From Owenweeksia sp. (GTDB lineage Bacteria; Bacteroidota; Bacteroidia; Flavobacteriales; Schleiferiaceae), in NCBI GenBank assembly GCA_028277105.1, contig JANQHO010000135.1, positions 1 through 42,039 of the forward strand: a stretch of DNA of 42,039 nucleotides. Direction: 5' to 3'. The notes below the pieces were generated by a model that was given only the letters and a program-made list of their open reading frames with translations, had not been told where the DNA came from and searched no databases. Of the stretch, positions 1-42,039 are shown piece after piece. The translations under genes and the position numbers were made by a program. The stretch's first letter is position 1. Each line of letters starts with the position of its first letter.

Positions 1-2237
1 AGTTCCAGATGGAAATCTTCGGATATGTCAAAGTGATAGCTCGCCCTAAGGTTCACGTCAAAAAACGGATCGGAATCGATTAAATCCAAAAAGCCGTCAT
101 CACCTACCACGCGCGGTACAATCATGGAGCCCGTATATGTTCCCGTTAGGTCAAGTTTAAAGGCCTTTGATACATTGTAATAGGAGGTGAAATAGCCGTA
201 AAGATTAGGGTTTCTCACAAACTCATCTACCGCCACCACATTCTCGCTACCTTCTTCTGGCTCAAAAAGCACTTGAGTTTCTTCGTAGCGGGTCTGCTGT
301 GCCGTACCTCCCAACTGGAAAGCGAATTTACTGGAAGGCGAATAGCCAGCTTCAAAATTTACGCCCGATACCGTGGCACCTTCTCCGTTTCTCACTTCTT
401 CTATAATAGAACCATTGGGAAGCACAGCCCCCGTGCTCACTTGGGTGAAGGGGTTTTGCAATTGGGTGTAAAAACCTTCGATCAATAAATTGACTTGCGC
501 CAAACCCATATTTTGGGTGTAGTTCAACGAACTGGTAAAGGCATCTGAAGTTTCTTTGTTCAGATTTTCTGAGAGGATGACAAAAAGCGGCTCACCCCCT
601 ACGGAAGAAATATGCAGGTCTTCGTTGAAGGCCTGTGGGGCACGGAACCCCCGGGCATAGCCACCCCTGAACCTCAGGTTTTCATTTATCTTATACAGCA
701 AAGTAGCTCGTGGACTAAAAACACCTACGTTTACATCTGCCATCCTATCAATACCCCCTATGGTATAAATTCCATCTACATTAGAAATGTCATACCTACC
801 TCCAAGTAGAGCCGTAAACCGTTTGCTTGGCTTCCATTCATATTGAGCAAAAAAGCCTGTTGTATTCACTTGCTGATCAATCAAGCGGTTATACCCCTGA
901 ATTTCATCGCGGGTATCATAAGTCAGGTTCTCGACTCCTGCGGTAATCACATCATTGTTGTAGAAATAATGGTTGTATTGGACCCCTGCCACTACCGCCA
1001 GGTCATCCGTCAAGCCATAAGCATTAATGGCCAGGGTACTGTCTTCAGCTGTCCTTCCGCCACCTAAACCACCGTAGTAGCTATCGCGTTGCGTACTTTG
1101 TGCCGAAGCATAGACGGAGAACTTACTCCGGTTGTCCTTGCTCCATTGCTCGTAATTGATGCCACCAAAAAAGGTATTGTGGTCAAGCTCCTCTGTAATA
1201 TCGGTAAAGTGTGGGGCTAAGTCCAGAAGATTACCCCCTCTGCGGTATTCTTCCAGCGCGCTGAAGTCAACTGTGATTTTACTGCGTTCTCCCGGTTTAA
1301 AAAAAGCTTTTGCTCCCAGTACGGTATTTTCTAGCCGTACCAATTCAGTGAAACCATCTCCGTTGGCGTCATAGCTGTCCCGGTGGCGGCTCATGCCATA
1401 TAAGGTAACCCCGCTGGTCAGATTCTCATTGACAATTGACCCGTTAAAGTTAAATGTTTGATCCAGTGCGTCCCCATCAATAAGGGCCGTATTGGAGCGG
1501 AACTCCCAGGCATTTTCTATCGGGTCTTTGGTGATGATGTTAATCGTACCTGCAATGGCATTCGATCCGTAGAGGGCAGACCCTCCGCTTCGTACAACTT
1601 CTACCCGCTCTACAATATTGGTAGGGATTTGATCCAGGCCGTAAACGCTGTTTAAGGCACTGAAGATCGGGCGGCTGTTGATCAGGATTTGCGAGTAAGC
1701 ACCTTCCAGTCCGTTGAGTCGTACCTGGGTAAATCCACAGTTCTGGCAGTTGGTCTCCACCCTCACTCCAGGCTGGAAATTTAGTCCTTCGGAAACAGCA
1801 ATGGACTGTGTGGCATTGAATAACTTGTTATCGATTACACCTACTACTATTGGAGTGTTTGCCCTGTCTTGTTCGTACCTTGTACCTGATACCACTACGC
1901 CCTCCAGGTTCAAGACATCTTTCTGTAATGAAAAGTCTTTCTCCAGAGATTGACCTCCTTTTACCGTAATCTCCTCGGATATGCTTAGATAACCCAAAAA
2001 CTTAACCTCGACTGTATAAGTACCCGCAGGGATGTTTTTAATGAGGAATCTTCCCTCGCTATTTGTGGCTGATCCCATTTGTGTTCCTTTCAGGAAGACA
2101 TTGGCAGATGCCAAAGGGGCGCCTTCAGAGGTTACTTTGCCCGATAAACTTGCCGTTTGTGCGTGGGCATTGCAGCAAATGACCAGAAGCGACAAAGCCG
2201 CTATGACCTTGGCTTTAAAGTATTGGGATTTTAGCAT
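1..2237 (-). CDS. TonB-dependent receptor (3' end beyond window)
   Basis: Outer-membrane receptor for energised uptake of a metal chelate, haem or similar ligand. The reading frame is open from an ATG at 2237 to the left edge (745 codons seen, no stop), so the C-terminal barrel is cut off. Residues 1 to about 26 form a signal peptide ending in AHAQ. Residues of about 28-110 form a carboxypeptidase-like regulatory domain (GTYTVEVKFLGY). A TonB-box-like segment (GVVVSGTR) follows, then the plug domain with VRLNGLEGAYSQILIN and GGSALYGSNAIAGTINIIT, then beta-barrel sequence. The plug carries a CxxC pair at residues 164 and 167. The gene is divergent from a DtxR/MntR-type regulator, and a palindrome lies in its promoter, so metal-dependent repression is likely. 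The family is certain; the substrate is inferred only as iron, manganese or haem related. Confidence 0.93.
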   Translation of the reverse strand, partial: MLKSQYFKAKVIAALSLLVICCNAHAQTASLSGKVTSEGAPLASANVFLKGTQMGSATNSEGRFLIKNIPAGTYTVEVKFLGYLSISEEITVKGGQSLEKDFSLQKDVLNLEGVVVSGTRYEQDRANTPIVVGVIDNKLFNATQSIAVSEGLNFQPGVRVETNCQNCGFTQVRLNGLEGAYSQILINSRPIFSALNSVYGLDQIPTNIVERVEVVRSGGSALYGSNAIAGTINIITKDPIENAWEFRSNTALIDGDALDQTFNFNGSIVNENLTSGVTLYGMSRHRDSYDANGDGFTELVRLENTVLGAKAFFKPGERSKITVDFSALEEYRRGGNLLDLAPHFTDITEELDHNTFFGGINYEQWSKDNRSKFSVYASAQSTQRDSYYGGLGGGRTAEDSTLAINAYGLTDDLAVVAGVQYNHYFYNNDVITAGVENLTYDTRDEIQGYNRLIDQQVNTTGFFAQYEWKPSKRFTALLGGRYDISNVDGIYTIGGIDRMADVNVGVFSPRATLLYKINENLRFRGGYARGFRAPQAFNEDLHISSVGGEPLFVILSENLNKETSDAFTSSLNYTQNMGLAQVNLLIEGFYTQLQNPFTQVSTGAVLPNGSIIEEVRNGEGATVSGVNFEAGYSPSSKFAFQLGGTAQQTRYEETQVLFEPEEGSENVVAVDEFVRNPNLYGYFTSYYNVSKAFKLDLTGTYTGSMIVPRVVGDDGFLDLIDSDPFFDVNLRASYHFDISEDFHLE

Positions 2238-2262
2238 TTTCTTTATTTAAAAATTTTGGACA

Positions 2263-2293
2263 CAAAAATAAAAAGTTAGATTAATCTAACAAA
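2263..2293 (-). promoter_or_regulatory. Bacteroidota-type promoter of the TonB receptor
   Basis: Read on the minus strand, TTTG (2293-2290) is followed after exactly 19 bases by TATTTTTG (2270-2263). This matches the Bacteroidota sigma-ABfr consensus TTTG-N19-TAnnTTTG. The receptor ATG lies 25 bases downstream of the -7 element. Confidence 0.7.
2275..2290. promoter_or_regulatory. Candidate DtxR/MntR operator (16-bp perfect palindrome)
   Basis: GTTAGATTAATCTAAC is a perfect inverted repeat in the 107-base gap between the receptor and the regulator. Its TTAG...CTAA arms resemble the iron boxes bound by DtxR/IdeR-type repressors. It touches the -33 element and fills most of the spacer before the -7 element of the receptor promoter, so a bound dimer should block RNA polymerase. 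It is seen in the sequence; binding by the neighbouring regulator is inferred. Confidence 0.65.
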
Positions 2294-2344
2294 TATTTTC
2301 AAAGAGATTCTATAATTTTATGGTGTAGAGACAAAAGAATCAAT

Positions 2345-3001
2345 ATGGCATCCCCGACTGTAGAAAACTATCTCAAAGCCTTATATACTCTTGCTGATGA
2401 ATCCGGGGAGATTAATCTTTCCGATCTGAGTGTTCATCTCGGGGTAAGCAAGCCTACCGTGAACAGCATGGTGAAAACATTGAAACAGGAAGGATGGGTG
2501 AAATATGAAAAGTACAAACCCCTTAAGCTAACGGAAAAGGGACGGAAGGCGGCAGCCTTGGTCATCCGCAAACATCGCTTGACGGAGATGTTTCTTGTTG
2601 AAAAGATGGGCTTTGGTTGGGAAGAAGTGCATGAAATTGCCGAACAGATAGAACATATCAAGGCCCCTGCTTTTTTTGACCGGATGGATAAACTCATGGA
2701 TTTTCCAAAAGTTGATCCTCATGGTTCACCCATTCCTGACGAAGAGGGTAATATCATAGATCGTAATTACAAAAAACTGAGTGAGTGCCAGGCTGGAGAT
2801 GAGGTAAGGCTTGTTGCCCTGAACCATTCCTCTAAAGAGTTTTTGGAATTTTTGGATAGCCGTGAAATTTCGTTGAAGCTGGAACTTGAAGTAAAGTCAA
2901 TAGAATCATTTGACAATAGCATGTTGGTTAGTTACCATAAGCACCCGTCCGAAACATTAAGCCAGAAGGTATGTGAAAGGCTGTTGGTGGAAAAGGCGTA
3001 A
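2345..3001 (+). CDS. DtxR/MntR-family metal-dependent transcriptional regulator
   Basis: Cytoplasmic metalloregulator that binds DNA when loaded with Fe(II) or Mn(II). The 218-aa length is normal for the three-domain form. Residues of about 1-60 are a winged helix-turn-helix (LSDLSVHLGVSKPTVNSMVK). Residues of about 62-140 are the dimerisation and metal-binding domain with the HRLTEMFL segment, the E-x-x-E-H pattern (EIAEQIEH) and DPHGSPIP. Residues of about 150-218 form a FeoA/SH3-like C-terminal domain. ATG at 2345 opens directly on the HTH domain. It is transcribed away from the TonB receptor, and the palindrome at 2275-2290 between them is the expected operator. Whether it senses iron or manganese cannot be decided from sequence alone. 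Confidence 0.93.
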   Translation: MASPTVENYLKALYTLADESGEINLSDLSVHLGVSKPTVNSMVKTLKQEGWVKYEKYKPLKLTEKGRKAAALVIRKHRLTEMFLVEKMGFGWEEVHEIAEQIEHIKAPAFFDRMDKLMDFPKVDPHGSPIPDEEGNIIDRNYKKLSECQAGDEVRLVALNHSSKEFLEFLDSREISLKLELEVKSIESFDNSMLVSYHKHPSETLSQKVCERLLVEKA

Positions 3002-3145
3002 AACAGTTTTCATATTGCGTTGTCATTTTTCTTGAGCAAAGGGGATTACTCACTTTATTTTAAGGTGTTCGTGAATCGCTTTGCTTATTTGGCCCTTTTG
3101 GTTTTTTAGCTTGCAGCTAACGTACAATAGCATGAAGTATTCTTG

Positions 3146-3355
3146 ATGGGGAACACTTTCCAATACAATACTTCAGGAAAGGGGCAAGGCGTAAACGAAA
3201 TAGCCCGGGAGCTCTCCATTAATCAGGTGTGGGTATCTTATCCCTCCATTAGTATCTTAGACAAAGAAATTTCTGTGGTATATCTAATATCCGAATACCT
3301 TTCAGTTGAAGAATTCATACACCTTCTACAAGCCCTCAATCGAGAAGGCTTTTAA
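3146..3355 (+). CDS. Possible small protein, unrecognised
   Basis: A 69-codon frame from ATG 3146. The translation is protein-like in its second half (LSVEEFIHLLQALNREGF), and VNEIARELSINQVW resembles a helix-turn-helix fragment. It has no signal peptide, no recognisable family and no clear promoter or ribosome site. It could be a genuine small gene, a gene remnant or chance. I list it because the stretch is otherwise empty. Confidence 0.22.
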   Translation: MGNTFQYNTSGKGQGVNEIARELSINQVWVSYPSISILDKEISVVYLISEYLSVEEFIHLLQALNREGF

Positions 3356-3377
3356 ATTATTCTCGGGAAAAACAATG

Positions 3378-3385
3378 TACTTTTG
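3378..3385 (+). promoter_or_regulatory. -7 promoter element upstream of transporter-like gene
   Basis: TACTTTTG fits TAnnTTTG. The -33 position carries only a TTTA (3351-3354, spacer 23). Transcription would begin near 3392, just before the ATG at 3406, which argues that translation starts at that ATG rather than at the GTG at 3393. Confidence 0.4.
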
Positions 3386-3392
3386 ATTAGTA

Positions 3393-4142
3393 GTGTCATT
3401 GTTGTATGAAAAAAGTTTTAATAGCGTCAGCCTTTCTGGCCAAACCATCATTACCGACCGGCCCAGCCAAACCGAAGCATCTTCCACCGTTCCGGCCGGT
3501 ATGCTGCAGATCGAAAGCGGTTTTTTGTTTCAAAGCGCAGAAAAAGAGGGGGTAGAAACACGCCATTATGTTTACCCCAATGCCTTGTTAAGAGTAGGAG
3601 TAGTCAAGAATTTTGAGTTCCGTTTTGTGACCCAGCAGGAAACCGCTATAACAGAAATAAATGACGCTATAGTTTCTGAAGCCTCTGGTATGAGCAATCT
3701 CCAGGTGGGTTTTAAATACCGTTTGTTTACCGCTGAGGAAAAGCGACCTGAAATAGGCTTTCTCTCGCATTTGGTAGTACCGTCCGGTACGGGAGGACTG
3801 AATAATAACCGTTTTGGCGTGATCAATAAACTGGCAGTCACGCATTTTATCAGTGAAAAATTCAATCTGGCTTACAATATTGGTTATGATTATCTCGGAA
3901 CGGGCAACGGAAACCTGTTTTATTCGCTGGCTTTTGGCTTTAGCCTGAGCAAAAAACTGAGCGTTTTCATAGAACCCTATGGTTTTCTCAACAATCTGGA
4001 AGACTTTGAACTCAATGCCGATGCCGGATTTACCTATCTCTTAAACAACAATGTGCAGTTGGATTATTCCTTTGCCTCCGGCCTCAATCAAACCATGAGC
4101 TACCACGCGGTGGGGATCAGTGTGTTGATGCCTGGGTTTTAG
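3393..4142 (+). CDS. Outer-membrane transporter-like beta-barrel (phenol MetA-deg family), apparent frameshift in signal peptide
   Basis: The long frame has the hallmarks of the PF13557-type family: QTIITDRPSQTEAS at the start of the mature part, VPAGMLQIESGF, then alternating beta-strands such as NLQVGFKYRLF, and a final strand ending in phenylalanine (GISVLMPGF). Its length of about 240 residues fits. The frame itself begins with GTG 3393 and a non-hydrophobic MSLLYEKSFNSVSLSG, not a signal peptide. In the next frame, ATG 3406 begins MKKVLIASAFLA, a typical signal-peptide start that never rejoins the barrel frame and ends at a TAG after about 50 codons. A small deletion or insertion between 3415 and 3445 would explain this. 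The gene could be a pseudogene or the sequence could hold an error. It overlaps the convergent 4139-4561 gene by 4 bases. Confidence 0.72.
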   Translation: MSLLYEKSFNSVSLSGQTIITDRPSQTEASSTVPAGMLQIESGFLFQSAEKEGVETRHYVYPNALLRVGVVKNFEFRFVTQQETAITEINDAIVSEASGMSNLQVGFKYRLFTAEEKRPEIGFLSHLVVPSGTGGLNNNRFGVINKLAVTHFISEKFNLAYNIGYDYLGTGNGNLFYSLAFGFSLSKKLSVFIEPYGFLNNLEDFELNADAGFTYLLNNNVQLDYSFASGLNQTMSYHAVGISVLMPGF

Positions 4143-4561
4143 CTTAAAAAGTCAAAGGTGCTTTCTTTTAAAGATGTTTTGATTCCGTATAAATCTTTTC
4201 TCATAGCAATTATGAGACTGTTAAGTGTCTGACTATTTTGATGATTAAGAAAAGCTCTCATTTTGACAATAACATTATCGGAAGCAAACAGTGACATATT
4301 AACAAACTCTGTTTGTATTTCATTTTTTAACCTTTCTATAGAGTCTATGTCTGGTCTATTAATTACCAACATCATCTTTTCTTTATCATAGTTAACTAGA
4401 GCATAACAGAATAAAATTATCGCCTTATACCTAAGTTCTTTAAAAGTTTGTTTCGCCTCTTGTTTTTGCTTTCTTGTAGATATAAAAAAATCAAAACCAC
4501 TTTTCAAGAGTCCGCCTAATCCTATCAACCCTATTGCTGTCAAGATTTCCTCAGTAGTCAT
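4139..4561 (-). CDS. Small membrane-anchored protein of unknown function
   Basis: A 140-aa protein not assigned to a family. Residues of about 8-28 form one hydrophobic segment (LTAIGLIGLGGLL). A basic and glutamine-rich stretch (STRKQKQEAKQ) follows, then a mostly helical soluble part, suggesting a single N-terminal anchor with a cytoplasmic domain. The DNA is visibly more AT-rich than the neighbouring lpxH operon, which may mean later acquisition. It converges with the transporter-like gene and stands alone, separated by 92 bases from the gene upstream. Confidence 0.6.
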   Translation of the reverse strand: MTTEEILTAIGLIGLGGLLKSGFDFFISTRKQKQEAKQTFKELRYKAIILFCYALVNYDKEKMMLVINRPDIDSIERLKNEIQTEFVNMSLFASDNVIVKMRAFLNHQNSQTLNSLIIAMRKDLYGIKTSLKESTFDFLS

Positions 4562-4653
4562 TAATCCAAAGTCTTATTGATAATATACTTTCAGACACTA
4601 AAAATGTAAAATACATAATGGTTTAAAAGGCGATAAATATCCAATTTATTCTA

Positions 4654-4911
4654 TCAATACCTCTCCAAAGCGTTATCCACGTAGCACCACATCCAGTATT
4701 CCCCTTTTTCGGCCGAGGCGATCACCGGATGGCCGGTTTCTTTAAAATGCTGGCGGGCGTGTTTATTGGGCGAAGAGTTACAGCAAAGGGTTATGCCACA
4801 GCTTTGGCAAACCCGCAAATGAACCCAACTGTCGCCTGTTTTTACGCATTCGGCACATTCCCGGCTGCCGGTCTTTACTAATTCGATTTGGTCAAAGTGG
4901 GAGCAGGCCAT
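4654..4911 (-). CDS. UBP-type zinc finger protein
   Basis: An 85-aa single-domain protein built on the zf-UBP fold, known as the ubiquitin-binding finger of eukaryotic deubiquitinases and also found as small stand-alone bacterial proteins. Likely metal ligands are C3, H5, C19, C22, C35, C38, C43, H51, H55 and H61, with the familiar pattern CVKTGDSWVHLRVCQSCG and HFKETGHPVI. Its role in bacteria is not established. It is the last gene of a short operon after lpxH and the 100-aa protein, starting 1 base after the latter's stop codon. Confidence 0.85.
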   Translation of the reverse strand: MACSHFDQIELVKTGSRECAECVKTGDSWVHLRVCQSCGITLCCNSSPNKHARQHFKETGHPVIASAEKGEYWMWCYVDNALERY

Positions 4912-4912
4912 A

Positions 4913-5215
4913 TCAGTTGATTTTCATTTTCTGGATCATCTCGGCATTCAGCGGATCGCTGTAAGCCCCGTAAGCATCTATTAAAACGCCTTTAACACCA
5001 TCGGTACAACTAATGGCAAAAACGATCGACATATCATCCGGGTTGGAATCCCCTTCAAAACGGTGAAATTCATCGATGTGGAAACTGTGAGGTGTATAGG
5101 ATTTTTCCAACTCCCTTGACTTGATGCTATCAGGTCTCAACTTAAAATCATAGGTATAGCCCCTTTCTTCCAGGGCTTTCAGGGCTTGTGATAAAGTGTC
5201 GTATTGGTTGTTCAT
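4913..5215 (-). CDS. Small conserved Bacteroidota protein, often labelled 'phosphoribosylpyrophosphate synthetase'
   Basis: A 100-aa soluble protein of a small family common in Bacteroidota: TLSQALKALEERGYTYDF, HIDEFHRFEGDSNPDD, VKGVLIDAYGAYSD. Database entries often call it PRPP synthetase, but it is about a third of that enzyme's length and I see neither the PRPP-binding loop nor the pyrophosphate loop, so that name is very probably a propagated error. Its function is unknown. It lies between lpxH (33 bases upstream) and the UBP finger (1 base downstream), so the three are probably co-transcribed. Confidence 0.8.
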   Translation of the reverse strand: MNNQYDTLSQALKALEERGYTYDFKLRPDSIKSRELEKSYTPHSFHIDEFHRFEGDSNPDDMSIVFAISCTDGVKGVLIDAYGAYSDPLNAEMIQKMKIN

Positions 5216-5248
5216 AGTGGTCGAATTTGGAAGCCTTAAGTTAAGGAA

Positions 5249-6016
5249 CTACAGGCTACCCCCTTCAAATGTTTTGAGGAACATTTCTTTCCCGTCAAAA
5301 ACTGCGTAGGTGTTGTATTTGATCCAGTCGCCCAGGTTAAAATAAGTGGAATCTTCTTTTAGTTTGATCTCTAACGGCAGGTGGCGGTGGCCAAATATGA
5401 AGTAGTGGTAATGTGATTTTTGAAGGATTTCTTTGCAATAGACCACCAGCCATTCGTTTTCTTCTCCCAGGAATTTATCATCATCACTACCGGTTTTGGC
5501 CCGGCTGGTACGGCTGAAATAATCGGCCAGCCCTATGCCGAAATTGGGGTGCAGGCGGGCAAAGGCCCACTGCAGGAATTTATTCTGAAAAACCTTTTTG
5601 ATGAATTTATAACCGTGATCGCCCGGCCCCAAACCATCACCGTGACCGATGTAAAACTTTTTATTGTTCCATTGCCTTTCAATCGGTTCGCGGTAGAGCT
5701 TTACCCCGGTTTCATGGGGGAGATAATCGAAGATCCACATATCGTGGTTACCGGTAAAAAGGTGAACAGGTAAACCGGAGTCTGTCAACTCGGCCAGTTT
5801 GCCCAAAACCCTTACAAAACCGCGGGGTACTGCTTTTTTGTATTCAAACCAGAAGTCGAAGAGATCGCCTACAATGAAGATTTCTGTGGCATCCTGTTTA
5901 GCGAGCTCCAGCCATTGTATAAAAAGCTTCTCCCTTTGCAGGCTTGTTTCGTAATCGGGCACACCGAGGTGCAGGTCTGAGGCAAAGTAGATCTTTTTTC
6001 CGTCTGCCAATTGCAT
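5249..6016 (-). CDS. lpxH: UDP-2,3-diacylglucosamine diphosphatase, LpxH-type
   Basis: Calcineurin-like metallophosphoesterase that cleaves UDP-2,3-diacylglucosamine to lipid X and UMP in lipid A synthesis at the cytoplasmic membrane. The 255-aa length is normal. Metal-site motifs are all present: D14-L-H16, GDLFDFW (50-56), GNHD (89-92), GHGDG (124-128) and GHRHLP near residue 209. The family also includes LpxH-like enzymes of uncertain substrate, but the full motif set and length favour LpxH. It is the first gene of a minus-strand operon with the two small proteins downstream. ATG 6016 is the natural start, directly before the first strand. Confidence 0.88.
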   Translation of the reverse strand: MQLADGKKIYFASDLHLGVPDYETSLQREKLFIQWLELAKQDATEIFIVGDLFDFWFEYKKAVPRGFVRVLGKLAELTDSGLPVHLFTGNHDMWIFDYLPHETGVKLYREPIERQWNNKKFYIGHGDGLGPGDHGYKFIKKVFQNKFLQWAFARLHPNFGIGLADYFSRTSRAKTGSDDDKFLGEENEWLVVYCKEILQKSHYHYFIFGHRHLPLEIKLKEDSTYFNLGDWIKYNTYAVFDGKEMFLKTFEGGSL

Positions 6017-6091
6017 GGCGGCTAAGATAGTGGAATCAGTAATTAAAGGACCATGAGTTAAGGTCTCATCAACAGATTTTGATGCCAGAAG

Positions 6092-6616
6092 TCAGAAGTG
6101 ACCTATTCCAATTCCAAAAAGAGCAGCGGAATGAGGTTTTTGAATATTAATGCTTGTATGCAAAGTGAAGAGGACTTTAAAATTTCGCCAGAAATGGAGA
6201 CCACCTTTTACTTCCAAAGGGATGCCTATAAAACGAGCACTTTCTGTTTTGTCTGTAACAGAATTCTTGTATTGGTATCGTATAAACCCCAAGCCTGCCC
6301 TGCAATTAATAAATGCATATTTTCTGTTATATAACCACCCGTACATCAGGTTGTAGGATTCAATCTCTGGCAAACCCGGCCCAGTGAAAATAATTCCACT
6401 TTTGAGTTTGAAAAACCAATTGTAAGAAAAAGATATACTATGGTTTGGCTTAAATGCTATATTGAACGAAAGCTGATTTCCATTGCTAAAAAGAGGTCGA
6501 GGTGTAATTGCTATTACCGTTGAGCCATCCACCCACCATCCTTTTAGCCCACCGTCCTGACCCCTCAAATAGTGGAAAAGCAGAATAATTATAGCAGAGA
6601 TAAAAAGTCTTTTCAT
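6092..6616 (-). CDS. Small exported outer-membrane barrel-like protein, paralogue A
   Basis: A 174-aa protein with a signal peptide (MKRLFISAIIILLFHYLRGQ). The rest alternates in beta-strand fashion and ends in a strand with terminal phenylalanine (FGIGIGHF), typical of an outer-membrane barrel. It shares the C-terminal pattern GIPLEVKGGL...GIGIGHF with its neighbour at 6702-7220 (GIPLKVKVGL...GIGLGYF), so the two arose by tandem duplication. The family is not recognised. Confidence 0.72.
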   Translation of the reverse strand: MKRLFISAIIILLFHYLRGQDGGLKGWWVDGSTVIAITPRPLFSNGNQLSFNIAFKPNHSISFSYNWFFKLKSGIIFTGPGLPEIESYNLMYGWLYNRKYAFINCRAGLGFIRYQYKNSVTDKTESARFIGIPLEVKGGLHFWRNFKVLFTLHTSINIQKPHSAALFGIGIGHF

Positions 6617-6701
6617 AATTCAAGTTTTTCAGATTATTTAAGTATTTGTGACCAAAGAGGATACAGTTTCAAGAACAATCCCAAATTCAAACCAAGGGAG
6701 A

Positions 6702-7220
6702 TTAGAAATACCCTAATCCAATACCTATCGTTCCACCTCCAAAAGTTTGAAGGGGATTTACGTTGGCATATAAATTAACGGAGAGAATAACCATACCAGC
6801 CCTTAGACCTACCTTGACTTTCAGTGGTATTCCCAGTGAAAGTTTGCTTATTTCAGTATAATATGAATAAGGATGAACATCAGACCTTACTCTAGAAGTA
6901 TGTTCATTAAGGCTAAGCCCTACACGGGGGTTGAAAAATAAGATTCTGTTAAGGTGATAGAACCTGCCGTATTGGACAAATAAAGACGTGTTTCCCTGTG
7001 TGCTATTATCGGTGAAGAAACCATGCGTTCTACTACCAATGGAAACGGTATGTTTTAATGAAAAGACAGAATTAAGGGACAGGGATAACCCAAGAGAAGT
7101 AGGGTAAGCTGGCCCTGTGGATAATTCTAACCAGCCCCCGCTAAATTTGGAGTCTTTCTCCTGGGCGTATGAAGTGTAAACGAAAACCATTAATGACAAT
7201 AAGAAAAAGTATTTTTTCAC
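6702..7220 (-). CDS. Small exported outer-membrane barrel-like protein, paralogue B
   Basis: A 172-aa protein with a clear signal peptide (MKKYFFLLSLMVFVYTSYAQ), followed by amphipathic beta-strands and a C-terminal strand ending GIGLGYF. It resembles the next gene downstream (6092-6616) over its C-terminal half. The 85-base gap and shared strand suggest co-transcription. I find no enzyme motif. Role unknown, location probably the outer membrane. Confidence 0.75.
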   Translation of the reverse strand: MKKYFFLLSLMVFVYTSYAQEKDSKFSGGWLELSTGPAYPTSLGLSLSLNSVFSLKHTVSIGSRTHGFFTDNSTQGNTSLFVQYGRFYHLNRILFFNPRVGLSLNEHTSRVRSDVHPYSYYTEISKLSLGIPLKVKVGLRAGMVILSVNLYANVNPLQTFGGGTIGIGLGYF

Positions 7221-7400
7221 TGTTTATTTTTTTCTAAACTAGTGAAGGGAGATAAATGCTGAAAATGATTTTTTTGTGGCCAAAAAGCAGTCAGAAACGA
7301 AAACCGCAAAACCGCAGAGTTAAAAAAGGAAACAGATAAAAATAATTGCAAGAAATGCAAACGGAGAAATTAATGGTGAAGAATTGGCGTTTTTTGCCAA

Positions 7401-7440
7401 AAAAAATTCCGGCTGTTATTGATTTTCGCAACCGGAATTT
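7401..7440 (-). terminator. Rho-independent terminator of sodA
   Basis: On the minus strand AAATTCCGG and CCGGAATTT form a perfect 9-bp stem around a 19-base loop, and a run of T follows directly. It starts about 20 bases after the sodA stop codon. Confidence 0.75.
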
Positions 7441-7461
7441 AAAAAAAGATTTGAAATATAG

Positions 7462-8070
7462 CTATTTTACTACCTTGTATCGGCTGGCTACCTCATCCCA
7501 ATTGATCACATTAAAGAAGGCAGTAATGTAATCAGGTCTGCGGTTTTGATATTTCAAATAATAAGCGTGCTCCCATACATCCAAACCTAAAATGGGGGTG
7601 CCTTTGGTTTCAGCTATATCCATCAAAGGATTGTCTTGGTTAGGGGTAGAAGTAACGTGCAATTTACCGTCTGCCCCTACGATCAGCCAGGCCCAGCCGG
7701 AACCAAAACGGGTAGCGGCCGCATTGCTGAATTCGTTTTTAAAATTGTCAAAGGAGCCAAAAGCTTCGTTGATGGCATCAGCCAGCTCACCGGAAGGGTT
7801 ACCACCACCATTGGGACCCATTACTTTCCAGAAAAGATCGTGGTTGTAATAACCACCGCCATTATTACGAACGGTTCCGGAGTGTTGCGATATATTTTGG
7901 AGGATATCCTCAATAGATTCATTTTCAAGGGAAGTACCTTCGATAGCCGCATTCAATTTAGAAGTGTATCCTGCGTGATGCTTGCCGTGGTGGATTTCCA
8001 TGGTCTGAGCGTCAATATGAGGCTCCAGTGCATCTTTAGCATAAGGTAATTCGGGAAGTTCAAAAGCCAT
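7462..8070 (-). CDS. sodA: Superoxide dismutase, Mn/Fe family
   Basis: Dismutates superoxide to oxygen and hydrogen peroxide in the cytoplasm. The 202-aa length is typical. Metal ligands are H27 (MEIHHGKHH), H77 ([11 protein letters not shown]), D164 and H168 ([10 protein letters not shown]). The outer-sphere glutamine is Q145 in STPNQDNPL, and glycines occupy the site of the FeSOD glutamine. This is the manganese or cambialistic signature rather than a strict FeSOD. It is a single-gene unit with its own terminator, divergent from addA. A TAGCTTTG element (8120-8113) lies upstream. Confidence 0.96.
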
Positions 8071-8112
8071 AGTTTATTGTTTTACGTTTTGTGAATAAAT
8101 GGAATATTGTAA

Positions 8113-8120
8113 CAAAGCTA
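8113..8120 (-). promoter_or_regulatory. -7 promoter element of sodA
   Basis: On the minus strand TAGCTTTG matches TAnnTTTG, 42 bases upstream of the sodA ATG. No TTTG is found at the -33 position, so only this half is supported. Confidence 0.4.
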
Positions 8121-8211
8121 TTTTAATTAAGTTTAACTCACTATTGATATGTCAAAACAGCAAATTGCTTAATTCTATTGAGCAAGGCTAACATCTTAAC
8201 AAATAGCTTTT

Positions 8212-11200
8212 TTGGTACAGCAAAAAATTCCCTTTTTAATTTTTGACGCCTCGGCCGGAGCGGGAAAAACGTATAATTTGGTAAAACAATACCTGCGGAT
8301 CTGCCTGCAGGGAAATTATCCGGGCACCTACCAGAGGATATTGGCGATAACCTTTACCAATAAAGCAGCTAACGAGATGAAAGAACGCATCATTTATGCG
8401 TTGCAACATTTTTCGTCCTATCCCCAACTGGGTAAGTTTGAGTCTCTTTTTAATGATTTGAAAGCAGAAACCGGATTAGAAGAAAAAGAACTGGTTCATC
8501 GCTCCGGTAAAATTCTCCGGTCTATTTTACATGCCTACTCTGCTTTTTCCGTTTCCACCATTGATAAATTTACCAATCGCCTGATCCGGAGTTTTTCAAA
8601 CGAACTCAGAATCAGTGGGAACTATGAGGTAGAACTGGATGCCCCGGCTATCCTCAAAGAAGCTATTGACCGTTTTTTAAATTCCCTGCATCCGGGCGAT
8701 GTAGCAACTATATCGTTAATTAAATTTATTGAAGACCAGCTTCATAAAGGTAGAAGCCCCCGGGTAGAGGAAAGTCTCCTAACGATGTCAAAACAACTTT
8801 TTGATGAAAGAGCATACCCATATTTACAAAAGCTGAAAGGATTTGATGCGGCCGGTATTTCAGAAATAAAAAAAACGCTTAATGCCGAGATTGGAAAAAT
8901 AAAAGAAAAGGCTGCTGCTAAGGCAGAGAAGATCAAGCGTTTTTTGGAAGATGAACAGATAAATGAAGACCTCTTCTCAGGAAAATACCTTCCTAAATAT
9001 CTCGATAAAACCATTGCTGAAGGTAAACTTATCATACCTAATAAAACGCTTCAAAAACAAATAGAAGGTTTACAGGGCTTTTATCCCCAGGCAAAGAAAA
9101 AGATTGCCGGGCCTGTTATAGACCCTGTAGAAGATGGGCTTCGTTCATTAATGAATAAGTTTTTTCAATGGGTTTGGGATCAATTCCCCTTTTATCACTT
9201 GGCGAGCTCAATTCTCAAAGACATTCATGCATTGGCCGTAATAGCCGAAATTGAGAATGAGCTGGAAGAAATTAAACAGCAAACTAACCGTATTCCCATC
9301 GGAGAGTTCAACAAGATCATCAGCGATTACCTGCAGGAACAACCGGCAGCCTTCATATACGAAAAAGCAGGGGAGCGCTATAATCATTATTTTATTGATG
9401 AATTCCAGGATACTTCTGTTTTACAGTGGAAAAACATGGTGCCCTTAATTAATAATGCTATTTCGTCTGGCGGAAGTGCTCTGATAGTAGGCGATGCTAA
9501 ACAAGCGATCTATCGCTGGAGAGGTGGGGAAGTAAACTTACTGTTGAACCTCAGCAATGACAGCGACCTCAGCAATAAGCTTATAAATGGTAGACTCCAA
9601 AGCGAATTATACCAGAGGAAAAGCATTTCCCTGACCGACAATTACCGCAGTCGAAAAAATATAGTAGAGTTTAACAATAGTTTTTTTGAGTTGTCAGCTA
9701 AAGAGTTGTTGTCAGAACAACACCGGGATCTGTTTGGGCGGGCCGCTCAAAACATCAAAGGGGAAGATGGAGGTTATGTCAACGTTGAAAGGTTGATTTA
9801 TGAACAGGATAATCCCGAAGCTTATCAAGAGGCGCAATGCGAAAGGTGTTTACAGATTGTTAATGATGCCATTCAAAACCGGGGTTATCAGCTAAGGGAT
9901 ATCGCTATCCTAACGCGTAAAAAAAGTGAGGCGACTACTTTATCCAGCTATCTGATAGAGAATGGAATAAATGTGGTGAGTGAACAAAGCCTGATGCTGG
10001 ATCAATCTGCTGAGGTTAGAGCGATCCTATCATTTTTTAAGGTGGTATTGCGACCTGATGATTATCGTGGGCGAATAGATTTTGCAGAATACCTTTGGAA
10101 CAAAGCTTCATCAGTATATCCTGAAAAACACACTTTCCTCAGAGAAATTACTAAAGCGACATACCCGCAATTGCAAAGTTTACTGGATGGCTTATTACCG
10201 GATTTTTCCCTTACTACCTTCCCTTACCGCTCACTATTAGACAAGGTTTACCTGTTGATGCAAAAACTGCAGATGAATCACCAACAAAACCCCTATTTAT
10301 TGGCCTTACTGGACAAGGCCTGGGAGTTTGATCTTAAAGGTGAGGGGAGCGAAGCTGCTTTTTTATGTTGGTGGGAAGAAGGAGGCGATCAAACGGCAAT
10401 CTCTTTACCTGATGAACTCAAAGCTCTGAAAATGATGACTATTCATAAAGCTAAAGGTCTGGAATTTCCTATGGCGATCCTTCCGTTTGCCGACTGGCAA
10501 GCTACCAGGGGAACAGATAATAGTGCCTGGCTGGAGCTTGATATCAATGATTTTGGAGGGCTATCCGCAGCAAAAGTCCGACTGACAGAAAATGATCCTG
10601 ACAATTCTTCGAGTAAGATAGATATAACAGTAACGGATAAAAACTATCAGCAGGCGTACCAGATCAATAAGGAGAATATCTATCTGGATAACCTCAACCT
10701 TTTGTACGTTGCCCTCACCAGGGCAGAAAACGAACTTCATGTTATTAGCAGTAAAGGCAGGAGGGACGACAAGGAAAGAATAAGCCTTTATTTTGATAAG
10801 TATCTGCGCAATATTGGAGTTGAAGGCGAGAGCTGGGAAAAGGGAAAACCGCTTTATGTTAACCATGAGATGGTCCAGCAAGAAACTGGGCTAGAGAGAA
10901 GCTACGACAGTGTATTATGGGAAGAAAAATTAGCGGTAAGCTATGGTACTCCCCTAAACTGGCAAGAAGCTGAGGCCAGATCCAGGGGTTCCGTATTACA
11001 CGAAATATTGGCATTTATTAAGTCTCCCGTTGATATAAATAAAGCGATAGAAAGGGCTGTAATGAGAGGAATTATAGAGGTAGAAGAAAGGGAGGAAATA
11101 GAGAAGCCAATAAACTCTGTTTTGTATAACTCTGATTTACAAGATTATTTTAATTCTGAGGCAGAGGTTTTAAACGAAAGGGATATGCTTAATCCTTTAT

Positions 11201-11397
11201 CCTCTAAAAATCGCCCGGACAGGATAGTCATACGGGGAAACAGAGTGGATGTGATCGATTACAAATACGGACAAGAGCAAGAACGTCATAAAGAACAGGT
11301 TGAAAAATATATGCAAAATCTCGTTTCCATGGGCTATGAACAGGGAGACAGGGTTTTAGTGTATATGGGTGAGGAAGTGAAGGTAGAGAAGTGGTAA
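8212..11397 (+). CDS. addA: UvrD/Rep-family helicase-nuclease, AddA/RecB-like
   Basis: A 1061-aa SF1A helicase with a C-terminal nuclease, the AddA-type subunit of the double-strand-break resection complex. Walker A is DASAGAGKT (K19); motif Ia is ITFTNKAANEMKERI; Walker B is FIDEFQDTS (from about 395); later motifs are MMTIHKAKGLEF and LLYVALTRAENEL. The nuclease has GSVLHE (H930) and VIDYK (D1016, K1018) of the PD-(D/E)XK type. The start is taken as TTG 8212: an in-frame stop lies at 8197-8199, no ATG fits, and family members begin just before the Walker loop. The AddB partner is not adjacent: upstream is the divergent sodA and downstream is kbl. Confidence 0.9.
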   Translation: MVQQKIPFLIFDASAGAGKTYNLVKQYLRICLQGNYPGTYQRILAITFTNKAANEMKERIIYALQHFSSYPQLGKFESLFNDLKAETGLEEKELVHRSGKILRSILHAYSAFSVSTIDKFTNRLIRSFSNELRISGNYEVELDAPAILKEAIDRFLNSLHPGDVATISLIKFIEDQLHKGRSPRVEESLLTMSKQLFDERAYPYLQKLKGFDAAGISEIKKTLNAEIGKIKEKAAAKAEKIKRFLEDEQINEDLFSGKYLPKYLDKTIAEGKLIIPNKTLQKQIEGLQGFYPQAKKKIAGPVIDPVEDGLRSLMNKFFQWVWDQFPFYHLASSILKDIHALAVIAEIENELEEIKQQTNRIPIGEFNKIISDYLQEQPAAFIYEKAGERYNHYFIDEFQDTSVLQWKNMVPLINNAISSGGSALIVGDAKQAIYRWRGGEVNLLLNLSNDSDLSNKLINGRLQSELYQRKSISLTDNYRSRKNIVEFNNSFFELSAKELLSEQHRDLFGRAAQNIKGEDGGYVNVERLIYEQDNPEAYQEAQCERCLQIVNDAIQNRGYQLRDIAILTRKKSEATTLSSYLIENGINVVSEQSLMLDQSAEVRAILSFFKVVLRPDDYRGRIDFAEYLWNKASSVYPEKHTFLREITKATYPQLQSLLDGLLPDFSLTTFPYRSLLDKVYLLMQKLQMNHQQNPYLLALLDKAWEFDLKGEGSEAAFLCWWEEGGDQTAISLPDELKALKMMTIHKAKGLEFPMAILPFADWQATRGTDNSAWLELDINDFGGLSAAKVRLTENDPDNSSSKIDITVTDKNYQQAYQINKENIYLDNLNLLYVALTRAENELHVISSKGRRDDKERISLYFDKYLRNIGVEGESWEKGKPLYVNHEMVQQETGLERSYDSVLWEEKLAVSYGTPLNWQEAEARSRGSVLHEILAFIKSPVDINKAIERAVMRGIIEVEEREEIEKPINSVLYNSDLQDYFNSEAEVLNERDMLNPLSSKNRPDRIVIRGNRVDVIDYKYGQEQERHKEQVEKYMQNLVSMGYEQGDRVLVYMGEEVKVEKW

Positions 11398-11398
11398 T

Positions 11399-11406
11399 TA
11401 TATTTG
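11399..11406 (+). promoter_or_regulatory. -7 promoter element before kbl
   Basis: TATATTTG matches TAnnTTTG immediately after the addA stop and 23 bases before the kbl ATG. No TTTG is seen upstream, so kbl may also be read from addA. Confidence 0.35.
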
Positions 11407-11429
11407 TACAACATTAGAAAACAGAAAGG

Positions 11430-12620
11430 ATGTACGGTAAACTACAACAGCATTTACAAAAGGAATTGGAAGACATTAAGTCTTCAGGTCTTTACAAAAA
11501 AGAGCGTATCATAACCGGTGAACAAGGTGCCGAAATTGAAGTGGAAGGAGGTCAAAAGGTCTTAAACTTCTGTGCCAACAATTACCTGGGCTTATCTTCA
11601 CACCCCAAAGTTGTAGAAGCTGCCAAGAAAACCCTGGATAGCCACGGTTTCGGTATGTCGTCCGTGCGTTTTATCTGCGGAACCCAGGATATCCATAAGG
11701 AACTGGAAGAAAAAATAGCTGACTTTTTAGGTACTGAAGATACCATCCTTTACGCAGCTGCCTTTGACGCCAATGGAGGTGTTTTTGAACCGCTTTTAAC
11801 AGCTGAAGATGCTATTATTTCTGACTCTTTGAATCACGCCTCTATTATTGACGGAGTTCGTTTGTGTAAAGCCCAGCGTTTCCGTTACGCCAATAATGAT
11901 ATGGTCGATCTGGAGGAGAAACTTAAAGAAGCCCAATCAGCCAGCCGTTTTCGAATTGTTGTTACTGATGGGGTGTTTTCTATGGATGGCTACGTAGCCC
12001 AATTGGATAAAATATGTGATCTGGCTGAAAAGTATAATGCCCTGGTAATGGTAGACGATTGCCATGCCACTGGTTTTATCGGTAAAACCGGTAGAGGAAC
12101 CCATGAGCTCAATGGCGTTATGGGCCGAGTGGATATTATAACCGGAACTCTTGGAAAAGCTTTGGGCGGTGCCATGGGAGGTTTTACCAGTGGTCGCAAG
12201 GAGATCATAGAGATGTTGCGCCAGCGCTCGCGACCTTATCTTTTTTCCAATTCACTGGCACCTTCTATTGTAGGGGCTTCTATTGCTGTTTTTGAGCTGT
12301 TGAGCGAAACCACAGAACTGCGCGATAAACTGGAGTATAACGTTAACTACTTCAAAGAACGCATTAAAAAAGCTGGGTTTGATATCAAAGATGGTGACTC
12401 TGCTATAGTACCTATTATGGTTTACGATGCGGCCTTGTCTCAAAAATTTGCCGACAGATTACTGGAAGAAGGTATCTATGTTATCGGTTTCTTTTACCCG
12501 GTAGTTCCTAAGGAACAAGCCCGCATCAGGGTACAATTATCGGCAGCACATGAAGAGGAACACCTGGATAAAGCCATAACAGCCTTTACTAAAGTGGGTA
12601 AAGAACTCGGTATTATCTGA
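11430..12620 (+). CDS. kbl: Glycine C-acetyltransferase (2-amino-3-ketobutyrate CoA ligase)
   Basis: PLP enzyme of the alpha-oxoamine synthase family. It converts 2-amino-3-oxobutyrate and CoA to glycine and acetyl-CoA in threonine degradation. The 396-aa length is exactly typical. PLP lysine is K243 in [23 protein letters not shown] and [16 protein letters not shown] are family signatures. A good ribosome site (AGAAAGG) precedes ATG 11430. It follows addA by 32 bases on the same strand. Threonine dehydrogenase is not in the window. Other family members (AONS, ALAS) are less likely given the length and the near-identical Kbl motifs. Confidence 0.95.
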
Positions 12621-12851
12621 TATAACATTCACTTTTTCTCATTATTACTCACTACTGAAAGCTTGGCTAAAGGGCTACATCTGCCTATAGGCCTGGTATT
12701 TTTGTGTATTTTTTCAATATGCTTTTTCAGAAGTTCTTTTATCTGAGATGATATCCGATTCATTTACTTTGTGTGTATTTATGAGAAGTAACTAATGCGG
12801 ATTAATAGAATACTGCGGTATTCAGTTCAATTAACCTAATAAGCTAAAAAA

Positions 12852-14246
12852 GTGAGAAATAAGTACTTTGATCTGATCGACCAAACTTTTGACTGGCCCC
12901 AGGAAGGTTTTGAAGTAGAAGACGACAATACCCTGAGATGGAATGGTATTTACCTCATGGATATCATTAAGCAGTACGGCACACCTCTTAAAGTCACCTA
13001 CTTGCCCAAGATCAGCGAGCAGATCCAAAAGGCCAAGCGCATGTTCAATGTAGCTATGGCCAAGGTAGGTTATGAAGGAGAATACAATTATTGTTATTGT
13101 ACCAAAAGCTCCCATTTTTCCTTTGTATTGGAAGAAGCTCTTAAAAATGATATTCATATCGAAACATCCAGTGGTTTTGATATCAACCTGATCGAAGCTC
13201 TCTATGAAGAAGGAGATATCACCAAAGACCGGTTTATCGTATGCAATGGATTTAAAAGGCCTCAGTACATTGAGAATATCGCCCGTCTCGTCAATAACGG
13301 TTTTAAGAACACTATTCCGGTTTTCGACAATAAAAATGAGATCAATCAACTGGAAGAACAGCTGGAAGCCCCTTGTAAAATAGGCATCCGTATTGCTTCC
13401 GAAGAAGAGCCCAAATTTGAGTTCTATACTTCCCGTCTGGGGGTGGGCTATAAAGATATAGTATCCTTTTACAGCGAAAGGATTAAAAACAACAAGTTCT
13501 TCGAGTTGAAAATGTTGCACTTTTTCATTAATACCGGTATTAATGATAATGCCTATTACTGGAGTGAGCTTCTGAAGTGTGTGAACGTTTACGTAGCCCT
13601 TAAGAAAGTTTGCCCCAGCCTGGACTCTCTTAACATAGGAGGAGGGTTTCCCATAAAAAACAGCCTTAGCTTCAATTACGACTACGATTATATGGCCGAG
13701 GAAATAATCGCCCAGATCAAACAGATATGCAATAGTGCCGGGGTAAAAGAACCCGACATTTTTACGGAGTTTGGGTCATTTACCGTGGGAGAGAGCGGGG
13801 CGACCTTCTTCTCCATTCTGGATCAGAAAAAACAAAACGACCGCGAGAACTGGAATATGATCGATGGCTCTTTTATGACTTCCCTGCCAGATTCCTGGGC
13901 TATTAACAGGCGGTTTATTCTTTTGGCTATCAACCGTTGGGAAAAGCAGTACGAAAGGGTTTTACTGGGCGGGCTTACCTGCGACAGTGATGACTATTAT
14001 AATAGTGAGCAGCACGCCAATGCTATTTATCTCCCAAGGTTTAGCCAGGAAGAAAAACAATTTATTGGTTTTTTCCACACAGGGGCTTACCAGGAGAGTT
14101 TGGGCGGCTATGGCGGTATCCAGCACTGTTTGATGCCAGCACCTAAGCACGTAGTAATAGACCGTGATAATGAGGGGAATATCCATACTCGCCTATTTGC
14201 CAAAGAGCAGAGTTATAAGAGCATGTTGAAAATTCTGGGCTATTGA
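12852..14246 (+). CDS. speA: Biosynthetic arginine decarboxylase, short alanine-racemase-fold type
   Basis: PLP-dependent decarboxylase converting arginine to agmatine. The 464-aa length matches the short Bacteroidota form rather than the 630-aa E. coli SpeA. The PLP lysine is K85 in YCTKSSHFSF; later landmarks are IETSSGFDINLIEAL, LNIGGGFPIKNS (PLP phosphate glycine loop), GLTCDSDD and FFHTGAYQESLGGYGG. GTG 12852 is the best start; no ATG precedes the first conserved segment. It heads a plus-strand run with a DHS-like enzyme 67 bases downstream. A TATTTTTG element at 12697-12704 might be its promoter, but it is distant and lacks a -33 box. The 231-base gap upstream shows nothing else clear. 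Confidence 0.9.
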   Translation: MRNKYFDLIDQTFDWPQEGFEVEDDNTLRWNGIYLMDIIKQYGTPLKVTYLPKISEQIQKAKRMFNVAMAKVGYEGEYNYCYCTKSSHFSFVLEEALKNDIHIETSSGFDINLIEALYEEGDITKDRFIVCNGFKRPQYIENIARLVNNGFKNTIPVFDNKNEINQLEEQLEAPCKIGIRIASEEEPKFEFYTSRLGVGYKDIVSFYSERIKNNKFFELKMLHFFINTGINDNAYYWSELLKCVNVYVALKKVCPSLDSLNIGGGFPIKNSLSFNYDYDYMAEEIIAQIKQICNSAGVKEPDIFTEFGSFTVGESGATFFSILDQKKQNDRENWNMIDGSFMTSLPDSWAINRRFILLAINRWEKQYERVLLGGLTCDSDDYYNSEQHANAIYLPRFSQEEKQFIGFFHTGAYQESLGGYGGIQHCLMPAPKHVVIDRDNEGNIHTRLFAKEQSYKSMLKILGY

Positions 14247-14313
14247 CATTTTTAGAAAAATTACCATTGTATTTTTTAAAGCAATTTAAAAACTTGCATA
14301 ACGAATCAGACCT

Positions 14314-15294
14314 ATGAGTAAGCAGCGCAGTACCATCTCTCATTTTTTGGAGGAGAACTATCTTCATTTCAATGCCGCAGCCTTGATGGATGCTGCTAAA
14401 GCCTATGAAAAACACCTGGAGGAGGGCGGCAAAATGATGATCACTTTGGCCGGGGCTATGAGTACGGCAGAGTTAGGAAAAACGCTGGCCGAAATGATCC
14501 GGCAGGATAAAGTGCAGATCATTTCCTGTACGGGAGCCAATCTTGAGGAAGATATTATGAACCTGGTGGCTCATAAGCACTACAAAAGAGTACCTCATTA
14601 CCGCGACCTGAGCCCTAAAGATGAATGGGAACTGCTGGAAGGAGGGTTTAATCGTGTTACTGACACCTGTATTCCGGAAGAAGAAGCTTTTCGCAGATTG
14701 CAGAAACACATTTTTAAATTGTGGAAAGAAGCTGATGGTAAGGGTGAAAGATATCTGCCCCATGAATATATGTTTGAGATGCTCAGGAGTGGGGTCCTGG
14801 AGCAATACTATGAAATAGACCCTAAAAACAGCTGGATGCTGGCAGCTGCAGAAAAGAATTTGCCAATAGTCTGCCCCGGTTGGGAGGATTCTACCATGGG
14901 TAACATCTTTGCCTCTTATTGTGTAAAAGGAGAGCTCAAGCCAACTACCGTTAAAGGAGGTATTGAATATATGACCTGGCTGACAGATTGGTATGTAAAA
15001 AACTCATCAGGAAAAGGGGTTGGTTTTTTCCAGATTGGAGGCGGTATCGCAGGTGACTTTCCCATTTGTGTGGTCCCCATGCTATACCAGGATCTGGAAA
15101 TGGAAGATATTCCTTTCTGGAGTTATTTCTGCCAGATATCGGACAGCACCACCAGTTATGGCTCTTATTCGGGAGCAGTGCCCAATGAGAAAATCACCTG
15201 GGGAAAATTAGATATTGATACACCAAAATTTATTGTCGAATCAGATGCTACTATTGTGGCACCTTTAATATTTGCCTGGCTATTGAATTATTAA
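14314..15294 (+). CDS. Deoxyhypusine synthase-like protein (probable homospermidine-type synthase)
   Basis: A 326-aa member of the DHS fold, which uses NAD to move an aminobutyl group from spermidine to an acceptor amine. TLAGAMSTAELG and SCTGANLEEDIMNLVAH are N-terminal NAD-site signatures; GFFQIGGGIAGDFPI and SGAVPNEKITWGKL follow. K298 in WGK corresponds to the catalytic lysine of human DHS. Bacteria lack hypusinated eIF5A, so family knowledge points to homospermidine synthesis or a related reaction on polyamines; this is inference. Direct coupling to arginine decarboxylase (67 bases) supports a polyamine role. ATG 14314 begins at the expected place. Confidence 0.88.
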   Translation: MSKQRSTISHFLEENYLHFNAAALMDAAKAYEKHLEEGGKMMITLAGAMSTAELGKTLAEMIRQDKVQIISCTGANLEEDIMNLVAHKHYKRVPHYRDLSPKDEWELLEGGFNRVTDTCIPEEEAFRRLQKHIFKLWKEADGKGERYLPHEYMFEMLRSGVLEQYYEIDPKNSWMLAAAEKNLPIVCPGWEDSTMGNIFASYCVKGELKPTTVKGGIEYMTWLTDWYVKNSSGKGVGFFQIGGGIAGDFPICVVPMLYQDLEMEDIPFWSYFCQISDSTTSYGSYSGAVPNEKITWGKLDIDTPKFIVESDATIVAPLIFAWLLNY

Positions 15295-15322
15295 ACTTAC
15301 CAAACACCCTACTAGACCAAAC

Positions 15323-15631
15323 ATGAAAACTCCTAAACCTGACAAAAAAAGAGTAATTGTCGATTATAAAAACATTACTTCAGAAATACTCGAGCTGTTT
15401 ACCGATCGCTATCCTTATGGATATGAGGATGAAGACATCATTAAATTCAAAAACTCCAAAGGGGAAAATGTGTCGGCTGTTCCTTTTGAAACCAGTGACA
15501 CCAAATATTTGATCAAGGTTGGGGTAGAAATGGACAAAAAGATCGAAGCTTTTTTAGATGATGAAGATGATGATGTATCATCGGGTGAAGTAGGTGAAAT
15601 CGCCACTCCGGATGACGAACCGGAAGACTAG
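15323..15631 (+). CDS. Small acidic protein of unknown function
   Basis: A 102-aa cytosolic protein with no signal peptide. The N-terminal half (KNITSEILELFTDRYPYGY) looks folded; residues of about 58-80 form a beta/alpha part; the last 30 residues are strongly acidic and low in complexity (FLDDEDDDVSS, ATPDDEPED). I recognise it as the kind of small conserved hypothetical found in Bacteroidota but know no function. It follows the DHS-like gene by 28 bases and overlaps the next gene by 20 bases, so it belongs to this transcript. An RNA-polymerase-omega or chaperone-like role could be imagined, but nothing in the sequence shows it. Confidence 0.7.
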   Translation: MKTPKPDKKRVIVDYKNITSEILELFTDRYPYGYEDEDIIKFKNSKGENVSAVPFETSDTKYLIKVGVEMDKKIEAFLDDEDDDVSSGEVGEIATPDDEPED

Positions 15632-16079
15632 GAACGCCTATGATTATCTTTATGTAGCCTTACAGATAGCCTTATTTGTATGCTACATACTCCCGTTTGA
15701 ATTCATGCGACTGCATTTTCCTGCCTGGTTCAGGATAATGAGCCTGTTGGTATCAGGGATCGGATTAGCCGTAGTAATATTTGCCATCTTACAACTAAAT
15801 ACCAACCTCACACCTTTTCCAAGTCCTAAAAAGAACAGCTACTTGGTGCAAAGCGGATTGTATAGGTATATCAGGCATCCCATTTATACCGGGATCATTC
15901 TTTTATTGCTCGGCTATGCCTTATACATCGAAAGCCTTTACCGTCTTACTATTTTAATACTGCTTTGGATATTATTTTACTTCAAAACGGTTTACGAAGA
16001 AAAAGCTTTAATTCAGAAATTTCCCGACTACAAGGAATACAAGGTAAAAACAGGCCAGTTCTGGCCTTTAAAGAGATGA
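15612..16079 (+). CDS. Isoprenylcysteine carboxyl methyltransferase family membrane protein
   Basis: A 155-aa polytopic membrane protein of the ICMT/PEMT superfamily (SAM-dependent methyltransferases acting at the membrane). About four hydrophobic segments are seen. The family signature is YRYIRHPIYTGIIL near residue 88, with VYEEKALIQKFPDYKEY near the C-terminus. I chose ATG 15612, overlapping the previous gene by 20 bases; GTG 15594 is possible but overlaps more. The substrate is unknown: bacterial members methylate lipids or small thiols, and prenylated proteins are not expected. It is the last gene of the polyamine-linked run and ends 1 base before the convergent secreted-protein gene. 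Confidence 0.85.
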   Translation: MTNRKTRNAYDYLYVALQIALFVCYILPFEFMRLHFPAWFRIMSLLVSGIGLAVVIFAILQLNTNLTPFPSPKKNSYLVQSGLYRYIRHPIYTGIILLLLGYALYIESLYRLTILILLWILFYFKTVYEEKALIQKFPDYKEYKVKTGQFWPLKR

Positions 16080-16080
16080 G

Positions 16081-18195
16081 TCAGCTTCCTGATTTAATAA
16101 TTTTTTCGCTTAGAATTACTTCGTCACCCGCCAAAACCTGAAGGATGTAGGTTCCCTGGCTCAGTGGTAATAGATCGAAAAACAGTTCATTAAGGCCTGC
16201 CCGGGCATTGGTTTCAATAATTTGATCAACCAATTGTCCTTTGATGTCAAAAATATAGGCCTTTACAGTAGAATTTCTTTCCAGGGTAAATTGAAAAGCA
16301 ACGTAACGGTTAAAAGGATTGGGAAAAGTTCCGGCACTGCTGCCTCTATCGGTGCCTTTCACAACAATAGTGTCTTGGAAGAGGCAGCCTCTCTTATCAA
16401 TAACTGTCAGATCAATGGTATCGCTTTTACACAAACCTATTAAAGTCCCTGAATTTACGGTATCACCATTGAAAATGTAGGTGTAAGGAGGTATTCCTCC
16501 GGAGGCTTCCGCTTTAAGCTGACCCAGACAATATATAAATTCCCCGCTCTCGTCCCACTGAATATTCAGGCGGTTGGTATCGGGGCTAGTCAGTTTATTT
16601 ATCCAGGTCGCATTGCGATTATTAAAGGTGCCGTAATAACCGGCTGTCCATACAACTCCAGGTTCGTCATATACCCTTTGTATTCCGAAATAATCCCCCC
16701 ACCTTTCATAACTATCGGAATGGCGATCCGTATAATTGTCACCGTTTTTGATCCGCACTAATTCTGAATAAGAACTGTCATTGGAATAATAAACGGCCCC
16801 TATTCCCGGAAAATCGTTAGGCGAAGTGAAATCAAAAGCGATAATAACTTCAGAATCACATTCATCGTTACCAGTAAAGGCTAAATTAGGGTAGGCCAGG
16901 TCCAGACTGTCATCATCTATTATTGTTCCTTTTATTTCGGGATCCACAGTGCCGGGATTACTGATATGACCGTGATAAACAGCAGCCAATCCGGTGGCAG
17001 GGTTTACCGTAGTGGAAACAAATTGTATCCAGTCGCCATTGGTAATACCCCCTAAAACCCTCGCATCATTAGTTTGCAAGCCTTTGGTTGGGTCAGAAAG
17101 GTCGGTGTCGGCTTGCCTTCCGTTAGGAGGCACTCCATAAGGCACATTCGTTTTACCGACATTTATGAGCAATTCGGTAGAAGGCTCATCCAGAGTGCCA
17201 TTTACCTCAAGTACGAATATAGTATCGTTAGTGATGTCGAAGTTTCGGTTAGAAAGTAAAAATTGTCTGGGTGCTGTACCATTGATCCCTGTTACGGTAT
17301 GCAAGTTGCGTATCAATCTTCCGTTATGCCTGATATCAGAGTAAAATTTTGAACTAACACTGTCCTGGTTGGAATAACCATCATTTTTATTGAGTTGCCA
17401 GATGATGCTTCCGTCAAAACCTACCTGCCAGGAAACACCGGGAACAATCAGGTTTCCGGTAATGAAAAGCTCTTCATCGGTAATACTGATGGCCGGGTAA
17501 TCCGTCCACCGGTTATTATTTAAAGGATTGCCCGGCAAGGTATATACATACCAGGGGTCTGAAGGGTTGTTAGAACTGGAAAAACAAACAACTATCTGGC
17601 TGTTAAAAGGATTATTGTCTCTTAAAAAAACCAGGATGAAACGGTCAGCCTTTTCATCATAAATGATCTTTGGATCATAATAATTGTGGTTTAATGATCC
17701 ATTGGCCATGTTTTGCAATGATATCAGGTGATTGCTGAATATAGTAGTATCGTCTTTAACATCGTAAGCCCAAATGGCATTGTTAACTCCGGCAATCAAT
17801 ACATCATCATTGGAGATGGCCATGGTATTGTCATTGGGTATGCCACCGGAGTATTGTAATACAGTACCGTTAAACAGTACGGAGTACATACCGGTGCCTT
17901 TTCCTACGATTGGTTGAGGTACAGAACTGGATTTTTTATGGCTTGTAGGTGATTTTTTAACGGGATACAGTCTTCTGGAGGTAATTTTTTGCCTCATTAT
18001 GAAAGACTTATAACCTTCTCCGTTTGGATCGGGTGCTTCCAGATTTTTTAATAGGGCATTATATGATGACTTTGCAGTTCTCGGAGAAAAAACATTTGTT
18101 TTACGGGCCGCAGCTTTTTTCTGGATATAGGTTGTTTGGGCAAAGGAACCCGTGGCAACTAAAAGTAAAACAAGAAATGAAAGGAGTATTTTCAA
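16081..18195 (-). CDS. Secreted protein with T9SS type A sorting domain
   Basis: A 704-aa exported protein. It has a signal peptide (MKILLSFLVLLLVATGSFAQ) and a large central domain of about residues 100-540 with repeated beta-rich motifs (DPKIIYDEKADRFILVFL, RWTDYPAISITDEELFITG) that suggest a propeller-like fold. A short Ig-like segment with two cysteines follows (YIFNGDTVNSGTL). The final 80 residues are a type IX secretion sorting domain (FPNPFNRYVAFQF ... PLSQGTYILQVLAGDEVI). It should be exported to the surface or medium by the T9SS. No catalytic motif is seen. A promoter with both elements lies upstream (18222-18256). Confidence 0.85.
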   Translation of the reverse strand: MKILLSFLVLLLVATGSFAQTTYIQKKAAARKTNVFSPRTAKSSYNALLKNLEAPDPNGEGYKSFIMRQKITSRRLYPVKKSPTSHKKSSSVPQPIVGKGTGMYSVLFNGTVLQYSGGIPNDNTMAISNDDVLIAGVNNAIWAYDVKDDTTIFSNHLISLQNMANGSLNHNYYDPKIIYDEKADRFILVFLRDNNPFNSQIVVCFSSSNNPSDPWYVYTLPGNPLNNNRWTDYPAISITDEELFITGNLIVPGVSWQVGFDGSIIWQLNKNDGYSNQDSVSSKFYSDIRHNGRLIRNLHTVTGINGTAPRQFLLSNRNFDITNDTIFVLEVNGTLDEPSTELLINVGKTNVPYGVPPNGRQADTDLSDPTKGLQTNDARVLGGITNGDWIQFVSTTVNPATGLAAVYHGHISNPGTVDPEIKGTIIDDDSLDLAYPNLAFTGNDECDSEVIIAFDFTSPNDFPGIGAVYYSNDSSYSELVRIKNGDNYTDRHSDSYERWGDYFGIQRVYDEPGVVWTAGYYGTFNNRNATWINKLTSPDTNRLNIQWDESGEFIYCLGQLKAEASGGIPPYTYIFNGDTVNSGTLIGLCKSDTIDLTVIDKRGCLFQDTIVVKGTDRGSSAGTFPNPFNRYVAFQFTLERNSTVKAYIFDIKGQLVDQIIETNARAGLNELFFDLLPLSQGTYILQVLAGDEVILSEKIIKSGS

Positions 18196-18626
18196 GTTTA
18201 TGGGTTTTTAGATTACACTTTCAAATTTAAACATCATTGAGATGATTATAAACAAAAAGAATGTACCATCCAAAAAAAGCTTCCTTTACAGGGGTAAAAG
18301 ACCTTTGAAGAAGAGTAACAGCAGACAGTTAAACCTCTTTCTTTAAGTGACATCTCTTTTTCGGGTATCCTGCTTTTACTTCTTGTTGAAATAAATTAGT
18401 AGAGTAGGCTTATTCCCGGATAGATTTGTTATTGATTGATCAGAGTTCCTAAAAATAATTGAGTAGGGATCTCTTTTTGAAGGGGATTATTGAAGCCTCT
18501 GATATTTTAAAATGAAGGAATCCTAAAGAGGTCGGGCTCAGTATGAAAAAAGTTTTCGCTTAAACATTAGGCATTGTTATTTAAAGGTCTATTTCTTATA
18601 ATTGATTGTTTATTAAACCAATCCCT
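18196..18626. other. Intergenic region between divergent secreted-protein genes
   Basis: About 430 bases without a gene. The left end holds the promoter of the minus-strand gene. An isolated TAGATTTG (18421-18428) matches a -7 element on the plus strand but has no -33 partner. A six-codon frame (MKKVFA, 18544) resembles a broken signal-peptide start and is too short to call. No RNA gene or repeat is visible. Confidence 0.5.
18222..18256 (-). promoter_or_regulatory. Promoter of the 704-aa secreted protein gene
   Basis: On the minus strand TTTG (18256-18253), a 23-base spacer and TAAATTTG (18229-18222) fit the Bacteroidota consensus. The -7 element is 26 bases upstream of the ATG. Confidence 0.5.
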
Positions 18627-19229
18627 ATGAAAAAAATACTGTTACTCTTATTGGGCTTTTCCGGATTGACATTAACAGCTCAAACAATTATATCTGTAGG
18701 GTATAATCCCCCAGCCACACTGGTAGCAGATGCCGGAAATGACACCACCATTTGTTCAGGCTGCTCCGTAACTTTAAATGGAGCATCCTCAGGCGGAACA
18801 GCTTCTTTTAATTACAGCTGGTCTCCGGTAACAGGTCTGAGCAATCCCAGCATTGCCAACCCTGTGGCTACACCTTCTGTTACTACTACCTATACTTTAA
18901 CGGTAACAGATGTCAATAACTGTTCATCAACTTCAGATATCACCGTAGCGGTTGGTGTTGTTGGTATAGAGGAAAATATCCTGAATAAGCTCGTACTTGC
19001 TCCTAATCCTGCCGATGAGTCGGTCTTGCTGGATTTTAAGAAGCCTTTAACAGAAGAGATCAATTATCAACTCATTGCCCCTGACGGGAAAATAGTAAAA
19101 AGAGGCTCCCTTCTCAAGACAAACACAGAGCATAGGTTGAATGTATTATCCTTAAACAGCGGAGTATATATCCTTAAGATAAAGGATAGTAAGTCCATGA
19201 TCTCCCGTCAAGTTATTGTAAAACATTAA
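18627..19229 (+). CDS. Secreted PKD-like protein with T9SS sorting domain
   Basis: A 200-aa protein. It has a signal peptide (MKKILLLLLGFSGLTLTAQ), then one PKD/Ig-like domain of the 'SprB-type' kind, about residues 35-115 (DAGNDTTICSGCSVTLNG ... TTTYTLTVTDVNNCSS), with three cysteines, then a T9SS type A sorting domain in the last 75 residues (LAPNPADESVLLDF ... LNSGVYILKIKD). ATG 18627 gives the signal peptide and is preferred over an upstream TTG at 18606. It is likely surface-exposed or released, perhaps adhesive. It is 10 bases upstream of the DUF1566 gene and probably co-transcribed with it. Confidence 0.85.
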   Translation: MKKILLLLLGFSGLTLTAQTIISVGYNPPATLVADAGNDTTICSGCSVTLNGASSGGTASFNYSWSPVTGLSNPSIANPVATPSVTTTYTLTVTDVNNCSSTSDITVAVGVVGIEENILNKLVLAPNPADESVLLDFKKPLTEEINYQLIAPDGKIVKRGSLLKTNTEHRLNVLSLNSGVYILKIKDSKSMISRQVIVKH

Positions 19230-19239
19230 GCCTGAAAAA

Positions 19240-20217
19240 ATGAAAATATCATTCTATAAGATCTGTGTATTAGCTTTACTGGTGTTCCTGGGCATCAGCT
19301 CTATTTCATTGGCCCAGAATATCTGTCAGGGAGAAGTCGTAAAACTGGGTTTACCCCCAAATGCCCTGGGTGGCAGTATTCAATGGCAGGAGTCAGCCAA
19401 TGGCGTTACATTTACAAATATCAGCGGTCAGATAAGCGATACTCTTAACCTAACAGTAAACTCATCCGGCTATTACCTCGCTCAAATTACTGAAGGTAGT
19501 TGCGACCCTTTTTATTCTGATACAATTCATATTATAATGGTTACTCCGCCTTCTCCTTCTAACGCTGGTACCGATATCAATGTCTCAGGAACATCGACAA
19601 CCCTTAATGCAACTTCTCCTGTTACTGGTACCGGAAGCTGGGCAATTGCAAGTGGAACCGGGGGGACTGTTGCCAATCCTTCCAGCCCTACTTCTACTTT
19701 TACCGGCAGTGCGAATACTACTTATCAACTGACCTGGACGGTTACCAATCCTCCCTGCGATCCTTCGGTAGATACGGTAAATGTGACCTTTGGCGGAGGG
19801 AGTAGTGTCCCTTCAATAACGTGTAACAGTCAAACCCTTTTTGTGCATCCAACGGACAATTCAGGTCCGATTCAATGGGGATGTATCGGGCAGGTTGCAG
19901 GAGCCTCCAGCGATACCGATGGTCAAACCAATACCAGTACCATTGTAAGTGTTTGCGGAACTAACACAGCTGCAAATGTTTGCGCCAGCCTTAATGCCTT
20001 TGGTTTTTCAGACTGGTATTTACCAGCCTATGACGAACTGGATTGCATGAGAAATAACGCAGCAACCATTGGCGGTTTTTCCAATGACTCTTACTGGTCA
20101 TCCACAGAAGGGAGCGGTATATTTACAGCCAATGCCAGGTACCGTACCTTTCCTTCCGGGGTTAGTGGCTTTGGCACAAAATCGGGGACACACCGGATAA
20201 GATGTGTAAGAAAGTAA
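19240..20217 (+). CDS. Exported Cys-rich protein with Ig-like and DUF1566-type (Lcl) C-terminal domain
   Basis: A 325-aa protein with a signal peptide ending in SLAQ. Residues of about 27-100 form an Ig-like domain (QWQESANGVTFTNISGQ), residues of about 105-185 a second PKD-like domain, and residues of about 195-325 a DUF1566/Lcl-type domain: FSDWYLPAYDELDCMRNN, SYWSSTEGS, HRIRCVRK. The mature part has nine cysteines, mostly in x-C-x contexts, so disulfides are likely. There is no T9SS sorting domain; the protein ends on the DUF1566 fold. It starts 10 bases after the PKD protein and ends 1 base before the TlpA-like gene, so the three form an operon. Confidence 0.83.
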   Translation: MKISFYKICVLALLVFLGISSISLAQNICQGEVVKLGLPPNALGGSIQWQESANGVTFTNISGQISDTLNLTVNSSGYYLAQITEGSCDPFYSDTIHIIMVTPPSPSNAGTDINVSGTSTTLNATSPVTGTGSWAIASGTGGTVANPSSPTSTFTGSANTTYQLTWTVTNPPCDPSVDTVNVTFGGGSSVPSITCNSQTLFVHPTDNSGPIQWGCIGQVAGASSDTDGQTNTSTIVSVCGTNTAANVCASLNAFGFSDWYLPAYDELDCMRNNAATIGGFSNDSYWSSTEGSGIFTANARYRTFPSGVSGFGTKSGTHRIRCVRK

Positions 20218-20218
20218 A

Positions 20219-21580
20219 GTGAACAGCATATATAGCCTCATTTTTTTGGCGCTAGCCTTTGGTTTATCCAGCTTAAAAGCACAGGAGGTATTGCCCATAA
20301 TAATAGAGGGAAGGATAAAGGGATGGGAGGAAAAGACGGTATTTCTGCAGGAATACGAAGGCTATCTTTCTCCCAATGTAGATACGGCTGTTACAGATGA
20401 AGCAGGCCGTTTTTCTTTCAGTTATTTTCCCAGGTACCAGGGTCTTCACCGTTTATTGATCGATAAGGGAAACACAGTTGATGAACAGGTTTATGTCGAT
20501 CTTATATTAAGCGACCAAAGAATAAAGCTGCACGGTGAATATCCTGATGTCAGCAATACCCTTGAGATTGCAGAAGGTAGAGAAAGCAAAGCTTTGCGGG
20601 ATTTTCTCGGGAAAAATAATGAATTGACCTACCGTGAAGTAATACTCCAGGAGCTGGTATCTCAATATCCGGTTTCAAACCGTTTTATCCAACAATCCAG
20701 ACGGGAATTACAGGCAGTGAGAGAAGAGCGGCAAGCATTGATAAAAAAGTTCATCTCAGATAAGACGGATAATCCCCTGGCATCGGCTTATGTGGAATTG
20801 TGGAAGAATTTTGAGCAGGCCAACAGCAATAAGCGGGGAAGACAGGATTTCTGGAAAGGAGTTGACTTCAGTTCACCTTTGCTTCTCCGCACCAATGTAG
20901 TATCTCAAAAAGTATTGGAGTATTTCAAATTGTATGAGTCGGGAGCCAGTACTTTTGAAGAGATAAAAAGCTTTGTTGATCTTACCTTAGATCCCCAGGA
21001 GGTCAATCCCCTGTTATGGGATAACAGCTTTAAATTCCTGGAGCTCGGTTTCACTCAAATGGGAGCCACTGAAATGCTACAATATCTCAAGGATAAACTG
21101 GAACAATATCAAAGTTGCGATAACCCCAGTCTGGAGAGCGAAATTGACCGCAGCATCTCTCTTTCCCAGGGGCTTGATTATGGGCATGAAGCCCCCGATT
21201 TTCAACTTTTAAACGAAAAAAATACTGCTGTATCACTGCGTGAACGGAGTGAATTAAAAAAAATATTGATCTTCTGGTCCCCAGATTGTCTTCATTGCAC
21301 TTCTTCCATCGATAAATGGAAGAGTTTATCTTCAGATTACCCTGACTTTGAGATTATAACTATAGCGGTATATAAAGACAGGAACTATTGGAACAATTTC
21401 ATTGCAGAAAACCAGATGGACTTTTCCATCACTCTTATAGATACATCAGGCTGGCAGGGAGATCTGGTAGAAAACTATCTTATTTCCCGAACGCCTACTT
21501 ATATGGTACTGAATGAAAAAAATGAGATCATAGCCAAGCCTGAAAATCTTTTGAAATTAAAGGAGTTCCTTCTCCCGTAA
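20219..21580 (+). CDS. TlpA-like thioredoxin-fold protein, periplasmic
   Basis: A 453-aa exported protein. It begins with a signal peptide (SLIFLALAFGLSSLKAQ) and a DUF4369-like beta domain at about residues 25-120 (IEGRIKGWEEKTVFLQEY). A helical middle follows, then a C-terminal TlpA/ResA-type thioredoxin domain at about residues 325-453. The redox pair is C357-L-H-C360 in WSPDCLHCTSS, and cis-proline is present in SRTPTYMVL. GTG 20219 is the only reasonable start and lies 1 base after the previous stop. It likely reduces or isomerises disulfides in the periplasm. Its coupling to a nine-cysteine exported protein suggests that protein as a client; this is inference. Confidence 0.86.
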   Translation: MNSIYSLIFLALAFGLSSLKAQEVLPIIIEGRIKGWEEKTVFLQEYEGYLSPNVDTAVTDEAGRFSFSYFPRYQGLHRLLIDKGNTVDEQVYVDLILSDQRIKLHGEYPDVSNTLEIAEGRESKALRDFLGKNNELTYREVILQELVSQYPVSNRFIQQSRRELQAVREERQALIKKFISDKTDNPLASAYVELWKNFEQANSNKRGRQDFWKGVDFSSPLLLRTNVVSQKVLEYFKLYESGASTFEEIKSFVDLTLDPQEVNPLLWDNSFKFLELGFTQMGATEMLQYLKDKLEQYQSCDNPSLESEIDRSISLSQGLDYGHEAPDFQLLNEKNTAVSLRERSELKKILIFWSPDCLHCTSSIDKWKSLSSDYPDFEIITIAVYKDRNYWNNFIAENQMDFSITLIDTSGWQGDLVENYLISRTPTYMVLNEKNEIIAKPENLLKLKEFLLP

Positions 21581-21589
21581 GGCGGGAGA
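21571..21589. terminator. GC-rich hairpin between convergent tlpA-like and msrA genes
   Basis: TCTCCCG and CGGGAGA form a perfect 7-bp stem whose 5-base loop contains the stop codon of the upstream gene. Only short T stretches follow on either side, so it is a probable but not ideal bidirectional terminator. Confidence 0.5.
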
Positions 21590-21592
21590 TTC

Positions 21593-22159
21593 TTAAAAGC
21601 GCTTGGTATAAGCATGACAATAAGGAGTGCCCCCTTTTTTGTTGTAATAGTCCTGATGGTATTCCTGTTGTTCGGGATAGAACTCAGTAGCTTTTGTAAT
21701 TTCTGTAGCCACATCATAATCCTTGGCTTCCAGTTCTTTTTTGAGTTTTTCGGCAATTTGCTTTTGCTCTTCGTTGAGATAAAAGATGGCAGAGCGGTAT
21801 TGTTCCCCAATATCCGGTCCCTGGCGGTTGACCTGGGTGGGATCGTGAGTTTCAAAAAACAAGCGGGTCAGGGTTTCATAATCTGTTTTGGCAGGATCAT
21901 ATACTACTTCAACGGTTTCAGCATGTCCGGTGGTTCCGCTGCATACCTGACGATAAGTAGGGTTGGCTACATGTCCTCCCGTATAACCCACGGTAGTAGA
22001 AATAACTCCTTCAGCCCTTTGCATGTAATATTCGGTGCCCCAATAGCAGCCTGAGGCAAATAGTGCTCTTTCCATTGTTTTCTGATTGTTTTCTGATTGT
22101 GCATTGTATGTTCCACAGGCTATCAAGATAATAGCTAATAGCGAAAAAACCTTTTTCAT
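21593..22159 (-). CDS. msrA: Peptide-methionine (S)-S-oxide reductase, lipoprotein form
   Basis: Reduces methionine-S-sulfoxide in proteins. It is 189 aa from ATG 22159. The N-terminus is a lipoprotein signal (LLAIILIAC, lipobox cysteine C15), so this MsrA should be anchored in the cell envelope rather than cytosolic. Catalytic C38 is in GCYWG; GYTGGHVANPTYRQVCSG, GHAETVEVVYD and DIGEQYRSAIFY are family signatures. An upstream TTG in frame (22186) is rejected because it puts residues before the signal peptide. An internal ATG at residue 29 could give a cytosolic form. It follows asd by 45 bases on the same strand. Confidence 0.93.
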   Translation of the reverse strand: MKKVFSLLAIILIACGTYNAQSENNQKTMERALFASGCYWGTEYYMQRAEGVISTTVGYTGGHVANPTYRQVCSGTTGHAETVEVVYDPAKTDYETLTRLFFETHDPTQVNRQGPDIGEQYRSAIFYLNEEQKQIAEKLKKELEAKDYDVATEITKATEFYPEQQEYHQDYYNKKGGTPYCHAYTKRF

Positions 22160-22204
22160 AATTAATGTTTTAACACTGACAAACAATTTTTAAGCCAGAA
22201 CCCT

Positions 22205-23212
22205 TTAGCTTAACACTTCAGAACCCAATAGGTTTTTCCGGATCAACAGCTCCGCGATTTGGATGGTGTTGGTAGCTGCTCCTTTGCGCAGGTTGTCAGA
22301 AACGATCCACATATTCAGGGTATTGACTTGTGAGAGATCCCTGCGGATACGGCCTATGAAAACCTCATCTTTTCCTTCCGCATATAAAGGCATGGGGTAC
22401 TGGTTAACCTCGGGTTGATCCTGTACCGTAATTCCCGGTGTTTCAGCTAGCAGTTTACGGATATCGGAAATATTAAACTCCTTTTCAAACTCAATATTCA
22501 CACTTTCGGAATGGCCTCCGACAACGGGAACCCTCACAGCAGTAGCAGTAACATTTACCGTATCATCACCCAGTATTTTTTTGGTCTCATTGGTGAGCTT
22601 CATTTCTTCCTTCGTATAGCCGTTATCGAGAAAAACGTCACAATGAGGCAAACAATTTTTGTCGATGGGATAGGGGTAGACCATTTCCCCTTTTTCTCCC
22701 AGGCGTTCGTTTTCCATTTGCTCTTGGGCTTTAGCCCCAGTACCGGTAATACTTTGATAGGTACTTACCACCACTCGCTTAACCTTGTAACGGTCATTCA
22801 GGGGTTTCAAAGCCATTACCAATTGTATGGTAGAGCAATTGGGGTTGGCTATAATACGGTCACTTTCCGTAAGCAAATGCCCGTTGATCTCGGGTACGAT
22901 GAGTTTTTTATCGGGCTGCATTCGCCAGGCCGAAGAATTGTCGATTACCGTAGTGCCCACTTCTGCAAACCGGGGGGCAAACTCCAGGGAGGCACTTCCA
23001 CCGGCAGAGAACAAAGCGAGATCAGGCCGGGCTTTAATGGCTTCCTGCATACTGTATATGCGGATCTCTTTACCTTTAAAAGAAAGGCTTTTCCCCACCG
23101 ATCTTTCTGAAGCAACCGGGATCAACTCTTCAAGCGGGAAGTTCCTTTCCTCTAATAACTGTAACATTACACCACCTACCATTCCGGTAGCACCTACCAC
23201 AGCAACTTTCAT
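22205..23212 (-). CDS. asd: Aspartate-semialdehyde dehydrogenase
   Basis: Reduces aspartyl phosphate to aspartate semialdehyde with NADPH, the branch point to lysine, diaminopimelate, threonine and methionine. It is 335 aa from ATG 23212. The NADP loop is VVGATGMVGG at residues 5-14; catalytic C126 is in NPNCSTIQ; the C-terminal signature is VPVVGGHSESVNIEF. The upstream TTG at 23221 adds three residues and is less likely. A possible promoter (TAAATTTG, 23269-23262) overlaps the region before the next, divergent gene. Confidence 0.95.
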   Translation of the reverse strand: MKVAVVGATGMVGGVMLQLLEERNFPLEELIPVASERSVGKSLSFKGKEIRIYSMQEAIKARPDLALFSAGGSASLEFAPRFAEVGTTVIDNSSAWRMQPDKKLIVPEINGHLLTESDRIIANPNCSTIQLVMALKPLNDRYKVKRVVVSTYQSITGTGAKAQEQMENERLGEKGEMVYPYPIDKNCLPHCDVFLDNGYTKEEMKLTNETKKILGDDTVNVTATAVRVPVVGGHSESVNIEFEKEFNISDIRKLLAETPGITVQDQPEVNQYPMPLYAEGKDEVFIGRIRRDLSQVNTLNMWIVSDNLRKGAATNTIQIAELLIRKNLLGSEVLS

Positions 23213-23261
23213 ATCCTGCAAAACTTAATTTTTACTTAATTGATTTTTAAGAATCAAGACG

Positions 23262-23269
23262 CAAATTTA
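23262..23269 (-). promoter_or_regulatory. Candidate -7 element of asd
   Basis: On the minus strand TAAATTTG matches TAnnTTTG, 49 bases upstream of the asd ATG. The -33 position carries CTTG, one mismatch, with spacer 22. Confidence 0.35.
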
Positions 23270-23286
23270 GGGGTATTAAAATCATT

Positions 23287-26200
23287 ATGAACAAGATTCT
23301 TCTCCTTCTCCTGCTTCCGGTTTTCACTTTGGCCCAACTTTCCATTACCGATGATTTCAGCGATGGTGACTTTACGGTTAATCCTGCTTGGTCAGGCGAT
23401 ATGGTTGATTTCCAGGTGGTTTCTGGAGAACTACAGATGAACAATACCAGCCCTGCTTCTCCGGCAGATACCTCGGTTTTGGTACTTTCCAGCAACATTG
23501 CTAATTCAGCTAACTGGCAATTCTATTTCCGTTTTGAAGAAAATCTCACTTCGAGCAATTACGCCAAGGTCTATTTAACCAGCGACACTTCAAACCTTAA
23601 AGGAGCCGTTAACGGTTATTTTTTGCGTTTTGGCGGTAGCACCAGCGATAAACTCAGCCTTTACCGGCAGGATGGCAGCTCGGAAACATTGCTCACCGAA
23701 TCATCTACCGGTTTTTTACAGGGAAATTTAGTTGAGGTAAGGGTAGAGGTAAGCAAGGATATCTCTGGCTTATGGACGCTTAAAGGGGATACCGGGGCAA
23801 TAATTAATCCCTTGGTTACATTGGGTACGGCCAATGATCAGACGTATAGTTCCAGTAAGCATTTCGGGCTGTTTTGCCGCTATACTACTACCCGGGCCGA
23901 CAAGTTCTTCTTTGACGATTTTAACCTGAACGGATTGCCTTTTCAAGACCTGACCCCTCCGGTTCTCGACACAGTACTTGTTCTCTCGGCCAATACCCTG
24001 GAGTTACAGTTCAATGAAGAACTGAAGCCAGTGACTGCTCAGCTGAACAGCAATTACAATGTAAATGGAGGTATCGGACAAGCTGTTAATGCCGTTTTGA
24101 GCGGAGCCAATGATACAGTAACCTTAACTTTTGGCAATTCTTTCCAAAACGGGATTTCTTATCAGCTAAGTGTCAGTGGTGTTGAAGATACCGCAGGTAA
24201 TGTAGCCTCGACCAACTTCAATTTTATCGTAAATGATGCCCTTCCCTTCATTACGGCCTTACAGGTTTTGAACGACAGTACGGTCAATCTCTTTTTCAGT
24301 GAAGGTGTTAATTCCGGTTTTGCGGGTACTCTGGCCAACTTTACCGTAGATAATTCCATAGGTAATCCTGTAGTCAGTAATCAGAATACGGCCAACACCG
24401 TAGCACTGGGGTTTGCCAATAAATTGCAAATAGGCGTGCCATACCGTCTTATTGCAGAGGGCATAGAGGATGATTTCGGCAATCTGAATGATGATACGGT
24501 CTTTTTTTCCTTGGGACAGATCAATATTTTCGACAATTTTTCTGACGGGGATTTCACGGTAAACCCAAGTTGGCAAGGCGATACCTTTGCTTTTGAAGTA
24601 GACAGTGTGAATCAACTTCAACTCAATGATACAGCTGCCGGAGAAGCTTACCTCAGTACCCGGAGTTCTATTATTGACAATGCCTTTTGGGAGTTTTATC
24701 TGCGGCTTGAATTCGCGACATCTTCGCAGAATTTTGCCCGGGTTTACCTCAGCAGTGACGATAGTGTACTTACCGATACCCTGAACGGTTATTACCTTCT
24801 GATAGGGGGTACAGATGATGAAGTAAGCCTTTATCGCCAGGATGGAACCAGCAGTACCGCTGTTTTACAAAGCCCCTCGAAATTTATAGATACAGACCCG
24901 GTAGAATTGAAAGTTAGGATAAGCCGGGATGATAAAGGCCTTTGGAGCCTGGAGGCTGATACGGCTTTAAATGGTTCCTATCTGAGCCTGGGTTCCGCCA
25001 CAGATTCTGTTCACAGGTCGTCATTTTACTTTGGCCCCTATTGCAAATATTCCAGCACCCGGGCCGATAAGTTCTATTTTGATGATTTTAACCTCAGCGG
25101 GGAAGCTTACGTTGACCTAAGTCCTCCCAGGGTTGACTCGGTAAAAATCATAACCAATAATGCCCTGGAAGTGCTCTTTTCTGAATCAGTGACTGAGATC
25201 ACGGCCAGAACGACCGGGAATTATAGCGTAAACAACGGAATAGGTTCTCCTGCTACTGCTCTGTGGAACACAGGTGATCCGCGCAGGGTTATACTTTCAT
25301 TTATCAATACTTTTCAGAACAAAACCTCTTATGAACTTTATGTAAAGGGGGTGGAAGACCTTTTTGGCAATCCTTCTGATGACACCGTGGGTTTTTCATA
25401 CCTGTCTCCCGAAGCAGGAGATGTAGTGATCAACGAGATCATGCCTGATCCCAGCCCGGTGGTGGGTTTTCCTCCCAACGCCTTGCCGGAAAGGGAATAC
25501 CTGGAATTGTATAATCGTACAAACGTAGCCATCGATCTCCGGGATTGGGTTCTGACCATTGGCAGCAGCACCGAAGTTTTACCCACCTATTTACTGGAAC
25601 CCGACAGTTTTGTGGTTATTACACGGGATGAGGGAGTTGTTGAATTCCCTCCCGGTTTACCGCTTTTGGGTTTGGATATGTCAAGTACGGCTCTCACTAA
25701 TTCGGGCAATACTGTCAGCTTGCAGTCTCCTACCGGAGAGATCATTTCAACGGTCTCTTACACCGATGAATGGTATAATGATCCCGGCAAAGATGAAGGG
25801 GGTTGGAGTATGGAACAGATAGATGCAGAAAACCTTTGTGGGGGTATAGATAACTGGCGGGCTTCCACCGATCCAGTAGGCGGTACTCCCGGACGCCCCA
25901 ACAGTGTAAGCGGTATCAACCCCGATACAGTGGCTCCGGCTTTTGAACGGATAGCTATAGCAGGGGATAGCTCTGTGGTAGTTTTTTTTACTGAAAGGGT
26001 GGAACGCTCTGTATTGCAGACGGAAAACAATTATATTGTTGACCCGGCCATAACCATAGACCAGGCCCTGCCGTTGCTCCCTTCCTTAGATCAGGTGACC
26101 ATTCATTTTTCCGAGGCTATTGACCCCAATACCATTTATACTTTAACCTTAAACGATTATCCTTTGGACTGCGCAGGGAACCTAATGTTGGCTGATACCC

Positions 26201-27066
26201 TGATCTTTGCTGTTCCCGCTTTTCCCGAGGAGGGTGATATTCTGATCAATGAAATTCTTTTTAATCCTCCCAGTGGGGGCTCTGATTTTGTGGAGCTTTA
26301 CAATAATTCCGATAAGGTTTTTGACCTTAATAAACTTCGCCTGGGCAACTGGGATGCTGCTTTCAGGGCGATAGAAGATCCGGAAGAATTGAGAGAGGAA
26401 AGCTTTTTGTTTGAGCCTGGCCGTTATCTGGCTTTAACAACGGATCCCGCTTTTCTGGAGCAACAATATATTTTAGAACAACCTAAAAATATAGTTGAGG
26501 TTTTAAACCTGCCCTCCATGGGTGATTCGGAGGGCAGCGTGGCAGTGGCTACTTCAAACTTACTGACGGTAGATCATTTTGAATACGAAGATGACCTGCA
26601 TTTAGCCGTTATTGATAATGATGAGGGAATAAGCCTGGAACGCATCAGCTTTTCCAAAGCCACCCGGGATGACGACAATTGGCAAAGTGCTGCTTCTACG
26701 GCTGGCTATGCCACTCCTGGCTATGAGAATAGCCAGTATTTTATCCCCAAGATCTCCGCTGAGATCAATCTCGATCCCAAGGTATTTTCGCCCAACCAGG
26801 ATGGTTATCGCGATGTGTTGGCCATCAATTATGAGTTTGACCAAACCAATAATGTAATTTCTATTAGTATCTGGAACAGCGGAGGGTTACAGGTGAAGGA
26901 ATTGGTGCAAAATGAAAATGTGAGCCAGACCGGTTTTTTTACCTGGGACGGAACAGGAGACAACGGGCAATTGCTGAATACGGGTATTTACATCGTAATA
27001 GTCGAGTATTTTAACCAGGACGGCCAAAAAGAAATAGTACGCCAAACCTGTGTTTTGAGCCTGTAA
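23287..27066 (+). CDS. Large multidomain secreted protein with duplicated LamG-like/Ig unit and two lamin-tail domains
   Basis: A 1259-aa surface protein with a signal peptide (MNKILLLLLLPVFTLAQ). Residues of about 20-410 and 414-705 repeat the same architecture: a LamG-like jelly roll opening with DFSDGDFTVNPAWSGD or NFSDGDFTVNPSWQGD and closing with TRADKFFFDDFNL, followed by SbsA-type Ig-like domains (LQFNEELKPVTAQ). The two LamG-like starts are 394 residues apart. Lamin-tail domains start near residues 712 (VVINEIMPDPSP) and 984 (ILINEILFNPPSGG), with another Ig-like domain between. The C-terminus (VFSPNQDGYRDVLAINYEF ... GTGDNGQLLNTGIYIVIVEY) is a FlgD-like/T9SS-associated domain. Lamin-tail proteins in Bacteroidota are often linked to extracellular nucleases or adhesion, but no nuclease motif is seen here. 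Confidence 0.87.
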   Translation: MNKILLLLLLPVFTLAQLSITDDFSDGDFTVNPAWSGDMVDFQVVSGELQMNNTSPASPADTSVLVLSSNIANSANWQFYFRFEENLTSSNYAKVYLTSDTSNLKGAVNGYFLRFGGSTSDKLSLYRQDGSSETLLTESSTGFLQGNLVEVRVEVSKDISGLWTLKGDTGAIINPLVTLGTANDQTYSSSKHFGLFCRYTTTRADKFFFDDFNLNGLPFQDLTPPVLDTVLVLSANTLELQFNEELKPVTAQLNSNYNVNGGIGQAVNAVLSGANDTVTLTFGNSFQNGISYQLSVSGVEDTAGNVASTNFNFIVNDALPFITALQVLNDSTVNLFFSEGVNSGFAGTLANFTVDNSIGNPVVSNQNTANTVALGFANKLQIGVPYRLIAEGIEDDFGNLNDDTVFFSLGQINIFDNFSDGDFTVNPSWQGDTFAFEVDSVNQLQLNDTAAGEAYLSTRSSIIDNAFWEFYLRLEFATSSQNFARVYLSSDDSVLTDTLNGYYLLIGGTDDEVSLYRQDGTSSTAVLQSPSKFIDTDPVELKVRISRDDKGLWSLEADTALNGSYLSLGSATDSVHRSSFYFGPYCKYSSTRADKFYFDDFNLSGEAYVDLSPPRVDSVKIITNNALEVLFSESVTEITARTTGNYSVNNGIGSPATALWNTGDPRRVILSFINTFQNKTSYELYVKGVEDLFGNPSDDTVGFSYLSPEAGDVVINEIMPDPSPVVGFPPNALPEREYLELYNRTNVAIDLRDWVLTIGSSTEVLPTYLLEPDSFVVITRDEGVVEFPPGLPLLGLDMSSTALTNSGNTVSLQSPTGEIISTVSYTDEWYNDPGKDEGGWSMEQIDAENLCGGIDNWRASTDPVGGTPGRPNSVSGINPDTVAPAFERIAIAGDSSVVVFFTERVERSVLQTENNYIVDPAITIDQALPLLPSLDQVTIHFSEAIDPNTIYTLTLNDYPLDCAGNLMLADTLIFAVPAFPEEGDILINEILFNPPSGGSDFVELYNNSDKVFDLNKLRLGNWDAAFRAIEDPEELREESFLFEPGRYLALTTDPAFLEQQYILEQPKNIVEVLNLPSMGDSEGSVAVATSNLLTVDHFEYEDDLHLAVIDNDEGISLERISFSKATRDDDNWQSAASTAGYATPGYENSQYFIPKISAEINLDPKVFSPNQDGYRDVLAINYEFDQTNNVISISIWNSGGLQVKELVQNENVSQTGFFTWDGTGDNGQLLNTGIYIVIVEYFNQDGQKEIVRQTCVLSL

Positions 27067-27112
27067 ATGACTTTGGATAATATCACTTAGATTTTTATTC
27101 CATTGATGTAAA

Positions 27113-27143
27113 ATGGTCATATCAAATACTTAATTTAGACCAT
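27113..27143. promoter_or_regulatory. Inverted repeat upstream of the 207-aa protein gene
   Basis: ATGGTC (27113-27118) and GACCAT (27138-27143) are perfect inverted arms separated by 19 bases, about 50 bases before the ATG at 27195. The AT-rich spacer and arm distance resemble a two-site operator more than a stable hairpin. No regulator can be assigned. Confidence 0.35.
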
Positions 27144-27194
27144 TAGTGTAAATCACATTTTTTATAAAAGAATTATTAATCAAACCTTAAAAAA

Positions 27195-27818
27195 ATGAGC
27201 GAAGTAATCCACTTGAATTTAGTCAACGATTCAAATTCAATTAACGGTCCGGAGATAGTAATTTTTCAAAAGAATGTAGCCACCGGCTTTCAGGAACTGG
27301 CAGCAGCCTGGACGGTGGCCAAGAATCTCGGCCAGGGTCAACACCACCCTTTTACTTATTCCGATCAAATGGAGATTTCCGTTTCTGATAGCTGGGGTAA
27401 TGAAACCCCCAGACTCCCGGCCAGCGCAGGGGATAACTTTCAGGTATTTAAAGATCCGGCAGGAATAAGAATGGAGTTGGAAGGAAAGGCTGTAAGCCCC
27501 GAAGATGTCAGTTTGATCAATAATCTTGAGCAAGGATCCGTCAATGTCAATATATACAGGGATGGTAAGTTATTGGGTGTAGAGCCCAATATAGTTCCTG
27601 AACAAAAAGCAGTATTTCAGTTTAAGCCAGTCCTTTTTATAGGAGTTGCCTATGACCTGACCGAAGGTGAAATGATCACTTCTGAAGTGATTTCTCAGGC
27701 AAAAACAGAGATTTCCCTCGAGGGGGTCAATAGTGCCGATATAATTATGACCGGAGGAGGAGAAGGGCCGGATGCCAAGCCTTACAGCTTTGCTCTTGAG
27801 CACGTTGAAATGGCTTAG
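27195..27818 (+). CDS. Cytosolic protein of unknown function, 207 aa
   Basis: Not assigned to a named family. There is no signal peptide or membrane segment. It reads as a beta-rich soluble protein in two parts: about residues 1-85 (VIFQKNVATGFQELAAAWTV, GQGQHHPFTYSDQMEISVSD) and about 95-207 (GSVNVNIYRDGKLLGVEPN, KAVFQFKPVLFIGVAYDL, SADIIMTGGGEGPDAKPYSF). It has no cysteine. The sequence seems regular and well conserved in character, and I believe similar hypotheticals exist in other bacteria. It is a single-gene unit: an inverted repeat upstream and a strong terminator downstream isolate it from both neighbours. Confidence 0.75.
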   Translation: MSEVIHLNLVNDSNSINGPEIVIFQKNVATGFQELAAAWTVAKNLGQGQHHPFTYSDQMEISVSDSWGNETPRLPASAGDNFQVFKDPAGIRMELEGKAVSPEDVSLINNLEQGSVNVNIYRDGKLLGVEPNIVPEQKAVFQFKPVLFIGVAYDLTEGEMITSEVISQAKTEISLEGVNSADIIMTGGGEGPDAKPYSFALEHVEMA

Positions 27819-27859
27819 GAACTAGCTTCAGATACAACGCAATAGAATTTACTCAGCTA

Positions 27860-27900
27860 TTGGCGGCAAGAAATGTTCATCCCTTGCCGCCAAAACTTTT
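27860..27900 (+). terminator. Rho-independent terminator after the 207-aa protein gene
   Basis: TTGGCGGCAAG (27860-27870) and CTTGCCGCCAA (27883-27893) form a perfect 11-bp stem with a 12-base loop, followed by a short A and T-rich tail (aacttttatt). This is the clearest terminator in the window. Confidence 0.85.
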
Positions 27901-27904
27901 ATTC

Positions 27905-27912
27905 TAAGTTTG
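27905..27912 (+). promoter_or_regulatory. Candidate -7 element of the agmatinase gene
   Basis: TAAGTTTG matches TAnnTTTG just after the preceding terminator and 67 bases before the ATG at 27980. Only CTTG, one mismatch, lies near the -33 position. Confidence 0.35.
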
Positions 27913-27979
27913 TAAGGCATAAAACATTACCTGGTTCTTTGGAGAAATTGCCCTTGACTAAAATGTGATTTGCCTTACC

Positions 27980-29017
27980 ATGAGTAAAGAAGAAAAAATA
28001 GCCGCTTTTGATGCCAGTAGTTACGCTACTAATGATAATCTATTTGGCTTGCCTTTCAATTACGCTGATTCAGAGACCATTGTTTTACCTGTGCCATGGG
28101 AAGTGACGGTTTCTTATAATTCAGGTACAGCCCAGGGGCCTGAGGGGGTTAAGGAAGCCTCATTGCAGGTAGATCTATACGATCCTTTTTTAAAAGACGC
28201 TTGGAAGAAAGGCATTTATATGCTGGAAGTAAATCACGAGCTATGGGAGAAGAGCAATCGCCTGCGGAAAAAGGCAGAAAAGTATATAGGGTCTTTATCG
28301 GATCAGACAGATTTCAAGGACTATACTTTGACCCTGGAAAAGATCAATAAAGGCTGCCGCAAGATGGTGAAATGGGTGCGTGAGCAGTCTGAAAAATTGA
28401 TAGAAGATAACAAAAGGATTGTCTTGTTGGGCGGTGACCACAGTACTCCATTGGGACTTATCCAGGCTTTGGCGGATAAAAAAGGGGCTTTTGGCATTTT
28501 GCAGATAGATGCTCATGCCGACCTGCGGGAAACCTATGAAGGTTTTGAATATTCCCATGCGTCTATCATGTACAATGCGCTGAAGCTTGAGAATGTAACT
28601 AAGCTGGTGCAGGTAGGTATCCGCGATTACAGTGAAGGAGAAGTGGGAATCATTAACCAAAGCAATGGGCGGATCAAACCTTTTTTTGACCGCGATCTGA
28701 AACAGGCTCAATACCAGGGAGAAAACTGGGCGACTCAATGCCGGGAGATCATTGATGAACTCCCTCCAAAGGTTTATCTGAGCTTTGACATCGATGGCCT
28801 TGATCCCAAGCTTTGCCCCAATACCGGAACTTCGGTAGCGGGCGGCTTTGAAACAGAGGAAGTTTTATTTCTGTTGGAGAGGCTGGTGCTGAGTGGCCGG
28901 GAAATAATAGCTTTAGACCTGAATGAGATCGCTCCGGGCAATGATGAGTGGGACGCTAATGTAGGGGCGAGGTTGCTATACCGCCTTTGTAACATTATGG
29001 CTGCTTCCGGACAATAA
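27980..29017 (+). CDS. speB: Agmatinase / ureohydrolase family protein
   Basis: Binuclear manganese hydrolase, most likely splitting agmatine into putrescine and urea. It is 345 aa from ATG 27980; an in-frame GTG at 27965 would add five residues and is not needed. Metal ligands are visible: H154 in GGDHS, D177-A-H179-A-D181 in IDAHADLR, and D270 and D272 in SFDIDGLDP. A 60-residue insertion of about residues 75-135 (charged, helical) precedes the first motif, making it longer than a 300-aa SpeB. With arginine decarboxylase and the DHS-like enzyme in this window, agmatinase is preferred over arginase or formimidoylglutamase. It stands alone between terminator-like hairpins. Confidence 0.87.
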   Translation: MSKEEKIAAFDASSYATNDNLFGLPFNYADSETIVLPVPWEVTVSYNSGTAQGPEGVKEASLQVDLYDPFLKDAWKKGIYMLEVNHELWEKSNRLRKKAEKYIGSLSDQTDFKDYTLTLEKINKGCRKMVKWVREQSEKLIEDNKRIVLLGGDHSTPLGLIQALADKKGAFGILQIDAHADLRETYEGFEYSHASIMYNALKLENVTKLVQVGIRDYSEGEVGIINQSNGRIKPFFDRDLKQAQYQGENWATQCREIIDELPPKVYLSFDIDGLDPKLCPNTGTSVAGGFETEEVLFLLERLVLSGREIIALDLNEIAPGNDEWDANVGARLLYRLCNIMAASGQ

Positions 29018-29040
29018 AAAAGTAGCCCCATAAGGCTGCT
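29015..29040 (-). terminator. Terminator-like hairpin after speB, oriented to the minus strand
   Basis: AGTAGCC (29021-29027) and GGCTGCT (29034-29040) pair with one G-T wobble. Read on the minus strand the stem is followed by a run of six T, so it would stop transcription entering speB from the right. On the plus strand no T run follows. It may be a worn bidirectional terminator. Confidence 0.4.
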
Positions 29041-29271
29041 GTGTCTGAGCTGGAAAGTATATAATGAAATAATTTTTAGCGGAAATTACCACTACTTTCT
29101 CCTGGGCATCGTCACCTTTACGACAAGCTACCAATAGGCAATAAATGTTAAAGAGAAAATAGGAAGTTTTCCAATAATTTTCATGATTGATACTATAGGG
29201 AACTTTTAGTTAATAAATTTATAGTATTTAACCCCTTAATAGCCAAATAGTTTAATTTCAAAAACAGAACC

Positions 29272-29994
29272 ATGCCTCTCTATCAAACAGATCTGTATAA
29301 AATTTTATTTCTCGACATAGAAACGGTAAGCCAGAAACCCGATTTTGAGCTTTTAGATGCTCAATGGCAGCAGCTGTGGGACGATAAGACGCGTTATCAG
29401 AGAGGAGAAGAGACCTCAGCAACCGAATATTATCCTCAAAGAGCGGCAATAATGGCCGAGTTTGGCAGGGTCATTTGTATTTCCTGTGGGTTTTTTATTC
29501 ATAAAGAAGGCAAGCGAAGTTTCAGGTTAAAATCCTTTCAGGGAGATAATGAAAAACAACTGCTGGAGGATTTTGCCGGGTTGCTGAAAAGTCATTTTGA
29601 CGCTTCTTTTCTGCTTTGTGCCCATAACGGTAAAGAGTTTGACTTTCCCTTTCTTTCCCGCAGAATGGTAGTTCACGGGATTAAGCTGCCGAGGCTGCTA
29701 AACACCAGCGGGGCCAAGCCCTGGGAAATACCTCACCTGGATACAATGGAAATGTGGAAGTTTGGCGACTGGAAAGCTTACACCAGCGTTAAGCTATTGG
29801 CCACTCTTTTTGATATACCCACCCCTAAAGATGATATTGACGGCAGTATGGTAGGTGAAGTATATTGGCAGCAAAATGACCTGGAAAGGATCGTTAAGTA
29901 CTGTGAAAAAGATACTATCACCGTGGCCCGGATATTTTTAAAGCTCCAGGCCATGGATACCTTGAAAGATGATGAGATCAGTATAAGCGAATGA
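29272..29994 (+). CDS. Predicted 3'-5' exonuclease, PolB-like DEDDy family
   Basis: A 240-aa stand-alone exonuclease domain related to DNA polymerase B proofreading domains. Exo I is D15-I-E17 in LFLDIETV; Exo II is CAHNGKEFDFPFLSRR near residue 120; Exo III is YCEKDTITVARI near residue 215, with tyrosine before the acidic pair, the DEDDy type. It probably trims single-stranded or mismatched DNA, but its substrate is unknown. It overlaps the start of the ABC ATPase by 4 bases (ATGA), so the two are translationally coupled though functionally unrelated as far as I can see. The 254-base gap upstream holds no clear promoter. Confidence 0.88.
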   Translation: MPLYQTDLYKILFLDIETVSQKPDFELLDAQWQQLWDDKTRYQRGEETSATEYYPQRAAIMAEFGRVICISCGFFIHKEGKRSFRLKSFQGDNEKQLLEDFAGLLKSHFDASFLLCAHNGKEFDFPFLSRRMVVHGIKLPRLLNTSGAKPWEIPHLDTMEMWKFGDWKAYTSVKLLATLFDIPTPKDDIDGSMVGEVYWQQNDLERIVKYCEKDTITVARIFLKLQAMDTLKDDEISISE

Positions 29995-31658
29995 GTGAAA
30001 AAGATTTTTTGTCAGTTGATAATCTGAGGATTAGTACAGCAGAAGCAGAGCTGGTCAGGGGCATCAGCTTTACCCTGGAAAGAGGTAGAACACTGGGAGT
30101 AGTAGGCGAATCGGGTTCCGGTAAATCTTTGAGCAGCCTGGCTATCATGGGTTTATTGCCTGCAAACCTGGAAATAAACGGCAGTATTTACTTTAAAGAA
30201 CAGGAATTGGTGAGACTTGGGGCAGATGAACACCGCCAATTAAGAGGAAAGCAAATGAGCATGATCTTCCAGGAACCCATGACCTCTTTAAACCCCACCA
30301 TGCAATGCGGACGCCAGGTAACAGAAAGCCTTCGTTTACATTTGAAGCTACCTCCAAAGGAAGCGTACGGGAGAACAATAGAACTTTTCCAAAAGGTGAA
30401 ATTACCCCGGCCGGAAGCTATATTCAAAAGTTATCCCCATCAAATTAGTGGAGGGCAAAAACAAAGAGTGATGATTGCTTTGTCGGTGGCCTGTAATCCG
30501 GAACTTCTGATAGCCGATGAGCCTACCACAGCCTTGGATGCTACGGTACAATTGGAAATACTGGAACTTTTAAAGGAATTGCAGCAGGATTACAGGATGG
30601 CTATGATCTTCATTACCCATGATCTGGGAGTTGTCAAGCGTGTATCTGATGATTTGTTGGTACTGCACCAGGGAGATATGGTAGAAAAGGGGCTGGCCGA
30701 AGATATTATCAATAATCCGGCAGAAGCCTATACCAGAGGACTTTTGGCTTGCCGCCCCACTTTTGATACGGATTATTACCGGCTTCACCAGGTGAAGGAT
30801 TTCAGTGGGGAAATATCTGCTATAAACTTTAAAAGGGAAAGTAAGGAGGCCAAACTCAAGCGGGCTATGCAACTGCAGGGCAAACCGCCATTGCTCGAAA
30901 TAAATGACCTGAGCAAAGTGTACCAAAGTACCTCATGGTTCAATAAAGAGGAAAAAGTGAAAGCTGTTTCCAAAGCTTCTTTTAAGATCTACAAGGGCGA
31001 AAGTCTGGGCCTGGTAGGAGAATCGGGTAGCGGCAAATCAACTATTGGTAAAATGCTCACCGGTCTGGAAGGTACAAGCGAGGGAAATATATGGTTTAAG
31101 GGAAAGGATATTTCCCACCTGAGCAGGAAAGCCTGGCAAAAAATAAACCGGGATATCCAGGTAATTTTCCAGGATCCCTTTTCTTCACTCAACCCGAGGA
31201 TTACAGTAGGAGCAGCCCTCAGGGAAACAATAAGCTATCACAATATCGCAAGAGGAAATGGGGCCAAAAAGGAAGCCCAGAACCTTTTGCTCAAAACAGG
31301 ACTGGGTGGAGACAGCTATTTCAAATATCCCCATGAATTTTCCGGGGGCCAGCGGCAAAGAATAGGGATTGCCCGCGCGTTGGCTTTAAAACCCGAATTT
31401 ATCGTTTGTGATGAAGCTGTTTCGGCCCTTGATGTTTCCGTTCAGGCCCAGATCCTCAACTTGCTGAACGATCTGAAAGAGGAATATGATTTCACCTATC
31501 TTTTTATTTCTCACGATCTGGCGGTAGTCAAGTACTTCTGTGACAGGATCGTAGTCCTGAAGGAAGGGGAAATAGTGGAGACAGATTTTTCAGATAAAAT
31601 CTACGACAGTACTCAAAACGAGTATACCCAAAAACTCATTGCTGCCGCACAGCTATGA
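29991..31658 (+). CDS. Fused two-domain ABC ATPase of oligopeptide/nickel type (DppD-DppF-like)
   Basis: A 555-aa cytoplasmic protein with two complete ABC ATPase domains, equivalent to DppD and DppF joined in one chain. Domain 1 has Walker A GESGSGKS (39-46), signature ISGGQKQR and Walker B LLIADEPTTALD. Domain 2 has Walker A GESGSGKST (343-351), Q-loop QVIFQDPFSSLNPR, signature FSGGQRQR and Walker B FIVCDEAVSALD. A short oligopeptide-type C-terminal extension follows each (NPAEAYTRGLLACRP, QNEYTQKLIAAAQL). No permease or binding protein is in the window. It is coupled to the exonuclease by a 4-base overlap and is followed 51 bases later by the MBOAT gene. Confidence 0.93.
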   Translation: MSEKDFLSVDNLRISTAEAELVRGISFTLERGRTLGVVGESGSGKSLSSLAIMGLLPANLEINGSIYFKEQELVRLGADEHRQLRGKQMSMIFQEPMTSLNPTMQCGRQVTESLRLHLKLPPKEAYGRTIELFQKVKLPRPEAIFKSYPHQISGGQKQRVMIALSVACNPELLIADEPTTALDATVQLEILELLKELQQDYRMAMIFITHDLGVVKRVSDDLLVLHQGDMVEKGLAEDIINNPAEAYTRGLLACRPTFDTDYYRLHQVKDFSGEISAINFKRESKEAKLKRAMQLQGKPPLLEINDLSKVYQSTSWFNKEEKVKAVSKASFKIYKGESLGLVGESGSGKSTIGKMLTGLEGTSEGNIWFKGKDISHLSRKAWQKINRDIQVIFQDPFSSLNPRITVGAALRETISYHNIARGNGAKKEAQNLLLKTGLGGDSYFKYPHEFSGGQRQRIGIARALALKPEFIVCDEAVSALDVSVQAQILNLLNDLKEEYDFTYLFISHDLAVVKYFCDRIVVLKEGEIVETDFSDKIYDSTQNEYTQKLIAAAQL

Positions 31659-31709
31659 TTCGCCATTTCTGTAAATTCTAATCGATTATTTTAGCCGTTT
31701 TACTTGCCC

Positions 31710-33119
31710 ATGGTATTCAGCAGTAATCTTTTTATCCTTCTTTTTCTCCCAGTATTTCTTGTTGTTTACTACCTCTTACCCTATAAATTCAAAAATCTAT
31801 GGGCATTAGCTGGCAGCCTTGTTTTTTACAGTTGGGGCGCTCCGGTATTTGTTTTTGTACTCCTGGGCTCTGTTCTTTTTGACTTTGTGGCGGTGCGTTT
31901 TTTTGCCGGTAAATACAAAAGATACGCTCTTTGGGCCTCACTGCTGGTAAATATAGGCTTACTGGCTTACTACAAGTATGCGAATTTTTTCGTGGAAAAT
32001 GTGAATACATTATTGGAGTTTTTTGATGTAGAGCACCGTAACTGGGTTGAAGTAGCCTTACCTATCGGAATTTCCTTTTTCACCTTTCAGAAGATCAGTT
32101 ATGTAGTAGATGTATATCGGGGTGTGAGGCCACCGCTCAGAAATTATTTTGACCACGCCCTGTACGTGGCCCTTTTTCCACAGTTAATTGCCGGGCCTAT
32201 AGTTCGTTATAATGAGATAGCCGATGATTTATTGGACAGAAGGGAGAGTATCAATGCTGACAACCGCTTGCTGGGAATTTTCCGTTTTGCACTGGGACTG
32301 GGCAAAAAGGTTTTGATAGCTAATGTGCTGGGAAAAGAGGCTGATGTGATATTTGCCATATCGCCTGGCGAGCTTACAACTAATCAGGCATGGTTTGGAG
32401 CGCTGTGCTACACCTTTCAGATTTACTTCGATTTTTCGGGCTATTCCGACATGGCTATTGGCCTGGGACGCATGATGGGTTTCCATTTCCCTGAAAACTT
32501 CAACAATCCCTATATATCTAAGAGTATTACAGAATTCTGGCGTAGGTGGCATATTACCCTGAGCAACTGGATGCGCGATTATCTCTATATCCCCTTGGGG
32601 GGGAACAGGGTATCTCAAAAGAGACTGTACATCAATTTGTGGATAGTATTCCTTATATCAGGCCTTTGGCATGGTGCGGCCTGGACTTTTGTTTTCTGGG
32701 GGGCTTATCATGGATTTTGGTTGGTGATGGAACGTATGTTTTTGTTGAAGTTTTATGAAAAGCTTCCTGGATTGCTAAGAACGGGCATTACCTTTTTCAT
32801 AGTCCTTATTGGCTGGGTTTTTTTCCGGGCTGACGACTTGGTTCAGGCTGGCGTTTATTTAAAGAAAATGGCAGCCTTTACTAATGACGGAATTCTGTAC
32901 GAACCTCCTGAGTTTTATCCGGCAATTATCACTGCTTTGGTGCTTTCGTTTTTTGCTCTGATACCCGGAGTGGAAAAATGGCAGGAAAAAATGCTCTTCG
33001 AAAACCCCGGCATGATGAGGTCTGTAGTTTACACTTTGCTAACCATTGTCTTGATGATTACCTGTATAAGCGTAATAACGGCAACCGGATTTAACCCCTT
33101 CATATATTTCAGGTTTTGA
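31710..33119 (+). CDS. MBOAT-family O-acyltransferase (AlgI-like)
   Basis: A 469-aa polytopic inner-membrane protein that transfers acyl groups, typically acetyl, across the membrane to an extracellular polysaccharide or similar acceptor. The N-terminus MVFSSNLFILLFLPVFLVV and the segments FWRRWHITLSNWMRDYLYI and SGLWHGAAWTFVFWGAYHG are AlgI signatures; the conserved histidine is H321. ATG 31710 matches family N-termini; an in-frame TTG at 31704 is not needed. Its stop overlaps the next gene's start (TTGA), tying it to the AlgX/AlgJ-like partner. Confidence 0.93.
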   Translation: MVFSSNLFILLFLPVFLVVYYLLPYKFKNLWALAGSLVFYSWGAPVFVFVLLGSVLFDFVAVRFFAGKYKRYALWASLLVNIGLLAYYKYANFFVENVNTLLEFFDVEHRNWVEVALPIGISFFTFQKISYVVDVYRGVRPPLRNYFDHALYVALFPQLIAGPIVRYNEIADDLLDRRESINADNRLLGIFRFALGLGKKVLIANVLGKEADVIFAISPGELTTNQAWFGALCYTFQIYFDFSGYSDMAIGLGRMMGFHFPENFNNPYISKSITEFWRRWHITLSNWMRDYLYIPLGGNRVSQKRLYINLWIVFLISGLWHGAAWTFVFWGAYHGFWLVMERMFLLKFYEKLPGLLRTGITFFIVLIGWVFFRADDLVQAGVYLKKMAAFTNDGILYEPPEFYPAIITALVLSFFALIPGVEKWQEKMLFENPGMMRSVVYTLLTIVLMITCISVITATGFNPFIYFRF

Positions 33120-34240
33120 AATCTTTTAAGAACATACTCTCTATTCTGATACTTTTAGTGCTTCTGTTACCTGCCGCTCAGCAGTATTTTAAGTTAGCGG
33201 AATTGGAGCCTTTACACGGAGCTTACCATCTGCCTGATACCGTTTCCCCTACCTTAAGCCATATTGCATCGGGTGAATTTCAGGAAAAGTACAGTGCCTA
33301 TTACGAATACCAGATAGGTTTCAGGCCCTTCTTCATAAGACTTCGAAATCAGTTGTATTTCTGGTTTTTTCAAAAGTCTACCAATCATATAGTTATAGGG
33401 AATAACAACCAGTTGTTCCCCTGGGATTACTGGTTTGCTTACGTTGGTCAGTACTCCATAAGTGAAGACACCGTGAATCACAGGGTAGAGCTCATCAAGG
33501 AATTATCAGATTCATTAAAAGCTAAAAACAAAACCTTTTTATGTGTTATTGCTCCTAATAAGGTGAGGTGTATGCCAGAAATTATTCCTCGGGAACATGC
33601 TTCAACACCTTCCTCTAAAACAACATATCATAAGTTTCTACAGGCTTTTGGTGAAACAGATGTGCCTTTGCTAGACCTCAATGACTATTTTTTGAAAGCA
33701 ATAGATACAAGTAGATATCCTCTTTTTGCCAATACAAGCGTTCACTGGAGTGGTTATGGAATGAATCTGGGGATGAAAAAGATGTTGGAAGAATTGGAAA
33801 GGCTATCGGGCAAGGATATAGTTAACCTGGAATTTGAAGGATGGGAGATGAAAGACAGTACTATTGTTTCAGATGTGGATATGAGTAATCTTATGAACCT
33901 GCTCATCCCTTATCAGACGGAAAAACTGGCTTTTCCAGTATATAAAAATCTCAAGGAGCAGCAGGCCCAGCCCGCCCGCATTTTGATTATTGGAGACAGT
34001 TTTTTTTGGAACTTCTACAATTTCACCATCATCTGGGAGGTGTTTGATTTGAAAAGCCGGTTCTGGTATTACAACAATACTCAAATGGATATGGAACAAA
34101 AGAGTACTCCCATTTCTGAATTATCGGAGCATGCAGCTGTTGACAGTGCTGACTTTGTAATAATCATGGCTACGGAAATTAATCTGTATCAATTCCCTTA
34201 CGGCTTCCCGGAGGCTTATCTATATGAATACAAAGAATAA
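33116..34240 (+). CDS. AlgX/AlgJ-like SGNH-fold protein, MBOAT partner
   Basis: A 374-aa exported or membrane-anchored protein. It has one N-terminal hydrophobic segment (ILSILILLVLLLPAA) and a periplasmic SGNH-like domain. The serine motif is IIGDSFFWNF with S295; the later motif is NTSVHWSGYG with H210. The canonical aspartate two residues before the histidine in AlgX (DxH) is a serine here, S208. Such variants seem common among MBOAT-linked proteins of Bacteroidota, but activity cannot be assumed. It starts with TTG 33116, overlapping the MBOAT stop by 4 bases. The pair likely acetylates a surface glycan. Confidence 0.82.
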   Translation: MKSFKNILSILILLVLLLPAAQQYFKLAELEPLHGAYHLPDTVSPTLSHIASGEFQEKYSAYYEYQIGFRPFFIRLRNQLYFWFFQKSTNHIVIGNNNQLFPWDYWFAYVGQYSISEDTVNHRVELIKELSDSLKAKNKTFLCVIAPNKVRCMPEIIPREHASTPSSKTTYHKFLQAFGETDVPLLDLNDYFLKAIDTSRYPLFANTSVHWSGYGMNLGMKKMLEELERLSGKDIVNLEFEGWEMKDSTIVSDVDMSNLMNLLIPYQTEKLAFPVYKNLKEQQAQPARILIIGDSFFWNFYNFTIIWEVFDLKSRFWYYNNTQMDMEQKSTPISELSEHAAVDSADFVIIMATEINLYQFPYGFPEAYLYEYKE

Positions 34241-34242
34241 AA

Positions 34243-35571
34243 TTATTGACCCTTTTTGGCGGCATCGTAGTCAGGCTCGTCCAGCATATCAGCATAACCG
34301 GGCACGAAATGGTCAATCATAAACTGGGCCCAGAACAGTTCTTTACTCATGCTGTCGTAATGAATTATAGCACTTTTGTACTGCTTGGTGTAGAATATCG
34401 AGAAGAAAACCAGGCAAATCATTACTAAATAGGCGGGTGATCTGATGATCCGGGGTGTTTTGCCCAGCCATTTTAAAGTGGTGGCCATTCCAATGGCTAC
34501 AATGGGCAAATAGTCAATTAAAGGACGGGCTCCGAAACCACCGCCATACCACCAGCACCACCAGCTGAAGACCACCCATACAGAGAGAAAAAGGGTGATG
34601 ACCGATCCCCAAAACAAAGCGCGGTTTTCCCAGAAGAGAAATACCAAGCCAATAAGGCCGAAAATAACTACCGGACTGTAAATGAGCCAACCTTTGCGGT
34701 AGCTGAATAAACCATTTATGATCTCAGGGCTGTCAAAGAAAAAACGCTCGTCATTGTAAGAATAAATGATCCAGTTACCGGTAGCATAATGCCAGTAAAA
34801 TAACTGGGGAGAAACGGCAATAAAGGCAAATACGGCCACAACTGCCATATAGGGCAAATAGCCTTTTACAATAACCGGGGGACGGGATAAAAAAAGATGG
34901 ATAAAAGGCAAAAGCAACATCAGTAGGTTAGTAGGGCGGATCAATACAATAAGGCCGCTTATTAAGCCGATGAGAATGGCTTTTCCCCAGGACCGCTGCT
35001 CTAAAAAACTGAAGTATAAGTAGAGTAAAGCGCTGAAAAGAAAGAAGTTATATACATGAGACATGGGCTCTCGGAGTGTGTAATAGAGCATATTGGTTCC
35101 CAGGTGCAGTATAATCAGCGACCAGGCGGTAGTTTTATCGGTAAAAAAGCGCAGCAATACTTTTCGCAGGCAAAGAAGACCGAGAAAGTTGTAAAAGATA
35201 GCAGACAACAATATCATAAAACGGTACGGAAGGCTGAAGCCATTAGTGGGATAAGCAGGTAAAAGTTGAGCAGCAGCGTGGGCCAGTAAGAAAAAAGGCG
35301 AATAAAGCATGGCTAGCCCGGAGGTCATTTTTACATAGTGATTACCTTCAGCATCAGTATTGAGGTAAAATTGCCTTTGGCTGAATTCTTCCGGCACATT
35401 TTTAAATTGGAGGTCTTCATAGATAAAAAGTGCGGGCAGATAAGAGTAATAAAGGGTAATATCCCATTCAATGACTTTGTTCTCCGAGACCCAAAAACGG
35501 TAAACCGAGAACAAGGTAAGGTTGATAACAAGAAGCAGTATACAGGCGCGCAGGCTAAATCTATTTAGCAT
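34243..35571 (-). CDS. Polytopic membrane protein, GT-C glycosyltransferase-like
   Basis: A 442-aa protein with about 10 to 11 hydrophobic segments. After the first helix comes a loop with acidic residues (ENKVIEWDITLYYSYLPAL), like the first periplasmic loop of GT-C enzymes that use lipid-linked sugars. I cannot assign a specific family or acceptor. Its ATG overlaps the scoB stop by one base (TGATG), so translation is coupled. It is the last gene of the four-gene operon and ends 3 bases from the convergent AlgX-like gene. Confidence 0.75.
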   Translation of the reverse strand: MLNRFSLRACILLLVINLTLFSVYRFWVSENKVIEWDITLYYSYLPALFIYEDLQFKNVPEEFSQRQFYLNTDAEGNHYVKMTSGLAMLYSPFFLLAHAAAQLLPAYPTNGFSLPYRFMILLSAIFYNFLGLLCLRKVLLRFFTDKTTAWSLIILHLGTNMLYYTLREPMSHVYNFFLFSALLYLYFSFLEQRSWGKAILIGLISGLIVLIRPTNLLMLLLPFIHLFLSRPPVIVKGYLPYMAVVAVFAFIAVSPQLFYWHYATGNWIIYSYNDERFFFDSPEIINGLFSYRKGWLIYSPVVIFGLIGLVFLFWENRALFWGSVITLFLSVWVVFSWWCWWYGGGFGARPLIDYLPIVAIGMATTLKWLGKTPRIIRSPAYLVMICLVFFSIFYTKQYKSAIIHYDSMSKELFWAQFMIDHFVPGYADMLDEPDYDAAKKGQ

Positions 35572-36230
35572 CAGGCCAGAGGCATTTCTTTTATATGCTC
35601 ATCAACCACTAAAGCGCCTTCCGTGGCATTTTTAACCATGTCTACGCTTACTCCCGGGGCGAGTTCTTTTAATAAGAAACCCTGCTCTGTTATATCTATC
35701 ACCGCTAAATCCGTCACCACTTTTCTTACGCATCCTACACCGGTAAGAGGGAGGGTGCATCGTTTTAGAAGTTTGGACTGACCGGCCCGGTTGGTGTGCA
35801 TCATAGCCACAATTATGTTATCGGCCGAAGCAACGAGGTCCATCGCTCCGCCCATGCCTTTTACCATCTTACCGGGAATTTTCCAGTTGGCAATATCCCC
35901 GTTTTCAGCTACTTCCATGGCGCCTAAAACCGTCATATCCACGTGTTGACCGCGTATCATTCCAAAACTGGTAGCCGAATCAAAAAATACCGCTCCCGGC
36001 ATAGCCGTAATGGTTTGCTTACCGGCATTGATGAGATCGGGATCTTCTTCCCCTTCGTAGGGAAAGGGGCCCATACCCAGGATACCGTTTTCTGATTGAA
36101 ATTCTACCGAAATATCTTCAGGGATATAATTAGCTACCAGCGTAGGTATACCAATACCAAGGTTTACGTAATATCCGTCTTCCAGTTCTTTGGCAATGCG
36201 TTGGGCAATTCCGTTTTTATCTAAAGGCAT
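35571..36230 (-). CDS. scoB: 3-oxoacid CoA-transferase subunit B
   Basis: Beta subunit of succinyl-CoA:3-ketoacid CoA-transferase, moving CoA between succinate or acetate and acetoacetate. It is 219 aa. The catalytic glutamate is E47 in [25 protein letters not shown] and GGAMDLVA are family signatures. Its alpha subunit lies 1.8 kb upstream, separated by a membrane glycosyltransferase gene that ends 6 bases before the scoB ATG. In most genomes the subunits are adjacent. Confidence 0.95.
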
Positions 36231-36236
36231 AAATGG

Positions 36237-38036
36237 TCATTTATGTAATTTGTAAATATCACAGCCGGCACTTTCGATCTCAATGGGTTTTTTATCAATA
36301 TTCCAAAAGTAAGATGTTAAGCGATAACTTTTGGGCGGTACTTCTTTAATGTATTGCGAGAACTCAATAACTTTCTCTGACTTTTTGGACGGAATGGCAG
36401 TATTGATGCTGAATTGGTTGTAGTATAAGGTATTTCCGTCCTTATCATTTAAGGCGTAAGTCACCAGAATCCTTTGAGATAGGCGTCTGGGTTTAATTTT
36501 AACCTTATAATACAGCCCTATTGACTCTGCTTCTATACTGTCCAAAGACCATTCAAACAAGGTGATGAACTTATCACTGGTAGACAGGGGTTTAGATGAA
36601 AATGATTGAATTAAAGACGTTTTAACCGGAGGATTCCTTCTTATGAGCATTACATCTTTAAGGCTGTCTACGGCAACTTTTTGGTAGTAAGTGCTGTAAT
36701 TATAAAAACCCACGGGATTAATTATTTGAAAGTCAGCTAAATGATCATTTTCATTTGAAGGGGACTGTATGCAATTAAGCTTGCCTTTCTCTTTCAGATT
36801 ATTGTAATTCCAAACATGATTATTAAGAAGTGGGCTGGCTATTAGTAAGGGTTTTTCGTGTTTTTCCTGCTCTTGTCTGACGTGTTGAATAAAAGAATGT
36901 GGAATTTGTTCTTGTCTGAGGTAATAATAGGAAGAGCCTGCGAGATTGAAAGTAGAATAAAATGTTTTGAGAACAGCTAAAACGAGTGGTAATACAAGAA
37001 CGTAACTGAAATAACCGTATTTAAAATGGTTTGCTAATTCCTGAATGCCCCAAAAAAGAGAGATACATACTAAAGGATAAATGATAAGGATAGCCCGTTC
37101 TGTCGGATAGTTAATGTTCAGTATAATATTTTGCAACAGTATGGCAATGAGATACAAAAAAAACATGGTAGCTGTTATCGTAAAAAGGCTGAAGTATTTT
37201 TTCTTAAAGATACTTATCAATAAAGGGACTATGGGAACAAGAACCAATACATAAGTAATGATGTATACATAATGCTTTTGATGATCAAACAAAATGATTA
37301 CTGCCGACCTGAGGCTGAATAATAAGCCTTCACCTGAGCCAAAATACAACTCGCCATGGTTTCTCAATTTAAGAGCAAAAAGAGTAAAATATACCAGAGG
37401 TATCAACCTGAACAGAAGCCATTTCAGCTTAATAGACTCTTTGCGGTATAACCACTTATATACAAGTAATATCAATAACCAGGCTATGTAGAGATTAAGG
37501 GCATTTAAATTGGCACTCAAAGTCAAAACCATAAATATTAAACTGCGGTTTTCACTTTTTACATCAGAGGTTTTGAAATAATTGGATAAGTAATAAATTC
37601 CTGTAGTTAAAAAGGCAAATGACAAACCATATCCGCGGCAAAGACCAAAAAATTCAATGAAATAAGGTGCTAACAACAAACTGATCCAGAAGCCCCAACG
37701 CAGAAAGAAATTATGAAGTTTACTTCCGATACGATAATTTACCCACAGATAAACTAGTAAAGCCAATAAATTAGGTAACCGGATAGCCCATTCGCTAATT
37801 CCAAAAAACTTGTAACAAAGCCAGGATAAAAGAGAATTCAGAATGTGGTTATTGGCTGACCATATCATTTTTGCAGACAACCAGGGCAAGAACTTACCAC
37901 TGTGTACAAAACTTAAGAAAGTACTGGCTTCATCGTTGGTAAGAGGGCTATAGATAGCCTTGTAGGCTATATAGCTTAGCAACAATAAAGAAAAAGTGGT
38001 GAAAAGGTATTTTTCAGCCTTAACTAGTGTGGTCAA
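36237..38036 (-). CDS. Large polytopic glycosyltransferase-like protein (GT-C/ArnT-type)
   Basis: A 599-aa protein with about 11 hydrophobic helices followed by a periplasmic C-terminal domain of about 200 residues. The first loop has SPLTNDEASTFLSFV, like the acidic D-E motif of ArnT/PMT-type GT-C enzymes, with HILNSLLSWLCYKFFG and EWAIRLPNLLALLVY after it. It would transfer a sugar from a polyprenyl carrier. The start is TTG 38036, overlapping the scoA stop by four bases (TTGA). Hand counts of a few lines give about 30-38% GC against 48-65% in scoA and scoB, so this gene is compositionally foreign within its operon. Confidence 0.82.
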   Translation of the reverse strand: MTTLVKAEKYLFTTFSLLLLSYIAYKAIYSPLTNDEASTFLSFVHSGKFLPWLSAKMIWSANNHILNSLLSWLCYKFFGISEWAIRLPNLLALLVYLWVNYRIGSKLHNFFLRWGFWISLLLAPYFIEFFGLCRGYGLSFAFLTTGIYYLSNYFKTSDVKSENRSLIFMVLTLSANLNALNLYIAWLLILLVYKWLYRKESIKLKWLLFRLIPLVYFTLFALKLRNHGELYFGSGEGLLFSLRSAVIILFDHQKHYVYIITYVLVLVPIVPLLISIFKKKYFSLFTITATMFFLYLIAILLQNIILNINYPTERAILIIYPLVCISLFWGIQELANHFKYGYFSYVLVLPLVLAVLKTFYSTFNLAGSSYYYLRQEQIPHSFIQHVRQEQEKHEKPLLIASPLLNNHVWNYNNLKEKGKLNCIQSPSNENDHLADFQIINPVGFYNYSTYYQKVAVDSLKDVMLIRRNPPVKTSLIQSFSSKPLSTSDKFITLFEWSLDSIEAESIGLYYKVKIKPRRLSQRILVTYALNDKDGNTLYYNQFSINTAIPSKKSEKVIEFSQYIKEVPPKSYRLTSYFWNIDKKPIEIESAGCDIYKLHK

Positions 38037-38740
38037 CTATGCTGCTTTTTGATTACAGTGCGCTGCTCTATCCGTTTTTCGTAATTCTTTCCTTCAAAGA
38101 TGTGTTGTACATAAATACCGGGAGTGTGGATCTGGTTGGGGTCGAGCTCACCAGCCGGTACCAGTTCCTCTACTTCGGCCACGGTAATTTTGCCCGCCAT
38201 AGCCATCAAAGGATTAAAATTGCGGGCGGTTCCCTTGTAAATGAGATTGCCGGCCTCATCGCCCTTCCAGGCCTTAACAAAGGCGAAATCGGCTTCAAAA
38301 GCTTTCTCCATTATATGGGGCTTGCCGTTAAACCAGCGCACTTCCTTACCGTGTGCTACTTCAGTACCAAAACCGGCAGGGGTATAAAAAGCAGGTATAC
38401 CGGCCCCGGCTGCACGGCATCTTTCGGCCAGGGTTCCCTGGGGGATCAATTCTACCTCCAGTTCACCGCTGAGCATCAAGGTTTCAAAGAGGTCGTTCTC
38501 ACCTACGTAGGAGGAGATCATTTTCTTAATCTGCCGTGTTTGCAGGAGCAAGCCGAGACCAAAATCATCTACCCCGGCATTGTTGCTGATGCAGGTGAGG
38601 TTGGTTACTTTGCTGTCTCTTATAGCGACTATTGAATTTTCGGGAATGCCACAAAGGCCAAATCCTCCCAACATCAGGGTCATATTGTCTCTGAGGCCTT
38701 GTATGGCTGCAGTGGGCTTGTCAATTACTTTTCGGATCAT
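38033..38740 (-). CDS. scoA: 3-oxoacid CoA-transferase subunit A
   Basis: Alpha subunit of succinyl-CoA:3-ketoacid CoA-transferase. It is 235 aa. Family signatures are LMLGGFGLCGIPENSI (CoA-binding glycine loop), ISNNAGVDDFGLG, ELIPQGTLAERCRAAGAGI and GFGTEVAHGKEV. It begins the minus-strand operon scoA - glycosyltransferase - scoB - glycosyltransferase. Its stop overlaps the following TTG start by 4 bases. It starts 39 bases after pbp1A ends, so read-through from that operon is possible. Confidence 0.95.
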   Translation of the reverse strand: MIRKVIDKPTAAIQGLRDNMTLMLGGFGLCGIPENSIVAIRDSKVTNLTCISNNAGVDDFGLGLLLQTRQIKKMISSYVGENDLFETLMLSGELEVELIPQGTLAERCRAAGAGIPAFYTPAGFGTEVAHGKEVRWFNGKPHIMEKAFEADFAFVKAWKGDEAGNLIYKGTARNFNPLMAMAGKITVAEVEELVPAGELDPNQIHTPGIYVQHIFEGKNYEKRIEQRTVIKKQHS

Positions 38741-38779
38741 GTTTTAATACACAGGGGTTCGGTTAAAAATAGAAAATTG

Positions 38780-41074
38780 CTACAATTCAAATTCATCACG
38801 GGGAGGAGTATAAGTACTGTCTGATGGATTTTCTTCATCCGGATCTTCACATTCGAGCTCCACAGAAACGGGGAACTCCGGTTTTTCAAAATCACTTTTG
38901 CTGACGTTGAGCGAAGGATCGGCATAACATTTCTTCATGTAAAGGCCCCAAACCGGTAAAGCTACGGTAGCACCCTGCCCGTAAGCAGTAGAGCCAAAGT
39001 GGGCAGCCCGGTCTTCACAACCTCCCCAAACGCAGGTAATGAGGTTGGGGACCATTCCAATAAACCATCCGTCAGAATTATTTTGGGTGGTACCGGTTTT
39101 TCCGGCTATCGGATTGGTAAACTGGTAAGGAGCCCCGGTAACGACATAATCATAATGGCGGTAATCGGATGCATACCGCAGCCTTTTACCGGTTCCGTAA
39201 CGGGTAACCCCTTTGAGCAATTCAAGTATCACAAAGGCATCTTCTTCACTCATTACCTCGTTGGTTTGCGGGGTAAACTCTTCCAGTACTATACCGTTCT
39301 TATCTTCTATGCGGGTGATCATAATAGGCTCGGTATATACCCCTTTATTGGCAAAAGTGGTGTAGGAGCCTGCCATTTCGTAAACCGAAAGGTCCACTGT
39401 GCCCAGGGCAATGGCAGGTTGTATTTCCATTTCACTTTTCACGCCCATTTCCCGGGTTAGCCTTACCACCGGTTCCGGGCCGATCTGCTTCATTAAAAAA
39501 GCAGTTACGGTATTAACGCTATTGGCCAGGGCTGATTTCAAGGTATAGATCTGTCCGTAATCCCCATCAGAGTTGCTGGGGCACCAGTCTTTGATAAGGC
39601 CGAACTTGCCTTTTTCAATACAGGTAGTAACATTGGGAACCTCAAAGCAAGGGTTGTAGTGTTTTTGCTTGATGGCCGAGGCATAAACAAAAGGTTTAAA
39701 AGTAGAACCCACCTGACGTTTTCCCTGTTTGACGTGATCGTATTTGAAATGTTTAAAGTCAATGCCTCCTACCCAGGCCTTTACAAAACCGGTTTGCGGT
39801 TCTACCGATATCATCCCGCATTGGTAAAAGAACTTGTAATAGCGTATAGAGTCCATAGGGGTCATTACCGTATCTATATCGCCTTGCCAGGAAAACACCC
39901 GCATGGGAACGGGGGTATCAAATGCCTTTTTAATAGAATCTTTGGAAGCCCCTGCTTTAACAAGAGAACGGTAACGCACCGACCTGCGCATAGCTTGGGT
40001 CATAATGCGATCGATCTCACTTTGTGAAACATTGTGAAAAGGAGCGTATTTCCTGCCTTTCTCTTTTTTATAAAAGACGCGCTGCAGGTTGCTCATATGC
40101 GCTTTCACGGCATCTTCTGCATACTGTTGCATGCGGTAGTCGATAGTGGTATAGATCTTTAAACCCTCCGTATAAAGATTGTATTCACTGCCATCGGGTT
40201 TGGGGTGGTCTTTGATCCATTCTTTCATGTATTTTCTCAGGTATTCCCTGAAATAAGGGGCCAGGCCTTCCAGGTGTCCCTGGCGGTTAAAATCCAGCTC
40301 TATATCCTTTACCTTGAGGGAATCAAACTCCTCCCGGCTGATCATTTTATTGCGGAGCATTTGCGCATACACCACATTTCTGCGGGTTTTCATCCGTTCG
40401 TGATTGCGCATCGGGTTAAAAAAAGCAGGGTTTTTAGCCATACCCACCAAAACAGCTGACTGTTCAATAGTAAGGCTGTCGGGAGTGGTATTGAAATATA
40501 TGGCCGCTGCTGAATTGATCCCTACAGCCTGGTATAAAAAATCGAACTGGTTAAAATACATGGCAATAATTTCCTGCTTGGTATATTGCCTCTCCAGGCG
40601 GGCAGCAATTACCCATTCTTTAAATTTCTGTATTACCCTTTTTAAGATATTACCGGAGCGATCGTGAAATAACAACTTGGCCAGCTGCTGGGAAATGGTG
40701 CTGCCTCCACCAGCACCGCCCAGGTTTAATACCGCCCGGCCCAGGGCGCGAAAGTCAATCCCGCTGTGTTCGTAATATCTTTCGTCTTCAGTGGCTACAA
40801 GGGCATTGACCAGATGAGGGGAGAGGTCGTGATAATCCGCATGAATGCGGTTTTCCATATAAAATTTACCCAGTACCTTACCATCGGAAGTAATGATCTG
40901 GCTGGCGAGGTTGCTTTTTGGATTTTCTATCTCCTCAAAAGTGGGGAGTTTACCAAATGCCCCGGTAGCAGCCAGTAGAATACAAACAGTAATGGAAGCC
41001 ACGCCCAAGCCCAGTAAGCGCCAAAACCACTTCACATATGTAGAAAAATCATTTGCTTGCTTCTTTTTTGCCAT
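38780..41074 (-). CDS. Penicillin-binding protein 1A, bifunctional
   Basis: Peptidoglycan glycosyltransferase and transpeptidase, 764 aa from ATG 41074. One transmembrane helix lies at about residues 20-38. The glycosyltransferase domain has catalytic E96 in ATEDERYYEHSG, then GGSTISQQLAK. The transpeptidase domain has STFK (S457, K460), the SVN motif in SALANSVNTVTAF, and KTGTTQNNSDGW. The C-terminal tail is acidic. I chose ATG 41074 over an upstream GTG at 41107: it starts a normal short cytoplasmic tail. It still overlaps gldH by 26 bases. It is the third gene of the order ricT-gldH-pbp1A, which is conserved in Bacteroidota. Confidence 0.95.
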   Translation of the reverse strand: MAKKKQANDFSTYVKWFWRLLGLGVASITVCILLAATGAFGKLPTFEEIENPKSNLASQIITSDGKVLGKFYMENRIHADYHDLSPHLVNALVATEDERYYEHSGIDFRALGRAVLNLGGAGGGSTISQQLAKLLFHDRSGNILKRVIQKFKEWVIAARLERQYTKQEIIAMYFNQFDFLYQAVGINSAAAIYFNTTPDSLTIEQSAVLVGMAKNPAFFNPMRNHERMKTRRNVVYAQMLRNKMISREEFDSLKVKDIELDFNRQGHLEGLAPYFREYLRKYMKEWIKDHPKPDGSEYNLYTEGLKIYTTIDYRMQQYAEDAVKAHMSNLQRVFYKKEKGRKYAPFHNVSQSEIDRIMTQAMRRSVRYRSLVKAGASKDSIKKAFDTPVPMRVFSWQGDIDTVMTPMDSIRYYKFFYQCGMISVEPQTGFVKAWVGGIDFKHFKYDHVKQGKRQVGSTFKPFVYASAIKQKHYNPCFEVPNVTTCIEKGKFGLIKDWCPSNSDGDYGQIYTLKSALANSVNTVTAFLMKQIGPEPVVRLTREMGVKSEMEIQPAIALGTVDLSVYEMAGSYTTFANKGVYTEPIMITRIEDKNGIVLEEFTPQTNEVMSEEDAFVILELLKGVTRYGTGKRLRYASDYRHYDYVVTGAPYQFTNPIAGKTGTTQNNSDGWFIGMVPNLITCVWGGCEDRAAHFGSTAYGQGATVALPVWGLYMKKCYADPSLNVSKSDFEKPEFPVSVELECEDPDEENPSDSTYTPPRDEFEL

Positions 41075-41558
41075 TGTTTTGTTGCTGCGTATTTGCTTTA
41101 TAAACACTCATACCAATATCCTCAATGCCTTCCAAAATACCAACCCGCATGGCCTGTTGGATAGAAAACGTATAAACCCCTGGTTTATTAAATCGCAATT
41201 CGCTGGTTTTGTAAGGCCAGGAATTCGTCTTGAGTTCCCCCAAACCTTTACCGGTCCATTTGCCGTATTGATCGGCTAAAATATATTCAACCGTATCTCT
41301 GAACTCGATGCCCCGGGATGAGCTGATCTCTCTGAACAGGAATATATTGGAAAAGGGATAGGAGGAATTATTTCTCAGATTTATATAAATGATATAAGCT
41401 GATGAGGTATCCTCTATTTCAACGTCAAAGGAAGCCGTTGAATCGGCATGCCAGGCGTTGTTGTTTACCGCAATATACTCTTCGTAAAAAGGAGGTTCGC
41501 TGCATCCGCTGATCCACAGTGGGATAAGCAGGGCCAATAATTTATTGTTTACGGTCAC
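41049..41558 (-). CDS. gldH: Gliding motility lipoprotein GldH
   Basis: Lipoprotein of the gliding/T9SS machinery, 169 aa. The start is set at GTG 41558: it gives a clean lipoprotein signal (NNKLLALLIPLWISGC, lipobox ISGC). A start further upstream would put about 18 charged residues before the signal and overlap ricT by 71 bases. Even so it overlaps ricT by 17 bases. Body motifs include YIIYINLRNNSSYPFSNIFLF and DQYGKWTGKGLGEL, typical of GldH. Position between ricT and pbp1A is its usual context. It supports the presence of a T9SS, matching the sorting domains elsewhere in the window. Confidence 0.88.
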   Translation of the reverse strand: MTVNNKLLALLIPLWISGCSEPPFYEEYIAVNNNAWHADSTASFDVEIEDTSSAYIIYINLRNNSSYPFSNIFLFREISSSRGIEFRDTVEYILADQYGKWTGKGLGELKTNSWPYKTSELRFNKPGVYTFSIQQAMRVGILEGIEDIGMSVYKANTQQQNNGKKEASK

Positions 41559-42039
41559 GTCTGGTTTTATTCTTTCTTTGCTTTTTTCGCCTTCTGCCTT
41601 TTTTATTGTCAAAACGGTTGATGTTATCTTCTCCTACCACATTGGCATAATCGGGTTTCACCACGGCATTTTCATAAAATTCCTCCAGGGTATCGGGAAT
41701 AACACCTCCCTTGTTTTTTTCCAGTAACTGTTTGACCTTGTCAACTTCTAAAGGAACCCAGTCCATTCCGGTATCGCGGTAACTAAGCCAAACGGTACGC
41801 TTAAAAATGTCAATCTTCTGGATAACCGCCTCTCCTTTTTTGGTTTTAAGAACAGTATCGTTAGGCGGAAAGTCCCTGATAGCCTCTACGTATTGATCCA
41901 ACTCGTAATTGAGGCAACATTTGAGCTTTCCGCATTGTCCGGCTAATTTTTGAGGATTTAAAGCCAGTTGCTGATAACGCGCTGCAGATGTATTTACTGA
42001 TCTGAAATCGGTAAGCCAGGTAGAGCAGCACAACTCACG
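41542..42039 (-). CDS. ricT: PSP1-domain protein RicT-like (5' end beyond window)
   Basis: C-terminal 165 codons of a RicT/YaaT-type protein, whose relatives act with RicA and RicF in RNA processing in Bacillus. The frame is open to the right edge, so the start is missing. Cysteine motifs typical of the family are seen: ELCCSTWL at the edge and GQCGKLKCCLNYE at about 30 residues further. The tail is very basic (KKGRRRKKQRKNKTRRDRK). It is transcribed into gldH, which starts inside its last codons. Confidence 0.93.
   Translation of the reverse strand, partial: RELCCSTWLTDFRSVNTSAARYQQLALNPQKLAGQCGKLKCCLNYELDQYVEAIRDFPPNDTVLKTKKGEAVIQKIDIFKRTVWLSYRDTGMDWVPLEVDKVKQLLEKNKGGVIPDTLEEFYENAVVKPDYANVVGEDNINRFDNKKGRRRKKQRKNKTRRDRKQ

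Follow-up and report, generated by a model that had tools for sequence, protein, structure and literature searches.

The closest described counterpart of the locus considered here is a module of Stenotrophomonas maltophilia reported in 2026, in which a CQNC TonB-dependent receptor and a periplasmic thioredoxin-fold protein (pTFP) are regulated by MntR (PMC13217887). Control of this receptor/pTFP locus is Mn-dependent, with an MntR box between -10 and -35, the CQNC-type receptor is induced by joint Mn and Fe limitation, and the CQNC/pTFP synteny was reported only for Lysobacterales, Sphingomonadales and Opitutales, the main text naming no Bacteroidota (PMC13217887). The one characterised Bacteroidota regulator of this kind that was found, namely PgMntR from Porphyromonas gingivalis, is a DtxR-family Mn regulator with FeoA domain controlling a Mn transporter, and its operator is unmapped, i.e. 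located no finer than a 385-bp fragment (PMC4805248). In Deinococcus radiodurans, the regulator DR2539 recognises an inverted repeat of the mntH promoter in the presence of either Mn or Fe (PMC3327659). Regarding the DNA elements themselves, a single IdeR dimer binds the 14-bp TTAGGNNNNCCTAA (PMC8464063), and sigma-ABfr promoters are composed of a -33 TTTG and a -7 TANNTTTG, the -33 being a weak element in Flavobacterium (PMC6847099).

The window, i.e. the whole stretch of 42,039 nucleotides analysed here (Owenweeksia sp., contig JANQHO010000135.1), resembles the Stenotrophomonas module by the CQNC in the plug of its receptor, by the thioredoxin-fold gene found 3' of the receptor in its relatives, by the nearby Mn-family regulator, by a box lying between two promoter elements and by the linkage of Nramp in some genomes. 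In contrast to the 25-bp MntR box and -35/-10 promoter of Stenotrophomonas, the Bacteroidota locus displays a putative 16-bp TTAG-N6-CTAA operator, a FeoA/SH3-like domain in the regulator and a sigma-ABfr promoter; besides, the thioredoxin-fold protein carries C-x-Y-C in most Bacteroidota loci instead of CAPC. With respect to IdeR/DtxR, the regulator is likewise of the winged-HTH DtxR family and the spacing of TTAG-N6-CTAA is identical to that of the half-site TTAGGNNNNCCTAA, but in the window site A/T takes the place of G/C at base five of either half, an outer G/C pair is added and a second overlapping dimer site is missing, and the regulator has an MntR-like Glu100 rather than Cys102. Of the full 19-bp two-dimer operator TTAGGTTAGSCTAACCTAA (PMC8464063), only the 14-bp half-site geometry is present. 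PgMntR belongs to the same phylum and is also a DtxR-family protein with FeoA-type domain, but it has twin FeoA domains and an Asp19/Cys108 site and shares an operon with the FB2 Mn transporter. DR2539 has in common with the window regulator a Lys at the Glu11 position (Lys11 here) and an SH3-like domain, and differs by its target and bacterial phylum. What is new here is the promoter setting of a probable DtxR-family operator, which would govern a recently described type of receptor.

The gap between regulator and receptor

The features of the divergent locus are collected in Table 1. The gap between the receptor start (2237) and the regulator ATG (2345) spans 107 bp with 20% GC, and the palindrome is 54 bp away from the regulator. 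Both elements of a sigma-ABfr promoter are present before the receptor gene, which on the minus strand reads TTTG (2293-2290), 19 nt and TATTTTTG (2270-2263). The preliminary description of this DNA had placed a 16-bp palindrome between TTTG and TATTTTTG with 19-base spacing, which direct reading confirms to the base; its wording of a site exactly between the two elements has to be slightly relaxed, as the G of the -33 TTTG is the first palindrome base, and it is the 4-bp distance to the -7, kept among relatives (see below), that stands. This distance is the firmer part of the statement because of the weak -33 of Flavobacterium promoters (PMC6847099). Taken alone, the palindrome is a weak statistic and only mildly surprising: one at least as long occurs in 238 of 20,000 dinucleotide shuffles of the 107-bp gap (1.2%), and the number of palindromes this long in the whole 42 kb is not unusual (2 observed vs. 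a shuffle mean of 1.1). A longer one, the 22-bp perfect palindrome TCATTAATACCGGTATTAATGA, lies at 13525-13546 within the ORF 12852-14246.

Table 1. Coordinates of the features of the regulator/receptor locus in the window.
Feature	Position	Strand	Remarks
TonB-dependent receptor gene	3-2237	minus	CarboxypepD_reg-like domain, plug, barrel; 745 aa seen; cut by contig end
CQNC codons of the receptor plug domain	1737-1748	minus	context ETNCQNCGFTQ
-7 promoter element of receptor gene	2263-2270	minus	TATTTTTG (TANNTTTG consensus); 4 bp from operator
Putative operator	2275-2290	none	GTTAGATTAATCTAAC, perfect 16-bp palindrome; read directly from sequence
Core of putative operator	2276-2289		TTAG-N6-CTAA, inside GTTAGATTAATCTAAC
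-33 promoter element of receptor gene	2290-2293	minus	TTTG; 19 nt upstream of -7 element
DtxR-family metalloregulator gene	2345-3001	plus	218 aa; winged HTH, metal/dimerisation domain, FeoA/SH3-like C-terminus

The assignment of the divergent gene to a DtxR-type regulator, also made in the preliminary description, is borne out by matches to PF02742 (metal-binding and dimerisation; 5.1e-29, 100.5 bits, cut-off 27) and PF01325 (N-terminal winged-HTH Fe_dep_repress; 6.2e-16, 58.8 bits, cut-off 26), the FeoA/SH3-like C-terminal domain PF04023 scoring barely above its cut-off (23.5 bits vs. 23). ScaR, SloR, IdeR and MntR are among the nearest PDB chains. The primary metal site consists of Asn8, Glu100, Glu103 and His104, and the second-site residues His77, Glu81 and His96 are retained. 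The Met10 and Cys102 of the iron-specific DtxR/IdeR type are replaced by Asn8 and Glu100 in the window regulator and in all 80 relatives considered below. Neither is the binuclear site of B. subtilis-type MntR (Asp8, Glu11, His77, Glu99, Glu102, His103) found in full: His77, Glu100, Glu103 and His104 are present and Glu100 reads as MntR-like, but the ligands Asp8 and Glu11 have given way to Asn8 and Lys11, so that the regulator sequence does not reveal the preferred metal.

On the other side of the gap, a C-x-x-C is found in the plug of 55 out of the 60 receptors examined. Haem and siderophore receptors show a distant likeness to the window receptor, every match falling far below the family cut-offs. 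The contig end (window 1-3) falls inside the receptor gene and the receptor operon is seen only up to there; among the 80 related loci, a thioredoxin-fold gene (BLAST class) follows 3' of the receptor in 24, Pfam Thioredoxin_7 being confirmed for the protein of locus L074. Downstream of the regulator, 3393-4142 is a probable outer-membrane protein gene for which no NCBIfam match was obtained; its signal peptide MKKVLIASAFLA (ATG 3407) is out of frame with the mature part, the frame change near 3440 being a frameshift or sequence error.

Conservation and fixed position of the site

For phylogenetic footprinting, 80 loci that encode a relative of the regulator (58-87% identity) were retrieved together with their flanks; in 77 of them the stretch upstream of the regulator reaches 150 bp or more. 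A match to GTTAG-N6-CTAAC was counted as a site if it lay within 200 bp and deviated in no more than one of the ten fixed bases. Such a site is present in 68 of these 77 loci, in the gap matching that of the window, and is absent from nine, in most of which the regulator has no target on its divergent side. Shuffles of the same 77 upstream stretches contain it in 6 out of 1540 cases (0.4%) and the upstream regions of other genes of the same loci in 8 out of 388 (2%), three of these eight preceding metal ABC binding-protein genes or a receptor, i.e. Mn-type targets. Across 59 non-redundant loci, the TTAG and CTAA columns are essentially invariant, with a single exception in one column. The ten fixed columns hold 1.92 bits on average vs. 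0.36-0.48 in the flanks beyond the promoter, a figure partly inflated by the selection for at most one mismatch, which leaves the count of 68/77 unaffected. As for the inner bases in the same 59 loci, symmetry is weak at pair 6/11 (complementary in 47, for a shuffle mean of 44) and absent at pair 7/10, and the inner six bases are therefore not claimed as recognised.

The TAnnTTT(G/A) of the divergent gene starts exactly 4 bp past the palindrome in 63 of the 68 site-bearing loci, and TTTG stands at the matching 19-nt spacing to TAnnTTTG in 43 of them. Over the same loci, anything from 37 to 144 bp separates the site from the regulator start. Since the spacing is fixed to the -7 and variable to the regulator, the site belongs to the divergent promoter. 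A composite pattern searched over 395 Bacteroidota genomes gave nine hits, seven of which fall in the gap separating this regulator from its target; as the reversed-pattern control yielded about 11 hits in these genomes, pattern counts alone prove nothing, and the controls of a second pattern count call for the same caution.

Targets of the site and the likelier metal

Of the 80 loci, about 60 have a TonB receptor as the divergent gene, six have a di-haem peroxidase, two Nramp, one a Fe/Mn superoxide dismutase (SOD) and one a ZIP transporter; most of these loci possess the site, which is kept where Nramp, SOD or di-haem peroxidase takes the place of the receptor. In Roseivirga, Nramp follows the receptor and thioredoxin-fold gene in receptor-pTFP-Nramp operons. 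The site is also found at unlinked targets. Three strict ones occur in the genome of Lewinella sp. W8, preceding an ABC substrate-binding protein/ATPase operon, an ABC permease and a receptor-thioredoxin-regulator operon where the regulator comes third. One site was found in Chryseobacterium oranimense, where it precedes receptor-pTFP, and one in Algoriphagus boritolerans, where a di-haem peroxidase-Rieske operon follows it; in each of two more genomes, one stands in front of a receptor on its own. In total, 29 strict sites were tallied in 35 genomes, 23 before such targets and six within genes or a terminator.

In the Owenweeksia genome itself, the window site is the only convincing promoter site. 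Nearly all other matches examined fall inside genes; C36:19189 is a terminator stem and C166:26274 lies between convergent genes. A weak match, GTTAGTATACACTAAC at C140:4809-4824, is located 64 bp before a lipoprotein gene (309 aa), has no -7 at 4 bp and is possibly a chance occurrence. The window also contains a Fe/Mn superoxide dismutase gene 5 kb away (7462-8070) with no operator-like site upstream, unlike the relative L096, in which SOD is the divergent target. Neither an Nramp gene nor a ZnuA-type binding protein was found in this genome; a metal ABC permease is encoded on contig C46, in an operon cut by the contig end. Such permeases (C46 8348-9613; L190 2317-3606) bear a DtxR-like C-terminal domain, and these fusions occur throughout the window's family of genomes.

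The idea that regulator, operator and target can all be read from a single 107-base gap is thus supported, by phylogenetic footprinting as well as by unlinked target sites in relatives. The expectation of a ready motif for a large regulon is not, since most relatives have one to three sites per genome and the Owenweeksia genome a single convincing one; the motif does occur before other iron or manganese genes in relatives (Nramp, metal ABC and SOD loci), which does not extend to the own genome. As for a regulator answering to Fe(II) or Mn(II), the evidence leans towards Mn over iron because of Nramp, the metal ABC transporters, SOD, the MntR-like Glu100 and the CQNC plug motif. As the own genome yielded neither Nramp nor a ZnuA-type binding protein, Mn is argued from the relatives.

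A second DtxR subfamily (about 40% identity) is encoded before ABC or ZIP metal transporter genes in the window's family of genomes. A perfect TTTAG-N6-CTAAA is located 54-86 bp upstream in 14 of 24 paralogue loci (L013-L036); its core is identical to that of the window-type site and its outer base pair different, which suggests, without proof, that the outer base pair separates the two regulator circuits.

A candidate manganese switch and its alternatives

From the anatomy, conservation, position and targets of the site, we infer binding, repression and the identity of the metal. The palindrome is in all likelihood a one-dimer operator of a repressor responsive to Mn(II), and perhaps also Fe(II), which would block a sigma-ABfr promoter; as the geometry is that of the 14-bp IdeR half-site, one dimer probably suffices. 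When Mn(II) (possibly also Fe(II)) is ample in the cytosol, the metal-loaded dimer of the DtxR-family regulator encoded next to the site would sit on TTAG-N6-CTAA and fill the -33/-7 spacer of the receptor promoter, excluding sigma-ABfr RNA polymerase. When the metal is scarce, the regulator would leave the DNA, the TonB-dependent receptor would be made and the metal imported across the outer membrane. Expression of the regulator gene itself may likewise be adjusted by this dimer. Judged on sequence, it is very probable that the site turns a manganese import system on and off.

With operator and regulator unchanged, the signal could still be mainly Fe(II) and the receptor an importer of an iron chelate, which is rather unlikely. 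DR2539 (PMC3327659) and TroR (PMC2628430), both with SH3/FeoA-like C-terminus, do answer to Mn and Fe, and the distant likeness of the receptor to haem and siderophore receptors, far below family cut-offs as it is, points the same way. Yet the iron ligands Met10 and Cys102 are substituted in the window regulator and all 80 relatives, linkage is with Nramp, metal ABC transporters and SOD, and the CQNC receptor of Stenotrophomonas is Mn-regulated.

The palindrome might instead serve chiefly for autoregulation of the regulator, its place in the receptor promoter being incidental, as it does lie 5' of the regulator start in every positive locus. This is very improbable given that it keeps a constant distance from the -7 of the divergent gene but none from the regulator, that unlinked copies precede receptors, ABC transporters and peroxidase with no regulator following, and that the Lewinella site stands before a receptor with the regulator third in the operon. 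Activation of the receptor from the palindrome, for which there is a parallel in B. subtilis MntR, reported to be able to activate exporter genes (PMC11275975), is very unlikely too: a spacer-filling site 4 bp from the -7 is in a blocking position, and the targets are importers. That the palindrome arose by chance, or forms an RNA hairpin or terminator unconnected with the regulator, deserves next to no credence and is effectively refuted already; in spite of the share of gap shuffles yielding an equally long palindrome, the site is conserved phylum-wide at one spacing amid divergent flanks, is coupled to one regulator subfamily and shows no hairpin-plus-T-tract layout.

Beyond this locus, the repressor reading may extend to a phylum-wide switch of outer-membrane Mn import in Bacteroidota, to which even chances are given, combining a DtxR subfamily, a one-dimer operator in the sigma-ABfr spacer and a C-x-x-C-plug TonB receptor with its thioredoxin-fold partner, with paralogues acting on TTTAG-N6-CTAAA; if true, the differing outer base pair in the ABC/ZIP paralogue circuit would keep the circuits apart. 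Mn passage across the Gram-negative outer membrane is little known. The outcome here is a defined candidate operator, with a regulator and a receptor family recurring across Bacteroidota, and it becomes possible to test directly what C-x-x-C plug receptors and their thioredoxin partners do, in tractable strains such as those of Chryseobacterium or Algoriphagus.
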